A stretch of 64,000 nucleotides of DNA from an uncultured Clostridia bacterium (GTDB lineage Bacteria; Bacillota; Clostridia; UBA1381). The stretch covers positions 62,001-126,000 of the forward strand of contig CALXWJ010000097.1 of NCBI GenBank assembly GCA_944392335.1, given 5' to 3'. This document shows, piece by piece, positions 1-64,000 of this stretch (position 1 is the stretch's first letter; every line of letters starts with the position of its first letter). Under the pieces are notes generated by a model. The model was given only the letters and a program-made list of their open reading frames with translations, was not told the origin of the DNA and did no database searches. Both the position numbers and the translations under genes were made by a program.

Positions 1-1
1 A

Positions 2-1960
2 TTTATAACAAGCTATTTTAATGAAGAAACAAGTATGCTGAGCCTTACAAATAATTCGGCTGTATCCCAGGAGTGTATTATTAACTCCGGTATATACGGA
101 AGCGACCGAAAAACAATCCATTTTGCCCAAACGGAAAAACTGACTGTTGAACCGGGCAATAGTGTTGAAAAGCTGATAACATTATATGAAGCATATAAAT
201 CCATGGTTCAAAGTAATGATATTGTATTTTATTTGTCGGTAACGGATGAAAATTTAAAATCATTATGTGAAATATCAGAATTGAGAAGCGCAGGTAGTTC
301 CGTTAACGGTGCTGACTATACACAGCCTGTTTTGCAGCTTGACACAAACACACTGAAAATAAATGGTTTCCTGGCAGAAAATGAAATTGTTACAATCAAT
401 GTAAGCAGTCAGGATGATACGCTGATATATTCCGACAATATGGTGGCAAATGACGACGGATATTTTGAATTTGAAATAATATTGCAAAGCCAAAATATCA
501 ATGAATCGGGATATTTGAAAATAGAAATAGGCGCTGACAGTCTTGAGGAAAAATATATAAACAATAATATATATTTTTCAACATATGAAGACCGTTATGA
601 TATTATAAATACACTCGCAAAATCTGGAACAACTGATGAAATTATGACTATTTTTGACGAATTGGAACAGAAACTTGCACTTAATTTTGCACCGTATATA
701 ATATTGAGAGAGAATGACACTTATGAAAAAGCATTTGCATCAAGATTGTTAGAAAATATTTCAAAATTTGAAGCAATAAATGATGATGATGCACAGAGTG
801 TAAAGCTTGAAAAAATAGCAAATGCACAGCTCTTAATAAAACAGCTCTCTGTACTTGAAGCGGTAAAACAAGGGCTTTCGGATTCTGTTACAGGAAGCAA
901 CGGATTGCTTATATATAATGATATTATGGGATATTCTTCAATAGATTCAGACGGAGTGACATTATATAAGATCTATAACAATGATGTTTCAGATGATGGA
1001 ATTAAAAATATCAATAAGAATATTATGTCAAAAGATTATAAAGATATTGAAGCGTTATTGGATGCTTTGAGAAAAAATATTGTAGTATATGCTGTAAAGA
1101 ATGCTAAAACCAACGGTACGGGACACATTTCATCGGTACTCACAAAAGAAAATGCCAGCAGTGTTGATATTGATATTTCAAATTACCTCAACACCCAAAA
1201 TAAAACCGATATAAATAAAGCAATACTTAATTCATCATTTACTGATGTTAAGAGTTTGGAGGATGTAATTAAGAGCTTTAAACCTTCGTCAGGAGCAGAT
1301 GGTTCCGGTTCCGGAGGCCAAACCGGATCTTCGGGTTCAGGTCCGTCAAATGCATCCGGAAATTCAAAGCCTTTGGTTATGACAGACGCGTCGTCATTAA
1401 TTGACCAAAATGATACAAATAACAATAATACAGAGAATAATGTATTCAGTGATTTGACATCTGCTCATTGGGCTTATAATGAAGTTATGGAGTTATATAA
1501 AAAAGGAATTATTGCCGGAAAAGGAGATAACAAATTTTCACCTGAAGAAACATTGACAAGAGCGGAGCTTGTTAAAATGATTTGTACTGCTAAGAATATA
1601 CAGGCAGAATATTTTGAAATGGGATTTGATGATGTGAACGCCGATGATTGGTTTGCACCCTATGTTGCAGCAGCTTTTAAAAACGGCTGGATAAACGGAA
1701 TAGATGAAAATACATTTGCACCGAATGAAAGGGTTACAAGACAGGATATATGTACAATAATTTACCGCGCCGGAGGCTTTGAAAAGGGCGTTGATTCGAA
1801 TCTTGCGGATTTTGACGAGGTTTCGGAATATGCAAAGGAGCCTGTTGCAGCACTCAATAATGCAGGAATTATCAGCGGATTTGAAGACAACACCTTCAGA
1901 CCATTTGATTTTTGCACAAGGGCACAGGCTGCAGTAATTATTTACAGATATACAAAGTAA
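2..1960 (+). CDS. SLH-domain surface anchor protein, 5' end missing
   Basis: The reading frame is open from the first complete codon of the window, so the gene starts upstream and 652 residues are seen; the ATG at 35 is probably internal. An Ig-like beta-rich stretch (about residues 105-180) is followed by an alpha-helical module (about 195-420), a Gly/Ser linker (about 425-460) and three C-terminal SLH modules (about 481-652) with the usual AHWAYNEV, ADDWFAPYV and TRAEL/TRQDI/TRAQA signatures. SLH triplets bind pyruvylated secondary cell wall polymer, so this should be a cell-surface protein. The helical module reappears at the C-terminus of the beta-helix protein at 5013 and in the SLH protein at 36200. 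The next gene starts 16 bases downstream, implying an operon. No catalytic motif is visible; it looks like an anchor or scaffold. Confidence 0.88.
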   Translation, partial: FITSYFNEETSMLSLTNNSAVSQECIINSGIYGSDRKTIHFAQTEKLTVEPGNSVEKLITLYEAYKSMVQSNDIVFYLSVTDENLKSLCEISELRSAGSSVNGADYTQPVLQLDTNTLKINGFLAENEIVTINVSSQDDTLIYSDNMVANDDGYFEFEIILQSQNINESGYLKIEIGADSLEEKYINNNIYFSTYEDRYDIINTLAKSGTTDEIMTIFDELEQKLALNFAPYIILRENDTYEKAFASRLLENISKFEAINDDDAQSVKLEKIANAQLLIKQLSVLEAVKQGLSDSVTGSNGLLIYNDIMGYSSIDSDGVTLYKIYNNDVSDDGIKNINKNIMSKDYKDIEALLDALRKNIVVYAVKNAKTNGTGHISSVLTKENASSVDIDISNYLNTQNKTDINKAILNSSFTDVKSLEDVIKSFKPSSGADGSGSGGQTGSSGSGPSNASGNSKPLVMTDASSLIDQNDTNNNNTENNVFSDLTSAHWAYNEVMELYKKGIIAGKGDNKFSPEETLTRAELVKMICTAKNIQAEYFEMGFDDVNADDWFAPYVAAAFKNGWINGIDENTFAPNERVTRQDICTIIYRAGGFEKGVDSNLADFDEVSEYAKEPVAALNNAGIISGFEDNTFRPFDFCTRAQAAVIIYRYTK

Positions 1961-1976
1961 TGTCACGGAGGTAAAT

Positions 1977-4967
1977 ATGAAAAAGTTATTATCAATAATT
2001 CTTGCTGTTGCCTCATTAACAGCAATACCGGCATACGCGCAGTTCTCAGACGTTGATGAAACAAACGAGGCAATAAATACAATTGCGGGACTGGGAATAA
2101 TAGAAGGTTACACCGACGGCACCTTTTTGCCGGAAAATAATATGACAAGAGCGGAATTTGCATCGGTTATTGCAAACATATATAATTACGGGACAGAGGA
2201 TGCTTCCGTTGAAGAATGGAAACAAAGCTTCTTTAAAGATGTTGAGGAGGAGCTTCAATTAATAGAAATAGAAGATGTAACAATCATACAGGAAGTTTTT
2301 GCAGACGTTACCGACAGTGACGAGCATTATGATGATATTATGCTTGCAGCACAGCATGGCTTAATGGTTGGCATCGGAGATGACATGTTCGATCCTGAGG
2401 GCAGCATGACATTTGAACAGGCAGTTAAAGTTGTTGTAAGCATGCTCGGCTACTCATATGAGGCTCAAATAAACGGAGGTTATCCAAACGGATATATCGG
2501 TGTTGCATCAAGGCTCGGAATGTTAAAAGGTGTTGATACCTCCGGATATATAACAAGAGGCAATGCGGCGCAGCTGCTGTTCAATTCATTGGAAATAGAT
2601 TTGATGCAGTTGAATATATCGGGACAGCATGGCTCGGGATTTACCACGATAGAGGGTGAGAATGTTCTCACGATGCTTTTAAATCTTGAAAAAAGAACCG
2701 GCAGAATGACCGATGACGGATATACCGCATTTACTCAGACATCGGTGGTCGGTGAAAATTACATAGAAGTCGACGGGCTTAAATTATCTGTTGATGAAGA
2801 ACATGATTATGCAAGGGATTATCTCGGAAGAGAGGTAAAGGTTTACTATACCAAAGATGAAAATGAGCTTGTTTATGCGTGTCCTACAAATCGCGATACA
2901 GCAGTTGAGATAAATGCTTCGGAATTTATCTCATATGACGGAACAATGATCGAATATGCTTTGCAGGATGATATAAAAAATAAAACTGTCAAAATAAATG
3001 TTGCGGCATCCGTTATTAAAAACGGTACTGCTGTTGCAGCTTATGACGAAAGTATTTTTGATTTCAATTACGGGACCATAACCATGATCACTCCAAGGGG
3101 CGAAAACAGTGCTGATCTGATCTTGATAAAAGAATATGCAAATTTTAATATCGATTATGTGGACAGTTCAAGTGAAAGGATATTCTCAAAAGCATCTGTT
3201 ATCGGAAATTCAGTGGATCTTTCAACCGATGATAAAAGAGTCAGAATATATAATTCAAACGGGGAGCCGGGAGATTTCAGGTCTTTGTCAATGGGGTTGG
3301 TAACAAGCATATGTCTGGGCGAAAATCTTGTTGAGGTTTATATATCTCAGCAATCTGCAGAAAATGTAAGAGTAACAGGTATAAATTATAACAGCAATAA
3401 TGAAATGGTTCTTACATCCAATGATACGGAATACATTTTATCAAAAGATTACATTGATGCAAATCCGGATGGGGAGCTTCCTAAAATAAACACGACCTAT
3501 ACTTTCTATTTTGATATTTTCGGAAATATCGTTATGTTTACAAAAACAGCTGCTGATAATGAAGTCGGATTTATTACCAAAGTTATAAAATTAGATGAGA
3601 GTGAAATGGACAAAGAATGCCTGATGCTTACATATTATGATATGACAGCCGCAAAACTCGAAAAGGTGTTTATGCCGGATATTTTTACTCTTGTATACGA
3701 AGGTGAAGACGGAAAAACAATATCAAGAAGAATTAATGATTCAAAAAAACTTAATCTGGCATATGAAATCATAAGCAATTATATAACTGAAAATGGAGAC
3801 AGAGTAGGCGGATTGTGCAGATATTCAATTGATGAAAATGATGATATTTCAAAGCTGGAATTGGCATCTATGCAAAAAAGCGAAAACAATGAGGATGACA
3901 GGCTGACAAGGATACCGATTGATGAAGCATCTTATAACGGAAATATATATTGCGCCGGAAATATAGGCGGAAAGGTTATTATCAATAATGCCACACAAGT
4001 GCTTGCATGTAACTATGCGAGCGAAAGCTTTGATACCGATAACGGATTTTCAGTAGGAACAAGATCACTTTTCTCAGATAATGAAGTGATGAACAATGTA
4101 ATGGTTTACACCACAAAAAAGGATTCGCCTGTTGCGGAATATGTGGTGTATACCAAGGATGTGTCCCAGGCGATATCGACGGAGCTTCCGCATACGGTAG
4201 GGATCGTGAGAGAAATATATCAAAGCATTGATGCAGACGATATGCCTGTCCAAATACTCGTTATGGACGAATCTAACATGGAGTTTACTGTTGTTGACGA
4301 CGCTCTTGAAGAAGGAAATGTAGTAAATGTTCAGGGAGACAATGCATATGTTGATGCAAACGGGGTATCGCATTATTTTAAAGTTGAGATCGGAGATATA
4401 ATCAGATATGGTCTGGATCAGGATGGAAACATAAACAAGGTGCAGTTATTCTTTGACGAGAATGCGGATTATTCGGGCGGATTTACCATTGACGGGAATA
4501 TATACAGTAATTATAAGAATGTGCAAGGAGCCTTGGCCGGATGTATCGATCACTGGGAGGATGCACTATATGCATATTCAAATCCGTACAGTGTATCATA
4601 TGTTGAATCAAATGGAACATACTCATTCTCAACATATGGCTATGCTTGGATGACATACAGTGATGAAGCAATGCGTGTAATGCTGGGATATGCATTAAAG
4701 GGAGACGCCGATTATCTTACAACAACAACACAGCCGCTGGAGGTTTCGTCATACGATGAAACAAAAGAGGGTTATGTTACAAATACCTGGGCAGGAACTA
4801 CCGCGACCTTGGTTGATCTGCAAAATAAAGAACCTAAGGTTTCAACTATCAGCTTATCACAAATCAAGACATATGAAACAGCGGGGGAAAATTGTGACAG
4901 AGTATTGATTACATCAAGAATAGGAAACCCGTCAAATATAATAGTTATAAGAGGTCATTTAAACTGA
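1977..4967 (+). CDS. Large secreted SLH-domain protein (N-terminal SLH)
   Basis: This 996-residue protein has a clear signal peptide (MKKLLSIILAVASLTAIPAYA) with AYA before the likely cleavage site. Three SLH modules follow at about residues 22-70, 108-160 and 165-215 (for example DGTFLPENNMTRAEFASVI). The remaining ~750 residues are beta-rich and acidic, with no motif I recognise. The ATG follows a CACGGAGG ribosome binding site and lies 16 bases after the previous SLH gene. The protein at 37959 has the same size and architecture and also follows an SLH protein with the helical module, so the pair is duplicated. It is a structural or binding surface protein of unknown ligand. SLH assignment is firm; the role of the C-terminal three quarters is unknown. 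Confidence 0.88.
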   Translation: MKKLLSIILAVASLTAIPAYAQFSDVDETNEAINTIAGLGIIEGYTDGTFLPENNMTRAEFASVIANIYNYGTEDASVEEWKQSFFKDVEEELQLIEIEDVTIIQEVFADVTDSDEHYDDIMLAAQHGLMVGIGDDMFDPEGSMTFEQAVKVVVSMLGYSYEAQINGGYPNGYIGVASRLGMLKGVDTSGYITRGNAAQLLFNSLEIDLMQLNISGQHGSGFTTIEGENVLTMLLNLEKRTGRMTDDGYTAFTQTSVVGENYIEVDGLKLSVDEEHDYARDYLGREVKVYYTKDENELVYACPTNRDTAVEINASEFISYDGTMIEYALQDDIKNKTVKINVAASVIKNGTAVAAYDESIFDFNYGTITMITPRGENSADLILIKEYANFNIDYVDSSSERIFSKASVIGNSVDLSTDDKRVRIYNSNGEPGDFRSLSMGLVTSICLGENLVEVYISQQSAENVRVTGINYNSNNEMVLTSNDTEYILSKDYIDANPDGELPKINTTYTFYFDIFGNIVMFTKTAADNEVGFITKVIKLDESEMDKECLMLTYYDMTAAKLEKVFMPDIFTLVYEGEDGKTISRRINDSKKLNLAYEIISNYITENGDRVGGLCRYSIDENDDISKLELASMQKSENNEDDRLTRIPIDEASYNGNIYCAGNIGGKVIINNATQVLACNYASESFDTDNGFSVGTRSLFSDNEVMNNVMVYTTKKDSPVAEYVVYTKDVSQAISTELPHTVGIVREIYQSIDADDMPVQILVMDESNMEFTVVDDALEEGNVVNVQGDNAYVDANGVSHYFKVEIGDIIRYGLDQDGNINKVQLFFDENADYSGGFTIDGNIYSNYKNVQGALAGCIDHWEDALYAYSNPYSVSYVESNGTYSFSTYGYAWMTYSDEAMRVMLGYALKGDADYLTTTTQPLEVSSYDETKEGYVTNTWAGTTATLVDLQNKEPKVSTISLSQIKTYETAGENCDRVLITSRIGNPSNIIVIRGHLN

Positions 4968-5012
4968 TGTGTGCGGCAGATTAAAACGACAAAGAAAGGA
5001 TGATTGTTTGAT

Positions 5013-8000
5013 ATGATGAAAAAAAGAATTATTTCATTGGTTGCCGCGGCGGGTTTAGCCTTATCCAGTCTGACAATTACGGTATCAGCGGCAAAAAAAG
5101 AAAATATCCTTCCGGAAAACACGAAAATCCTGATGTGCACAGGCGCAAAAACGGCTTTTGCCGGCAGGACAGATGAAGAACTTGATTATCCGCCGTATAT
5201 GAGCGATAATGTTTTAATGCTTCCGGCAGAGTGGTTTTTGACAAATAACGGTTATGAAGCAAGCGAAGACAATACATCGGACAGTTTGACTTTTACCGGA
5301 GAACATAATATAACTATTACATACAATTCCGACAGTTTTACACTTGATAATACATACATAAAGCTTGAAAGAGCGGTCGAGAAAAAAAATGATGCGTTAT
5401 ATATTTCTCTTGATATATGCAGACATCTTGACATTGAATATAAGATGTATAGTAACGGTATTTTCTATATTACAGAAAACGGAAATTATGACAATATAAA
5501 TGAAAATCAGCTTATTAAGCTAATGGGTGTTTATGTATCTCCTAACGGAAGCGACAGTAATGATGGAACACCGCAAAAACCGTTTAAAACGCTTAATGCT
5601 GCCAAAAAACTTGCTGCCGATTATATGGAGCTATACGGTGACAAATATCTTGTGCACATATACATGATGGCAGGAAGATATTATATTGACAGTACTGTTG
5701 TATTTGAAGAAAACGCTTTTACATTGGATTCATACAAAGGTTTAAAGATACAGGATTATGGAGACGGTGAGGTTGAATTGACCGGGGCAATAGAGATTGA
5801 TGCCGAAAAGCTGAAGCCTGTTACCGATCCTATAACTCTTGCGCGTCTTCCAAAGGAAGGCAGGGGTAATGTTGCATATCTTGATTTGACCGAAATAGGA
5901 ATAACCCAGCTTGACAGCCCGACAAATATTTTCCATTATCTGTATTTAAATGATATCGAACAGACAAATGCAAGATGGCCCAATGAAGGATTTGCAACAA
6001 TATATTCGGTCCCGGAGTATAATTCCTTTACTTTCGGAGAGACAAACCCTACAAGATGGACAGCTGCTAAAAATGCATACATATGCGGACAGTTTTCAAA
6101 TTGGGGATGGGTATGGTACAGAGGTATTATAACAAGTGTAGATCCAAATACCAAAACAATAAAAATAACTACGCCAAATAATAATAACGGTATACAAGCA
6201 ACCGCACCGGGAACAAATTACTATGCAACAAACCTGTTGGAAGAAATTGATATGCCCGGAGAATGGTATGTTGACTGCGACAATCTGATGCTTTATTATT
6301 ATCCTCCGTATTCTTTAAAGGATTCAAAACTTGAAATGATGGTATTTACGGGGAATATGATACAGCTGAACAAATGCAAAAATATAACAATCGAAGGCCT
6401 TACCTTTACAAAAGGTGCAAGAGCGATTGATGCACAGGCTCCCAAAGAGGGAGATGTAAGAGGAATAACCATAAGAAGCTGCCGTTTTTCACATTTTCAG
6501 GACGAATATACCATAGGTCTTGCGGTAAATAACGGACAAAATCTGTATGATATTACAATAGAAGAAAATGAAGCTTATAATATGTTCGGAAGATTTGTTC
6601 AGTTCAGAGCCGGAAATATGGAAACGCTGACCGACGGAAATTGTGTGGTAAGAAATAATCATGTTATACTCCCGGCGCAGTTTTATGCATCTGGAGGAAT
6701 GGGCGCTCCATGGAATGGCGCCATGGGTGTTACCACAGAACACAATATTGTTCAGGACTGCCCGAGAGGCGCGGCCTTGGGCTGGCCAGGGACAAATTCA
6801 AAAATTAATTATAATGAAATTGTAAATTCCGGAAAATATATGAATGACTATGGTGCGATCTATATGGGAAGAACCGCTTCATATTTTGATATTGAAGTTG
6901 CATATAACTATATTCACGATAATGACAAAGACAGTAACTACTGCGGTTTATATAATGACGATGCGATATGTTATGTAAATTGGCATCATAACGTATGTGT
7001 TGACATAAATGTGCCTGCGATTTTTGCGGCAGGTATTGAGAGTAAATATATGTATAATCTCGCCGTCAACTGTAAAAGCGTGGTGCAGATGAGCCCAAGA
7101 TTAAATTACAATACCATAAGAAAAGGTGAAGAGCTTTGGACGGGATTAAATGATCTTGTAAACCGGACAGGAGATCTGTATTTAAAAGCTTATCCGAAAA
7201 TTCCGATGTATCTTGAAAGAGATCCGTTTGCCGAATGGTGGGACGTTATTGTTTTGGGTAATGTCGCGGTAGGCGGAAAAACCCTCAGTAATTATAACTT
7301 TGAGGATATAGATACCTATGGTGCAAAAACAATGGAAGTAGATGGTGAAACAATAGATATTTCAGCATTGAACGGTAAGCTTGAGGGAAATCCCGAGTAT
7401 CAGTACAGCGATGATCTTTTTGTTGATCCCGAAAACGGTGATTACAGTATAAATCCAGACAGTCAGATAGCAAAAGATGTACCGGAAATGCTTAATCTTG
7501 ATATTAATTCATCGGGTATAAATGTTGATAATCCAATACTTCTGCAAAAACCGGAAAAAGGATCAAGACTCAGATACCCAAGAAACGGTCAGCAAAATCT
7601 AAATGCTTCAGGAATAACATTTTCGTGGGATCCGGTAAAGGGAGCAAGCTTTTATAAAATTATTATTGCTACTGACTCGGAAATGAAAAATGTGGTTTAT
7701 GAAACACAGATAAGGGAAAATGCAAACTTTAATCAGATTACGGTTACCAATCTTGATAATGATCAGTTTTATTACTGGAAGGTCCAGGCAATCAGCGTTG
7801 TAAGACAAAATCAGTTTACAATAGATTCACAAGGCGGACCGTATTTGTTTAAGACTGCAAAAAGAGATGCCCTGGATAAAGAAAATCTTAAACTTGCATT
7901 GGAAACTCTTGAAAAATTCTGTAATGAGGATTTAAAAAATACAGAGTATCAATATGATGAAGAATTTATTAAATCTGCAGAAACCCTGCTTTCAGATGCA

Positions 8001-9329
8001 ACGCAAAAATACAGAACAGCAACTACTCAGACAGTATTGGATGAAACCGAAGAAGAAATATATAATCTTATAAAAAAATCTCCTTATTATATGATCGTAA
8101 AGTTTGAAAATATTGACGGTATATATGACAGTGATACAAAATGGGAGATGACAGACGGAGGTTCTGCATCAGTATCCAACGGTACTCTTACAATTTCTTC
8201 AAACGGTGTCAGAGTTGATGCAAAAACAAAGATAAACAACAGAAATGCTGTGCTCTGCTTCCAGATGAAGCTTGATGACCTTGGAACAACAGACGGCGAT
8301 TATCAGGGATTTGATATAAAATTGAATGATGCGGGTGCAGGTTATCTTGTTGTATTTAAAAAAGAAATAATTGAATGGCAAAGAATAGGAAAAACTCTTA
8401 CTGTAATTCCAAATGATTTTATAGAAGCAGGAAAGTGGTACAATGTTGAGGCGGGAGGTATAAATACTCCAAACGGTGTACTTCAGTTCTTGCGTATTGA
8501 TGGCAGAATAATTTATGCGGAGCTTGACCAAACAGCAAATCAGACAAAAGATGAGGGTAACTTCCGAATAAGAAAAAATGCTTTGGGAAATATTTCGGTA
8601 AAAAATATGGAAAATGTATCGCCAAACGGAATTATTATTGATGATTTATTAAACAACTTCAATAATCCTGCCAGCGTGTCACATTTGGAAACTTTATTCA
8701 TAGGGGCTTCTGACGCTATTGAGATGAGCTCTTCGGAATTGTTTATGAGTGTTGATAAATCGAAACTTGCACAGCTCGTATATCCGGAGGTAACAAAAGG
8801 AAACATCACTGTTTCAAGAAACGATATCACGGCATATAAACAGCTTGTTTATGAGATGAGCATTGTTCAGGGATATAATGATGGATTAAAGAATATATTG
8901 TTCAGGAATAATGTTGATTTCCAATATAATGATGTGCTGAATGTCGAAAGCATTGATCAAAACGGCGTCACCATTTTCAGTTTTTATGATACAATGCCCG
9001 ACAGTTATAAATCTATTGCGGTGGACAACATGCTGGGGAAAAACTGTCAGAATATTGACGAGCTGCGAATGTGTATTGCAAAGGCAATATTTACAACCGT
9101 AATTAATGCATCGCGTACCGGATTTGCAGCACAATCAGAATATATAACAAATGTTTTGACAAAGGAAAATGCGGATTATCTCGGTATAGATATAAGTGAC
9201 TATCTTGCACTGCCGATTGAAAAGAAAGAATTGGTTAACAATGCAGTAGGAGTATTATATCAGAGCGATACAAGAACTTTTGATGAATTGATTGAAGATA
9301 TTCATAAATCAGTTGAAGAGTTTAAATGA
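5013..9329 (+). CDS. Giant secreted right-handed beta-helix protein with stalk, FN3, LamG-like and helical domains
   Basis: I place the start at ATG 5013 (1438 residues), 12 bases after AAAGGA; an in-frame TTG at 5004 lies only 3 bases from it. A signal peptide ends at VSAA. Domains in order are a copper-amine-oxidase-N-like stalk domain (about 30-165), a beta-helix opening with YVSPNGSDSNDGTPQKPFKT and including ARWPNEGF and EIDMPGEWYVD (about 172-820), an FN3-like domain (about 845-946), a short helical linker, a LamG-like domain (about 1027-1205) and a C-terminal helical module (about 1210-1436) shared with the SLH anchors at 2 and 36200. The beta-helix resembles polysaccharide lyases and beta-helix glycosidases (GH141- or GH120-like is my guess). 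It has no SLH itself, so attachment may run through the helical module. Substrate unknown; probably a plant polysaccharide. Confidence 0.85.
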   Translation: MMKKRIISLVAAAGLALSSLTITVSAAKKENILPENTKILMCTGAKTAFAGRTDEELDYPPYMSDNVLMLPAEWFLTNNGYEASEDNTSDSLTFTGEHNITITYNSDSFTLDNTYIKLERAVEKKNDALYISLDICRHLDIEYKMYSNGIFYITENGNYDNINENQLIKLMGVYVSPNGSDSNDGTPQKPFKTLNAAKKLAADYMELYGDKYLVHIYMMAGRYYIDSTVVFEENAFTLDSYKGLKIQDYGDGEVELTGAIEIDAEKLKPVTDPITLARLPKEGRGNVAYLDLTEIGITQLDSPTNIFHYLYLNDIEQTNARWPNEGFATIYSVPEYNSFTFGETNPTRWTAAKNAYICGQFSNWGWVWYRGIITSVDPNTKTIKITTPNNNNGIQATAPGTNYYATNLLEEIDMPGEWYVDCDNLMLYYYPPYSLKDSKLEMMVFTGNMIQLNKCKNITIEGLTFTKGARAIDAQAPKEGDVRGITIRSCRFSHFQDEYTIGLAVNNGQNLYDITIEENEAYNMFGRFVQFRAGNMETLTDGNCVVRNNHVILPAQFYASGGMGAPWNGAMGVTTEHNIVQDCPRGAALGWPGTNSKINYNEIVNSGKYMNDYGAIYMGRTASYFDIEVAYNYIHDNDKDSNYCGLYNDDAICYVNWHHNVCVDINVPAIFAAGIESKYMYNLAVNCKSVVQMSPRLNYNTIRKGEELWTGLNDLVNRTGDLYLKAYPKIPMYLERDPFAEWWDVIVLGNVAVGGKTLSNYNFEDIDTYGAKTMEVDGETIDISALNGKLEGNPEYQYSDDLFVDPENGDYSINPDSQIAKDVPEMLNLDINSSGINVDNPILLQKPEKGSRLRYPRNGQQNLNASGITFSWDPVKGASFYKIIIATDSEMKNVVYETQIRENANFNQITVTNLDNDQFYYWKVQAISVVRQNQFTIDSQGGPYLFKTAKRDALDKENLKLALETLEKFCNEDLKNTEYQYDEEFIKSAETLLSDATQKYRTATTQTVLDETEEEIYNLIKKSPYYMIVKFENIDGIYDSDTKWEMTDGGSASVSNGTLTISSNGVRVDAKTKINNRNAVLCFQMKLDDLGTTDGDYQGFDIKLNDAGAGYLVVFKKEIIEWQRIGKTLTVIPNDFIEAGKWYNVEAGGINTPNGVLQFLRIDGRIIYAELDQTANQTKDEGNFRIRKNALGNISVKNMENVSPNGIIIDDLLNNFNNPASVSHLETLFIGASDAIEMSSSELFMSVDKSKLAQLVYPEVTKGNITVSRNDITAYKQLVYEMSIVQGYNDGLKNILFRNNVDFQYNDVLNVESIDQNGVTIFSFYDTMPDSYKSIAVDNMLGKNCQNIDELRMCIAKAIFTTVINASRTGFAAQSEYITNVLTKENADYLGIDISDYLALPIEKKELVNNAVGVLYQSDTRTFDELIEDIHKSVEEFK

Positions 9330-9354
9330 TTTCATTAAATCATTTTAGTAATAC

Positions 9355-9386
9355 AGGGACAGCTGAATAAATGGTTGTCCCTTTTT
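9355..9386 (+). terminator. Intrinsic terminator after the beta-helix gene
   Basis: AGGGACA (9355-9361) pairs with TGTCCCT (9376-9382) and is followed by a T run. It lies 25 bases after the stop of the preceding gene and closes the first operon. Confidence 0.75.
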
Positions 9387-9387
9387 A

Positions 9388-9419
9388 CAAATAGTAAAGG
9401 TTATAACCTCTATTATTTG
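9388..9419. promoter_or_regulatory. 32-bp near-perfect palindrome, candidate operator
   Basis: The two halves are symmetric about 9403.5, with 14 of 16 base pairs matched. The core AGGTTATAACCT (9398-9409) is a perfect 12-bp palindrome, flanked by CAAATA at the left end and TATTTG at the right end. It sits between a terminator and the start of the gene at 9450, where a regulator-binding site would be expected. A leader hairpin is the alternative. Confidence 0.45.
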
Positions 9420-9449
9420 TTTTTATACAGCAAGGAAAGGAAATAAAAT

Positions 9450-12400
9450 ATGAAAAAAATTCTTTCAGTTATACTGTTAACAGCAATTGCTGCTGAATGC
9501 ATTGCGGGTATACAAGTATATGCAGTGGAATCGAATATTGTTTATGTTTCTCAGAACGGAAGAGAAAATGCCAAAGGCTCGGCTGATGATCCGGTAAATT
9601 CAATAAAGCAAGCAAAAGATGCCGCTGTAAGATTAAAAAACAGCGGAGCACAGAGTGTTGAGATAAGAATAAAAGGCGGAAGTTATTATTTTGAAGATAC
9701 GTTGGTGTTAACACAAGAGGATTCGGGTATATCATATATTGGAGATGGGAGTGTATCCTTTACTCAGGCAACGAAGCTAAATACCGATAATTTTAAAAAA
9801 GTAACGGACCCCAATGTTTTGACAAGACTAAAGAGTAATGTCAGACCGTATATTTTACAATATGATTTAAAGTCAGACAATATTGATTTATCGGTAAATG
9901 ACAGTTTTTACCCCTATTTGTATATAAATGATGAAGCGCAGACAACGGCAAGATATCCAAACGGGTATTATCTTGTTGCGGAAAATGCAAATGATACCAA
10001 TACTTTTGATACGGGTATGTCCCGTACGATCAATTGGAAAAATAATCCGGACGCAATTATTTCGGGCAGCTTGTCGACCACATATTTTTGGAGAAATTAT
10101 AAAATTACGTCAATTGCGGGAAATAATGTGACATTAGAAGGTACAATAAGAAAAGACGCGCAGTATTATGCCGACAGAATATTGGAGGAACTTGACGTTC
10201 CCGGTGAATACTATGTTGACAGAGATAATGACATACTTTATTATTATCCGACGGGTACAATAAACGATGCACGAATAACAACGAACGGCTGTACTATGAT
10301 AAAATCGGAGAATGCAGACAATGTACTGATAAAAGGAATAACATTTGAAAAAAGCGGCGGTATGTCGGTAGAAGTAACCAACGGTACGAATTTTAATATT
10401 GAAGAGTGTGATTTTTATGATATTCAAGGGGAATATGTTTTAAAAATAACAGGTCAGGATTGTACTGTTTCAAAAAATTATGCGTATAACTGTGATAATG
10501 CTTTTATAAAATATGAGGGAGGAGATCTTGACACTTTATCTCCCGGAAATGTGATAATTGAAAATAACAGGATTTCAAACTGCGGAAATTTCGGAAGAGG
10601 AAGTATTATAAAATCGGGAAATTCTATTTTCGGAATGTTGACCTCATGCGGAAATATCGTACGAAACAATATTATTCAAGACTGTATGGTGTTTACTCCC
10701 ATTGTATTCGGTGGGAATAATTATACAATTTCCAAAAATGAGCTTTTTAATGTCGGAAGACTTATAAATGATGGCGGAGCAATATATTTCGGACGTTCAA
10801 ATGTACAATACGGCAATAAGGTTATCGGAAATTATATTCATGATCTGAATATGGATCTGAGTTACTGCGGAATTTATTCTGATGACGGATATTGCGGCGC
10901 ATATGTCAAGAACAATGTCATCGCGCGTGCGGATCAGGCGATGATCATAAATATCGGAATGAATGATCGATTCATCGACAATCTGTTTATAGATACCGAC
11001 AGCGGTATAACCGGAGGTTCCATGATGGGACGGGATACGGGTTCGTCGCTTTTTACCGAAACCTATACGACACTTTTTAATGCCTCATACAAAGATGCAT
11101 TCAGAAAAGCATATCCCGATATGGTTGCATCACTTTCACGATCGCCGTTTTTTGCATCATATGATACATATATAACGGGAAATGTAATGATAGGTCAGAA
11201 AGAAAACGACATAACATTGAAAACAAGACATTGGCATTTTTACAATGAAGATATTGATACTGATTATGATATCTTAAACGAAAAAGGAGCTATAACCGAG
11301 AATTATGGGAGTTATATCGGTTCTACATATTATGTCGGAACAAAAGTCGATGATCTTACCGGTTACGGGCCGTCCGTAAAGGATTCAAATGGCAGTGAAT
11401 TAAATGGCACTCCTGAAGGCAATCCGTATTATCAATATAACAGCGATCTGTTTTCGGATGATGGAAATCAAGATTACACTTTAACTCAAAGCATAGGACC
11501 TGAAGGTTCTGAAATAAATAATATTGATATGAGTGATGTTGGGATAGTGAGCGGAACACTGCCGGGTGAAAGCGGAAAGGAAGTCTTTGGTATCTATCCG
11601 AAGGACAACGCTCAAAATATAGATCCGCAGAATATACCATTTACATGGTCTACCGTTAAGAATGCATCGGTTTATGAAATCAAAGTATCGCAAAACAGCG
11701 ATATGTCAAATCCTGTAATTGATGAAGTATTTTATGAAACATATGCGGATAGTTATTTAATTAGGTCACTTGATTACGGTAAAAAATACTATTGGACAGT
11801 TACCGCGAAGGGGATAGGAAAACAAGACAGCTTTACAATTACAAGCAGTGTATCGAGTTTTGAAACATGCGCGTCCGATCATATTGATACTACATCACTT
11901 GCATATGCTGTTGAAGTGGTGGACAAGGAATATGAGGAAATTGAAAACGGCGAAATAAAATATGAACAAAATGCCCTTGACGCCATAAATGATGTATACG
12001 AAAGTGCAGTTACAGTCTTGTCAAACCCTCAGACGACAGAAGAAGTGGATCAGATTGAAAATGAGATATATGATATTTTGATATTGGCACAGGAATACAA
12101 AACAAATTTGTATAAGCCGGAAATTTCCGAGTGCAGGGTAAGCGATACAGATAAAGCAATAACTGTTTATGCAAAACATTTCCCCAAAAACAGTTTGGTG
12201 TCGATCTTAGTGACCAATCCGGAATATTCCCTTGACAATGCATATGCCGACAGTGATCTTATCTCGATACAGTATGCATCCATCGAAGAATGCGACAGCG
12301 AAGGAAATATCACTTTCACATTTGATACAATTGTCAGGGGAAGCGATATGCCGGGAGAATATAGGGTTTATATAAGCGATGAGAGCGGGGTTATTTACAG

Positions 12401-12755
12401 TGCTTCTTATATTTATGCACATATTCAAGTCGGTGCAATAAAATATTATGATGAAAACCTGAATGAAATAGGATCAATCAAAGATGCCGGCAGAGTTATA
12501 ATGGAGTGTACAATAAATAACAGAACCAATAAAGAATTAGATCCGGTAATCGTCACATCATATTATAACAAAAACAAGCTTTGCAAAGCGGAAGTAAGCG
12601 AAGCCGGAAATATACCCGCAAACAGTGCTGTAACACTCAGATGGGAGACTGACAGCATAGCGGCGGACGCAGATGAAGCCAAGGTATTTTTTATGGATTC
12701 ATTTGTAACAATGAAACCTTATACTACGGCAAGAGTGATTTACGAAAAAGAATAG
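9450..12755 (+). CDS. Secreted right-handed beta-helix protein with FN3-like and Ig-like tail
   Basis: The protein has 1101 residues, a signal peptide ending near VYAVE, and AAGGAAAGG before the ATG. The beta-helix fold begins with YVSQNGRENAKGSADDP and continues with TTARYPNGYY and ELDVPGEYYVDRDND, the signature of this window's beta-helix family; it spans about residues 28-700. An FN3-like domain (about 705-800, KKYYWTVTA), a helical segment and two beta-sandwich domains follow. Such proteins are polysaccharide lyases or glycosidases in other bacteria; the active site cannot be assigned from sequence alone. No SLH or helical docking module is visible, so it may be released or loosely held. 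The SLH-esterase gene starts 10 bases downstream in the same operon. Confidence 0.85.
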   Translation: MKKILSVILLTAIAAECIAGIQVYAVESNIVYVSQNGRENAKGSADDPVNSIKQAKDAAVRLKNSGAQSVEIRIKGGSYYFEDTLVLTQEDSGISYIGDGSVSFTQATKLNTDNFKKVTDPNVLTRLKSNVRPYILQYDLKSDNIDLSVNDSFYPYLYINDEAQTTARYPNGYYLVAENANDTNTFDTGMSRTINWKNNPDAIISGSLSTTYFWRNYKITSIAGNNVTLEGTIRKDAQYYADRILEELDVPGEYYVDRDNDILYYYPTGTINDARITTNGCTMIKSENADNVLIKGITFEKSGGMSVEVTNGTNFNIEECDFYDIQGEYVLKITGQDCTVSKNYAYNCDNAFIKYEGGDLDTLSPGNVIIENNRISNCGNFGRGSIIKSGNSIFGMLTSCGNIVRNNIIQDCMVFTPIVFGGNNYTISKNELFNVGRLINDGGAIYFGRSNVQYGNKVIGNYIHDLNMDLSYCGIYSDDGYCGAYVKNNVIARADQAMIINIGMNDRFIDNLFIDTDSGITGGSMMGRDTGSSLFTETYTTLFNASYKDAFRKAYPDMVASLSRSPFFASYDTYITGNVMIGQKENDITLKTRHWHFYNEDIDTDYDILNEKGAITENYGSYIGSTYYVGTKVDDLTGYGPSVKDSNGSELNGTPEGNPYYQYNSDLFSDDGNQDYTLTQSIGPEGSEINNIDMSDVGIVSGTLPGESGKEVFGIYPKDNAQNIDPQNIPFTWSTVKNASVYEIKVSQNSDMSNPVIDEVFYETYADSYLIRSLDYGKKYYWTVTAKGIGKQDSFTITSSVSSFETCASDHIDTTSLAYAVEVVDKEYEEIENGEIKYEQNALDAINDVYESAVTVLSNPQTTEEVDQIENEIYDILILAQEYKTNLYKPEISECRVSDTDKAITVYAKHFPKNSLVSILVTNPEYSLDNAYADSDLISIQYASIEECDSEGNITFTFDTIVRGSDMPGEYRVYISDESGVIYSASYIYAHIQVGAIKYYDENLNEIGSIKDAGRVIMECTINNRTNKELDPVIVTSYYNKNKLCKAEVSEAGNIPANSAVTLRWETDSIAADADEAKVFFMDSFVTMKPYTTARVIYEKE

Positions 12756-12765
12756 GGGTGTTTGG

Positions 12766-14532
12766 ATGAAAAAATTAATTTCCATAATTATGGTTTTTGC
12801 AGTAATAATGTCGATGGATGTTTTTGCACAGGTCAACTTAAACGCATCCGATTGGGCTGTTGATGAATTAAATGAAGCGGCTTCAAATAATATAATACCT
12901 GACAGCATAATAAATGAGGATCTGAAAGAGAATATTAACCGGAAGGAATTTGCCGATGTTTGTATGCAATGTTATTTTGCATTGGGCGGGGAAGATGTTG
13001 AGGTATCTGAAAATCCTTTTACGGATACCGATGATGAAAATGTTATAAAGGCATATTCATTGGGATTGGTAAACGGATTGAGCGAAAGTGAATTTGCACC
13101 TGATGATGAACTGACAAGAGAACAGGCGGCAGTTATGCTTACAAGAGTATTCAAAAAGACCCAATTAAACGGATGGAGTCTGGAAGAAGATGAAAAGTTT
13201 GTGTTGGAGTATGACGAGCTTTTGGTGGAAGTTCAGGATTTTGATGATTCCGACGCAATATCAGATTGGGCAAAAGATTCGGTGAATTTTTTGATTGCAA
13301 AAGAAGTTGTTGCAGGGGTAGGAGATAATTTGTTTGCGCCTGATGACAGTATAACAAGGGAACAGGCAATTTTAATTGCAAACAGGCTTTATAACAAAAT
13401 TAAAGACGGGTTGTCGGGAAGCGACATATCTCAGGAAGAAGAGGAAGATCCGCGTCCGAAATTTACAATAGTATTTCTCGGAGGCTCTCTTACATACGGC
13501 GGAGGAGTATGGAGAAATGCAGTACGAGATTATTTCCAGGAAAAATATCCCGATAAAAATGTGATTGCAATAAATTCGGGAAGGGGCGGAACCGGTTCTG
13601 ATTATTGTTCCGCAAGATTTTGTGAACATGTAGCAAAATATGATCCTGACCTTATCTTCCTTGATTGTACGATAAATGACCGTGGTGCAAGTGAAAGCGT
13701 GCATAAAACAAATATGGAGTCAATAATCAGGCAGGCAAAAGCATTGGAATCAAATCCTGCATTGGTTGTTTTACATTTCCCGTATCCCGGAGATAAGACT
13801 GAGGATGCATATAAGACATGGGAGCAGGGCATGTTATGGAAAGATGAAGTATGCGACCACTACGGAGTAAGACATATAGATGTATACGATTATTTTTACA
13901 AAGATTATCAGAACAAAAAAACAGATGATCCGTCCCTTACATTTATAAGTTATATTGAAAATACATACTTTGTAAGAGAAGGAGAAGGATTTAACGTTCA
14001 TCCTATGTCTGCGGGATATGAAATGTATGCAAATGCAATTATAGAAAATTTTAAAAATGATAATTTTGATCCCGAAACCGAAAAAATAAAGGATGTCGAT
14101 GTATATTATACTCAGGCAAGATCGGAAATAATGTCAACATATCAGTGGATCCCGGTTGACAGCCCGAGAATGCACTATTCTATTGATGCATGGACGGTTA
14201 CATCAAGCGAGTGGTTCCCGGAGGGTGTGAGACAAAGCTATCAGGCGACTGTTCCAGCGCTGTTTGGTTTTGATACAACGGCAGAGGCCTTTTGCATGTC
14301 ATATATCGCGACGGCAAACGGAAGCGACGCTACCATTACAATAGATGATGAGCCGGTGGCAGGTACATTATCTTGTTATTCACAATATGAGGGTGTAAAT
14401 TACAAAACAGGCTGGATACAGCTGCCAAATGACGGTAAGGTTCATCGTGTTATCGTAAAAGTAAACAGCCCTACCTCCGACAGATATATTTTCCGTTTCG
14501 GAGCTATAATTGAAAGATATCCGGGTAAATAA
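12766..14532 (+). CDS. SLH-anchored SGNH/GDSL-family hydrolase (probable carbohydrate esterase)
   Basis: The 588-residue protein has a signal peptide (MKKLISIIMVFAVIMSMDVFA), three SLH modules (about residues 25-75, 85-130 and 160-215) and an SGNH hydrolase domain (about 230-450). SGNH blocks are visible: GGSLTYGGG with the nucleophile serine, the glycine of RGGTGS, the asparagine of TINDRG, and a histidine in FNVHPMSAGY. A C-terminal beta-rich domain (about 465-588) may bind carbohydrate. SGNH enzymes of this layout typically remove acetyl or methyl groups from plant polysaccharides, which would expose the chain to the beta-helix proteins encoded upstream; that link is inference. The gene lies 10 bases after the beta-helix gene and ends at a strong terminator. 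Confidence 0.87.
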   Translation: MKKLISIIMVFAVIMSMDVFAQVNLNASDWAVDELNEAASNNIIPDSIINEDLKENINRKEFADVCMQCYFALGGEDVEVSENPFTDTDDENVIKAYSLGLVNGLSESEFAPDDELTREQAAVMLTRVFKKTQLNGWSLEEDEKFVLEYDELLVEVQDFDDSDAISDWAKDSVNFLIAKEVVAGVGDNLFAPDDSITREQAILIANRLYNKIKDGLSGSDISQEEEEDPRPKFTIVFLGGSLTYGGGVWRNAVRDYFQEKYPDKNVIAINSGRGGTGSDYCSARFCEHVAKYDPDLIFLDCTINDRGASESVHKTNMESIIRQAKALESNPALVVLHFPYPGDKTEDAYKTWEQGMLWKDEVCDHYGVRHIDVYDYFYKDYQNKKTDDPSLTFISYIENTYFVREGEGFNVHPMSAGYEMYANAIIENFKNDNFDPETEKIKDVDVYYTQARSEIMSTYQWIPVDSPRMHYSIDAWTVTSSEWFPEGVRQSYQATVPALFGFDTTAEAFCMSYIATANGSDATITIDDEPVAGTLSCYSQYEGVNYKTGWIQLPNDGKVHRVIVKVNSPTSDRYIFRFGAIIERYPGK

Positions 14533-14546
14533 ATTTTATGTATTTT

Positions 14547-14584
14547 ATCGGACTGCCGCATAAAAACGACAGTCCGATTTTTTT
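14547..14584 (+). terminator. Intrinsic terminator after the SLH-esterase gene
   Basis: ATCGGACTG (14547-14555) pairs perfectly with CAGTCCGAT (14570-14578), followed by seven T residues. Confidence 0.88.
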
Positions 14585-14707
14585 AATGTATATTTTATTA
14601 TAAATTAAACATGTATTATATATTGTGTTAAAAATTATGTTGAAATTTTGTATAAAAGAACGAAAATATAAAAATAAAAAAAAGTACTTTATTTTTACTT
14701 ATAAATA

Positions 14708-14716
14708 TGCTATAAT
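14708..14716 (+). promoter_or_regulatory. Extended -10 promoter of the symporter gene
   Basis: TGCTATAAT is an extended -10 element with a perfect TATAAT at 14711-14716; the -35 region (TTTATT near 14688) is weak. The long leader to the ATG at 14818 contains the candidate operator at 14728. Confidence 0.55.
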
Positions 14717-14727
14717 GTAATTTAAAG

Positions 14728-14743
14728 TATAGTGGCATGGCAG
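14728..14743. promoter_or_regulatory. Candidate operator shared with the acyl-CoA ligase promoter region
   Basis: TATAGTGGCATGGCAG lies just downstream of the -10 box. A near-identical site, inverted and with two extra bases (TATAGTGTAGCATGGCAG on the minus strand), occurs at 16446-16463 upstream of the ligase gene. Being near the transcription start suggests a repressor site; no regulator is known. Confidence 0.35.
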
Positions 14744-14817
14744 AATTGTAAAACGGTTTTTATTAAAATGAGTTGTTATGACTCAAATTTTTTTTGAAGA
14801 ATGGAAGGATGGTAGAA

Positions 14818-16353
14818 ATGGTTATAAAAATTTGTATATTACTGTTATTTTTTGCGGTTACGATAGGTGTCGGTTTTTATTGCCGTAAACAGGCGACTGA
14901 CATCCACGGTTTTGTTTTGGGAGGTCACGCGGCAGGAGCATGGTTAACTGCGTTTGCTTACGGAACCTCTTATTTCAGTGCCGTTATATTTGTCGGATAT
15001 GCCGGGCAGTTTGGATGGAGATTCGGGATTGCTTCCACATGGATAGGCTTGGGTAATGCTTTTATAGGTTCGCTTCTTGCATGGGTAGTACTCGGAAGAA
15101 GAACAAGACTTATGACACAGCATTTGAAAAGTTCAACAATGCCTGAGTTTTTCGGTAAGCGTTTTAACAGCAGGTCGCTGAAAATCGGTGCATCAATAAT
15201 TATCTTTATTTTTCTTATACCTTACACCGCGTCGCTGTATAACGGATTATCAAGAATGTTTGCAATGGCATTTGACATTCCATATGAAGTCTGTATTATT
15301 GTCATGGCGGGTTTGACGGCTGTTTATGTGATTGCCGGCGGATATATGGCAACCGCGATTAATGATTTTATTCAGGGTATTATAATGCTTGTGGGTATTG
15401 TTGCAATCATAGCATCTACTTTGAGGATCAACGGCGGTTTTATCGGTTCCTTGGATGCTTTGGCAAGAGTGTCGGATGCATCTGTTTCCGATACACCGGG
15501 CGTTTTTGCTTCATTTTTCGGGCCTGATCCGTTCAGTCTGCTTGCTGTTGTAATTTTAACATCTTTGGGTACATGGGGACTCCCTCAAATGGTTCAGAAA
15601 TTCTATGCAATTAAAAATGAAAGCGATATATCAAAAGGATCAATAATTTCTACTCTATTTGCGGTTGTGGTTGCCGGAGGCTGTTATTTTTTGGGCGGAT
15701 TCGGAAGACTTTTCCCTGTTGATATCGCCAAAGAAGGATATGATGCAATAATTCCCGGAATGATGTCAAACCTTTCCGATTTCCTGATGGCTATTTTGAT
15801 AATACTTATTTTATCAGCATCAATGAGTACATTGTCATCGCTTGTTTTGGCATCAAGTTCTACATTGACTATAGACCTTATTAAAGACAATATTGTAAAA
15901 AATATGTCTGAAAAGCTGCAGGTTAAAATATTAAAAATATTGGTTATGGTATTTGTAATAATATCTGCGGTCATTGCAATAATCCAATATAATACAAATA
16001 CCAGTTTTATTGCACAGCTTATGGGAGTTTCATGGGGCGCCTTGGCAGGTGCGTTTCTTGCCCCGTTTTTATTCAGCCTGTACTCGAAAAAAATCACAAA
16101 GGCTGCTTGCTGGACGAGTTTCATATTCGGTGCCGGGATAATGACATTAAATCTGTTTTTCAGTGACATTTTCCCTGCTGTCATTCAATCACCAATTAAT
16201 TGCGGTGCTTTTGCAATGATCATTGGACTGATCATAGTGCCTGTCGTGAGTTTGTTTACAAAGAAACCCGATAAGGAATTGACAGATCATGCATTCGAAT
16301 GTTATGAAAAGAAAGTAACAGTTCCCGCAAAAGAAGCGTTGGGTGACGAATAA
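14818..16353 (+). CDS. Sodium:solute symporter (SSS family)
   Basis: From ATG 14818 the protein has 511 residues; GGAAGG lies 9 bases upstream, whereas an earlier TTG at 14794 has no ribosome binding site. It is strongly hydrophobic with about 12-13 membrane spans and contains the SSS-like stretches GGHAAGAWLTAFAYGTSYFSA near the N-terminus and IAGGYMATAINDFIQG in the middle, typical of the PutP/PanF group. Such carriers couple sodium entry to uptake of an organic acid, amino acid or sugar. The next gene encodes an acyl-CoA ligase and the two promoter regions share a motif, so a carboxylic acid substrate that is then activated with CoA is plausible, but that is inference. Confidence 0.88.
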   Translation: MVIKICILLLFFAVTIGVGFYCRKQATDIHGFVLGGHAAGAWLTAFAYGTSYFSAVIFVGYAGQFGWRFGIASTWIGLGNAFIGSLLAWVVLGRRTRLMTQHLKSSTMPEFFGKRFNSRSLKIGASIIIFIFLIPYTASLYNGLSRMFAMAFDIPYEVCIIVMAGLTAVYVIAGGYMATAINDFIQGIIMLVGIVAIIASTLRINGGFIGSLDALARVSDASVSDTPGVFASFFGPDPFSLLAVVILTSLGTWGLPQMVQKFYAIKNESDISKGSIISTLFAVVVAGGCYFLGGFGRLFPVDIAKEGYDAIIPGMMSNLSDFLMAILIILILSASMSTLSSLVLASSSTLTIDLIKDNIVKNMSEKLQVKILKILVMVFVIISAVIAIIQYNTNTSFIAQLMGVSWGALAGAFLAPFLFSLYSKKITKAACWTSFIFGAGIMTLNLFFSDIFPAVIQSPINCGAFAMIIGLIIVPVVSLFTKKPDKELTDHAFECYEKKVTVPAKEALGDE

Positions 16354-16445
16354 ATCATGATTTGATCCGGCTGTTTGTGAGAATATATTTTTGTTGTAAG
16401 TACAGAGTGCTAATATTAATTAATTGATATTTGTGTTAAAGTATA

Positions 16446-16463
16446 CTGCCATGCTACACTATA
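16446..16463. promoter_or_regulatory. Candidate operator upstream of the acyl-CoA ligase gene
   Basis: On the minus strand this reads TATAGTGTAGCATGGCAG, matching the site at 14728-14743. On the plus strand the two regions also share TTAAAGTATA followed by TG and CATG at the same spacing. It lies about 32 bases upstream of the ligase ATG. Confidence 0.35.
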
Positions 16464-16494
16464 CAAATAAAAAATAAAAAGGTGGATGTAGAAA

Positions 16495-18129
16495 ATGCCC
16501 ATAACAGAATTTTTGGAAAATAACGCAAAGCTGTATCCCGATGATGTAGCTTTGATTGAAATAGCGCCGCAAATGCTTGAAAAAGCAAAGATCACATGGA
16601 AGGAATACGCCTTGATCCAGCCTAATCCTGAAGAAAGCGGCAGAAAAGAAATGACCTGGAAGGAATTTAACAAGGAAGCAAACAGATTTTCAAATCTTCT
16701 TTTGAGCAGAGGTGTAAAAAAAGGAGATAAAGTTGCAATATTGCTTATGAATTGTCTTGAATGGCTCCCGATATATTTCGGAGTTTTAAAAGCAGGAGCA
16801 ATTGCCGTACCGCTGAATTACAGATATACGGCCGAAGAAATAAAATACTGTGTTGAACTTGCAGAAGCTGACGTATTGATCTTCGGACCTGAGTTTATAG
16901 GAAGAGTGGAAGAAATATACGACAGGCTTACCAGGATCGGGCAGATGTTTTACGTAGGGGAAAACTGTCCTTCATTTGCGGACAGCTATGACAAATTCAT
17001 AACATATTGTTCTTCAAAAACTCCTGATATAGAAATTACAGATGAAGATGACGGTGCAATATATTTTTCTTCCGGAACAACAGGATTCCCAAAGGCTATC
17101 CTTCACAGGCATAAAAGCCTTGTGCACTCATGCAAGGTTGAACAAAATCATCATGGTCAGACGAGGGACGACACCTTCTTGCTGATACCGCCTTTATATC
17201 ATACGGGAGCGAAAATGCATTGGTTCGGAAGTTTAATATCTGCATCCAAAGCGGTTTTATTAAAGGGAATAAAGCCGGAATGGATTATTAAGGCAGTATC
17301 CGAAGAAAAATGCACGATCGTCTGGCTGCTTGTACCATGGGCACAGGATATTTTGGATGCGATAGACAGGGGAGACATAAATCTTGATCATTATGAACTG
17401 AGTCAATGGAGGTTAATGCATATAGGTGCACAGCCCGTTCCGCCGAGTCTTATCAAAAGATGGAAAGAAAAATTCCCGAATCACCAGTATGACACTAACT
17501 ATGGTCTAAGCGAATCTATCGGGCCGGGATGTGTTCATTTAGGCGTTGAAAATATACATAAAGTCGGCGCTATCGGTAAAGCAGGATACGGCTGGAAAGT
17601 CAAAATATGCAATCCGGACGGGACTGCTGTAAAAAAAGGTGAAGTCGGAGAACTTGCCGTATCAGGCCCGGGCGTGATGAAATGTTATTTTAATGATGAA
17701 AAAGCAACAAATGAAGTATTGCGTGACGGTTGGCTTTATACCGGAGATATGGCAATGGAGGATGAAGATGGATTTATCTTCCTCGTTGACAGAAAGAAAG
17801 ACGTTATCATTTCGGGGGGAGAAAATATTTATCCCGTTCAAATTGAAGACTATTTAAGAAAAAATGATAAAATTAAGGATGTTGCCGTAATTGGTATGCC
17901 TGATGGGAGATTGGGAGAAATCGCGGCAGCGATCATAGAACTTAAAGATGGTATGCATTCTTCAGAGGAAGAAATCAATGAATTCTGTCGGGATCTTCCG
18001 AAATATAAAAGGCCGAGAAAGATCATTTTTGCAGAGGTTCCCCGCAATCCTACCGGGAAAATTGAAAAACCCAAGCTCAGGCAGAAATATTGCGGAGAAA
18101 GCCTGGTAGCAGCTCAAATCAAGAGATAG
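16495..18129 (+). CDS. AMP-dependent acyl-CoA synthetase/ligase
   Basis: The 544-residue length is normal for the ANL superfamily. The AMP-binding motif YFSSGTTGFPKAI is near residue 190, the A5-type region YGLSES near 340, and the hinge and C-terminal lid motifs GWLYTGDMAMEDEDGF and DRKKDVIISGGENIYP near 405-450. The catalytic lysine near the end is in PTGKIEKPKL. The enzyme should form an acyl-adenylate and then an acyl-CoA in the cytoplasm. The overall look is that of medium-chain fatty acid or aromatic acid ligases; the substrate cannot be read from sequence. The start has AAAGGTGG upstream. It is preceded by a sodium symporter, probably the uptake partner, and followed by structured repeat copy A. 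Confidence 0.88.
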   Translation: MPITEFLENNAKLYPDDVALIEIAPQMLEKAKITWKEYALIQPNPEESGRKEMTWKEFNKEANRFSNLLLSRGVKKGDKVAILLMNCLEWLPIYFGVLKAGAIAVPLNYRYTAEEIKYCVELAEADVLIFGPEFIGRVEEIYDRLTRIGQMFYVGENCPSFADSYDKFITYCSSKTPDIEITDEDDGAIYFSSGTTGFPKAILHRHKSLVHSCKVEQNHHGQTRDDTFLLIPPLYHTGAKMHWFGSLISASKAVLLKGIKPEWIIKAVSEEKCTIVWLLVPWAQDILDAIDRGDINLDHYELSQWRLMHIGAQPVPPSLIKRWKEKFPNHQYDTNYGLSESIGPGCVHLGVENIHKVGAIGKAGYGWKVKICNPDGTAVKKGEVGELAVSGPGVMKCYFNDEKATNEVLRDGWLYTGDMAMEDEDGFIFLVDRKKDVIISGGENIYPVQIEDYLRKNDKIKDVAVIGMPDGRLGEIAAAIIELKDGMHSSEEEINEFCRDLPKYKRPRKIIFAEVPRNPTGKIEKPKLRQKYCGESLVAAQIKR

Positions 18130-18132
18130 TGA

Positions 18133-18282
18133 TTCAATAATGGATTGTCCCGTTATTCAACGAGGACAAGAGCGCGGCATAGCTGCGATGCCATCAGCGG
18201 AAGGTAGTACTCTCACACTGAACACAGATATGGAACCTGCCGCCTGCAGAGGCGGTGGACATCTTTGCTTAGGTTATAAAAT
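18133..18282 (+). repeat. Structured dispersed repeat, copy A
   Basis: This copy runs from TTCAATAATGGATTGTCCC to GGTTATAAA. The first hairpin pairs TTGTCC with GGACAA around an inner CGTT/AACG stem; a second pairs GGCAT with ATGCC; the last pairs CCGCCT with AGGCGG around GCAG. The central long hairpin is degraded in this copy (TCAG...CTGA remains). It is the most divergent of the four copies, and compared with B and C its stems are preserved with different bases. It ends 124 bases before the iorA start. Confidence 0.7.
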
Positions 18283-18406
18283 ACTGAAAGACTATTGCTT
18301 TTATTGGCAGATGTAATATATGACCCGATGAGAGTTTTATCTTTTGACGGTCAGTGACGGTTTATACCTTTTTGCAGAGTGCAGATATATGAAAGGAATG
18401 AAATAT

Positions 18407-20140
18407 ATGAAAAAAATAATGCTTGGAAATGCTGCCGTTGCACGCGGAGCATATGAAGCGGGAGTAACGGTTGTTGCATCCTACCCCGGGACCCCAAGTA
18501 CGGAAATAACCGAAAATATTGTTAAGTATGACGAAATTTATGCAGAGTGGTCACCCAATGAGAAGGTTGCCGGCGAGGTGGCGATAGGTGCATCAATAGG
18601 CGGTGCAAGAGCAATGTCCTGTATGAAACATGTAGGCCTCAATGTTATGGCAGACCCTGTTTTTACAGCAAGCTATACAGGAGTGTCGGGAGGTTTGGTT
18701 TTTTGTGTCGCAGATGATCCGGGGATGCATTCGTCACAGAATGAACAGGATTCAAGACATTACGCAAAAGCTGCAAAGCTGTTAATGTTAGAACCCTCCG
18801 ACAGTAAGGAATGTAAAGAGTTTACTAAACTTGCATTTAAAATTTCCGAAGACTTTGATACGCCTGTCATTTTGAGACTGTCAACAAGAGTTTCTCATTC
18901 TCAAGGGCTTGTTGAAGAAAACGAAAGAGAAAATTATGAATTAAAGGACTATCAAAAAAATAGTGCCAAATATGTAATGATGCCCGGAAATGCAATCAAA
19001 CGCCATGTGGTAGTTGAAGAAAGGACAAAGAAAGAAATAGAATTTGCCGAAACAACCGATTTGAATAATATAGAAATAAATTCCGATAAAATCGGAGTGA
19101 TCACATCGGGTATTTCTTATATGTACGCGAAAGAGGCTTTGGGAAACAGGGTAAGCTATTTGAAATTGGGTATGGTTTATCCATTGCCCGAAAAGCTTTT
19201 AAAAGATTTTTGCGAAAAACATGAAAAAGTATATGTAATAGAGGAGCTTGACCCATTTATAGAAGAACACTGCAAAGCCATCGGACTTGATGTGATAGGC
19301 AAAGAAAAATTTACAATGCTGGGAGAGTATACACCTGCATTGATAAAAAAAGCGATATTTAATGAAGAACCGGACGAATTTGCGACAATTGATGAACAAA
19401 TCCCGGCGCGTCCTCCGGTAATGTGTGCCGGATGCCCGCACAGAGCTACATTCTATGTCTTGAAAAAATTAGGATTGGTTGTAAGCGGAGATATAGGCTG
19501 CTATACATTAGGTGCGGCAGCGCCTTTGTCAAGTGTTGATTCGACAATTTGTATGGGTGCAAGTGTAAGCGCCGCTTTGGGTATGGCAAAGGCAAGAGGA
19601 AATGAATTTAATAAAAAACTAGTTTCTGTTATCGGCGATTCCACTTTTATTCACTCGGGAATAACCGGACTTATAGATATCGTTTATAATAAAGGGAACA
19701 ACACGGTCATTATTCTTGATAATTCAATTACAGGTATGACCGGGCATCAAGACAATCCGACAACCGGATATACGATAAGAAAAGAACCTACAAAACAGGT
19801 CGATTTAGTGCTTCTTGCAAAGGCAGTGGGTATTGAACGTGTAGTTGTGGCTGACCCGTTCGATCTAAAGAATTTTGAAAAGGTCGTAAAAGAGGAAACA
19901 GAGGCAGACGAACCGTCGGTGATCATTGCTCAGCGTCCATGTGCTCTTTTAAAAACCGTAAAATATACCGGTCACTGCAAGATAGGTTCTGAATGCAGGA
20001 ACTGTAAAATGTGCATGAAATTAGGATGTCCTGCAATTTCTGTTAAAGACGGCGGGGTTATTATTGATGAAACGCAATGTAACGGCTGCGGTTTATGCAT
20101 TAATGTTTGTCCTTTTGGGGCTATTCATAAGGAGGACTGA
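18407..20140 (+). CDS. iorA: Indolepyruvate:ferredoxin oxidoreductase, alpha subunit
   Basis: From ATG 18407 (577 residues) the N-terminus reads KKIMLGNAAVARGAYEAGV, as is usual for IorA; GAAAGGA lies 9 bases upstream, so the in-frame extension to 18344 is rejected. The enzyme oxidatively decarboxylates arylpyruvates to arylacetyl-CoA with reduction of ferredoxin, using thiamine diphosphate. Visible features are the pyrimidine-binding half, the thiamine diphosphate half with CAGCPHRATF, GDIGCYTLG and GDSTFIHSG, and C-terminal ferredoxin-like cysteine clusters (CRNCKMCMKLGCP and CNGCGLCINVCPF) for two [4Fe-4S] centres. It lies 4 bases before iorB. A phenylacetate-CoA ligase further downstream fits aromatic amino acid fermentation. 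Confidence 0.95.
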   Translation: MKKIMLGNAAVARGAYEAGVTVVASYPGTPSTEITENIVKYDEIYAEWSPNEKVAGEVAIGASIGGARAMSCMKHVGLNVMADPVFTASYTGVSGGLVFCVADDPGMHSSQNEQDSRHYAKAAKLLMLEPSDSKECKEFTKLAFKISEDFDTPVILRLSTRVSHSQGLVEENERENYELKDYQKNSAKYVMMPGNAIKRHVVVEERTKKEIEFAETTDLNNIEINSDKIGVITSGISYMYAKEALGNRVSYLKLGMVYPLPEKLLKDFCEKHEKVYVIEELDPFIEEHCKAIGLDVIGKEKFTMLGEYTPALIKKAIFNEEPDEFATIDEQIPARPPVMCAGCPHRATFYVLKKLGLVVSGDIGCYTLGAAAPLSSVDSTICMGASVSAALGMAKARGNEFNKKLVSVIGDSTFIHSGITGLIDIVYNKGNNTVIILDNSITGMTGHQDNPTTGYTIRKEPTKQVDLVLLAKAVGIERVVVADPFDLKNFEKVVKEETEADEPSVIIAQRPCALLKTVKYTGHCKIGSECRNCKMCMKLGCPAISVKDGGVIIDETQCNGCGLCINVCPFGAIHKED

Positions 20141-20144
20141 GAAG

Positions 20145-20711
20145 ATGACTAAAAATATAATGATCGTCGGGGTCGGCGGACAGGGAACACTTTTGGCGAG
20201 CAGGATCTTAGGAAATACCGTAGCAGGCGAGGGATATGACGTAAAACTCTCTGAGGTACACGGAATGAGCCAACGAGGCGGCAGTGTTGTAACATATGTA
20301 AAATACGGAGACGAGGTTTATTCACCGATTATCGGGCAGGGTGAAGCAGACATTATTCTTGCTTTTGAAATCCTTGAAGCATACAGAGCAATGCCGTATT
20401 TAAAAAAAGACGGCGTTATGATCGCCAATTCACAAAAAATAGACCCAATGCCTGTTATCACAGGTGCGATGAAGTATCCTGAAGACATAGAAAAGAAAAT
20501 CAGCAGTAAAATCAATTTGGTTGAAGTTGATGCTTTATCCCTTGCGGAAAAAGCAGGAAATATAAAATCAGTAAATGTTGTATTAATAGGTGTAATGGCA
20601 AAAAATACAGATATTCCATATGAAAAGTGGATTGAAACAATTAAAAAGACAGTACCTGAAAAATTTTTGGATGCAAATCTGAAGGCATTTGATTACGGTT
20701 ATAATATATGA
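20145..20711 (+). CDS. iorB: Indolepyruvate:ferredoxin oxidoreductase, beta subunit
   Basis: The ATG at 20145 follows AAGGAGG by 9 bases and starts 4 bases after the iorA stop; the longer in-frame reading inside iorA is rejected. The 188-residue protein begins TKNIMIVGVGGQGTLLASRIL, the signature of the gamma-type pyruvate/ketoisovalerate oxidoreductase domain, and contains SEVHGMSQRGGSV, also typical. It is the small subunit that joins IorA for 2-oxoacid oxidation in the cytoplasm. The stop overlaps the start of the EamA gene by four bases (ATGA), implying translational coupling. Confidence 0.95.
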   Translation: MTKNIMIVGVGGQGTLLASRILGNTVAGEGYDVKLSEVHGMSQRGGSVVTYVKYGDEVYSPIIGQGEADIILAFEILEAYRAMPYLKKDGVMIANSQKIDPMPVITGAMKYPEDIEKKISSKINLVEVDALSLAEKAGNIKSVNVVLIGVMAKNTDIPYEKWIETIKKTVPEKFLDANLKAFDYGYNI

Positions 20712-21610
20712 CAGGAAGAAATGAGAGAAGAATAGGGCACATTTGTGCCCTGTTTACTGTTTTTGTATGGGGTATTACATTTATTTCATCAAAGGTACTT
20801 CTTGAGTATCTTACTTCCGTTGAAATTTTATTTTATCGTTTTTTGATCGGATATATATCACTTTGGATTTTTTATCCCCACAAAATAAAGTTTGACAGCT
20901 GTAAATACGATATATTTGCAGCAGTATCAGGTCTTTCCGGCTTGTGCTTATATCAGTTTTTTGAAAATTCGGCTTTGATATTTACACAAGCTTCAAATGT
21001 AAGTATACTGGTTTCAACCGTACCTTTCTTTACTGCAATTGCGTCAAGAATCGTATTTGGGAAAAAACTTACAAAGTGTTATTTTATAGGTTTTTTTATT
21101 GCAATTGCCGGCGTTGTAATGATAAATTACAATGCGAATGTCATTTTGCATTTAAGTCCTAAAGGAGATATTCTCGCATTGAGTGCTGCGGTTATCTGGG
21201 GCGTGTATACGGTATTCACAACACTTTTAAACGGTTCGGATAAAAATATAATAGGAATTACAAGAAGAATATTCTTTTATGGGATAATATTTGTAATTAT
21301 ATTATCATTTTTTACTGATTTTTCTTTTGCATCGGTTGTATACCTGAAAGAACCGGTTGTATTATTGAATTTGTTGTTTTTGGGAGCTGTTGCATCGGCA
21401 ATTTGTTTTGTAACGTGGAATTATTCGCTTAAAATATTGGGTTCGGTGCAGGCAAGTACATATATATATCTTATACCTGTAGTGACCGTTATTTTTTCTT
21501 TGATTATATTGAATGAAAAGGTGGGAATACTTGGTATTCCGGGAGCTTTGATCGTAATATTGGGATTGGTTATATCCGAATTCAGAATACAGAGGGAAAA
21601 TACGAAATAA
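20708..21610 (+). CDS. EamA/DMT-family transporter
   Basis: The protein of 300 residues has ten predicted membrane spans in two halves, each resembling an EamA domain. The N-terminal half has FTVFVWGITFISSKVLLEY and the second has LSAAVIWGVYTVFTTLL, both typical of drug/metabolite exporters. It sits in the inner membrane and could export an amino acid or an aromatic by-product of the Ior pathway; the substrate is unknown. It overlaps iorB by four bases and the GH42 gene starts 46 bases downstream. No duplication or truncation is visible. Confidence 0.88.
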   Translation: MTGRNERRIGHICALFTVFVWGITFISSKVLLEYLTSVEILFYRFLIGYISLWIFYPHKIKFDSCKYDIFAAVSGLSGLCLYQFFENSALIFTQASNVSILVSTVPFFTAIASRIVFGKKLTKCYFIGFFIAIAGVVMINYNANVILHLSPKGDILALSAAVIWGVYTVFTTLLNGSDKNIIGITRRIFFYGIIFVIILSFFTDFSFASVVYLKEPVVLLNLLFLGAVASAICFVTWNYSLKILGSVQASTYIYLIPVVTVIFSLIILNEKVGILGIPGALIVILGLVISEFRIQRENTK

Positions 21611-21656
21611 CGTTATATGCTTTTTTTGAAAAATAACCGAAAGGAATTTCAATACT

Positions 21657-23603
21657 ATGTATAATAATGAATTTTTAATAGGTTGTTGTTATTATCCTGA
21701 ACATTGGGATGACAGCGATTTGGATAAGGATATAAAAAAAATAAAAGACTTTGGTTTTAACGTAATAAGAATGGGTGAATTTTCCTGGAGTATGTATGAA
21801 CCGGAAGAAGGAAAATATGATTTTTCATTTTTGGAAAAAGCAGTTAAATGTGCAAGAGAAAACGGCTTGTACGTTATTTTGGGAACACCTACCGCAGCCC
21901 CTCCGGTATGGCTTGCACAAAAATATCCTGAGGTTTTGTGTGTTGATGCAAATCTTAATACCATGTATCACGGCGGCAGGCAACAGCATAATCATACAAG
22001 TAAAGTTTACAGGGAATTTTGTAAAAAAATAGTTGAAAAGATGGCATATACTTTTAAGGATTATGACAATGTAATCGGATGGCAGATAGATAATGAAATA
22101 AACTGTCACAGAAGTTTAAGCTATTCAGATTCAGACAACAGGGCTTTCAGGACATGGTTAAAAAATAAATATAATACTATTGACGAGCTTAACAGATGCT
22201 GGGGTACAAGGTTTTGGTCTTTGGAATTTAACGACTTTGAACAGATAACCTGCCCGTATCCTGCGCCTGCATATAAAAATCCGAGCTGGGTTGTTGATTT
22301 TCTCCTGTTTTCTTCTGACGCCGCTATTGAATATGCAAAAATCCAATATGATATATTAAAAAGGATAACGCCGGATAAATTTGTAACGCATAACGGTATT
22401 TTCGGAAATATAGATAATAAAAAGTTTACTGATGAAGCGCTTGATTTTATGAGCTACGACAGTTATCCGGCATTTAATGAACGCCATAAAAAAATGGGAG
22501 GAAGAGATTGCGGATGCAGATTATCTATGGTAAGAGGTCTGTCAGACAGATTTCTTATCTTAGAACAGCAGTCAGGCCCGGGGGGACAGCTTAATTACCT
22601 GCTGCCTACTCCAGAACCAGGACAAATCCGACTGTGGACATATCAGAGTATAGCTCATGGCGCTGAAGGTGTTTTATACTTCAGATGGAGAACTGCAATA
22701 TATGGAGCAGAACAGCTGTGGTACGGAATATATGATCATGACGGAAAAGAAAACTACCGAAGCAAAGAAATTAAAAAGATAGCAGAGGAATTGACAAAAC
22801 ATTCAAAAGAATTATTAAGTCTTAAAGGTATAAATCAGGTTGCAATACTTTGTGAATATCATAATGTGTGCAATAATCAGATAGAGAGCTTTGCCGGTGA
22901 TGATTTTAATGTAATATATAATTATCTTAACAAGCAAAATATCAAATGTGACTTTATTTATGATACAAAAGATCTGGATAAATCGGACTACAAAGTTGTT
23001 ATAGTTCCTCATTTGGTAATAGCATCAAAAGAAACAGCTGATAATTTGAAAGCTTTTGCAGATAATGGCGGAGCTGTAATATTATCTGCAAGAAGCGGAA
23101 CAAAGGATATAAACGATCAGTACTACCGCAAAACCCCTCCGGGAGTATTTTCCGAGCTTGTGGGCGCTGAGGTTGAATGGTTTACACGTATTCCTGAATG
23201 TTCAGAACAGGAAATTGAATTTAATAATAAAGTAGTAAAAGCTGAAACTTATTATGAGGTTTTAAATGTTGGGGAGGCAGAGCCTATAGCAACATTTAAC
23301 AGTGGTTTTTATAAAGGGAAGCCATGTTTTGTAAAAAATGAAAATGTATATTATTTAGGAACATATTTTAATGAAAGTTCAGCCTGCGTTTATGAGGATA
23401 TAATAAAAAAATACATAGATATACCATTCGATGATCTTGACAAATGTATTGAAGTATTTAATTATACAGAATACACTATGTTTCTGAATTATTCGGATAA
23501 AAAAGTTTCTATACCGTATACAGTACATGATCTGTTAAGCGGTAAGGACATAAATGAAATGGAAGGCTACGGTGTTGTATTGGTAAAAAATATTGTTGAA
23601 TAA
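21657..23603 (+). CDS. GH42-family beta-galactosidase
   Basis: The 648 residues show the GH42 layout: TIM barrel beginning IGCCYYPEHWDDSDLDKDI and containing GEFSWSMYEPEEGKYDF, the acid/base glutamate in GWQIDNEIN (E147), and the likely nucleophile in ILEQQSGPG (E303). A class I glutamine-amidotransferase-like trimerisation domain follows (about 380-590) and then a small beta domain. No signal peptide is present, so it acts on imported galactosides, for example galactan or arabinogalactan fragments. AAAGGAA lies before the ATG. It is placed between the iorAB-EamA genes and the paaK-like gene, an unusual insertion of a sugar gene among arylacetate genes. Confidence 0.95.
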   Translation: MYNNEFLIGCCYYPEHWDDSDLDKDIKKIKDFGFNVIRMGEFSWSMYEPEEGKYDFSFLEKAVKCARENGLYVILGTPTAAPPVWLAQKYPEVLCVDANLNTMYHGGRQQHNHTSKVYREFCKKIVEKMAYTFKDYDNVIGWQIDNEINCHRSLSYSDSDNRAFRTWLKNKYNTIDELNRCWGTRFWSLEFNDFEQITCPYPAPAYKNPSWVVDFLLFSSDAAIEYAKIQYDILKRITPDKFVTHNGIFGNIDNKKFTDEALDFMSYDSYPAFNERHKKMGGRDCGCRLSMVRGLSDRFLILEQQSGPGGQLNYLLPTPEPGQIRLWTYQSIAHGAEGVLYFRWRTAIYGAEQLWYGIYDHDGKENYRSKEIKKIAEELTKHSKELLSLKGINQVAILCEYHNVCNNQIESFAGDDFNVIYNYLNKQNIKCDFIYDTKDLDKSDYKVVIVPHLVIASKETADNLKAFADNGGAVILSARSGTKDINDQYYRKTPPGVFSELVGAEVEWFTRIPECSEQEIEFNNKVVKAETYYEVLNVGEAEPIATFNSGFYKGKPCFVKNENVYYLGTYFNESSACVYEDIIKKYIDIPFDDLDKCIEVFNYTEYTMFLNYSDKKVSIPYTVHDLLSGKDINEMEGYGVVLVKNIVE

Positions 23604-23644
23604 CAATATTAAATAAATTTATTTACAGAAAGGAATGATGTAAA

Positions 23645-24946
23645 ATGTCGATATATCAGCCTGAAAAAGAATGTATGGACAGAGACGAGATAAAAAAAAT
23701 TCAAAGTGAAAAATTGGTCTGGCAAGTAAAAAGAATGTATGAGAACGTAGAACTGTTCAGAAAAAGAATGGATGAAAAAGGTTTAAAGCCTGAAGATATT
23801 AAGGGTGTCGAAGACCTTTCAAAGCTGCCCTTTTCATACAAACAGGATTTGAGAGATTACTATCCTTACGGATTGTTTGCCGTACCGTTAAAGGATGTTG
23901 TAAGAATTCATGCATCAAGCGGTACAACCGGAAAACAGATTGTTGTCGGATATACAAGAAACGACCTTAAAATATGGGATGAGTGTATGGCAAGGCAGCT
24001 TGTTGCAGCAGGCGGAAGTGATGAGTCAATTGTACAGGTATCATATGGTTATGGGCTGTTCACGGGAGGTCTGGGTGCACACGGCGGTGCTGAACATATC
24101 GGGGCTACGGTAGTTCCTACGTCAAGCGGTAACACACAAAGACAAATACAGACAATGATTGATTTCAAATCTACAATTTTATGCTGTACACCCTCTTATG
24201 CCTTATATCTCGGAGAAACTGTGGAAGAAATGGGTGTAAAGGATAAACTCAGCTTAAAAGCCGGCGTATTCGGTGCAGAACCATGGACAGAAGATATGAG
24301 AAAAGCTATTGAAGATAAACTTGGTATTAAGGCACACGACGTATACGGGCTTTCGGAAATTATGGGTCCCGGTGTATCATATGAATGTGAATGTCAAAAA
24401 GGTATGCATATTAATGAAGACAATTTCATCGCTGAAATTATTGATCCCGACACCGGAGAAGTACTGCCTGAAGGTTCAACGGGAGAGCTTGTTTTCACTG
24501 CTGTAACAAAGGAAGCATTCCCTGTTATACGTTACAGAACAAGGGATATTTGTTCTTTGAATTATGAACGCTGCGAATGCGGCAGAACGTTTATAAGAAT
24601 GAATAAGCCTACAGGACGTACAGATGATATGTTGATTATCAGAGGCGTAAATGTATTCCCGTCACAAATAGAAGAAGTACTGCTTCGTTTGGGAGCTAAC
24701 GTTACACCTAACTATCAGATTATTGTTGACAGGGTTAATAATTCCGATACCTTGGAAGTACAGGTTGAAATGTCGGAAGACATTTTCTCAGATGATGTAA
24801 AATCAATTGAAAAGATAGAAAAGACAATAAAAGATAACCTAAAGAGTGTATTGGGCTTATCAGCAAAAGTGACACTTGTCGAACCTAAATCTATTGTAAG
24901 AAGTGAAGGAAAAGCAAAAAGAGTAATTGATAACAGAAAGTTATAA
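23645..24946 (+). CDS. paaK: Phenylacetate-CoA ligase family protein
   Basis: The length of 433 residues is right for PaaK. The AMP-binding motif [16 protein letters not shown] is near residue 90, [16 protein letters not shown] near 235, YRTRDICSL near 300, and the lid motif [21 protein letters not shown] near 325. The enzyme converts an aryl acid such as phenylacetate or indoleacetate to its CoA thioester, or works in reverse to make ATP from the product of IorAB, as proposed for fermenters that carry both. The gene follows AAAGGAATG and is followed 13 bases later by an ACT-domain gene, a pairing common in Clostridia. Confidence 0.93.
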
Positions 24947-24959
24947 GGGAGGTTTTTAT

Positions 24960-25391
24960 ATGTTTATTAAGCAAATTTCGGTATTTATTGAGAACAAATT
25001 GGGAAAACTTTCAAAACTGACAGATGTATTGGGAAAAAACAATATTGATATTTATGCTTTGACAATTGCAGATACCACTGACTTTGGTATATTGAGAATG
25101 ATTGTCAATGATCCTGATAAAGCAACAGAGGTTATAAAAGAAACAGGAATGATAGTAAAATGTACCGATGTAATCGCTGTTACGGTTGAGGATAAACCCG
25201 GTGGATTGACACATACATTGGAAACTCTTGAGAATAAAGGTATTAATGTGGAATATATTTATGCATTTATCGGAAAAAATAAAGACGGGGCAACTGTGGT
25301 TATCAAGGTTGACAAGCCTCAGGAAGCGGTTGATGCACTCGGGTCGGAAAATAATATTGAATTGGTTGAGGCAGAATCTTTATACAGATAA
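24960..25391 (+). CDS. Two-ACT-domain protein
   Basis: The start at ATG 24960 has GGGAGG upstream; the in-frame reading back to 24927 lies inside paaK and is rejected. The 143 residues form two ACT domains, roughly 1-70 (KQISVFIENKLGKLSKL...) and 72-143 (VIAVTVEDKPGGLTHTLETL...). ACT domains bind amino acids and regulate enzymes. This two-ACT form is repeatedly encoded next to paaK and iorAB, where it probably senses an aromatic amino acid or controls the ligase. It is the last gene of this run. Confidence 0.9.
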   Translation: MFIKQISVFIENKLGKLSKLTDVLGKNNIDIYALTIADTTDFGILRMIVNDPDKATEVIKETGMIVKCTDVIAVTVEDKPGGLTHTLETLENKGINVEYIYAFIGKNKDGATVVIKVDKPQEAVDALGSENNIELVEAESLYR

Positions 25392-25499
25392 AAATTTCTT
25401 TTGTCAACAGTATTATTTGGTAGATTACACAAAAAAGAAAATATTTTACATTTTTTCTTTTATAAATATACAAATGTATTTAAAATTGATAAATTTTTA

Positions 25500-25528
25500 T
25501 TGCAAACTTTGCGGCTGTATAGTATAAT
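25500..25528 (+). promoter_or_regulatory. Sigma-A promoter of the FMN riboswitch and ribU
   Basis: TTGCAA (25500-25505), a 17-base spacer, then TATAAT (25523-25528). It ends ten bases before the riboswitch. Confidence 0.8.
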
Positions 25529-25537
25529 TATTAGTGT

Positions 25538-25645
25538 ATCTTCGGGGCAGAGTGAAATTCTCTACCGGCAGTAAAGTCTGCGAGCCTTTTTGGTTGATCC
25601 GGTGAAATTCCGGAACCGACGGTTAAAGTCCGGATGAAAGAAGAT
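25538..25645 (+). ncRNA. FMN riboswitch (RFN element)
   Basis: The 5' strand ATCTTC (25538-25543) pairs with GAAGAT (25640-25645) to close P1. Between them lie the RFN consensus blocks GGGGCAGAGTGAAATTC, CCGGCAGTAAAGTCTGCGAG, GATCCGGTGAAATTCCGG and CCGACGGTTAAAGTCCGG. It senses flavin mononucleotide and reduces expression of the riboflavin transporter downstream, here by transcription termination because a terminator follows at once. Confidence 0.97.
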
Positions 25646-25661
25646 GAGCAATGGCTGCATT

Positions 25662-25692
25662 ACTCCGAAAGTATACCTTTCGGAGTTTTTTC
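25662..25692 (+). terminator. Riboswitch-controlled terminator
   Basis: ACTCCGAAAG (25662-25671) pairs with CTTTCGGAGT (25677-25686), followed by seven T residues. It is the expression platform of the FMN riboswitch. Confidence 0.93.
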
Positions 25693-25745
25693 TTTGTTCA
25701 CTCCTATGAGATACAAAAAAATTATTATTTATAGGAGGTTTTTTT

Positions 25746-26297
25746 ATGAAACTATCATTAGAAAACGAAAAAAGAATTTCAAGTACAAAGCTGGTGGTAA
25801 CGGTGGGAATATTCTCTGCGATCGCTTTTGTATTGCAGCTGCTTGTACCGTATAAGGTATCCGGCTTTCTCGACATAGAAATATCGGATCTTCCGCCGTT
25901 GATCTTATCTCTTGCATACGGACCGTTATATGGCGTGTTGGCAGAGTTTATAAAAAATTTGCTGCATTGTTTGGTTACATCAACGGGGTTTGTCGGAGAA
26001 TTAGCGAACTTTACCATAAATGGTGTATTATGTCTTGTAAGCGGCTTGGTATACAAATACCATAAAAGCTTTAAAGGCGCAATTGTTGCTTTATTATGCG
26101 GTGTTGCCGCGATGGTTATTGCAGGCGCGTTTGCGAACAGATTTATAATGCTGCCGTTATATATGCAGGGCGCTGACAGCAAAACTTATATTGATATTAT
26201 ATTAACGATAATTGTACCTTTTAATATTGCAAGGGGATTGATTTTATCGCTGATTACATGTTTGGTTTACAAAAAAGTGTCAAAAGTAATAAAATGA
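25746..26297 (+). CDS. ribU: Riboflavin ECF transporter substrate-binding component (RibU-type)
   Basis: The 183-residue protein is very hydrophobic, with five to six membrane spans, and contains GYKVSGFLDIEISDLPPLILSLAYGP-like residues typical of RibU (KVSGFLDIEISDLP, then GPLYGVLAEFIKNLLH). It captures riboflavin and works with a shared ECF energising module not encoded in this window. The FMN riboswitch directly upstream supports the ligand. The ATG follows AGGAGG. The gene stands alone, as is usual for group II ECF substrate components. Confidence 0.95.
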   Translation: MKLSLENEKRISSTKLVVTVGIFSAIAFVLQLLVPYKVSGFLDIEISDLPPLILSLAYGPLYGVLAEFIKNLLHCLVTSTGFVGELANFTINGVLCLVSGLVYKYHKSFKGAIVALLCGVAAMVIAGAFANRFIMLPLYMQGADSKTYIDIILTIIVPFNIARGLILSLITCLVYKKVSKVIK

Positions 26298-26326
26298 TTG
26301 ATTTTTATATAAAGATGATGTATAAT
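26298..26326 (+). promoter_or_regulatory. Sigma-A promoter of manA
   Basis: TTGATT (26298-26303), a 17-base spacer and TATAAT (26321-26326), beginning one base after the ribU stop and leaving a leader of about 120 bases before manA. Confidence 0.75.
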
Positions 26327-26380
26327 AATACTTGTATAAAAATTATATAAAATTTGATTTGAGATTTATTTATTACAGAT

Positions 26381-26419
26381 CGAATAATAAAACAAAATAC
26401 TACGATCATGTATTATTCG
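26381..26419. promoter_or_regulatory. Inverted repeat in the manA leader
   Basis: CGAATAATA (26381-26389) and TATTATTCG (26411-26419) are perfect inverted arms 21 bases apart. They lie between the promoter and the manA ribosome binding site. No T run follows, so an operator or a leader hairpin is more likely than a terminator. Confidence 0.4.
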
Positions 26420-26453
26420 CATGAGTGTATTTGCAGAATTATGGAGAGGAAAT

Positions 26454-27395
26454 ATGAGTAATTTAGACCCGATAAAGCTTTCCCCGGCGTTTAAAGATTA
26501 TCTTTGGGGCGGAGACAGGCTGAAAAAAGAGTATAATAAACACAGTGACATGGAGAAGATCGCGGAAAGCTGGGAATTGTCTACTCATAAGGATGGGGAA
26601 AGTGTTGTTTCTGACGGCGAATATAAAGGAATGAAATTATCGGAATATATCAAGAAGAATCCGGAAAATGTTTTGGGAAGCAACGCATCAAAATTTGATT
26701 TTTTTCCTATTCTGATCAAATTTATCGATGCAAAGGACAATTTATCAATTCAGGTTCATCCGGATGATGAATATTCGTTGAAAAACAACGGTGAATATGG
26801 TAAAACGGAAATGTGGTATATTCTTGACTGTGATGAAGGCTCATTTTTGTATTATGGGTTTGATCATGAAATAACATTGAAGCAATTTAAAAAGGCAATT
26901 GAAGAAAATACATTGCTTGATCTGCTGAATAAAGTAGAAGTCAAAAAGGGAGATGTATTTTTTATAGAAGCGGGAACGGTCCATGCAATCGGAAAGGGAA
27001 TCGTTATATGCGAGATACAGCAAAATTCAAATATAACATACCGCGTATATGATTATAACCGAAAAGATAAGAACGGCAAAACACGTCCGCTGCATATTGA
27101 ACAAGCCATAGCGGTTGCAAAAACCGTCCCGCCTAAAAAATATGTGTATAAAGATAAAAATATACTTGCAAAATGTAAATATTTTACGGTTAAAAAAGCA
27201 GATATACATGGAGAGAAAAATTTCCTTGTTACAGATGGTTGTTTTAAATCAATTATTGTTATTTCCGGAGGCGGTGAACTGATATTAAACGATCATAAAA
27301 CCGAATTGATAAAAGGTGACAGTGTATTTATACCGGCACAGAATGCAGATTTTAAAATATGTGGAAATTGCGAAGTTATCATTTCATATGTGTAG
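26454..27395 (+). CDS. manA: Mannose-6-phosphate isomerase, class I
   Basis: ATG 26454 follows GAGAGGA; the reading back to 26421 has no ribosome binding site. The 313-residue cupin enzyme has the short Firmicute layout. Zinc-binding residues are visible in LSIQVHPDDEY (Gln and His), KTEMWYIL (Glu) and EAGTVHAIG (His), and the conserved start LSPAFKDYLWGGDRL is present. It interconverts mannose 6-phosphate and fructose 6-phosphate in the cytoplasm, feeding mannose from mannans or N-glycans into glycolysis. The HPr-kinase-like gene begins 9 bases after its stop. Confidence 0.95.
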   Translation: MSNLDPIKLSPAFKDYLWGGDRLKKEYNKHSDMEKIAESWELSTHKDGESVVSDGEYKGMKLSEYIKKNPENVLGSNASKFDFFPILIKFIDAKDNLSIQVHPDDEYSLKNNGEYGKTEMWYILDCDEGSFLYYGFDHEITLKQFKKAIEENTLLDLLNKVEVKKGDVFFIEAGTVHAIGKGIVICEIQQNSNITYRVYDYNRKDKNGKTRPLHIEQAIAVAKTVPPKKYVYKDKNILAKCKYFTVKKADIHGEKNFLVTDGCFKSIIVISGGGELILNDHKTELIKGDSVFIPAQNADFKICGNCEVIISYV

Positions 27396-27403
27396 GTGAT
27401 ATT

Positions 27404-28111
27404 TTGATTTATAAGTTATTTGATTTATATTGGGATATTGAAACGAGATATGAAAAAACACGTTTTTTTTTAAAGGATTATATTTATCCGTCTGAGATGC
27501 GGGCTGATATAAACATTAAAATCACGGACGAAGAAATAAAAAATGAAATTTTAAAATATCCGGGACATGATGAGGTATATCATGAATTAATATGTATTTT
27601 CAGACATATAGCAAAAGAAATAATATCATATGACGGAATGTTTATGCACTCATCTGTGGTTTCCCTTGACGATCAAGGATATATGTTTCTTGGTAAAAGC
27701 GGGGTGGGCAAAACAACTCATGCAATGCTTTGGGAAAGTTATTTTAAAGGACGTGCCGAAATAATAAACGGCGATAAACCCATTATTCGTTTTATTGACA
27801 ATGATATTTTTGCATACGGAAATCCATGGGGAGGCAAAGAGGGGAAACATAAAAACAAGCGTGTTAAAGTTAAATGCGGCTGTTTTATAGTCCAATCAAA
27901 TATTAACAGAATCAGAAAATTGACGTCTGAGGAATGTTTTAAACTTTTGTTGAATCAAGTTGTCATACCTAATGAAACGGAGCTCAAAATCAAATTTTAT
28001 GATTTATTAAATAAGCTTTTGACAAGTATACCCTTTTATATATTGGAATGTGATATTTCCGATCAAGCGGTTTTGACGGCGTATAACTTTATGAGGAGTG
28101 AAAATCAATGA
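27404..28111 (+). CDS. HPr-kinase-like P-loop protein
   Basis: I choose the TTG at 27404 (235 residues), which has AGGTGAT upstream and follows the manA stop; an ATG at 27359 inside manA is an alternative. A Walker A motif GKSGVGKTT lies at about residues 97-105, and NGDKPIIRF, AYGNPWGGK and a downstream basic region match the HPr(Ser) kinase-like domain found in small standalone relatives of HprK. Length is about two thirds of true HprK and the N-terminal HprK domain is absent, so it is not the catabolite-repression kinase. Such proteins often neighbour PqqD-like and S24/S26-like genes in peptide-modification loci; the next gene is an S24/S26-like protein that overlaps it by four bases. Function uncertain. 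Confidence 0.8.
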   Translation: MIYKLFDLYWDIETRYEKTRFFLKDYIYPSEMRADINIKITDEEIKNEILKYPGHDEVYHELICIFRHIAKEIISYDGMFMHSSVVSLDDQGYMFLGKSGVGKTTHAMLWESYFKGRAEIINGDKPIIRFIDNDIFAYGNPWGGKEGKHKNKRVKVKCGCFIVQSNINRIRKLTSEECFKLLLNQVVIPNETELKIKFYDLLNKLLTSIPFYILECDISDQAVLTAYNFMRSENQ

Positions 28112-28572
28112 ATTTTACCTATGAGCAACTTGAACCGATAATAAGAAAAAAAATTTCCGACGGCGGAACAGTTGTTATAGAGCCAAAGGGAACGAGTATG
28201 CTTCCGCTTATAAGACAGGGAATAGACAAGGTTGAATTGTCGCCGTTTACCAAACGGCTTAAAAAATATGATATTATATTTTATAAAAGAAAAGACGGGA
28301 AATTTGTCCTTCACAGAATTATTAATGTCAGAAAAAATGATTATATACTGCGAGGAGACAATCAAACTATAAATGAACCGGGAGTTACGGATGATATGAT
28401 AATAGCTGTTGTGACGGCAATAATAAAAGATGGCAAAGTAATCAAAACGGACGATAAAGAATATATGCGATATTCAAAAAATCAGGTAAGGAAAAAAACA
28501 ATACTTAAAATATTTTTAAAGGCAAAGCGTAAAATTGCATCGATAGTAAAAAAGAATAAAGCACAGAAATAA
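28108..28572 (+). CDS. S24/S26-family peptidase-like protein
   Basis: The 154-residue protein resembles the signal peptidase/LexA peptidase fold. The serine motif is EPKGTSMLPLI (Ser30), followed by YDIIFYKRKDGKFVLHRI with His69 in the place of the usual lysine region, and LRGDN (Asp84), the Ser-His-Asp pattern of ER/archaeal-type signal peptidases (SipW-like). Unlike signal peptidases, no membrane anchor is visible, and the C-terminus is a basic, lysine-rich tail. It overlaps the P-loop gene by four bases, so the two are co-translated. I see no precursor peptide gene nearby, so its substrate is unknown. Confidence 0.75.
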   Translation: MNFTYEQLEPIIRKKISDGGTVVIEPKGTSMLPLIRQGIDKVELSPFTKRLKKYDIIFYKRKDGKFVLHRIINVRKNDYILRGDNQTINEPGVTDDMIIAVVTAIIKDGKVIKTDDKEYMRYSKNQVRKKTILKIFLKAKRKIASIVKKNKAQK

Positions 28573-28720
28573 TATCATCGCAAAGTAAAAACCGTGAAAC
28601 AATATCATTATCTGTGCATTATCCATGTGTGAATGTAAGTATGTATATATAATACATTAAAAAATTCAATTTGTCAATACTTTTTGAAAAAAAATTTTTA
28701 AATATGAAAGGAATAAAAAT

Positions 28721-28975
28721 ATGGCTGCTTATACATATTCTCCTAAAGGGGTTTGTTCAATCAACATTTCATTTGACGTAGAGGATGGTTTGCTAAAAAA
28801 TGTTAAATTTACCGGAGGATGTAATGGGAATTTGAAAGGGATATCGAGTCTGGTTGACGGGATGGAGGTTACGGAGGTTATAAAACGTTTAAAGGGCACA
28901 AATTGCGGCAATAAAGGAACTTCATGTCCCGATCAGCTTGCAAAAGCACTTGAGGCATATCTGAATACGAAATAA
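28721..28975 (+). CDS. TSCPD-domain protein (TIGR03905 type)
   Basis: The small 84-residue protein contains the ordered cysteines of this family: GVCS near the start, GGCNGN in the middle and NCGNKGTSCPDQLAKAL at the end. The name-giving TSCPD motif is intact. The family is found in many anaerobes and resembles the C-terminal domain of some B12-dependent ribonucleotide reductases; its function is unknown. The ATG follows GAAAGGA by 7 bases. It stands alone between the peptidase-like gene and the convergent nucleoside hydrolase gene. Confidence 0.9.
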   Translation: MAAYTYSPKGVCSINISFDVEDGLLKNVKFTGGCNGNLKGISSLVDGMEVTEVIKRLKGTNCGNKGTSCPDQLAKALEAYLNTK

Positions 28976-29141
28976 TAATGTATTTAGATTTAAAATGATG
29001 TTAAGTTTTTTTCTTTTTTGACCGATGTCATAAAATTACATTTATTTGATAAGTGTTAGTTGTCTAATATATTTGTTTAGATATTTATAAGTCCAAAATT
29101 AAATAAGGGCTTATCTGTGGTTATGTAAGTGTTTTATAAGA

Positions 29142-29182
29142 ATATGCACCTCAAAAAGAAAATATACTTTGAGGTGCATATA
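29142..29182. terminator. Hairpin between convergent genes, possible bidirectional terminator
   Basis: TATGCACCTCAAA (29143-29155) pairs perfectly with TTTGAGGTGCATA (29168-29180). There is no clean T run on either side, but its place between two convergent genes suits termination. The rest of 28976-29200 shows nothing else. Confidence 0.5.
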
Positions 29183-29200
29183 TAGAAAATTCATGAATAA

Positions 29201-30112
29201 TTAAACAGAGGTTATTTTATCTATCAAATCACGCATAAGTGAATCGCGGTCTATGTAATATACATATCTCATTAACTTTTCCATGGGTTTACATGAATAT
29301 ATCCCTTCATAAGTCGGCAGCTGGGTTTTGATAATGCGGGAAGACATAAAACGCTCATCATCATTTAAAAGCCAGGCAACAGCCGTAACATCCCAGATTA
29401 CACGCGTCCAGATTTTGTTATTACAATATTTTTTCACTTCATCGATTGTGTTTTGTGCCAGATAATCTGCAAGATCGTTTTTGCCGCACAGCCATTGCCG
29501 CAATTCCGGCTCTGATATTGTAAAGCCGCTGACTACCCCCATACACGGCAATTGAACAAAGGGGGCGTTGCTTTGCATAACAACTCTTGCAGCAGCAACA
29601 TCCTGCCACATGTTAAATTCTTTGGTATCGTGATAGTGCAATGAATGTCCGCCCAACCATACAACTACAATATTTTCCGCAATATCGGGATCAATCAGCA
29701 ATGCGGAAGCAATATTCGTTATAGCCCCGATTGCAACAACATAAAGCGGATTTTCGGGTGAGTAATTTTTTGCTCTGTTTACCAGATCCCGCGCGGCAGA
29801 CGAATCAACAAATGTTGTCTCGTCGGGCAAATATCGGCATGAACCTTTAAATACGGGAAAATCTTTTTGCATAAAATTAAGAATTTTAAGTATTTCCTGA
29901 TAACTTTTTTCCATACCGTCTTTTGGACCGGATGATTTTTGGTTATGAAAAGGCGCCGCATAAAATGCTTTAACATTCAGTTTTTCTTGTGAAGAAACCA
30001 AATAAGCAATGGCGAATTGGTCATCGATCTCATTATACGCGTCGGTATCAAGGACCACGTCGATCGGATGCTTGGGTACTTCTAAATTTTTGAGCATTTG
30101 TTCTTTATTCAT
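29201..30112 (-). CDS. Nucleoside hydrolase
   Basis: The 303-residue protein has the IUNH family calcium-site signature DTDAYNEIDDQFAIAYLV near residue 22, VVWLGGHSLHYHDTKEFN in the middle, and a C-terminal VIWDVTAVAWLL. These enzymes hydrolyse the N-glycosidic bond of nucleosides to base and ribose in the cytoplasm. A ribokinase-family gene lies directly upstream on the same strand, so the two would turn a nucleoside into a base and ribose 5-phosphate. The start follows AAGGAG. Substrate preference (purine, pyrimidine or another ribosyl compound) cannot be read; the histidine of the GGH motif is present. Confidence 0.9.
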   Translation of the reverse strand: MNKEQMLKNLEVPKHPIDVVLDTDAYNEIDDQFAIAYLVSSQEKLNVKAFYAAPFHNQKSSGPKDGMEKSYQEILKILNFMQKDFPVFKGSCRYLPDETTFVDSSAARDLVNRAKNYSPENPLYVVAIGAITNIASALLIDPDIAENIVVVWLGGHSLHYHDTKEFNMWQDVAAARVVMQSNAPFVQLPCMGVVSGFTISEPELRQWLCGKNDLADYLAQNTIDEVKKYCNNKIWTRVIWDVTAVAWLLNDDERFMSSRIIKTQLPTYEGIYSCKPMEKLMRYVYYIDRDSLMRDLIDKITSV

Positions 30113-30159
30113 TGTTAAACTCCTTTTTTATGTTATTAATTTTTAATGTTATTAAATAA

Positions 30160-30178
30160 ATCAATAATGGCTTGTCCG
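30160..30178 (+). repeat. Short 5' fragment of the structured repeat family
   Basis: ATCAATAATGGCTTGTCC matches the first 18 bases of copies A and C (differences at one or two positions) and then diverges. It lies between the ribokinase and nucleoside hydrolase genes and may be a decayed copy, although the match is short. Confidence 0.35.
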
Positions 30179-30181
30179 CAA

Positions 30182-31096
30182 TTATATTTTATTTTCATTA
30201 TTGGGAACTAATTTATTTAATGCATCATCAACCTCTTTTTTAAAAGGTATGGATGATGCCGCACCGTTTTTTGAAACGGCAAGAGCAGCGGCGGCGGATG
30301 CATATTTAAGTATTTGTAAAGTATCCATTCCCTGAAACATTCCGGAAATAAAATATCCGGTAAAGGTATCCCCGGCGGAGGTCGTATCCTTAACAACAAC
30401 TGAATATGAAGGGCAATACAGTGTTTCATATTTGTCGCTGTAAATGCTTCCTCTTGAGCCCAGCGTCAGTATGATTTTTAAATCTTTAAAATTTTTCCTG
30501 AAATAATCACATATTTTTTCCGGTGCGGTCCGGTTTGAAAACTCAAAAGCCTCTATTTCATTCAGTATGAGAATTGAGATTTTATTTAAATCAATTTCAG
30601 TTAACGATTTATGAAATGGAGAAGGGTTAAATATTATCTTCATCCCTTTTTTATATGCCGCTTCTATTATGTATTGTACATTATTTATTTCATTCTGCAA
30701 AAGTATGATATCATCTGAAGTAAAGTTACTTAATACATCATCGATATACTCCTTGCTTAACATATGATTTGAACCGCTGTACAGAATAATACAGTTTTCT
30801 CCTTTATCATCTACTTGTATGATCGCATGCCCGGTTTGCACATCTGCGGTTTTAAGAAAAGTGACGTCAACATTTGCATTTATCAGAGTTTCCTTTAAAA
30901 ATTCACCGTCTTTACCTATACATCCGGCATGATAGATCTTAATACCGCCTTTTGCCGCGGCAATAGATTGATTCAAGCCCTTGCCTCCCGGAAAACGCAT
31001 AACTTTCTCAGCATTTATTGTTTCGCCGGGTTTTACAAAATGAGGAAGCTGATATACATAATCAATGTTGCAAGAGCCAAAGTTAATAATATTCAT
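30182..31096 (-). CDS. rbsK: Ribokinase / PfkB-family carbohydrate kinase
   Basis: The 304-residue protein shows both PfkB signatures: GGKGLNQSIAAAKGG near residue 37 and the ATP/anion-hole motif DTTSAGDTFTGYF near residue 235. It begins NIINFGSCNIDYVYQLP, as ribokinases do. It phosphorylates ribose or a similar sugar with ATP in the cytoplasm. Being paired with a nucleoside hydrolase, ribose is the probable substrate, but other PfkB sugars are possible. The promoter side is separated from the AraC gene by repeat copy B, which is in antisense orientation to this gene. Confidence 0.88.
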   Translation of the reverse strand: MNIINFGSCNIDYVYQLPHFVKPGETINAEKVMRFPGGKGLNQSIAAAKGGIKIYHAGCIGKDGEFLKETLINANVDVTFLKTADVQTGHAIIQVDDKGENCIILYSGSNHMLSKEYIDDVLSNFTSDDIILLQNEINNVQYIIEAAYKKGMKIIFNPSPFHKSLTEIDLNKISILILNEIEAFEFSNRTAPEKICDYFRKNFKDLKIILTLGSRGSIYSDKYETLYCPSYSVVVKDTTSAGDTFTGYFISGMFQGMDTLQILKYASAAAALAVSKNGAASSIPFKKEVDDALNKLVPNNENKI

Positions 31097-31120
31097 AAAT
31101 TCACCCCGTTATTTGTATAT

Positions 31121-31290
31121 TCAATAAGAGCTTGTCCCGTCTTGGGCGAGGACAAGAGCAAAACAAGCGATTCGTGAATCGCCTCTACGTTGCTGCGCTG
31201 TAATCAGTAGTGGATTGTACTCTCACTGATTACAGATATGGGATCAGCCGCCGATTACGGCGGGGGACAACATGTGCGCAGTTATATAAA
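31121..31290 (+). repeat. Structured dispersed repeat, copy B
   Basis: TCAATAAGAGCTTGTCCC begins the copy, and GTTATATAAA ends it. Hairpins: CTTGTCC/GGACAAG with an inner CGTC/GGCG stem; GCGATTC/GAATCGC; a long TGTAATCAGT/ACTGATTACA-type stem spanning about 31200-31233 that ends with ATACTCTCAC-like bases; and CCGCCG/CGGCGG around ATTA. It lies between two minus-strand genes (AraC and ribokinase), so in its conserved orientation it has no downstream gene nearby. Confidence 0.8.
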
Positions 31291-31327
31291 CTAACTTTTT
31301 GGTAAAAGCATGGTAGTTTAATATTTT

Positions 31328-32176
31328 TTACATATGCTTTCTGTAATATGAAGGAGTTACTCCCATTATTTTTTTGAATGTTTCACAAAAATAACCCACA
31401 TTCATAAAACCTGAAATAGTAGCAACACGATCTATCGATCCATCACCATTTTTTAAACATTCACACGCCCTTTTTATTCTTACATAGTTTTTATATTCCA
31501 CAGGAGAAAAATTGGTTGCCTGTTTGAAACATTTTCTAAAATACGGTTCACTCAGATTACATAATGCTGCCAGCTCTGAATTTGTTAAATTACTTGTTAA
31601 ATTGTCCTGAATATATGTAATGGCCGCATGAACCTTTGAATAGTTTGAATATGATGTGACTTGATACAGATTCAATAAGATAATCAGGTCAAACATAAAA
31701 TTATTTATCATTGCACCGGCTTTGAAAGCAAATAAACTTCCCTGACGAGATGTTATTTGACTTAAATCAAAGAAATACTGTTTTATATTTTTAGGTATAT
31801 CTTTACATAAGATCAAAGGTGTATCGGAAAAGGATACAAATTCATTTGTGGCTAAATTCAACGCAGAAAAAGAAAGCCGGTAATATTCAAATTCAATTGA
31901 CTCAGAATAAATTATTCTGTCAACATATGGGGGAATATAGTAAAGATCCCCTTTTTTTACATATATGGTTTTATTATTAAAAGTAATTTTTGCATTGCCG
32001 TTTAAACAAAAATGAAAATTATGAAGATATTTGCGTTTGCCGAGATTGGAATATCCGACATTATAAATAAGATTTTCTACTATTTCCGATTTCCATGATG
32101 GCAGGCAATGACGGCATACAATTGAATCAAAACCCATATTTATTTTATGTAAGTCAGAAAAAGATATAATTTCCAT
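31328..32176 (-). CDS. AraC-family transcriptional regulator
   Basis: The 282-residue protein has an N-terminal cupin-like sensor (about 30-160, with GDLYYIPPYVDRI) and a C-terminal double helix-turn-helix (about 180-280) with TNSELAALCNLSEPYFRKCFK and GFMNVGYFCETFKKIMGVTPSYYRK, the AraC signature. It is transcribed from a near-consensus promoter at 32207-32235, divergent from the beta-helix operon beginning at 32449. It is likely to regulate that operon, or the ribokinase and nucleoside hydrolase genes downstream, in response to a sugar. Which one cannot be told from sequence. Confidence 0.9.
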   Translation of the reverse strand: MEIISFSDLHKINMGFDSIVCRHCLPSWKSEIVENLIYNVGYSNLGKRKYLHNFHFCLNGNAKITFNNKTIYVKKGDLYYIPPYVDRIIYSESIEFEYYRLSFSALNLATNEFVSFSDTPLILCKDIPKNIKQYFFDLSQITSRQGSLFAFKAGAMINNFMFDLIILLNLYQVTSYSNYSKVHAAITYIQDNLTSNLTNSELAALCNLSEPYFRKCFKQATNFSPVEYKNYVRIKRACECLKNGDGSIDRVATISGFMNVGYFCETFKKIMGVTPSYYRKHM

Positions 32177-32206
32177 GCTCTCACCGTTTTAATTATTTTT
32201 GATTTT

Positions 32207-32235
32207 ATTCTAACATGAAGGATGTAAAATGTCAA
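32207..32235 (-). promoter_or_regulatory. Near-consensus sigma-A promoter of the AraC regulator gene
   Basis: On the minus strand TTGACA (32235-32230), 17 bases and TAGAAT (32212-32207). Confidence 0.85.
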
Positions 32236-32320
32236 TTAACTTTGCGTAAAACACAATTAAATTTTTCCGTTAAGAAAATAAATAAAATCGTATTGTGTAA
32301 TTTAATATACAATTTGTGTA

Positions 32321-32349
32321 TTGCCAATATATTAATTAAATGATAAAAT
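32321..32349 (+). promoter_or_regulatory. Sigma-A promoter of the second surface locus
   Basis: TTGCCA (32321-32326), a 17-base spacer and TAAAAT (32344-32349). It leaves a leader of about 90 bases before the beta-helix gene at 32449 and is divergent from the AraC promoter. Confidence 0.65.
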
Positions 32350-32448
32350 GTTCTAAACAATGAATTCTTTTTTTTAAAATAATGGTTAATTTGCACAATT
32401 TTTTAATTATTTATTGTGTTGTTAATTAATATAAAAGGGAGAAAAATT

Positions 32449-35400
32449 ATGAAAAAAATAGCCGCATTTTTATTATCAGTTATGTGTATTTCAACAATTA
32501 TACCGGCAAATGCCATATCGGCACAAGATACTGAAGATTATGCCGAAGAGGAAATTATTCTCTATGTTTCACCGGACGGAGAAGATACAGCTGCCGGAAC
32601 AGAGCAATACCCCTTGAAGAGCTTTGAGGGTGCAAGAGACAGAGTCAGAAGCTTGCTGAAAAAGCAGACGGGAATTCCCATTACGGTCATTTTCAAGGAA
32701 GGGGAATACCGGTTTTCAAGAAGTGTTGAATTAAATGCATTTGACAGCGGTGTTGAAGGAGCGGAAATTACATATAAGGCTGAAGAGGGAGCAGATGTGA
32801 AATTTAAAGGCTCTGTCCTTTTGGATGTGTCTGAATTTGAATATATAAATGACGAGTCGATACTTGCACGTATCCCGGATGTTGCAAGGGATTATGTCGG
32901 CGCGCTTGATCTTAGTAAATTTAATATTTCAAATGTTCCGGTATTCGGAGGCGGAGGCGGAGGAAACAGGCCTACGAAGTATTATGATATTTATCTTGAT
33001 GACGAGCTGCAAACATTGTCCAGATATCCGAATACAGGATATATACAGATAAATGAGATCGTCGATCAAAATAATTGTATATTCAGACCTGCCGGAAGCA
33101 GGGTTTCCAGATGGGGTGCTGCAAAAGATGTGCAGATGTCGGGATATATCAGCAATACTTATGCGTATGACAGGACATATATAACAAATATCGACACACA
33201 AAACAGAACCTTGCAGTTTTTTAAAGGATATACCACAGGCGGACTTACCAATGTAACAAACAGATTTTTTGTATCCAATCTTTTGGAAGAAATAGACGTT
33301 CCCGGTGAGTGGTTCATAGATAAAGATACGATGATTCTTTATTATTATCCGCCCCATCCGTTATCTGACGAAACACTGGAGATGTCGGTGCTCCGCGAAG
33401 ATATGATAACCATTAAAGATGCTTCATATATTACCTTTGACGGGATAGAATTTTCACAAACATGTCGTGATGTTATAGGAATGGTACGCTCAAGCCATAT
33501 AACGGTAAGAAACTGCTTATTCAGAAATATCGGAAGAAGCGCGATAACAAATGATACTGTAATGACAGATATGATACTGAGCGACGGCTGCGATAATGTT
33601 TTGATTGAGAATAATACGTTTTATGAAATAGGCGGAGAATGTGCAAGATTGGGCGGCGGTGATTTCAGAACATTGGAACCGTCAAACAACAGAATAACAA
33701 ACAACCATGCTTATCACTATCAAACATATTCAAGATACGGTTATGCATTTGCCGTATCGGGTGTGGGGTCGATGGTCGATCATAATACCATTCATGACGC
33801 GCCGCACGGAGGCGTAAATTTCAGCGGAAACGATCATAAAATACTCTATAATGAAATGTATGATCTGTGTAAAGAATCAAATGACTGCGGCGCGATATAT
33901 TCAGGCCGTAATGTATTTATGCGCGGTGTTGAAATAGCATATAATTATATTCATGATATAAATATTCTTGATACATCTGTCGGCACCATTCAATGTGCTG
34001 TATATTATGATGACAGACTCTCGGAAGGATATGTCCATCATAATATTATCAAAAACTGCGGAAGAGGTATATTCTTACACGGCGGATGTGATATGACTAT
34101 TGAGAACAATATTTTAATCGATATGGATTCGGGAATTTCTTTTTCACATTGCGGAACGGGATTTGAAAATCTTTATTATGAGGCATTTAATGTACTCAAT
34201 CAATATCCGGTATATTCAAAATATCGAGGAATGTCGGAAGAAGAGCTATTTGCAAGAGAAGATGATTTTTATCCCAAGGGTAATTATTGTACCGATAATT
34301 TATTTGTAAATCCTTCCGGAGCCGGCGTTCAGACTACGGAGAATGTTCACATTGGCGACGGAATAGATGAAAATAAGATATTTGACAATGTTGTTGAAAC
34401 ATCATTTGATGATTTTGTTGATCCCGAAAATCAGGATTACACAATAAAGGATGGAGCAGATATTTTAAATACCATTCCGGGATTGAACGAAATAAAAATG
34501 TCTGAGATCGGGATATATGATAAAGACAGTATCGAATTGGATCCGGAGCAGACCTTTTTAAAGACCGCTCCTAAAAACAATGAGAAGAATGTAGAATCTT
34601 CTTCAGCAATTTTTGCATGGGAAAATGTGGAAAAGGCAGACAGATACAGATTGGTTATTGCAACCGATCCGCAGCTTGAAAATGTTGTTTATGATGAAGA
34701 GGTATTTTATAATACTATTACACTCGACAGTCTTGATTCCGGAAATGTACAGTATTATTGGGATGTTGTCGCTTACAGCAATTCAAAGGACGGAGGAACT
34801 GAAATAATAGAAAGTACCGGTGCGCCGTATCTTTTGACAACGTCTAAATATGATAATCTTGATAAGCTTATATTAACCGAAACGATACAAAATGCCGAGA
34901 GTCTGTATTCAGAGCTTGAAGTGGGTACCGCGGCGGGTCAAAGCAGTGAAGAGGATGTTCAAGCATTCAGGGATGCGATTGATAGTGCTATAGAGGTCAA
35001 CAATCTAAAGGTAGGTATCCAGGCAGATGTTGATAAGGCAGCAAATGATCTGGACAACGCTATAAGAACGGTATCATCAAAAAGAAATCTCGGATATTTC
35101 GGTATAGATGGAATGCTGGCAGATATAGATAACTGGACATTGCAGGGTAATCAGGACAGCTATATAAGCGATAATGTCATGTACCTAAAAGAGCATGCTT
35201 CTTATGATGAAAAAATTGATACATATAAGGTCTTAAAATTTAAAATGAAAGTATCATACAATACAAGCGGATGGACTGCTTTCGGAATAAAACAGGCAGC
35301 TCCCGGAATTGTATGGTCGGGAGGAACGGGATATTTTTGGGCTTTTAAGGCTGATCAATTTGAATATCAAAGATTTGTTGAAGGTGCAGGAGGATTTTTA

Positions 35401-36186
35401 CAGGATGCCATTCCGAATACATATCTGACTCCCGATGTCTGGCATGATATAGAAATAGCATCAACCGATGTGCAAAACGGTGTATGGAATTATCTCAAAG
35501 TCGATGATCAATACGTTTTAAATGTTGTTGATGAGTCCGGGTATATATCAGACGCCGGATTGTTCCAGATATATTGCTTCGGTGATATAGAAATTGAAGT
35601 AATGCCGGCGGATAATCTTCCTGAGACATTTGACAGAAACATAATGACTTCAGGCGGCGCCGATAGATTGGCGGCTGTTGATCCGGTTGTTGAAAATTTG
35701 AATAAAGCATTTAATGCTGTTGACGGAAGCGTTGAAAATATCGACGGCGGAGTATTGCTTAAAAAGGCCGGAAGCGATGTTTTCGCATCGGCTGATAAGC
35801 TTGACGGCAATGAGATTTTAAGGTTTAATGCGATATTTAATTTTGCCGATTCCCAACAGGCAATGGGTATCAGGATGAATGCTCCGCAAGCCACACTTCA
35901 GGAGGCAGACGGATATTATGTCACGATCAATAATGATAATATAATCCTTGAACGTTCGGGAACCGATGGAAATATTATTTTGGGTATCGTTCAAAATAAA
36001 TATATTAAGTCGGGAGAAAAGGTGAATATTGAATTCGGGGCATATCCTGTTGAAGAGGGTATGAGAATCATATTATATGCCGACGGAGAAAAAATATTTG
36101 ATTATGCAGATGCATATTCAAAACATGAAGCGGGATATTTTACACTGTATGATATAAGCGGTTATGGAATCAGTATTATGGATTAA
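32449..36186 (+). CDS. Giant secreted right-handed beta-helix protein with FN3 and LamG-like domains
   Basis: The start is ATG 32449 after AAAAGGGAG (1245 residues), giving a signal peptide MKKIAAFLLSVMCISTI...; the in-frame reading from 32416 lacks one. The beta-helix (about 40-690) opens with YVSPDGEDTAAGTEQYPLKS and includes TLSRYPNTGY, EIDVPGEWFIDKDTM and CGAIYSGRNVFMRGVEI. An FN3-like domain (about 695-790), a helical FIVAR-like segment (about 800-880) and two LamG-like domains (about 885-1050 and 1070-1245) follow. It is probably a polysaccharide-degrading protein; substrate unknown. No SLH is present; the next gene, 13 bases on, encodes an SLH anchor. It heads the second surface operon. 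Confidence 0.85.
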   Translation: MKKIAAFLLSVMCISTIIPANAISAQDTEDYAEEEIILYVSPDGEDTAAGTEQYPLKSFEGARDRVRSLLKKQTGIPITVIFKEGEYRFSRSVELNAFDSGVEGAEITYKAEEGADVKFKGSVLLDVSEFEYINDESILARIPDVARDYVGALDLSKFNISNVPVFGGGGGGNRPTKYYDIYLDDELQTLSRYPNTGYIQINEIVDQNNCIFRPAGSRVSRWGAAKDVQMSGYISNTYAYDRTYITNIDTQNRTLQFFKGYTTGGLTNVTNRFFVSNLLEEIDVPGEWFIDKDTMILYYYPPHPLSDETLEMSVLREDMITIKDASYITFDGIEFSQTCRDVIGMVRSSHITVRNCLFRNIGRSAITNDTVMTDMILSDGCDNVLIENNTFYEIGGECARLGGGDFRTLEPSNNRITNNHAYHYQTYSRYGYAFAVSGVGSMVDHNTIHDAPHGGVNFSGNDHKILYNEMYDLCKESNDCGAIYSGRNVFMRGVEIAYNYIHDINILDTSVGTIQCAVYYDDRLSEGYVHHNIIKNCGRGIFLHGGCDMTIENNILIDMDSGISFSHCGTGFENLYYEAFNVLNQYPVYSKYRGMSEEELFAREDDFYPKGNYCTDNLFVNPSGAGVQTTENVHIGDGIDENKIFDNVVETSFDDFVDPENQDYTIKDGADILNTIPGLNEIKMSEIGIYDKDSIELDPEQTFLKTAPKNNEKNVESSSAIFAWENVEKADRYRLVIATDPQLENVVYDEEVFYNTITLDSLDSGNVQYYWDVVAYSNSKDGGTEIIESTGAPYLLTTSKYDNLDKLILTETIQNAESLYSELEVGTAAGQSSEEDVQAFRDAIDSAIEVNNLKVGIQADVDKAANDLDNAIRTVSSKRNLGYFGIDGMLADIDNWTLQGNQDSYISDNVMYLKEHASYDEKIDTYKVLKFKMKVSYNTSGWTAFGIKQAAPGIVWSGGTGYFWAFKADQFEYQRFVEGAGGFLQDAIPNTYLTPDVWHDIEIASTDVQNGVWNYLKVDDQYVLNVVDESGYISDAGLFQIYCFGDIEIEVMPADNLPETFDRNIMTSGGADRLAAVDPVVENLNKAFNAVDGSVENIDGGVLLKKAGSDVFASADKLDGNEILRFNAIFNFADSQQAMGIRMNAPQATLQEADGYYVTINNDNIILERSGTDGNIILGIVQNKYIKSGEKVNIEFGAYPVEEGMRIILYADGEKIFDYADAYSKHEAGYFTLYDISGYGISIMD

Positions 36187-36199
36187 CGGAGGAATTATT

Positions 36200-37954
36200 A
36201 TGAAACAATTTAAAAGAGCTGTATCGGTTATTGCGGGATTATCAACATTGTTGTCCGGTATTTGTGCAAACGCTCAAAATCCGTTTGCACAGATCGGTCA
36301 GACCAATGGGGATACATTCACAATAAATGCTTCGATTGATATCTTGGATGAGGATATCGGCAAAAGCGTGAATATTCTTGTTTTGAACCCGGGAATGACG
36401 GTAAATGACGTTGGGGTCAATGATAATGCACTGCAAATGCAGTACGAGCTTACGGCAGATACAAACAAATTAAATTATGAGTTTCCTATTCATTTGGACG
36501 GCGACAATGATACCGGAAGCTATACGGTATTATTTAAGATCGACGGTAAAGAGGTAGAAGAATGCAGTGTATATTTTGCAAGCGTTGAAGACAGAGAAGA
36601 ATTGATAAATCAGCTCAATACCGCCACTGATGCTTCACAGATAGAAGCCTTGCTGGAGGAAGCAAAGAGGGTTCTTTCCTTTGATAACAGCTTATATGCC
36701 GCGATCGATAAAACTGAATTTTCCGCTTTGCTGTTTGAATACTTAAGCAATGAAAAGCTTGATGAAAAAAATTCCCAGAACGCGGCTGACAGAATCAAGG
36801 AATTGATTTTTACGCAAAGCTTCAACGAAGGCTTGATAAATGTTTTATGCGATTCAGAATACAATTTTGTATATGAGGATATGGGGAATCTCGAATCACT
36901 TGATGAAGACGGCGCTACAGTTTACAGTGTTGTCATGAAAGAGATTTTAAATACCAATGGTAAAAAATTGTTGGCAGAGAGTCTTATAAATAAGGATTTT
37001 AAGTCTATTGATGAATTAAAGGATCAGTTGTGTAAAAATGCCATGATGTATGCAATAACAAATTCCATATCGGGCGGATCAGGACATGTTTCAAAGATAC
37101 TGACTGCCGAAAATGCAGAGCTGGCGCAAATTGATATCAATGATTATTTAAATATTACGGCTTCTTCACAAAGAGCGTCAATTGATACATATCTTGCATC
37201 AAGAACATACAGCGATATATCAGATGTTGAAAAATATATTGACGACGCTATAGATGATCTTGATGATCCAGGATCGGGCAACAATTCATCAAGCAGCTCG
37301 AGCAGCAGCTCAAGCAGCAGTTCGAGTACGGGTCAATCGGTATCTCTTCCCGTAAATATACCAAATTTAAATAACAATAATAATAATGTAACAGATGTTA
37401 ATGACGACAATGTCTTTACCGACATAGAAGGTTATGATTGGGCAAAAGAAGCAATAATCGAGCTCAACAAAAAAGGAATTGTTAACGGCGTAGGGAACAA
37501 TATGTTTGCCCCGGAAAGCAATATAACACGCGAACAGTTCATAGTTATATTAATGAGAGCGTTTGAAATCGAATTAACGGATGAGCCCGGAAATTTTGAG
37601 GACGTAGCTGAAGGCAGTTATTATGAAAAATATGTTAATACGGCATATAATATGGGTATAACATCAGGAATTGACGATACGCATTTCGGTGTTGGCATAA
37701 ATATTACCAGACAGGATTTTGCGACCTTGATCGGAAGAGCGCTTGATATTTTGGGTATAACATTATCTGAAACAATTGAAAATCCTGTATTTTCAGATGG
37801 AGAAAATATTGCAGAATATGCAAAAGAATCCGTAGAGCTTCTTGCCGGCTGCAACATTATAAACGGTTTTTCGGACGGCAGCTTCAGACCTCATGAATAT
37901 TGCACGAGAGCACAGGCTGCCAAGGTAATTTACGGAATTTTGAAGGAGGAATAA
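36200..37954 (+). CDS. SLH-domain surface anchor protein with helical module
   Basis: ATG 36200 follows CGGAGGAA (584 residues) and gives a signal peptide MKQFKRAVSVIAGLSTLLSGICANA. A beta-rich domain (about 25-130) leads to the helical module (about 135-360) that is shared with the proteins at 2 and 5013 (for example ISGGSGHVSKILTAENAEL beside GTGHISSVLTKENASSV). A run of 14 serines (about residues 363-376) acts as a linker, followed by three SLH modules (about 405-584). It is the paralogue of the SLH anchor at the left edge of the window. It is expected at the cell surface, bound to secondary cell wall polymer. Confidence 0.88.
   Translation: MKQFKRAVSVIAGLSTLLSGICANAQNPFAQIGQTNGDTFTINASIDILDEDIGKSVNILVLNPGMTVNDVGVNDNALQMQYELTADTNKLNYEFPIHLDGDNDTGSYTVLFKIDGKEVEECSVYFASVEDREELINQLNTATDASQIEALLEEAKRVLSFDNSLYAAIDKTEFSALLFEYLSNEKLDEKNSQNAADRIKELIFTQSFNEGLINVLCDSEYNFVYEDMGNLESLDEDGATVYSVVMKEILNTNGKKLLAESLINKDFKSIDELKDQLCKNAMMYAITNSISGGSGHVSKILTAENAELAQIDINDYLNITASSQRASIDTYLASRTYSDISDVEKYIDDAIDDLDDPGSGNNSSSSSSSSSSSSSSTGQSVSLPVNIPNLNNNNNNVTDVNDDNVFTDIEGYDWAKEAIIELNKKGIVNGVGNNMFAPESNITREQFIVILMRAFEIELTDEPGNFEDVAEGSYYEKYVNTAYNMGITSGIDDTHFGVGINITRQDFATLIGRALDILGITLSETIENPVFSDGENIAEYAKESVELLAGCNIINGFSDGSFRPHEYCTRAQAAKVIYGILKEE
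37286..37327 (+). repeat. Serine-codon run (AGC-rich microsatellite)
   Basis: Fourteen consecutive serine codons, mostly AGC, with TCA, TCG and AGT mixed in, encode the linker of the SLH anchor. Such tracts can change length by slippage, although the mixed codons reduce this. Confidence 0.8.
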
Positions 37955-37958
37955 AAAA

Positions 37959-40880
37959 ATGAAAAAAAGATTTCTTTCTGTAATTATGGTTTTTGCATTT
38001 GCTGCAGCCTTTGTCCCCAACATGTATATTTCGGCTTATGCCGCATCAAAAGATGATGAAGCCATAAACACCATGATAGGATTGAAAGTATTTGATGCCG
38101 AGGCATATGAAAACAGAGAAAATATTCTTTCAAGAGGTGAATTTGCAAATATAATATGTAATATTATAGGTGCTTTTACCGATGCGGACCGTGAAACTGC
38201 ATGGGGAGAAAGTTTCTTCGGAGATGCAGATCAAAATACCGATTTGATCATAACGGAAGCGGGAGAGGATTATTATTCGGATGTTGATATGTCAAATGAG
38301 TATTATGATTCCATTATGACCGTTACATATATGGGTCTGATGAACGGAATGGGTAACGGTGAATTCAGACCGGAAGATGAAATAACGACTCTGCAGGTAT
38401 GCGTTGTAATGCTCAAGCTTCTCGGTTATGAGAAATATATTGATTATTACGGAGGATATCCAAGCGGTGTTCAGGTACTTTCTGAATTCCTTGAAATAAA
38501 TGACGGTGCAAGCTGCAGTGATATAGGTGCCACATATAATGATATAGCAACTATTATATTTAATTGTTTTGATATAGAAATCGTCAATCTTGCTTCAAGC
38601 GGGAACAATTTCACATTTGAAACCTATGACGGGATGACCCTTTTGACAGAGGTGATGGGTTTAGAAAAAGTTTCAGGGATAATGACCGATAACGGCATTA
38701 CAAATATATCGGGTGAAACTGAAATCGGTAACGGATTTGTTCTTGTAAACGGTAAGCAGCTTTCAAATCAGGATCCGTATTTGGGAAGCTATATCGGATA
38801 TAATGTTACTGCTTATTACATTAAAGATGAGGATGAGCTTGTATATATAGAAAAATCATACAGAAATAATGAAGTGATCATAAATGCCGAGGATTTTATT
38901 TCCTATTCATCAAATCGGATAACCTACAATATTCCCGAAAGCGGCAGAGACAGAAGTATCAGTATTGAATTGGGAGTAGCCGTTATATATAACGGACTTG
39001 CATACAGAACATTTGATAACGATACCTTTATGTTTGAAGAAGGATACATAAAGCTGATTTCACCGGATAATAACGGCGTATATCAAACCATTATTGTTGA
39101 GGATTATGATAACTGGTATGTTTCGCAAACAGATGAAACCGATTATAAAATATACAATATGGCATATGATACCGATACGTTAACGGACGATAATTTGATG
39201 CAGCTTGATGAGGGTATGACTGATGGTACTGTTTTGATTTACAATGCAGACGGGACAAAAGCGGATTTTACATCGATTGGCGCCGGATCTGTTTTAAGCG
39301 TTGCGCGAAATCAAGATAATGATCAAATTGTAAAGATAGTTGTATCAAATAACAGTATAACAGGACAGACGATAGTCGGCAGAACCTATGATGAAAACGG
39401 CAACGAGGTTTTAAGAACATCGGAGGGAATTGAGTATACAGTTGCAAAATCATATCAGAGAGCCGAAAATGCCCAGATCATTAATTTGAATGATACTGTT
39501 GACATTTATTTAAATATGTTCGGAAAGGTCGCATGGATCAGCAAAGGAATAGGAAGTACCTATACCGTGGCATATCTTATAAAGGCGCGTTCGTTTGATG
39601 ATGATGACGGAGAATTAAGATACAGGCTGCATATATACACAGAGTCCGGAAAAATGGAAAAGCTTTATCTTGCTGAAAAAGTAAAATATAAATACGGCGA
39701 TGAAATGTTTAACAGAAAGTGTGCATATGTTTTTGACAATATAGAAACATATCAGGGATTAATTGTATACCAAACAAATGAAGAGTCAGAAATTTCGTAT
39801 ATTGAAAAACCGACAACAGAAAGAAACATGAACGGCGCTTTTCAAGTCATGTATGACGGAGGAGATACACAAATCGGTTACAGAAACTACGGCACATGGC
39901 ATTTCTTCGGAAATGATAAAGTAATATTGAATGCTTCCACGACAGTATTCAAGGTGCCTCTGGCACAAGAAAATAAAGAAAATGAAGATTTGTATTCCAT
40001 AGGTGCAAGCTTTGTATACAACAGCAGCTATGTTGTTAAATCATACGGATTTGACGGACTGAGCGGATTGGCGAGGTATGTTGTTTATGAAAACGATACA
40101 GCAACATCAAATCAGTTCGGATATTCTGATAGGGATCTAAGATATATTATGGTAACCGATATCAACGAAGGTATAAATGCCGAAGAAGAAGGAGGAACGA
40201 TCATTAACGGTTACAGAGTCGGAAGGGAATATGCACTTGAAGAGGTCGAGCTTTTCTGTGTTGCGGAAGATGGTGTATACCCGACAGATGCTGCCCCTGA
40301 TACATTAAATTCTGGACAGACATATAAAATTCAGAAAGGTGATATTATAAGAGTTCTTACCGATTCTGCCGGAGAGTATGTGACGGATGTTGAGCTGTTT
40401 TTTAGACTGGACGGAGAAAATCAGCGCTGGCCCGACGGAAAACGCGGATTTTTGGCAGGAACCATAGGTTATTTTGATCCGGATGTCGACTGCGGAAGAA
40501 GATACAATCCATGGACATATGAGGCAAATCTTGCCGACAACGGATTTAACGGATTAAGAGATGATCCTATACAGTCTGCCGGTAATTTCAGGGCGGCATA
40601 CGGATATGTATATAATTATCAGGAAGGCTTGATTTATTATACAACGCAAAACATCATAGAAGAAGGATTTGATCCTGATGATGAGAGATATATGGCAGAA
40701 CAGTGGATCCCTTACGGTCAGATTGTAACTTTCACAAAGGAAGGAAAAAAATATACAGTTGAAAGCGGAATGAATAATTTAAGATCATACAGAGATTACG
40801 GTTCGGATTGTTCGAGAATTTTAACGGTATATGTCAGCGGTTTGAGCGCCGTAACATTTATAATCAATTCAGATGTATAA
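37959..40880 (+). CDS. Large secreted SLH-domain protein, paralogue of the one at 1977
   Basis: The 973-residue protein has a signal peptide (MKKRFLSVIMVFAFAAAFVPNMYISAYA) and N-terminal SLH-like modules (about 28-80, 110-165 and 170-215), including GEFRPEDEITTLQVCVVMLKLLGY. The first module is weaker than usual (ILSRGEFANIICN). The rest is beta-rich and matches the protein at 1977 in order and length, for example FVLVNGKQL, NAEDFISY and a C-terminal region with YGYVYNYQEGL. It starts 4 bases after the preceding SLH anchor. Its ligand is unknown; conservation of the pair in two loci suggests they work together. Confidence 0.85.
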   Translation: MKKRFLSVIMVFAFAAAFVPNMYISAYAASKDDEAINTMIGLKVFDAEAYENRENILSRGEFANIICNIIGAFTDADRETAWGESFFGDADQNTDLIITEAGEDYYSDVDMSNEYYDSIMTVTYMGLMNGMGNGEFRPEDEITTLQVCVVMLKLLGYEKYIDYYGGYPSGVQVLSEFLEINDGASCSDIGATYNDIATIIFNCFDIEIVNLASSGNNFTFETYDGMTLLTEVMGLEKVSGIMTDNGITNISGETEIGNGFVLVNGKQLSNQDPYLGSYIGYNVTAYYIKDEDELVYIEKSYRNNEVIINAEDFISYSSNRITYNIPESGRDRSISIELGVAVIYNGLAYRTFDNDTFMFEEGYIKLISPDNNGVYQTIIVEDYDNWYVSQTDETDYKIYNMAYDTDTLTDDNLMQLDEGMTDGTVLIYNADGTKADFTSIGAGSVLSVARNQDNDQIVKIVVSNNSITGQTIVGRTYDENGNEVLRTSEGIEYTVAKSYQRAENAQIINLNDTVDIYLNMFGKVAWISKGIGSTYTVAYLIKARSFDDDDGELRYRLHIYTESGKMEKLYLAEKVKYKYGDEMFNRKCAYVFDNIETYQGLIVYQTNEESEISYIEKPTTERNMNGAFQVMYDGGDTQIGYRNYGTWHFFGNDKVILNASTTVFKVPLAQENKENEDLYSIGASFVYNSSYVVKSYGFDGLSGLARYVVYENDTATSNQFGYSDRDLRYIMVTDINEGINAEEEGGTIINGYRVGREYALEEVELFCVAEDGVYPTDAAPDTLNSGQTYKIQKGDIIRVLTDSAGEYVTDVELFFRLDGENQRWPDGKRGFLAGTIGYFDPDVDCGRRYNPWTYEANLADNGFNGLRDDPIQSAGNFRAAYGYVYNYQEGLIYYTTQNIIEEGFDPDDERYMAEQWIPYGQIVTFTKEGKKYTVESGMNNLRSYRDYGSDCSRILTVYVSGLSAVTFIINSDV

Positions 40881-40898
40881 AGAAAGGATTCAGGATAT

Positions 40899-41876
40899 AT
40901 GAAGAAAATAGTTTTATTGATAATTTTCGTAATGATTATGTATCCGATAGGTTCATATGCAGATTATGAAAATACGGACTCTATGTTCACGGTAGAAACT
41001 GACGGAACCGTATATTTTAAAGATGACTGCAATCCATATACAGAGACCGGTATATTCTCGGACGCTGACTTTGTAGGATACGACAATAACCCTGTAAGAG
41101 TATCGTCGGGAGCTGCGGGTGAAAGTGTGCTGTTCAGGGCAACGATCAATCCCGATTATTATGAAATATATTACTGGAAAAGCGTTTTTGAAGATGGAGA
41201 TCCGAATGCTTATATTGATTTTATTGCAACAGGATCTCAGAACGGAAGATGTGACATTGATTTTTCAAAAGGTATGACGGGCTGGCAGAGCATAGGAATT
41301 TACTTTTGCCATGACGGCGCTGCAAATTTGACGGTATTTTCAAGCGGGGAAGGGAAAATCCCCGCAACGGCAATGAGGCTTGTAAAAAGAAGTGTTGAGG
41401 ATTATAATGCATATAGAATATTTGTCGGATCAAAAAATGTCGTATTGATGAAAATTGACAGCAGAAATTCAATATGTAACAGAGAAAAAATGATAATTCC
41501 CGATACTGCGCCGGTACTTCAAAATGATATAACCTTTGTCCCGATAAGATTTATAAGTGAAAATATGAACGGGAATGTTCTTTGGGACGGCAGCGAACGA
41601 AGTGTATCGGTGGAATTGAACGGGCACAATATCAAATTCTATATCGACAGTACGGTATATACCGTTGACGGTGTGGAGTATACTCTTGATTCTGCACCCT
41701 TTATCGCAAACGGAAGGACAATGATACCGATAAGGGCATTGTCCGAAGGAGCCGGAAAAACAGTGCAATGGGAGGAAAACGGTCTGATAATCATATGCGA
41801 TGAACTTGTTATCAATCAAGCAGACTATGACGCGTTTGTAGAATGTGCGGGAGCATTGCTTGAAGAAGAGATTTAA
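40899..41876 (+). CDS. Secreted copper-amine-oxidase-N-like stalk-domain protein
   Basis: The 325-residue protein has a signal peptide (MKKIVLLIIFVMIMYPIGSYA), a beta-sandwich region (about 25-165) and a stalk domain (about 175-300) with FVPIRFISENMNGNVLWDGSE and TMIPIRALSEGAGKTVQWEEN, the repeated PIR..SE pattern of PF07833. These domains are thought to mediate cell-surface or substrate binding rather than catalysis. AGAAAGGA precedes the ATG. It starts 18 bases after the SLH paralogue and ends 10 bases before the next gene's ATG, so it belongs to the operon. A similar stalk region heads the protein at 5013. Confidence 0.83.
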   Translation: MKKIVLLIIFVMIMYPIGSYADYENTDSMFTVETDGTVYFKDDCNPYTETGIFSDADFVGYDNNPVRVSSGAAGESVLFRATINPDYYEIYYWKSVFEDGDPNAYIDFIATGSQNGRCDIDFSKGMTGWQSIGIYFCHDGAANLTVFSSGEGKIPATAMRLVKRSVEDYNAYRIFVGSKNVVLMKIDSRNSICNREKMIIPDTAPVLQNDITFVPIRFISENMNGNVLWDGSERSVSVELNGHNIKFYIDSTVYTVDGVEYTLDSAPFIANGRTMIPIRALSEGAGKTVQWEENGLIIICDELVINQADYDAFVECAGALLEEEI

Positions 41877-41886
41877 GGAGGATACC

Positions 41887-44370
41887 ATGAAAAAGTGTAT
41901 AATTTTTATAGCATTACTTTCTATGATGTTTACATCGATCAACCCTGTTCCGGCTCAAGAATTGGATGTAAAACTTATAAAAGTGGCAGGGGATGATTTT
42001 AAAAATTATCCTGTCAGCAGAAATACCAATTTTAAAGATTACCCAAGCACCGGAGAAAGCAATTTAAATGCGGGTGAAGGGTTTGCCGACAAATGGAGTG
42101 CGGATTATGCTGATACTGTTGATTTTTCAGAGTCATGGCCCAAACTCTCAACCATAAACGGCGGAAGCGCTTACGGTACAAGGACAACGGGTAAAATTTA
42201 CAGACAGCTTGCAGATACCATTGCAACAGATACCGACGCTACATATTATTTTAAATTCCAAATGTCGATCACCGGCGCACAGGATGGTTCTACGGGATTG
42301 AATCTGTTGGACGGAAAAATAACGGTTGGAAATGCGTCAAAAGACGGTAGTATTGTGGCTGCCATCGATGCAGAGGGTGATATTTCATACGGCACCAAGA
42401 TCGTTAATGACGACAGAAGTGTTCATACATATATTGTCAAACTGGATATTTTTGCACAAGATGAAGATATAATCAGTTTAAAAGTATATAACGAGACAGA
42501 AACCCCTGAGGAAGTACCTTCAAGCTGGGATGTATACAAAAATATAGAATTAGGTACAGATGGTATAAAAAATATCGGTTTAAGCTTCTTTACGCAATTG
42601 ACATATTTTAATAATATAGATATTTATATAGAAGAAAAGATGTCGGAAGAGGAGCTTGCAGACCGCACGCCGATGTCATCTGTTGTAAATATAAGAGACG
42701 ATATGCACCACAGGATTTATCTTGATAAAAATAATACTGAGGTAAACAACGCACAGCTTCAGCTAAGCCCAAATACCGGATGGGAAATAAATGAAATAAA
42801 GGCGTTGGACGGCTGGGAAAAATCATGGATGGACGTTGATGATAAATACAATATATTTAATCTTAATGGGACCAAATATGAACTGAAGGTTGATGCGACG
42901 CTAAATAATTCAACGGACGGGCAGGCTGTGGCGCTTTCATACGAACCTGAATCATTGTATTATGAGTATGATATTGACAACGGTCATTATGACAGTATTA
43001 ATATTTTGGCGTCAAATCCAAATGAATATTACAGTAATGCGGCTGTTGACAAAAACAGCAAGCATATCGGCATAATACTTGTGTATGAAGACGGTGAAGA
43101 GGAGATTGTTGTTCAAAGATTATATCCCACAACCGCAGACAGAGAAGGTGAACAGGAACAAATCGTGTCAAATTTATATTCCTCCGTTACTGATCCATCA
43201 GCGGGAAAAGGTTATGTACATGAATATGTTTTCGGGGCGGATGATACAAAAATACTTGACAAAGTCCGTATTTTAAAATCGAGAACAGAATTAAATGAAG
43301 ACAATACCGCGATTAATTATGAAAACGGATTCAACGGATTAAAATGGACATATTATGCCACATCAACCGAAGAATATATATATTATGATGATGAAGGCAG
43401 AAGGGTTGTAACAACACTGGGCGAATATTTGATGGATACATACGGAACGGGAGAATCGGCGAATATGTATAATACATACGGACATATATTCTATGGCTCG
43501 GTTCTTGCGGTGACGGCTGTGAATACAATTGCCGACTACAAAGAAATATTGGAAAATAAAATATCCTTGTGGCCTGATAATCCCGATGTTTCGGTTGCAA
43601 GACAATATACCGAAGAATTTAACAAGGTATATGAAGATATCGAAGAAATGAAATCAAAAGGCAGCAATGTTTCAGCATTGGAAGATAACGAAAAATATGC
43701 AGCAATGAAACAGATGATCTCAAGAATCCCAACGATAAACAAATCAGAGCTTGCTGCAGATATGGATAATGCATATTTCAGCGTTGAATTCTCTATCCCT
43801 GTAGATAATATTAACCCAACTATAACAAAGGGCGGCACAAGCTTCACCGACTATACTACAGATATAAACGATAATGTCGTTACATTTACATTTGACAACG
43901 ATTTTGATTATACAAGCACATATTCAATTACTCTTAATTCAAGTATCTATTCGGCAGCTGATCATACCATAACATTGGGAAGTGAAAAGGTATACGAATT
44001 TACTTTGCCCAAAGTATTTGATGTTTCAGCATTTGCATTAAGAGATAAAGACGGAAATGCTATTGAAGATGAGAACGATATATACAGTGATTTTACATAT
44101 GATATCGTATACGGAGATTTTTCAGTTACGAATTATCTCATGCCGAGTATTGATGTCGGTTTAACCGTTGCAGTATTTTCTCCCGACGGAGAGATGGTTG
44201 CTTCTGCATCAAAAACCGCGCAATTACAAGAAGGGGAAAGCATTGGATGGGATAATTTAATGCTTGATACCGGACTTGAAAGTCTAAAGGACTGCAAAGT
44301 GAGAATGTATATCTGGGATTCTTTTGAGAAAATGAACACAATATATCCGGCAAAAGGAATAGATTTTTAA
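41887..44370 (+). CDS. Large secreted protein with LamG-like and repeated uncharacterised modules
   Basis: ATG 41887 follows AAGGAGG (827 residues); the in-frame start at 41845 is upstream of the ribosome binding site. A signal peptide ends near PAQE. An N-terminal LamG-like region (about 25-260) resembles those of the proteins at 44580 and 48654 (NTNFKDYPSTGESN beside NTNFRDYPTDNESN). A second module (about 275-520) beginning NIRDDMHHRIY and containing NTGWEINEIKALDGWEKSW is closely matched in the protein at 48654. A helical stretch and two Ig-like regions (about 630-827) finish it. No catalytic motif is seen; a carbohydrate-binding or bridging role is possible but not shown. Confidence 0.75.
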   Translation: MKKCIIFIALLSMMFTSINPVPAQELDVKLIKVAGDDFKNYPVSRNTNFKDYPSTGESNLNAGEGFADKWSADYADTVDFSESWPKLSTINGGSAYGTRTTGKIYRQLADTIATDTDATYYFKFQMSITGAQDGSTGLNLLDGKITVGNASKDGSIVAAIDAEGDISYGTKIVNDDRSVHTYIVKLDIFAQDEDIISLKVYNETETPEEVPSSWDVYKNIELGTDGIKNIGLSFFTQLTYFNNIDIYIEEKMSEEELADRTPMSSVVNIRDDMHHRIYLDKNNTEVNNAQLQLSPNTGWEINEIKALDGWEKSWMDVDDKYNIFNLNGTKYELKVDATLNNSTDGQAVALSYEPESLYYEYDIDNGHYDSINILASNPNEYYSNAAVDKNSKHIGIILVYEDGEEEIVVQRLYPTTADREGEQEQIVSNLYSSVTDPSAGKGYVHEYVFGADDTKILDKVRILKSRTELNEDNTAINYENGFNGLKWTYYATSTEEYIYYDDEGRRVVTTLGEYLMDTYGTGESANMYNTYGHIFYGSVLAVTAVNTIADYKEILENKISLWPDNPDVSVARQYTEEFNKVYEDIEEMKSKGSNVSALEDNEKYAAMKQMISRIPTINKSELAADMDNAYFSVEFSIPVDNINPTITKGGTSFTDYTTDINDNVVTFTFDNDFDYTSTYSITLNSSIYSAADHTITLGSEKVYEFTLPKVFDVSAFALRDKDGNAIEDENDIYSDFTYDIVYGDFSVTNYLMPSIDVGLTVAVFSPDGEMVASASKTAQLQEGESIGWDNLMLDTGLESLKDCKVRMYIWDSFEKMNTIYPAKGIDF

Positions 44371-44395
44371 ATAACACACTTGTGTAAAAATCTGT

Positions 44396-44560
44396 TCAAT
44401 AAGGGCTTGTCCCGTCTTGGGCGAGGACAAGAGCAAAACAGGCGATTCGTGAATCGCCCCTACGTTGCTGCGCTGTAATCAGTGGGAGATAATACTCTCA
44501 CTGATTACAAATATAGAACCCGCCGTCAAGCGGCAGGGGACATTTGTGCGCGGTTATAAA
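44396..44560 (+). repeat. Structured dispersed repeat, copy C
   Basis: The best-preserved copy runs from TCAATAAGGGCTTGTCCC to GGTTATAAA. Hairpins in order: CTTGTCC/GGACAAG with an inner CGTC/GGCG stem; GGCGATT/AATCGCC with a CGTG loop; TGTAATCAGTG/CACTGATTACA (11 bp) with an inner GAG/CTC pair; GCCG/CGGC around TCAAG; then GGGGACA and a terminal GTTATA. It ends 20 bases before the ATG at 44580, so here it makes up the leader. Confidence 0.85.
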
Positions 44561-44579
44561 ACAAACAGGAGGCAGCTTG

Positions 44580-47500
44580 ATGAGAAAGATTATTGCTTTT
44601 TTGTTGTCAGTATGCATGATATCAGGCGCAATGACTTGCATACATGCTGAAAACACTGAAATATTGCAGGAAAATAAAAGTATTTATATTTTTAGTGAAA
44701 GATTTGCGGATTACGGCGTAAGTGAAAATACAAATTTCAGAGATTATCCGACCGACAATGAAAGTAATGTTAACGGCGGATTCGGATTTTCGGGCAAATG
44801 GTCGTCGGAATTTAATACAATAAGCGATTTCAGTGATATATGGCCTAAAATTTCTCCGCAGCAGGACGGAAGCGGTTACGGATGTAACGGCGTTATGGCA
44901 TACAGACAATTAAAGCATACCGTAGATTTTTCAAAAGACGGTGTATATTATTTAAGCTTTTCCATGTCAGCCAATCGATCGGATGAGTTGAGCGGCGTCA
45001 TATTGGGAAATAATGATTTAAAAATAGGATGTAAATATGACGGCAATTCAAATATTGCCGTATTTAGTGTGGGAGAAAATGAATATATAAGCGAAATAAA
45101 TATAGAAAACAGGGAAAGATATACATACGTATTAAAGATCGAAAACAAAAAAGAAGCTGTGGATACATTATCTCTTAAGGTATATTCCGATGTTGAAGAA
45201 GCAGAGCTTTTTCCTCAAAGCTTTGATTTGGTGTCGGAGTGCGAGTTGGGTACATCGGCGCTTGAGAGCATCGCTTTGGACTTTTTCGCAACTCCGACCT
45301 ATATAACCGAAGTATCCATGTATACAGAATTTGATAGTACATATGATTATTTAATATTGGATAACATAGAAGAATTATTAAAAAGGCTTCCGGAGGATAT
45401 GGATTATACTTTGAAGGATGAGTATTCAACAGAACTTGAAAGTTTAACATTTTATATTAATTATTTAAAAGAAAACGGAAATGAATCGGTTTTGGACGAA
45501 ATACCCGGATATACAAAATATTTATATTCTGTTATGGACAGCTCCGTTGCACAGATCAAGGTGGATTTAGATGATCTGTTCAACGCCACAATTTATGCCT
45601 CAACGGATAATATTTATGACAGTGCAAATCCGAATGTTATAACGGGACCGAATTACGGGTTTGAGATCGATTCCTTTAAAGAAAAAAGTGAATGGAAATA
45701 TGAATGGGCTGACACTGACACACACAATATTTATTGTCTTGAAGATACTGAGTACAGAATGAAGGTAAAGGACGGATATTTGCAGTATTGCGCATACAGA
45801 TCTATGAATTATGACAGAGCGGTCGATATTATAGATATCAAAAATGCAAATTATAATGAAATAGATATACTCGTAAATCATGATAATTTATACTTTTCTT
45901 TGAACGGAGGGTATTCCGGAATAGTTTTGGTTTATGAAGACGGAACACGTACCTTGTGTAAAAATCAAAATTATGACGGAGGGACTGACAGATCCGCATA
46001 TCAAAATCAGATTTCCGGGAACAGAATTGCAGCATCTGACAGAACTGTTGAGGGGACTTTGTATATTCATGAGTTAAAGATCCCGGTTGACAGAAACAAG
46101 GTTCTTGATAAAATCGAAATATTAAATTCATTTGCAAAATTAAATGCTGAAGGAACGGATGTTGACGGCTTTGAGCAGGGTGCGGATACCGAACAAATTT
46201 ACAGGGCAACATACTATGCGATAACATTGAAGCAGACCGTCAGTTCATTAAAGGATGAAGTATCGGATAAAATTAAGGGTCATCTGAATGTTTTACCGTC
46301 AGAAGGTGTTACGGAGGATGACGCGATTTATTATGCAAAGGATATTTGTGAAATAGATTCATTAATAAGCTATTATTCTGAAGTTTTATTGAAAAATTAT
46401 GAGACTTTTCATAATTATGACGTCTATTTGGAATTAAAATCAATCAGTGAATATATAAACGGAAAGACCGCCAGATTTTATGTTTCACAAAGCGGAGATG
46501 ATAAAAACAGCGGATCAGAAACCGATCCGATAAAAACGCCGAAAGAGGCCTTAAACAGGGCAAAAGCCGTAAAGAAAATATATCCGGATTTTCCTGTGGA
46601 GGTAATAATCGGAAAAGGCGTATATTTAATTGATGAAACATTGAATTTCAATAATGAAATATCGGCTACAGAGACAGCCCCTGTGGTCTTTGAAGCAAAA
46701 GAAGGAGAAAGACCTGTATTTACGGGGTCGGTAACTCTTGATAAAAGTAAATTTATGAAAGTTACCGATGATTCAATTTTACAAAGACTGCCGCAAAGTT
46801 CAAAAGACAAGGTCTTGGTATTTGATTTGGAAAGTGAAGGAATAATTCCGTATGAATATCAGGTCGTGGGACAGTACGGCGGAATAGGATCAAAACACAG
46901 CACACTTTATTCTGACGGAGAAGAGCAAATGCTCGCAAGATGGCCGAATACCGGATTTGCTAATGTTCTTGGATATTACGGGACAAAAACGGTCATTATT
47001 GACAGTGATAAAGTCGTGTCTTTATCAACGGCTCCGTATGCGGTGTTTAATTGTTTCTTCTCTTTTGTATATTCTTTTGACAGATGGAACGTTGCATCGG
47101 TCAATCAAAGCATATCATCGGTCACATTAAATGCATCAACTGATTTCAACGCATCGGCAGGCGGAAGATATTATATCAGCAATTTGATCGAGGAGCTGGA
47201 TATTCCGGGTGAATATTATATTGAGAATAATTTGCTTTATTATTATCCGTATGAAAATTTTGATGAAACGGAATTGACGCTTTCAAATGTTACTAATACT
47301 TTGATATCAATTGATGATGCGCAATATATACGATTTGAAGGAATTACATTTAATGAAACCTGTGCGGATGTTATTGATATAAATAATTCATCACAGATTT
47401 TAATTGAGGAATGTGATTTTAACAATATCGGAATGTATTCTGTAAATGCAAACAATGTAAGTGATGTATGTGTGAGAAGCTGTGATTTTTACAATTTGGG

Positions 47501-48569
47501 TAATACAGGAGTAAGCTTGTCCGGCGGAAATTTCCAAACTCTTCAGGCTTCAAATAATGAGGTATCAAATTGTATCTTCAATAAATTTTCACAATTCAGA
47601 CGTTGTTATGCACCCGCGGTGTCAATAAACGGAGTGGGGGGAATCGTAAGGAATAATGTAATACATAATTCGCCTCATGAAGCTATAGCATTCGACGGTA
47701 ATGACCATAAGATAATTTATAACGAGATTTATGACGTATGTCTTGAAACCTCAGACTGCGGAGCTATATACGGCGGAAGAAACCTTTACAAAAGAGGTGT
47801 TGAAGTAGCTTACAATTATATTCACAATTCAAAAAGTCTTTATACTGCAGATAACGCTCAAAGGGGAATTTATTTTGACGATGGCTTGAGCGGCGGATCG
47901 GTTCATGACAATGTTATAGTTAATACACAGGACGGTATATTTGTTCATGGCGGAAGCGATATGCAAATTTATAATAATATTTTGGTGGACTGTGAACAAA
48001 GAGGAGTTGGCATCTCCTATACAGGCAACAGCATTGCCCAGCTTATGGCAGACGCAAAAGCGCAGGCAGATACATATCCTATATACTATGAAAAATATCC
48101 TCAGATGTATAATATTTATGCAAGAGGTGATCAGCATCCGAGAGGTAATGTTGTAAAAGACAATGTATTGGTAAATTCTATTGTAGAAACAACAATTAAT
48201 GTTGAGCTGGGAAATGATTTAACAACTCAAAATATTGTTGAGAATAATATTACAGCAACAAAATATGATTTTATCGATCCCGAAAAGCATGATTATAACA
48301 TAAAAAAGGACAGTGAAATACTAAAACAGATTCCGGAACTGGCCGATTTTGATTTTTCAAAGATCGGAGTACAGGGGCGTGATGAACTTCAGCTTGGAAG
48401 GTTTAATAAGCATGATATATACACTGACGGTCAAAAAACCGTTTTCAGCTGGACCGAAAGTGAAAATGCCGATTATTACAGAATAATAATTTCAACGGAC
48501 CCAGAATTTAACAATATCATTGAAGATGCTAAAGTATATAACAATATTTTTGAGCTTCCGACTGAATGA
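44580..48569 (+). CDS. Giant secreted protein: LamG-like, uncharacterised module and right-handed beta-helix
   Basis: ATG 44580 follows CAGGAGGC (1329 residues) and gives a signal peptide (MRKIIAFLLSVCMISGA...); the in-frame reading from 44544 would lie in repeat C. Domains: LamG-like (about 25-240), a helical linker (about 255-345), a module with GPNYGFEIDSFKEKSEWKYEW (about 350-560), helices (about 565-630) and a beta-helix (about 630-1265) opening YVSQSGDDKNSGSETDPIKT and including LARWPNTGFANV, ELDIPGEYYIENN and CGAIYGGRNLYKRGVEV. The last ~50 residues are the first half of an FN3-like domain (VFSWTESENADYYRIIIST) that stops abruptly; related proteins here have the full domain. Likely polysaccharide-active; substrate unknown. 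Confidence 0.85.
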   Translation: MRKIIAFLLSVCMISGAMTCIHAENTEILQENKSIYIFSERFADYGVSENTNFRDYPTDNESNVNGGFGFSGKWSSEFNTISDFSDIWPKISPQQDGSGYGCNGVMAYRQLKHTVDFSKDGVYYLSFSMSANRSDELSGVILGNNDLKIGCKYDGNSNIAVFSVGENEYISEINIENRERYTYVLKIENKKEAVDTLSLKVYSDVEEAELFPQSFDLVSECELGTSALESIALDFFATPTYITEVSMYTEFDSTYDYLILDNIEELLKRLPEDMDYTLKDEYSTELESLTFYINYLKENGNESVLDEIPGYTKYLYSVMDSSVAQIKVDLDDLFNATIYASTDNIYDSANPNVITGPNYGFEIDSFKEKSEWKYEWADTDTHNIYCLEDTEYRMKVKDGYLQYCAYRSMNYDRAVDIIDIKNANYNEIDILVNHDNLYFSLNGGYSGIVLVYEDGTRTLCKNQNYDGGTDRSAYQNQISGNRIAASDRTVEGTLYIHELKIPVDRNKVLDKIEILNSFAKLNAEGTDVDGFEQGADTEQIYRATYYAITLKQTVSSLKDEVSDKIKGHLNVLPSEGVTEDDAIYYAKDICEIDSLISYYSEVLLKNYETFHNYDVYLELKSISEYINGKTARFYVSQSGDDKNSGSETDPIKTPKEALNRAKAVKKIYPDFPVEVIIGKGVYLIDETLNFNNEISATETAPVVFEAKEGERPVFTGSVTLDKSKFMKVTDDSILQRLPQSSKDKVLVFDLESEGIIPYEYQVVGQYGGIGSKHSTLYSDGEEQMLARWPNTGFANVLGYYGTKTVIIDSDKVVSLSTAPYAVFNCFFSFVYSFDRWNVASVNQSISSVTLNASTDFNASAGGRYYISNLIEELDIPGEYYIENNLLYYYPYENFDETELTLSNVTNTLISIDDAQYIRFEGITFNETCADVIDINNSSQILIEECDFNNIGMYSVNANNVSDVCVRSCDFYNLGNTGVSLSGGNFQTLQASNNEVSNCIFNKFSQFRRCYAPAVSINGVGGIVRNNVIHNSPHEAIAFDGNDHKIIYNEIYDVCLETSDCGAIYGGRNLYKRGVEVAYNYIHNSKSLYTADNAQRGIYFDDGLSGGSVHDNVIVNTQDGIFVHGGSDMQIYNNILVDCEQRGVGISYTGNSIAQLMADAKAQADTYPIYYEKYPQMYNIYARGDQHPRGNVVKDNVLVNSIVETTINVELGNDLTTQNIVENNITATKYDFIDPEKHDYNIKKDSEILKQIPELADFDFSKIGVQGRDELQLGRFNKHDIYTDGQKTVFSWTESENADYYRIIISTDPEFNNIIEDAKVYNNIFELPTE

Positions 48570-48653
48570 TTAAGATATATGTTTTATCAACTTTACAGCC
48601 AAAATGGTTTTATACTGTTTTAATAAATATAAAATAAAGAGGAGGAAGAGATA

Positions 48654-51600
48654 ATGAACAAAAAAATAATTTCATCATTGCTTGTATTAACAATGGCAGC
48701 AACAATTACAGCTGCCTCGGCACAAGAGGAATATTTTTGGAAAGTATATTCAGTAGCTAACTCGGGTGGTAATTCCGGAACATTAATAGTTGCCGATACA
48801 ACTCCAATAACTCTTGTTAAAGAAGACTGGAGCGGTAATTTCAGAGCCGAAAACTATTATTTTTGGTATAATCCCGATTCCATTGACACCGGTTACGGCT
48901 GGGCTTCAAGGTGGTCTCCGTCGGAAACGTCCGTTACAGATTTTACGGAAGGTCATTACGTTGCGTTTGCAGGATCTATGCCTTATGATAAGGGGAATCA
49001 GGATATAGATATTATATACAAAAATAATTTGGATTCGGTAAATGCTTTTTGGTCGAACGGGCAGTCAATATATCGTGATCTTTATTCTCCCATAAGTTTA
49101 ACCGAAGAAAATGAGTTTTATTTAAAATGGTATGCGTTTAACGCACAGCAGTGCCCTGAGGACAAGTTTGCCGGAGTAATGTTTAACGGGATAAAATTGG
49201 GCTTTACACGTTATGATGAAACAGGGCTTGAAAACAGGATTGCCATCGGAACACCTGATGGGATCACATATGGTGACAAAACCATACCGTTTGGAAACAA
49301 TCCGAGTCTATATGTGGCAAAGATAACAATTGATCCGAGCGGTGAAGATACAGTTTCGCTGAAATCATATTATTACGGTATTGATGCTCAAGATTATCCT
49401 GATGATTGGGATGTTGTTGTAAATTGTGAGCTTGAAGGAGATTCAATAAACAACTTTGCATATTCTTCATATTCATATAACGGGGGAAATACATATCAGT
49501 CGGGAATAAACCTTTATAAACCGCAAAGCAGTGTTACGTTAGAAGAAACAGAAAATTACATAAAATCATTGCTTAATATTTTACCTGATTCGGATAAAAT
49601 CACTGTATCTGACATAGATAAATATTCTGAAGAAATAAATATGATAAATGACGCCTTGACATGGTATGATCTTAATATTGAAAACTACGATACCGAAGGA
49701 AAGTATACAGCATATCAGAATAAGGTTGTAGATAATATCAAGATATCAACACCTGTTAACATAAGAAATGATATGCACGCGAGAATTTATAATTTTTCTG
49801 ACGGACAAACAGACGCCAATGCAACATTAGCATCAAATCCAAATTACGGATGGAATCCTGATGAAGTAAAAAGTCTGCCTGGCTGGGAAAATGACTGGAG
49901 TACTGTACAGGGATTATACAATATAATGAATATCAACGGGATAAAATATGAATTAAAGGTTGATACTGCAATTGTCAGCAGTCAAGACGGGCAAGCGCTT
50001 ACAACTACATATGATCCTGAGAATTTATATTTTGAGTATGATATAGATAATGGATATTATACATCAGTAAATTTATTGGCGTCCATAGATAACAGTTATT
50101 ATACGAATTTCGGTATCAGAAGTCAATTCGGAATAATTCTTGTTTATGAGGACGGCACAAAAGAAGTAAAAACAAATACTATATACGGGGCAACTGAAGA
50201 TAAATCATCGACCGGCATGCAGCAGATGTCATCAAAATTGTGGACTTCTTTAAACGGCGCCGTAACTCCTGAAACAATGGGATATGCACATGTTTACGAG
50301 TTTGAAACGGATACAAGCAAAAAACTGGATAAAATTCAAATCCTAAAGGCATATACGGCAATAAACGAAGAAGGTACGGATATTGATTATGATAACGGCT
50401 TGGGTGGAATGTATTGGACATATTATGCAACATCCGAAGAACCGTATGTATATGAAAACGAGAATGGGGAAGAGATTCAAACGACTCTAGGCGAATATCT
50501 CATGAGCGTTTATGCTCCGGGATCTCAAAACTCGGCGTCGGTTTACAAAACCTACGGCAATACCAACAGGGCGAATATTCTTGCCGTATCATTGGTAAAT
50601 ACTATAGCTGACAGTAAAAATAATATAATAGATATTATAAGCGGATGGCCGGAAGAGCCAACGTCAGAAGACGCGCAATATTACAATGAACAATTTAATA
50701 ATGTTACACAGTCAATAATCAGTATGACAGAAGCCGGCAGTGATGTTAGCGAAATAGAAACAAATGAAAAATATCTTGCAATGAAAAGGGCTATCTCCAT
50801 GATGTCTACAGTACCGGTATTTGCGGATATTTCTTCGCAATTTAACCAAAGCGCCTATGCAAGCCAAAAAGTACACGATGAGGGAATAGGTCAAAATCCT
50901 GTATTGACGGCAGGCCCGAACACAGGCTTTGAATTGGAGGACATGAAAGCGCTTCCTAACTGGAAATATGATTGGAATACCATATCCGATGATTTTAATA
51001 AGCTGATATTGGGCGATACTGAATTTAACGTTAAGGTAACTGCGGGCGTTAATCCGGATACAAAAAATATAATTTACAACGGACTCGGAACGAACGACGG
51101 TGATATTGAATTGGATATGCCGGACGGTAATTATGAATCAGTCAGCTTTTTGGCAACCAACTATACACAATATTTCAGTTCAAACATGAATACAAGCTAT
51201 TTGGGGATCTATTTGAATTATACTGACGGAACAAGGGAGTTTAAATATCAGGAACTATACCCGTCAAGCATGGATATGTCCGGCAGTATGGAACAGATAG
51301 GAGTTCAAAGGATCGGAAATAACAGTGATAATACATGGCATGGAATATATGAAGGTCAGAAGCTTTATGCACATCGGTATGATTTTGAAACCGATTATTC
51401 AAGAACGCTTGACAGTATAACGATCTTAAATCAATGCAATGTATTGGTTGACGGATCACCTGTACCAAGCAGCGAATACAGAGATTTTACATCTGTTGTT
51501 TTTGCCGTGACATTAAATCAGTATATGTCGGATTATTTGGCTGATATCAAAGCACAGGTTGAGCCGATGATCGAGGCTTTGCCTGAAGAAATTACCGCAG

Positions 51601-53399
51601 ATGACAAAGAAGCCTTTCTTGCGATCAAGGCAATAATTGATGAGGCTGTTGAATATGGTATTGATACGGCAGATATTGTCGGATATGAAAAATATGATGC
51701 TGTAAAATATAACTTTACTGAAATTTCTTCAATATCGAAAAATTCGGATTTTGATAACGTTACAATAAACGTTCAATTGACATTACCAACAAAAATAGAA
51801 AATATTACCAAAGAAACAGTTGTTCTTTATGAAGGAACCGAACCATCAGATCAAAGCTATATTGTTGAAACTCAAAATGTCGATAACGGAGTAACAGATT
51901 CGTTTAAAGTTATCGTTCCGAATGATCTTGGCGGAAAAGATTATTCGGTAAAAATGGATATAGGTTATATGATATCATATAATTATAGGTTTAAGAGCGG
52001 ATCTCCCGTAAAGGTAACATCGAAGGCATATAATTCGGAGGATCGGGAATTGACTTATATTTGCGAAGCGGCAGACGATCTGCTTAGGATCAATGTAGAC
52101 ATCGTTTCCCAAATCGATACCGATTATGTATCTTTGATCGCGATTTATGATGAAAACGGCAGCTTGTATGAGGTTGTATATGAAAACGGAAGCATAACAA
52201 ACGGTGCAGACAGCTTGGAAACATATGTTGAAATTCCCGGACATGCTACAGAATTATGGGGATACAAGGTCATGGTCTGGAACAATCTTGAAGATATGAA
52301 GCCGATAGCCGAAGCATATGAAAATTTTACATACGGTAAAACCTATGGATATGATAATGTCATAGATACTGCTCGTGATCTGAATGTCGTATATTTCGGC
52401 GATTCACAAACAGAAGGACAAATGTTCACACAGCCGCTTACAGAATTGTTAACTCAAAACCGTACCGGAAAGGTCAATGCATATACAATGGGATTGGGCG
52501 GAACAGATTCTGAAACAAATATATGGAGAATACAAAAAGATGTATTGGCATATGAACCTGATTTGGTCTTTGTGGAATTTGCACCGAATGACGCAAATTA
52601 TGTGACGTCATCAAATAATCAACCCGAAAGAGTTCTTGGTGCAACGGAAGGGATAGTCCGCCAATTGCTGACGGCAAAACATGAGCCTGTGATAATTTTC
52701 TTAAACCCGATGGTAAGTGATAACCGGGAGACTTACAACGCAACGGTTTTGGATCTGTATTCTCAGGTATTGGAGAATTATGGGAATATCGGTTTGATTG
52801 ATTTTAATGCATACGCCGATACGATGGCTCAGACAGATTCAAGATATGAACATTCAAATTTGACTTCACCCAGTGACGGTGTCCATTTTACACAAGCAGG
52901 CGGAACGCTTTTTGCACAATACATATATGACAGAATGATAAACGGAGATGTTGTCAAAAAAGCAGTATTTACGGAAAATTGTGTAAGTGACTGCAACTAT
53001 GTAAATCCCGATTATGTATCATGTCTCGAAGGCGGATATGACGATAATTGGGCGGATGTCGTATTGGATACAAGTCTCGAGGGATACGGAACAAGCACCA
53101 ATTCATATCCGCATTATATGCAGACAATAAAAAGCGGAGCATCATTGACATTCACATTTACCGGTACAACAATTGGTTTTTATAATCTTATTGGGCCGGA
53201 AGGTTCGACTTACAGCTATGTAATCGATAATAATATTTCCGGAACAGGTGCGGTTACGGCAAATACAAGTTACAGATATAAAAACGGTTCCATACTCAAG
53301 AAAAATCTTGATGAAGGAGAACACACAATAACAATTACAAATACCGGTGCCGACGGCAAAGAACTCGGAATCGCATATTTTATTGTGGATGAAAGATAA
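48654..53399 (+). CDS. Giant secreted SGNH-hydrolase protein with repeated uncharacterised modules
   Basis: The 1581-residue protein has AGGAGGAAG before the ATG and a signal peptide ending ASAQ. A LamG-like region (about 35-300) is followed by two copies of a module: about 365-640 (NIRNDMHARIY, NYGWNPDEVKSLPGWENDW) and about 735-965 (GPNTGFELEDMKALPNWKYDW). Ig-like segments (about 1040-1225) lead to an SGNH hydrolase (about 1240-1425) with GDSQTEG around residue 1249, LGGTDSETN, FAPNDANY and DGVHFTQAGG near 1407 supplying the Asp-His pair. A C-terminal beta-rich domain (about 1435-1581) may bind carbohydrate. It is probably a polysaccharide esterase. No SLH, so the attachment mode is unclear. 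Confidence 0.82.
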   Translation: MNKKIISSLLVLTMAATITAASAQEEYFWKVYSVANSGGNSGTLIVADTTPITLVKEDWSGNFRAENYYFWYNPDSIDTGYGWASRWSPSETSVTDFTEGHYVAFAGSMPYDKGNQDIDIIYKNNLDSVNAFWSNGQSIYRDLYSPISLTEENEFYLKWYAFNAQQCPEDKFAGVMFNGIKLGFTRYDETGLENRIAIGTPDGITYGDKTIPFGNNPSLYVAKITIDPSGEDTVSLKSYYYGIDAQDYPDDWDVVVNCELEGDSINNFAYSSYSYNGGNTYQSGINLYKPQSSVTLEETENYIKSLLNILPDSDKITVSDIDKYSEEINMINDALTWYDLNIENYDTEGKYTAYQNKVVDNIKISTPVNIRNDMHARIYNFSDGQTDANATLASNPNYGWNPDEVKSLPGWENDWSTVQGLYNIMNINGIKYELKVDTAIVSSQDGQALTTTYDPENLYFEYDIDNGYYTSVNLLASIDNSYYTNFGIRSQFGIILVYEDGTKEVKTNTIYGATEDKSSTGMQQMSSKLWTSLNGAVTPETMGYAHVYEFETDTSKKLDKIQILKAYTAINEEGTDIDYDNGLGGMYWTYYATSEEPYVYENENGEEIQTTLGEYLMSVYAPGSQNSASVYKTYGNTNRANILAVSLVNTIADSKNNIIDIISGWPEEPTSEDAQYYNEQFNNVTQSIISMTEAGSDVSEIETNEKYLAMKRAISMMSTVPVFADISSQFNQSAYASQKVHDEGIGQNPVLTAGPNTGFELEDMKALPNWKYDWNTISDDFNKLILGDTEFNVKVTAGVNPDTKNIIYNGLGTNDGDIELDMPDGNYESVSFLATNYTQYFSSNMNTSYLGIYLNYTDGTREFKYQELYPSSMDMSGSMEQIGVQRIGNNSDNTWHGIYEGQKLYAHRYDFETDYSRTLDSITILNQCNVLVDGSPVPSSEYRDFTSVVFAVTLNQYMSDYLADIKAQVEPMIEALPEEITADDKEAFLAIKAIIDEAVEYGIDTADIVGYEKYDAVKYNFTEISSISKNSDFDNVTINVQLTLPTKIENITKETVVLYEGTEPSDQSYIVETQNVDNGVTDSFKVIVPNDLGGKDYSVKMDIGYMISYNYRFKSGSPVKVTSKAYNSEDRELTYICEAADDLLRINVDIVSQIDTDYVSLIAIYDENGSLYEVVYENGSITNGADSLETYVEIPGHATELWGYKVMVWNNLEDMKPIAEAYENFTYGKTYGYDNVIDTARDLNVVYFGDSQTEGQMFTQPLTELLTQNRTGKVNAYTMGLGGTDSETNIWRIQKDVLAYEPDLVFVEFAPNDANYVTSSNNQPERVLGATEGIVRQLLTAKHEPVIIFLNPMVSDNRETYNATVLDLYSQVLENYGNIGLIDFNAYADTMAQTDSRYEHSNLTSPSDGVHFTQAGGTLFAQYIYDRMINGDVVKKAVFTENCVSDCNYVNPDYVSCLEGGYDDNWADVVLDTSLEGYGTSTNSYPHYMQTIKSGASLTFTFTGTTIGFYNLIGPEGSTYSYVIDNNISGTGAVTANTSYRYKNGSILKKNLDEGEHTITITNTGADGKELGIAYFIVDER

Positions 53400-53515
53400 T
53401 AATAATATAAAGTTACTTTAAGATATACGGTGTATACCTAAAAAATAGTTTTAAATATTTTTCTGACTGTTGGCATGTCCAAAGAGCCAAGAAAAATAAC
53501 TGTGAGGGAATATAT

Positions 53516-55375
53516 ATGAAATTAAATAAAATAACGATCCAGGTGGGAGGTTTCCATGACCATTGGTTAAGAAACGGAACAGATAATCCAACCCTTCTTA
53601 TGGCTGCAATGGAATATTATCATTATGATTTTATATGTCTTATGGATAAAGCTTTTGGTGAGGCTGCAATACGTGAAAAGCAAATCGTTGAACAATGGCT
53701 GCAAAATAAAAAGGTCTATATAGGTCATGAATATGCATTTGATTGGGGACATGTAATTACGGTTGAAAATAATTGCTCGGATTGTGATGTTACAAATCCC
53801 GATTGGCGTGCAGAATTAAGAAAGCTGCATGCCGGCGGAGGATTTATTGCGTTTGCGCATATTGGTTATCCGTATAGTACAAAACCCGCATTTGATCCGA
53901 AAATGATTGATGAAGTGATCGATGAGGACTATACCGATGCCGTTCAATTGGAAAGGATCACTGATTATGAAATTGTGAAAAAAAGATCGGAGAATGGGAA
54001 AAAACTACCGTTGGTAGGCGGATGGGATTCTCATTATATAACGTCAAAAAATGATGACGCTAAAAATTTATATTCAAAGGATTTTTCACCGGATAAACAC
54101 ATAGATACGGCTCCGGGCATGAGAAGTATTGTTTTTTCTGAAGATAATTCATTGGAATCAATGAAAAAGGCGATCAGGGAAGGAAAAAGTGTTCTTGAAC
54201 ATGTTGAAACAGGGGAGCTGTTCGGAAGCAGGGAGCTTATCGATCTGCTTAATAAAGAAGGATATAAAGAAAAAATGGCTGAACTGGACAAGGCATATCA
54301 AAATTTGGTTTTGGAAAATAATATTTTAGACGCATACAAAAGCTGCAGGCTTAAATTTCCCGGAAAAGGTATTGTCACAATTGCCGCAGATAAAGAGCTT
54401 ACTCCGATAAAAAAGGAGACGGATGAGAATGGCCTGCTTATTGTTGATAAAGTACCCATGCCTGTTATGCAAAAGGACAGTTTTTTGCCTTTTTATTGGA
54501 AAGGCGACGGTGCTGAAAGGATCTGGGCGGTTAAAGTCAGAAATAATATAAATATTAAAGTGATCCCGATTATACTGGATAATCAAAGAGCCGTCTGTAT
54601 TGAAACCAAAAATGATTTTTCCGGTACGGTAAGATTCACAAAGCCGATTGTATACGAGAAGAAAATCAGTGCAAAGGCCGGAGAAGAATTGATACATATA
54701 TTTATAGATAATAATATACCGGAAATTTTCGATTGTCAGGTTGAAGTGTTTGCAGATGAAGGAGGATACTATAAGTATGACGCAAAGCTGGCGGTTGCCG
54801 TTGCGATGCCGTCCGATACAAGCTGGGATAAATGTCCGTCGTATTTCGCAGACAGCCCAGAACAATGCGGCGGATTTGGATCAAATCGTCCGTATCCCGG
54901 CAAAGAAGTATTTTCCGCGATAACAAAATTTAAATGGGATTGCGATTATTTTTATATGAGATGTGATATTACAGATGCAATCCAGGTCGCGCCGCCTGTG
55001 GATGAGTACATGTACAGATCCGAATGTATATGTCTTTCCTTGGATCCTCGTCTGGAGCGTGACAAGAATACTAAACACAGTGTCGGATTTATGCTTGGAT
55101 TTACAGATATAGGACCTGTTGTATGGAGCAAAGGGATAATAAAAGATGCATTATTAACAATGGAGAAAACCGAAAAAGGAAGGATCGTCTATACTAAAAT
55201 CCCATGGAGCTTGATTGATGAAATTGAGTTTAAGCAGGGAGTAAATATTGGTATACATTTGGGCTTTCTTAATGATGACGGATACGGATTGCTTGATAAT
55301 CTGCAATGGCCGGTTCCTGCTCCTAAGGAAAAAATGGAAACACCTGAAATTTACGGTGTATTGCATTTAAGCTGA
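53516..55375 (+). CDS. PHP-type metallohydrolase with CBM9-like C-terminal domain, cytoplasmic
   Basis: The 619-residue protein has no signal peptide. The N-terminal 240 residues look like a PHP-superfamily phosphoesterase or metallohydrolase: metal ligands in GGFHDHW (His14, His16), an AHIGYP motif near 114 and GGWDSH near 168-173. A middle beta region (about 270-410) precedes a CBM9-like domain (about 415-619) with SAITKFKWDCDYFYMRCDITDA-type residues, also typical of DOMON-like sugar-binding folds. Catalysis could be on a sugar-phosphate or glycan product. The gene precedes a GH5-like gene by 39 bases (start to stop), so a role in intracellular glycan breakdown is inferred. The PHP match is by motif only. 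Confidence 0.65.
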   Translation: MKLNKITIQVGGFHDHWLRNGTDNPTLLMAAMEYYHYDFICLMDKAFGEAAIREKQIVEQWLQNKKVYIGHEYAFDWGHVITVENNCSDCDVTNPDWRAELRKLHAGGGFIAFAHIGYPYSTKPAFDPKMIDEVIDEDYTDAVQLERITDYEIVKKRSENGKKLPLVGGWDSHYITSKNDDAKNLYSKDFSPDKHIDTAPGMRSIVFSEDNSLESMKKAIREGKSVLEHVETGELFGSRELIDLLNKEGYKEKMAELDKAYQNLVLENNILDAYKSCRLKFPGKGIVTIAADKELTPIKKETDENGLLIVDKVPMPVMQKDSFLPFYWKGDGAERIWAVKVRNNINIKVIPIILDNQRAVCIETKNDFSGTVRFTKPIVYEKKISAKAGEELIHIFIDNNIPEIFDCQVEVFADEGGYYKYDAKLAVAVAMPSDTSWDKCPSYFADSPEQCGGFGSNRPYPGKEVFSAITKFKWDCDYFYMRCDITDAIQVAPPVDEYMYRSECICLSLDPRLERDKNTKHSVGFMLGFTDIGPVVWSKGIIKDALLTMEKTEKGRIVYTKIPWSLIDEIEFKQGVNIGIHLGFLNDDGYGLLDNLQWPVPAPKEKMETPEIYGVLHLS

Positions 55376-55414
55376 GACGTTAATAAATAAATATTGGATA
55401 TGAGGAATAATATT

Positions 55415-57277
55415 ATGAATAAATTTATGTTGGGATGTAATTACTGGGCATCTAATGCCGGAACGGAAATGTGGAAAAATTGGGATGAAAAGGCTGTCAG
55501 AAGAGATTTGGAGATACTCACAAAATACGGAGTTGAATATATGAGAGTTTTTCCGAATTGGAGAGATTTTCAGCCGATAATCCCATTAATGGAAGGTCAG
55601 GGAAAAATAATGGAATATCGTCTTGAAGGCGATGTTGTTCCGCAAAATCCATATTTTCTGGATGAGGAAATGATGAACAGGTTTTTGGTTTTTTGTGATA
55701 TTTGTGAAGAATACAATATAAAACTTATTGTTGGATTATTGACCGGATGGATGAGCGGAAGATTGTTTATACCTGCCGCGTTATTTGGAAAAAATTTATT
55801 TACCGATGCTGTTGCATTGCTGTTTGAACAAAGATTTATAAAAGGATTTGTTTCAAGATTTAAAGATAAAAAATGCATATATGCATGGGATTTGGGAAAT
55901 GAGTGTAATTGTATGTCACCATCTGATAATAATTTTGTTTCGGAAAATTGGACGGGAATAATATCCAATGCAATAAAAGCAAATGACAATACACGTCCCG
56001 TTGTATCGGGAATGCATTCTTTGGGAGCCGATCCTCTTTCAACTTGGTCAATAAAAGGCCAGGCGGAATTTAATGATATATTGACCACGCATCCATATCC
56101 GTATTGGGTAGGGTATACAAGAAAAGATGAAATCGGAACATTTCGTACAACAATGCATGCAGCCTGTGAAACAAAATTATATGCGGATATAGGCAGAAAA
56201 CCATGCCTTGTTGAGGAAATCGGAACAATGGGACCGATGATGTGCAGCAACGAAAGAGCGAGCGATTTTTTAAGATGTAATATGTTTTCAAATTGGGCAA
56301 ACGGTTCATTGGGTGTTATGTGGTGGTGTGCAAACGAGCAGACAAACCTTACAACCGTGCCTTATACATGGAATATGTGCGAAGTAGAATTGGGAATGAT
56401 CGACTCAAACGGTAAACCAAAGCCGGTTTTAAAAGAAATGGGGAAGTTTTCTGAATTTTTAAACAATTTGGATTTTACACTTCCTAAAGCAAAAACAGAT
56501 GCGGTATGTATATTAACCCAATCACAAAGCCAGTGGGGAGTTGCTTATATGACATACTGTCTTGCAAAACAGGCAGGTATGAATATTGACTTTACATATT
56601 GTTCTCAAAAATTGCCTGAATCAGAGGTCTATCTTCTTCCATCGATAAATATGCATTGGGTCATGCCCGGAAAAAATTATGCACAGTTGAAACAACGGGT
56701 ATATGACGGTGCAGCATTATATATATCGAATGAAGATGGAATACTTTCCGGATTTGAGGAACTGACAGGTTTAAAAGTCATGGACGCATCACTGAAAAAT
56801 GAAAAAGGATTTTTGGTGCTTGATAAGGAGAAAATAGAATTTAGTCGTAACAGACAATTCAGAACATCAGAAAACGGTGCACAGGTCATAGCATATGACA
56901 ATCTGAATATCCCCGCGGTTTCAAAGTTTGATTATGGTAAAGGTACTGTTTATTATGTTAATTTCCCGATAGAAAGTATGCTTTTGGATGAATCCGATGC
57001 ATTTGATAAAAATTATTATAAAATATATAAAAAAATTTTTAAAAACATTATAAAAAAGCATGATGTAATATCAGAAAATCCTTATATTGCAGTAACGGAA
57101 CACATTGAAGGTAATGATTTTTATTGTATTGCAATCAATCATTCTCCGGTTTGCCAAAAACCTGATTTTATCTTGAATAATTGCGTTATTGATAAAATCT
57201 ACTATGGAAATATCAATGAAATTGATCCTTTTGATGCCGTTGTATTTAAATATACTAAAGGGACTGTAGCAAAATGA
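55415..57277 (+). CDS. GH5-like glycoside hydrolase with glutamine-amidotransferase-like domain, cytoplasmic
   Basis: ATG 55415 has TGAGGA 8 bases upstream; a TTG at 55394 has none. The 620 residues contain a TIM barrel (about 1-360) with the clan GH-A acid/base in IYAWDLGNECNC (E163) and probable nucleophile in CLVEEIGTMG (E268), plus THPYPYW in between. A C-terminal GATase-like domain (about 365-520) resembles those of GH42 enzymes. Sequence resembles endo/exo beta-mannanase or beta-mannosidase-like GH5 members, but GH2-like or other clan A families are possible. No signal peptide, so it works on imported oligosaccharides. It is the last gene before the IS remnant. Confidence 0.78.
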   Translation: MNKFMLGCNYWASNAGTEMWKNWDEKAVRRDLEILTKYGVEYMRVFPNWRDFQPIIPLMEGQGKIMEYRLEGDVVPQNPYFLDEEMMNRFLVFCDICEEYNIKLIVGLLTGWMSGRLFIPAALFGKNLFTDAVALLFEQRFIKGFVSRFKDKKCIYAWDLGNECNCMSPSDNNFVSENWTGIISNAIKANDNTRPVVSGMHSLGADPLSTWSIKGQAEFNDILTTHPYPYWVGYTRKDEIGTFRTTMHAACETKLYADIGRKPCLVEEIGTMGPMMCSNERASDFLRCNMFSNWANGSLGVMWWCANEQTNLTTVPYTWNMCEVELGMIDSNGKPKPVLKEMGKFSEFLNNLDFTLPKAKTDAVCILTQSQSQWGVAYMTYCLAKQAGMNIDFTYCSQKLPESEVYLLPSINMHWVMPGKNYAQLKQRVYDGAALYISNEDGILSGFEELTGLKVMDASLKNEKGFLVLDKEKIEFSRNRQFRTSENGAQVIAYDNLNIPAVSKFDYGKGTVYYVNFPIESMLLDESDAFDKNYYKIYKKIFKNIIKKHDVISENPYIAVTEHIEGNDFYCIAINHSPVCQKPDFILNNCVIDKIYYGNINEIDPFDAVVFKYTKGTVAK

Positions 57278-57377
57278 TATAATCCCATTAGAGTAGATAC
57301 ATGAAATAACAAAAAAATAGGCTATTTGTCAATAGTTGGGGTAAAATAATTAAAATGAAATTTTGTACCAAACAGCT

Positions 57378-57718
57378 GTCATCAGGCAGCTGTTTGTTCA
57401 TTTGTTGCTTTTTGATTAGAAAACATATGTAAAATACGATTTCTAAATCTATTAAAGCTCTTATAACCGCATACATTTCTCTTAAGTACCTTAATTTTAT
57501 TGTTACAATCTTAAGTAAAACTATTTGTAATTGTAGCGGCAAATGAATTTTTAATACCGATATACCAATGCCGCATCGTATCTGCATATTTTTCAAATTG
57601 TGGTATACCGCATTTTTCAGTATATTTTATCCATTTAAGCATTGCTTCTTGAGCAGAAGTTGTATCTTTATTAGAAAGGATTTTTAGACATTGCTCTTTG
57701 TACCAATAGGCTCTGCTT
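57378..57718 (-). pseudogene. ISL3 transposase, C-terminal fragment with internal stop
   Basis: Minus-strand translation from 57718 gives MLKWIKYTEKCGIPQFEKYA, then HWYIGIKNSFAATITNSFT, a TAA stop at about 57510-57508, then CNNKIKVLKRNVCGYKSFNR and RILHMF. This is the typical C-terminus of ISL3 transposases. The 5' part is cut off exactly where repeat copy D begins (57719), so the gene is dead. Confidence 0.8.
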
Positions 57719-57806
57719 AAATAAGGGCTTGTCCCGTCTTGGGAGAGGACAAGAGCACTGCACAGCAGTGCTGTAATCAGTGGGAGATTGTACTCTCACT
57801 GATTAT
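57719..57806 (+). repeat. Structured dispersed repeat, copy D (short)
   Basis: It begins ATAAGGGCTTGTCCCGTCTT and has CTTGTCC/GGACAAG, a short variable hairpin CACTGC/GCAGTG (ACA loop) in place of the GGCGATT/AATCGCC hairpin of copy C, and the long TAATCAGTG/CACTGATTA hairpin, and then ends at a run of six T. It lacks the GC-rich last hairpin. It sits inside the ISL3 remnant, between the two transposase fragments. An 11-bp direct repeat (GAGGACAAGAG) occurs at 57745-57755 in the copy and at 57818-57828 in the transposase zinc-finger codons. Confidence 0.8.
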
Positions 57807-57900
57807 TTTTTCGCAATGAGGACAAGAGTGTTCTTTTCTTTCCGATTCTGCATAAATAGTTAAATTTTTTTCGTTATTTTCATTTTTTTTGCAGGCTTTA
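57807..57900 (-). pseudogene. ISL3 transposase, N-terminal zinc-finger fragment
   Basis: On the minus strand this encodes CKKNENNEKNLTIYAESE followed by RKEHSCPHCE, with the CPHC motif that starts ISL3 transposases. It lies just inside the right terminal repeat, where the gene start belongs, and is cut at repeat copy D. The fragment is short, so identity rests on the motif and position. Confidence 0.6.
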
Positions 57901-57921
57901 TTTGTTTACCCCAACATTTAT

Positions 57922-57974
57922 TATAGAGCCAGAAGTTTATAGCTTCTCAGGGGCTTCTGTATTTTGGCTCTATA
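57922..57974. repeat. Inverted repeat overlapping the ISL3 end
   Basis: TATAGAGCCA (57922-57931) pairs with TGGCTCTATA (57965-57974); an inner GAAG/CTTC pairing is also possible. The right arm resembles the ISL3 terminal sequence and may be a second or solo end. It also lies just past the stop of the minus-strand gene at 58011 and could terminate it, though without a T run. The remaining part of 57278-58010 shows nothing further. Confidence 0.5.
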
Positions 57975-58010
57975 AAAACGTGTTCGCACCACTGTTTTTC
58001 TGTATGATTA

Positions 58011-61000
58011 TTATAGAACAGCAGGAGTTGCATTGATTTTTATTTTACCGTCATTTGAATTTGCAATAATGGTATAAGTACCGTCGCAAAGTCTGGTCAC
58101 ATTGGATGCTCCCTCGAAATAATAATCATATTTTCCATTCAGGCAAATAACAAAACAAGGGGATCGGGAAGAGGTCAATGCTTCAAATGAAACGCCTTTA
58201 TTCTCTTTTTCCCACACGGTATTATAAATAAGTGACATAAAACCACCTGTTACATTACCGCTTATATAATAAGCATTAAACCAAAGCATAACAGGAGTGG
58301 ATAACCCTGAAAACTGATGAAATCCGGCGCCGCGTTTGTTTTCAAGCATAAAAAGCTCATAGCAGTTATATGTGTTATTTGCTTCATTGCTCCATATAGA
58401 CAAAGCAGTTTCAGCAATTTGATATGCAAATTCATATTCTCCATGATCAAGCAGACTTTTCCATAATATCCATTGATGCGGCATCCATACAGAGCCGTTC
58501 CAATAGCCCGATTTGCTGTAGTACGGAGCGTTTGCTGCAACAACACTGACTCCGCAGTCGGTCATCATATGGTATTTGATATTGTGGTACATAATATTAT
58601 TTTTTTCATTATCAGCAGAATATGAAATATATGGATATATTCCGTCAAACCCCATATTATAGTTAACATTTTCATGTGTGGTCAGAAAGCTGTTTTTTAC
58701 GCCGTTTGAATTGTGAATAACATAGGAGTAATAGCCGCTTTTGTTATCCCAAGCTAAGGAAAGGGCATTTTCATAATATGCAATATCATCGTCATACAGC
58801 TTTGTATCTTCTCCGATAAGAAGTGCGGCTAAACGCATAATTTTGGCAAATAGTACTGTTACAGCGGTTGTTATTACAGGTGTAGTGATTTTTTCCATAT
58901 GATTATCATGAATATACACCTGTGCAGGATAATCATCCCAGCCGCCTGAATTATAAAATAGGTGCCATGTATTCAAAAGCCCTGTCTTATGTTGATTGGG
59001 GGTATGCTTTAGGTCAGAAAAATAGCTGTAATACTGTTTCATAGATGGATAGTATTCTTTTAACAGTTCTGTATCGTCAGAGGTGTTTATCAGCTGCTGA
59101 TACAAAAATACCTGTGTCGGAACGGGCGAACCGTGAAGAATAAAAGGTGAATGAATATCGCCCGGCGGCGTTAAATAAGTATTCAGGCACTCGATTGCTC
59201 TTTGTCTGTCAATTGTCGAAAGCCCGAGACCAACAAAACCACTGTCCCATGTATAAAGGGAATCCCAGTTTCTCCCGGGCGCATTATGTTTTATATATTT
59301 TCCTCTGCAATAAATAGGGAAGACAACATTTGTCATCGTAACTGCAGCCATAAGATTTTGAGAAAACAGATATTTATCACCGGCTTTATTAGGTGTAAAG
59401 GCAAAACATTTTACAGGATATATTTCGTTTTTTGTATTACCTGCCGATATATGTATTTTTACTGTTTTTTGTTCATGCGGCTTTAAAAACACAGGTCTGA
59501 TAAATAAATCAGTAAAACGATTTTCTCCATTCATATTAAAATCTGTTGTAACATGATTATGTATATTTTTTGTTAAAGCTTCGGCAATGTTATCGCACTG
59601 AAAGCTTCTTATTACAAATTCATCTGCATCACAGGTAATGTTATATTCATGATTAAGAGTTGGGTATTTTACAGATAAAGAGTTATCTTTGGTTGTTATA
59701 ACAGGATTATTGTCGTTTGACTCTTTTTGAAAATATATATTTGAAAGATTGTCTCCGAGAAATATTGCATCAATTGAAATACCAATACCCTGATTTATTA
59801 AAGTCAGTTTACTTATTTTTGTTTTTGCTATATTAAAGGTATATAGCTTTGGAGTGTCGCTTTTTGGCAAAGTCGGTTCCTCAGGCGGTAATTCACCATC
59901 ATTTATTATGAATGTAACTGGTGCATTATCTGTACACTTATAACGTATACCTATTGATTGAGCTTCAATTTCCGAAAATGAATATGTAAGAAAATCTTTA
60001 TAATTGCAGAAAAATTCTGAGCTGATACCGTTGTTATCTGTAAAGTCAAAAAACCTTCCTTCTCCTCTAAATAGACCATCCTGCGGAAAAGTGTCAGAAA
60101 TGTGAGCGTCATAGTAATTAACTGCATTTATCATTTTTATATTATCGTTTTTAACAACTGTATATCTGTTCAATGGAATATGGTAATATGTAGGATATCT
60201 TAAACTCATTACAAAACTTGTTTGTAAGCTTTGAGGAATATCGGTATTATTATTATACTTAAGAATAAATTCGGCATTATTGTTTTTTTGAAGCATATGC
60301 ACATCAATATATACATTATCCTTCCATTCAAGCTCAAAGCGGTATACAATATGAGAAAAATCCGGTGTAGACTGCCATGCCTTTGCTCCGCTGTCATTTA
60401 TTGCACTTGTTGATAATACACTTCTTCTGAAAAAACCTGGAAATATATCGATATCAAAGCGAATGCCCTTTTCTTTGTCTGCAATATGAGAAAAACCGGA
60501 ATATTCTTTGTTGTATGGTCCCCATTCTGGAAGTGTCAAGTCATAAAACTTGTCAAATAACAATTTATCGTTATGTGCAGTCAGGTATGTATTTTTCTTA
60601 TTTTTTTCTGCTGTTTTTCTGCTTTGCTTCCTGTATTCAAGAGGTGTTATACCTGTTTTCTTTTTAAACACCCTTGAATAATAATTATAATCCTGAAAAC
60701 CTGTTTGATCGGCAATTTCTCGAACCTGCGCGTCTGTTGATTTTAAAAGACGCATTGAAGCGGTAATTCGTGTATTGTTAATATATTCGGTTATATTTTG
60801 TCCTGTTTCTTCCTTGAATAAATGCTGCAGATACGATTTGCTGCAATATATGAGAGAAGAAAGATATTCAATGCTTATATCCTGTTCATAGTTGTTATTT
60901 ATATATTGTATAACAGTATTTACCTTATTCAGATTATTAATTTTTTGATTATAATTTGTACTGGAGGAATCTATATAACTGTGATTTCTTAAAAGAAACA

Positions 61001-61430
61001 CCAAAATATTGTAAAGCTCACCTTTAATGATGGACTCATAGCCTATATCATGTTTTATGTATTCCTTTATAACACGTTCAAAACAGGATCTCATATATTC
61101 ATTACAGCTCACATGATTTTTAAATACATAATCCGGAAAATCAGCAATATAGAAAAAATGCGGAGATAAGACAAAACAGTAATATTCTGTACCTGTATCC
61201 ATGTAATCGCATTTATGCAGTTCATTTGAGTTTATAATGATAATATCGTTTTCGTATACATCATATTTCTTTTGACCGCATTGCACATATGCATGACCTT
61301 TTACGAAGTAAAGAATTTCAATATGTTCATGCCAATGATTGTGTATAGAAAGGTGATTGTTCCAATGATAAATAGTAATAGGCTGATTGGTTTTTCTGTG
61401 GACCGATTCGTAATTGTTTGTGTCGTTCAT
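58011..61430 (-). CDS. AraC-family regulator fused to a glycosidase-like (alpha/alpha)6 domain
   Basis: The protein of 1139 residues has no signal peptide. Residues 1-~110 are a cupin sensor (HWHEHIEILYFVKGHAYV) and ~185-285 an AraC double helix-turn-helix with DISIEYLSSLIYCSKSYLQHLFK and EIADQTGFQDYNYYSRVFKKKTGITPLEYRK. Then come beta-sandwich regions (about 300-690) and a helical barrel (about 700-1080) with GGWDDYPAQ near 830, GYWNGSVWMPHQWILW near 976 and FSGLSTPVMLWFN near 1060, which match the GH63/MGH1-type glucosidase family. The frame is continuous across the join. It is divergent from a beta-helix gene and may regulate it. A glycan sensed and bound or cleaved by the same molecule is inference. 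Confidence 0.82.
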   Translation of the reverse strand: MNDTNNYESVHRKTNQPITIYHWNNHLSIHNHWHEHIEILYFVKGHAYVQCGQKKYDVYENDIIIINSNELHKCDYMDTGTEYYCFVLSPHFFYIADFPDYVFKNHVSCNEYMRSCFERVIKEYIKHDIGYESIIKGELYNILVFLLRNHSYIDSSSTNYNQKINNLNKVNTVIQYINNNYEQDISIEYLSSLIYCSKSYLQHLFKEETGQNITEYINNTRITASMRLLKSTDAQVREIADQTGFQDYNYYSRVFKKKTGITPLEYRKQSRKTAEKNKKNTYLTAHNDKLLFDKFYDLTLPEWGPYNKEYSGFSHIADKEKGIRFDIDIFPGFFRRSVLSTSAINDSGAKAWQSTPDFSHIVYRFELEWKDNVYIDVHMLQKNNNAEFILKYNNNTDIPQSLQTSFVMSLRYPTYYHIPLNRYTVVKNDNIKMINAVNYYDAHISDTFPQDGLFRGEGRFFDFTDNNGISSEFFCNYKDFLTYSFSEIEAQSIGIRYKCTDNAPVTFIINDGELPPEEPTLPKSDTPKLYTFNIAKTKISKLTLINQGIGISIDAIFLGDNLSNIYFQKESNDNNPVITTKDNSLSVKYPTLNHEYNITCDADEFVIRSFQCDNIAEALTKNIHNHVTTDFNMNGENRFTDLFIRPVFLKPHEQKTVKIHISAGNTKNEIYPVKCFAFTPNKAGDKYLFSQNLMAAVTMTNVVFPIYCRGKYIKHNAPGRNWDSLYTWDSGFVGLGLSTIDRQRAIECLNTYLTPPGDIHSPFILHGSPVPTQVFLYQQLINTSDDTELLKEYYPSMKQYYSYFSDLKHTPNQHKTGLLNTWHLFYNSGGWDDYPAQVYIHDNHMEKITTPVITTAVTVLFAKIMRLAALLIGEDTKLYDDDIAYYENALSLAWDNKSGYYSYVIHNSNGVKNSFLTTHENVNYNMGFDGIYPYISYSADNEKNNIMYHNIKYHMMTDCGVSVVAANAPYYSKSGYWNGSVWMPHQWILWKSLLDHGEYEFAYQIAETALSIWSNEANNTYNCYELFMLENKRGAGFHQFSGLSTPVMLWFNAYYISGNVTGGFMSLIYNTVWEKENKGVSFEALTSSRSPCFVICLNGKYDYYFEGASNVTRLCDGTYTIIANSNDGKIKINATPAVL

Positions 61431-61501
61431 ATGGATTCTCCTTATAAAAACATAATTGTGCTACTGTTAAGCAGATAAATTCTATAAAAAATATAATTGA
61501 T

Positions 61502-61530
61502 ATTGTATACTAAAATTGTAAAATAGTCAA
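61502..61530 (-). promoter_or_regulatory. Sigma-A promoter of the AraC-glycosidase fusion gene
   Basis: On the minus strand TTGACT (61530-61525), 17 bases and TACAAT (61507-61502), about 70 bases before the ATG. Confidence 0.7.
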
Positions 61531-61664
61531 GAAATTTTAGAAAATATATCTAAAAAAATTAATTTTATAAGAAATTTTTATTATTAGAACATAAAAACTA
61601 AAAGCAGATTAGTCCATAAATTATTTTATATGTAAACTAACAGAAGAAATACGGAGGTATGATT

Positions 61665-64000
61665 ATGATGTTATTAAAAAAAGTAACAGCTTTAATGGCG
61701 GCGTTGTCGGTTGCTGCGGCGTATCTTCCAATAACAGGCTACAGCGAGGAAGCTGTCAGCTTTTATGTTTCGGTATCGGGGAACGATTCGGCTGACGGAA
61801 GCTTAGATTCACCGTTTCAAACTCTTGACAGGGCAAAGCAGGCAGTGTCAGAATACAAGAGTGAACGCGGATTGCCGGAAAATGGTATAACCGTTTATAT
61901 AAGAGAAGGTGAGTATTATCGCGACAGCACATTTTCTCTGGGAGAGCAGGACAGCGGTGAAGAGGGCAAACCTATAACATATAAGGCGTATAACGATGAG
62001 AATGTACGTATTCTCGGTGCGAAAAAAGTAGATACCAATAAATTTACCAAGGTGACGGATGCCGATACTTTAAAAAGAATACCTCCTGAGGCAAGAGGTG
62101 ATGTATATAGCTTAGATCTTTCCGAGCAGGGTGAATTTGAATTTGGTGTTATGAAACAATTCGGTACATATTATATAAGCGGATCATTTATCCCAAATGT
62201 ATATATTTCGGGAGAACAAATGACATTGGCCCGTTGGCCTGATGAAGGATATGTACTGACCGGGACGGTAATAGATCCGGGATCATCGGATGATCCGTTA
62301 GGAACAAAGCCTGCAGATATGGTCGGTGCAACCTTTAAATACGCCGATGACAGAGCTACACGCTGGAAAACCGCTGATGATGGCTGGCTGTATGGGTATT
62401 TGTCAAATAATTGGTCGGTAGTATCGGTAAAGATAAAATCTATAGATGAAAAAGAAAAAACTATCACTACCGTAGATTCCGCAACCTTTGGAGTATCTGA
62501 AGGCAACAGATATTATGCATTTAATATGCTTGAGGAATTAAGCACGCCGGGTGAATGGTATTATGACAGGAAAACACAAATATTCTACTTATATCCGCCG
62601 GAGGGATTTGTGCCGGGTGATGAAATGATAATTTCTCAGCTCGATGACGCACTTATTGAGTTTAACAGCTGCCATGACATAACGCTTGAGGGAATAACGG
62701 TGGAATGCGGCAAAGGATATCTATTGGATATTGATGATAACTCCAAAAATATTCTTGTCAACGGGTGCACGATCAAAAATTCCGGCGGGAGAGCCGTGAA
62801 TATGTATGGGAGAAATAACGGTATAACAAATTGCGATATATATAACACAAATAATGAATGTATCGGCGTAGGCGGCGGAATAGCCGATAATGAAAGCTTT
62901 GAACTTGCCGCAAACTACATTATAAACTGTGATCTTCATAATTTTGGACAGCAAAACACCGCGGCGCCGGGAATACTCCTCAGAGGACACGGTCAGATCA
63001 TAAGGAATAACCGTATTCACGCGGGACCGGGACAGGCAATTTCGGGCGGAGGATTTTTTTCAAAGATCGAATATAACGAAATATATGATGTTTTAAGAGA
63101 AACAGAAGACGCCGGGGCTATATATAACGGAAGAAGCTCACAAAACAGAGGTATGGTAATCGCAAACAATTATATACATGATATATACAGTGAGGGCACC
63201 GAAAGTGACGGTACGATAGGTATATATCTTGATGATTATGAAGCAGGTGTGATCGTAAGAGACAATATCCTTTATAATGTTTCCTCGCCGATATTCGGGC
63301 ATCATGGTTCGCAGAATATTATCGAAAATAATATCATAGTAAACAAGACTGCATCGGGCAACGGTTCGATATGGTGGAGCGACGGCGGTCCGGTGTGGGC
63401 ATATGAGGAAATGAAGACCACAAACAGCTCGGGAAAGCAATATTATGATACTCACACGGCTATAGACTGGACTAAAGAGCCATATGCCACATATTTCCCC
63501 GACGCCGTAAATGTTACTCCCGAAAATTGTTTGGATCCGTTTGATAATTCTATTATGAATAATCTGATCGTAAATCATTCGGATCTGAACATTGCAGAAA
63601 GAGTATGGGAGCTGTCGACAATTGAAAATAATCTGTTTTATGAATATGATCCGGGCTTTGTTGATTTGGAAAATGAAAATTTCGCACTTAGATCCGATTC
63701 CGAGGTTTATGAAAAAATACCTGATTTCAGAAGCCCCGATATGAGTAAAATAGGTCTTTACTACCATGAAGACAGACCTACAAATCCCGAAAGAGCCGAA
63801 ATAGATAATTTTACCCTTATCTCACCTGCCGATAATGCCGAATATGTCGCGGCGGATGAAACAGAGTTTGCGTGGAATGTATGCGCAAGGCTCGGCATCG
63901 ATCACTACAGACTTATTATAGCAAAGGATGAGGATTTTGAAAATATCGTTTTTGAAAGAAAGGTTTCGGGCATCAAAACAGAGATAAAGAGTCTTGATAC
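61665..64000 (+). CDS. Secreted right-handed beta-helix protein, 3' end missing
   Basis: The ATG at 61665 lies 7 bases after ACGGAGG and the frame stays open to the window edge (778 residues seen). A signal peptide (MMLLKKVTALMAALSVAAAY) is followed by YVSVSGNDSADGSLDSPFQT, the beta-helix entry motif, then TLARWPDEGYVLT and ELSTPGEWYYDRKTQ, the family signature of this window, and a repeat region with DAGAIYNGRSSQNRGMVIANN. An FN3-like domain begins near residue 715 (ADETEFAWNVCARLGIDHYRL). It is the fifth member of the family in the window. Its promoter region is shared with the divergent AraC-glycosidase gene. Confidence 0.85.
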   Translation, partial: MMLLKKVTALMAALSVAAAYLPITGYSEEAVSFYVSVSGNDSADGSLDSPFQTLDRAKQAVSEYKSERGLPENGITVYIREGEYYRDSTFSLGEQDSGEEGKPITYKAYNDENVRILGAKKVDTNKFTKVTDADTLKRIPPEARGDVYSLDLSEQGEFEFGVMKQFGTYYISGSFIPNVYISGEQMTLARWPDEGYVLTGTVIDPGSSDDPLGTKPADMVGATFKYADDRATRWKTADDGWLYGYLSNNWSVVSVKIKSIDEKEKTITTVDSATFGVSEGNRYYAFNMLEELSTPGEWYYDRKTQIFYLYPPEGFVPGDEMIISQLDDALIEFNSCHDITLEGITVECGKGYLLDIDDNSKNILVNGCTIKNSGGRAVNMYGRNNGITNCDIYNTNNECIGVGGGIADNESFELAANYIINCDLHNFGQQNTAAPGILLRGHGQIIRNNRIHAGPGQAISGGGFFSKIEYNEIYDVLRETEDAGAIYNGRSSQNRGMVIANNYIHDIYSEGTESDGTIGIYLDDYEAGVIVRDNILYNVSSPIFGHHGSQNIIENNIIVNKTASGNGSIWWSDGGPVWAYEEMKTTNSSGKQYYDTHTAIDWTKEPYATYFPDAVNVTPENCLDPFDNSIMNNLIVNHSDLNIAERVWELSTIENNLFYEYDPGFVDLENENFALRSDSEVYEKIPDFRSPDMSKIGLYYHEDRPTNPERAEIDNFTLISPADNAEYVAADETEFAWNVCARLGIDHYRLIIAKDEDFENIVFERKVSGIKTEIKSLD

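Follow-up and report, generated by a model that had tools for sequence, protein, structure and literature searches.

The window, by which we mean the complete stretch of 64,000 nucleotides analyzed here (genome G000; other G numbers denote relatives), contains four copies of one repeat, all of them on the plus strand (Table 1). These four dispersed copies had already been recognized in a first-pass annotation; their limits, including the flanking TTATA, were corrected to 18133-18278, 31120-31286, 44395-44558 and approximately 57717-57806. The boundaries of copy 3 were set by analogy with an exact empty site in the relative G009, which is Clostridia bacterium RGIG9115 (matched via an identical locus). 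Copy 4 is devoid of its 3′ third. The core pattern of the first hairpin occurred three times in the window versus zero times in 100 shuffles. A covariance model of the 3′ half recovered copies 1 to 3 with E-values of approximately 1e-16 to 1e-17 and the truncated copy with 3e-6, and the same model, applied to the whole window, gave no credible site beyond these four. The window also harbors an FMN riboswitch (RFN element) at positions 25534-25649, which with 116.6 bits was its sole Rfam match above threshold. Furthermore, segments at 6237-6326, 10182-10271 and 33283-33372, located inside large open frames, are 67-73% alike, which suggests that the window encodes related large proteins.

Table 1. 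Positions of the repeat copies in the window, of their flanking targets and of the structural parts of copy 3.
Feature	Position	Strand	Remarks
Copy 1	18133..18273	+	Element without REP module; covariance model and alignment
TTATA flanking copy 1	18274..18278	+	
Copy 2	31120..31281	+	Carries REP module at 31166-31188 (minus strand); alignment and covariance model
TTATA flanking copy 2	31282..31286	+	
Copy 3	44395..44553	+	159 bp with REP module, directly 5′ of TTATA; alignment of 31 copies
First hairpin of copy 3, CTTGTCC...GGACAAG	44406..44431		Near 5′ end
Nested REP module of copy 3, GTAGGGGCGATTCACGAATCGCC	44441..44463	-	GTAG plus palindrome
Central hairpin of copy 3, GTAATCAGTG...CACTGATTAC	44475..44508		
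Third hairpin of copy 3, CCGCCG..GCGGC.GGG	44516..44539		Near 3′ end; left-end hairpin on the minus strand
Flanking target TTATA of copy 3	44554..44558	+	TATAA on the minus strand
Copy 4	57717..57806	+	No REP module; stops after the central hairpin

From 5′ to 3′, the element is composed of TTCAATAA, a first hairpin, a spacer, a central hairpin, a third hairpin and a tail, followed by TTATA. It is approximately 113-175 bp long and contains no gene. In this genome the central stem is GTAATCAGTG/CACTGATTAC and the third stem CCGCCG/CGGCGG, while the blocks CGTCATTC, ATGGAA and GACATC are conserved and unpaired. End hairpins were present in all main classes, the first one approximately 8-11 nt from the 5′ end and the third one near the 3′ end. 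When the minus strand is read, ATAA precedes the element, and one hairpin is found near either end; if this strand is the moving one, the first hairpin is the right-end hairpin. In most classes the two end hairpins are preceded on the minus strand by ATGAC and ATGTC, a putative guide/cleavage-site pairing read from the sequence only, which is degenerate in G000 and, in type B, was not found next to the first hairpin.

Two of the window copies possess an additional hairpin, GGCGATTC/GAATCGCC, whose other strand reads GTAGGGGCGATTCACGAATCGCC, a GTAG-type REP. Free copies of the same REP exist around the RAYT-like gene L032 of this genome (G000:C49:36349-36660). In relatives the corresponding place is either empty or occupied by other REPIN-like hairpins. 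The first-pass annotation had regarded the variants of the second hairpin as one covarying stem. Stems of the element do covary between species, but the middle hairpin is a separate GTAG-REP module without homology to the stems that occupy this position in the other two copies. The site between the first and the central hairpin is tolerant, and REP-type palindromes have been added there. In SIG622 (L082, L121) a REPIN-like hairpin pair was placed in the same middle region as the REP of this genome.

Further copies, as the first-pass annotation had envisaged, were found both in this genome and in its relatives. BLAST of the genome gave at least 43 matches to the repeat. Sequence fetched around known copies, approximately 770 kb in total, contained at least 107 distinct copies, full or partial. 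When the window copies are aligned with others from the genome, the unit extends from TTCAATAAGG to ...GTTATA and measures 146-172 nt with the flanking TTATA. With the covariance model built on the 3′ half, related elements, which frequently lack the middle hairpin, were detected in 25 out of 70 genomes belonging to this family, the copies per genome amounting to at least 63 each in G000 and G009, 62 in G022 and 22 in G079. An exact pattern scan disclosed the element in Acetivibrio sp. MSJd-27 and in several Clostridia metagenome genomes, and the phages, plasmids and viral contigs that were searched did not match it.

The relative G009 allowed us to follow the insertion at nucleotide level. 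Several 117-nt units of this genome (element plus TTAT) were 100% identical at unrelated places, indicating recent movement. One of these units (copy L152:18119-18231) resides in a longer repeat, of which two paralogous sites in the same genome are free of the element. The occupied site reads ...GACGGCGTATGT[TTCAATAAGG...CTTTTAG]TTATACTCC..., compared to ...GACGGCGTATGTTTATACTCC... at the empty site. The empty sites read ...GTATGT/TTATACTCC... with the insertion at the slash, the flanks being otherwise nearly identical. At L152, 113 bp had been gained directly 5′ of a TTAT that pre-exists in the empty sites, with no base duplicated or lost, a boundary that may be shifted by two bases (TT). These exact empty sites belong to one related genus, not to the genome of the window. 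Three nested copies exhibited the same boundary, between TAG or TAGG and TTAT, which is the right junction of the older copy. On contig C33 of G009 an open reading frame was restored across the junction once the copy was removed. By eye the interrupted gene had been taken for an S26 signal peptidase, but the rejoined frame gave no Pfam match at 1e-5 and counts only as a restored frame. For the window itself, the place of copy 1 is without the element at the orthologous site of three congeners (G001, G002 and G003), and for copy 2 the left flank is matched by G002 sequence lacking the element, the intergenic regions of the congeners being too diverged to give the exact insertion base at either copy. 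The right side of the place orthologous to copy 2 is taken up in G002 (L138; G002:C326) by another segment, several hundred bases long, that includes gene-like sequence.

TTAT was present at the expected end of 73 out of 87 right-ended copies in this genome and of 49 out of 50 in G009. The right flank can be written as TTAT(A/T), while the left flank has no motif, its base being unconstrained in 46 and 91 copies. A number of copies directly border a stop codon, and the ATAA is then the stop of the gene itself (10/50 in G009, 4/87 in G000). We also determined the orientation of the copies relative to the GC skew within 8 kb, which is only a proxy for the direction of replication. The plus strand was C-rich for 40 of 52 copies in G009 (40:12) and for 81 of 107 in G000 (81:26), whereas intergenic TTATW sites, used as null, gave 55% and 54% (p=0.0019 for G009, 9e-6 for G000). 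Stratification by the orientation of the flanking genes yielded a combined z of 4.7 (p=2.4e-6), a value to be read with related copies not being fully independent. All four copies of the window have the minority orientation, their own plus strand being G-rich (skew 0.13-0.19). Owing to this bias, the minus strand tends to coincide with the G-rich strand, which is presumed to be the lagging-strand template.

The stems had been described in the first-pass annotation as changing in sequence yet staying paired, and this holds between species, where three stems covary: 10 of 21 pairs change on both sides, none of 500 shuffles reached the score, and slid controls failed. Together with the conserved unpaired blocks, this covariation would speak for a functional RNA (riboswitch-like, sRNA or 3′UTR element) conserved for its fold. 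Within species, though, the stem mismatches comprised 74 G.T and 80 A.C. Since a fold retained as RNA, or on one strand once inserted, should favor G.T on the strand concerned, neither strand is preserved as a fold. Identical dispersed copies and exact empty sites signify insertion and not descent, copies are found in every gene context and orientation, and the fixed TTAT, the lack of a duplication and the strand bias also speak against the folded-RNA reading that had been offered initially. At gathering as well as permissive thresholds no Rfam family matched the element, in agreement with the initial statement that no named RNA class was recognized. A functional RNA is therefore highly improbable; the repeat is mobile DNA. 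According to the simplest reading, source copies that are active retain the hairpins needed for transposition, whereas copies drift once inserted. Covarying stems in a dispersed repeat hence need not imply a functional RNA.

We regard the element as a non-autonomous, gene-less DNA repeat, which is mobile as a single strand and depends on a HUH enzyme acting in trans (probability about 0.7). Each end has a hairpin nearby, the flanking tetranucleotide is fixed and the orientation is biased, a footprint which suggests that the element is probably moved by single-strand transposition of the IS200/IS605 or REP/RAYT type. IS200/IS605 elements are inserted on the 3′ side of a tetra- or pentanucleotide, create no duplication and favor the lagging-strand template (PMC6006769, PMC7290912). 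In the mechanism we propose, a HUH tyrosine transposase provided in trans would recognize the end hairpins on the minus strand while this is single-stranded, mainly on the lagging-strand template. Minus-strand cuts would be made after ATAA and at the TTATTGAA end, and the element, cut out as single-stranded DNA, would be joined 3′ of ATAA in single-stranded DNA. It would thus be inserted directly 5′ of TTAT without target duplication, as read at the exact site of one relative, and the inserted copies would then decay neutrally.

Attempts were also made to identify the enzyme. Y1 genes of this genome are two RAYT-like ones (L031, L032), one apparently degenerate; G009 possesses one of the IS200 type, one of the RAYT type (L162) and one fragment, and G002 a RAYT-like gene (L161). 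At 48 Y1-related loci element ends did not occur above chance, and the Y1 loci of G000, G009, G002, Acetivibrio MSJd-27, SIG622 and others revealed no convincing element end. The IS200 copies of MSJd-27 have ends that differ from those of the element. A weak model match (19 bits) beside the IS200 gene L259 was judged to be chance, as its hairpin lies beyond the ends of the IS200 and is simply a terminator-like palindrome. Within the 70 genomes, Y1 was present in 9 of 25 carriers versus 25 of 45 non-carriers (Fisher p=0.14) and does not track the element. G079, 98% complete and with 22 copies, gave no PF01797 match, and the high-copy genome G022 likewise gave no Y1 match. A longer element with the same ends was not found in G009, where most of 44 first-hairpin ends were inspected. 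The segment C17:5655-5770 of G009, at first a candidate for the unpaired 5′ end of an autonomous partner, turned out to be an ordinary copy of chimeric make-up: its 5′ end belongs to one subfamily and its 3′ end to a second one, which suggests recombination between subfamilies. The genes L031 (G000:C66) and L161 (G002:C352) have the same neighbor genes in two species. Their RAYT-like protein has apparently lost one histidine of the HUH motif and is possibly domesticated. Moreover, an identical IS200 TnpA together with an identical neighboring protein was encountered in two genera (L159, G005:C13; L160, G009:C63), reflecting either recent transfer or a binning error. Out of the claim that the repeat is an IS200/IS605-derived palindromic element, the single-strand DNA element is thus retained by its footprint, but not the derivation, because a TnpA gene with these ends was not found.

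A REP/REPIN-type element moved by a host RAYT (TnpA-REP) would be in line with the RAYT-like genes of G000, G002 and G009, with the high copy number and dispersal in trans of REPs, and with the nested module, which is a true GTAG REP also lying around L032. We consider this unlikely, since the element's own ends lack GTAG at the hairpin foot, no copy of these ends was located at RAYT loci, L031, judging by its sequence, apparently misses one HUH histidine, and both G022 and G079 carry many copies without a Y1 match. Genomes with high copy numbers and without any Y1 or Y2 gene would fit a mobilizer that is neither IS200/IS605 TnpA nor RAYT, i.e., an unrecognized enzyme or a host replication or repair activity serving a family across Clostridia, and this we hold to be rather doubtful. 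The insertion at a specific tetranucleotide without duplication, the hairpins near the ends and the common 3′ halves with differing 5′ halves could also belong to a rolling-circle (IS91/Helitron-like, Y2) derivative. The search for Y2_Tnp (PF04986) in 15 genomes, however, gave one truncated hit (G002) and none in the high-copy genomes, which makes such an origin very unlikely. An integron attC-like site or tyrosine-recombinase target would likewise act as a folded single strand, and tandem cases are inserted between G and TT. But at the empty site (T/TTAT) the insertion is preceded by T instead of G, this base is unconstrained in the 46 and 91 copies, and neither cassette arrays nor open reading frames were seen between units, so that we give hardly any credence to this reading. 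For the preferred element mobilized in trans, a lost TnpA, a RAYT or something else are candidate mobilizers.

Functionally, the element resembles single-strand DNA elements of the PATE or REP kind and appears to represent a new family of a known kind, the gene-less mobile palindromic repeats of bacteria. As the search for a linked transposase found none, we do not claim that it belongs to any named family of IS200/IS605 elements or REPs. With PATEs, which belong to IS200/IS605, it has in common the absence of a gene, subterminal hairpins without terminal inverted repeat, insertion without target duplication, a fixed flanking short target and a lagging-template-like bias (PMC7290912, PMC6006769). 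It differs from them by its central hairpin, the nested REP and the high copy number, and an autonomous IS200/IS605 element sharing its ends was not encountered. GTAG REPs and REPINs with their RAYT are also extragenic palindromes, dispersed in high copy and likely moved in trans, and the middle module is one of them. The element, in contrast, comprises 113-175 bp with three hairpins, has the target TTAT, and its own hairpins do not bear the GTAG tag; GTAG or GTGG at the hairpin foot and a RAYT gene flanked by copies were observed solely for the middle module and not for the ends of the element itself.

CGTC-tagged REPs are palindromic repeats for which no dedicated transposase was found either, and the CGTCATTC block beside the first hairpin recalls their tag, as a resemblance only (PMC3733652). 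They are single hairpins of 20-40 bp, mostly alpha-proteobacterial, and none is listed from Clostridia (PMC3733652). The BOX element of Streptococcus is similarly modular and intergenic, with constant ends around a middle module that is optional; it spreads as a parasite, and no transposase is known for it (PMC3049150). Its middle, however, consists of tandem boxB units instead of a foreign REP, and by eye there is no sequence relation. The repeat thus constitutes an apparently unlisted high-copy family of gut Clostridia, whose exact ends, target and strand bias could be read from sequence. Beside CGTC REPs and BOX, it is another repeat without its mobilizing enzyme, and its recent copies make this enzyme findable.
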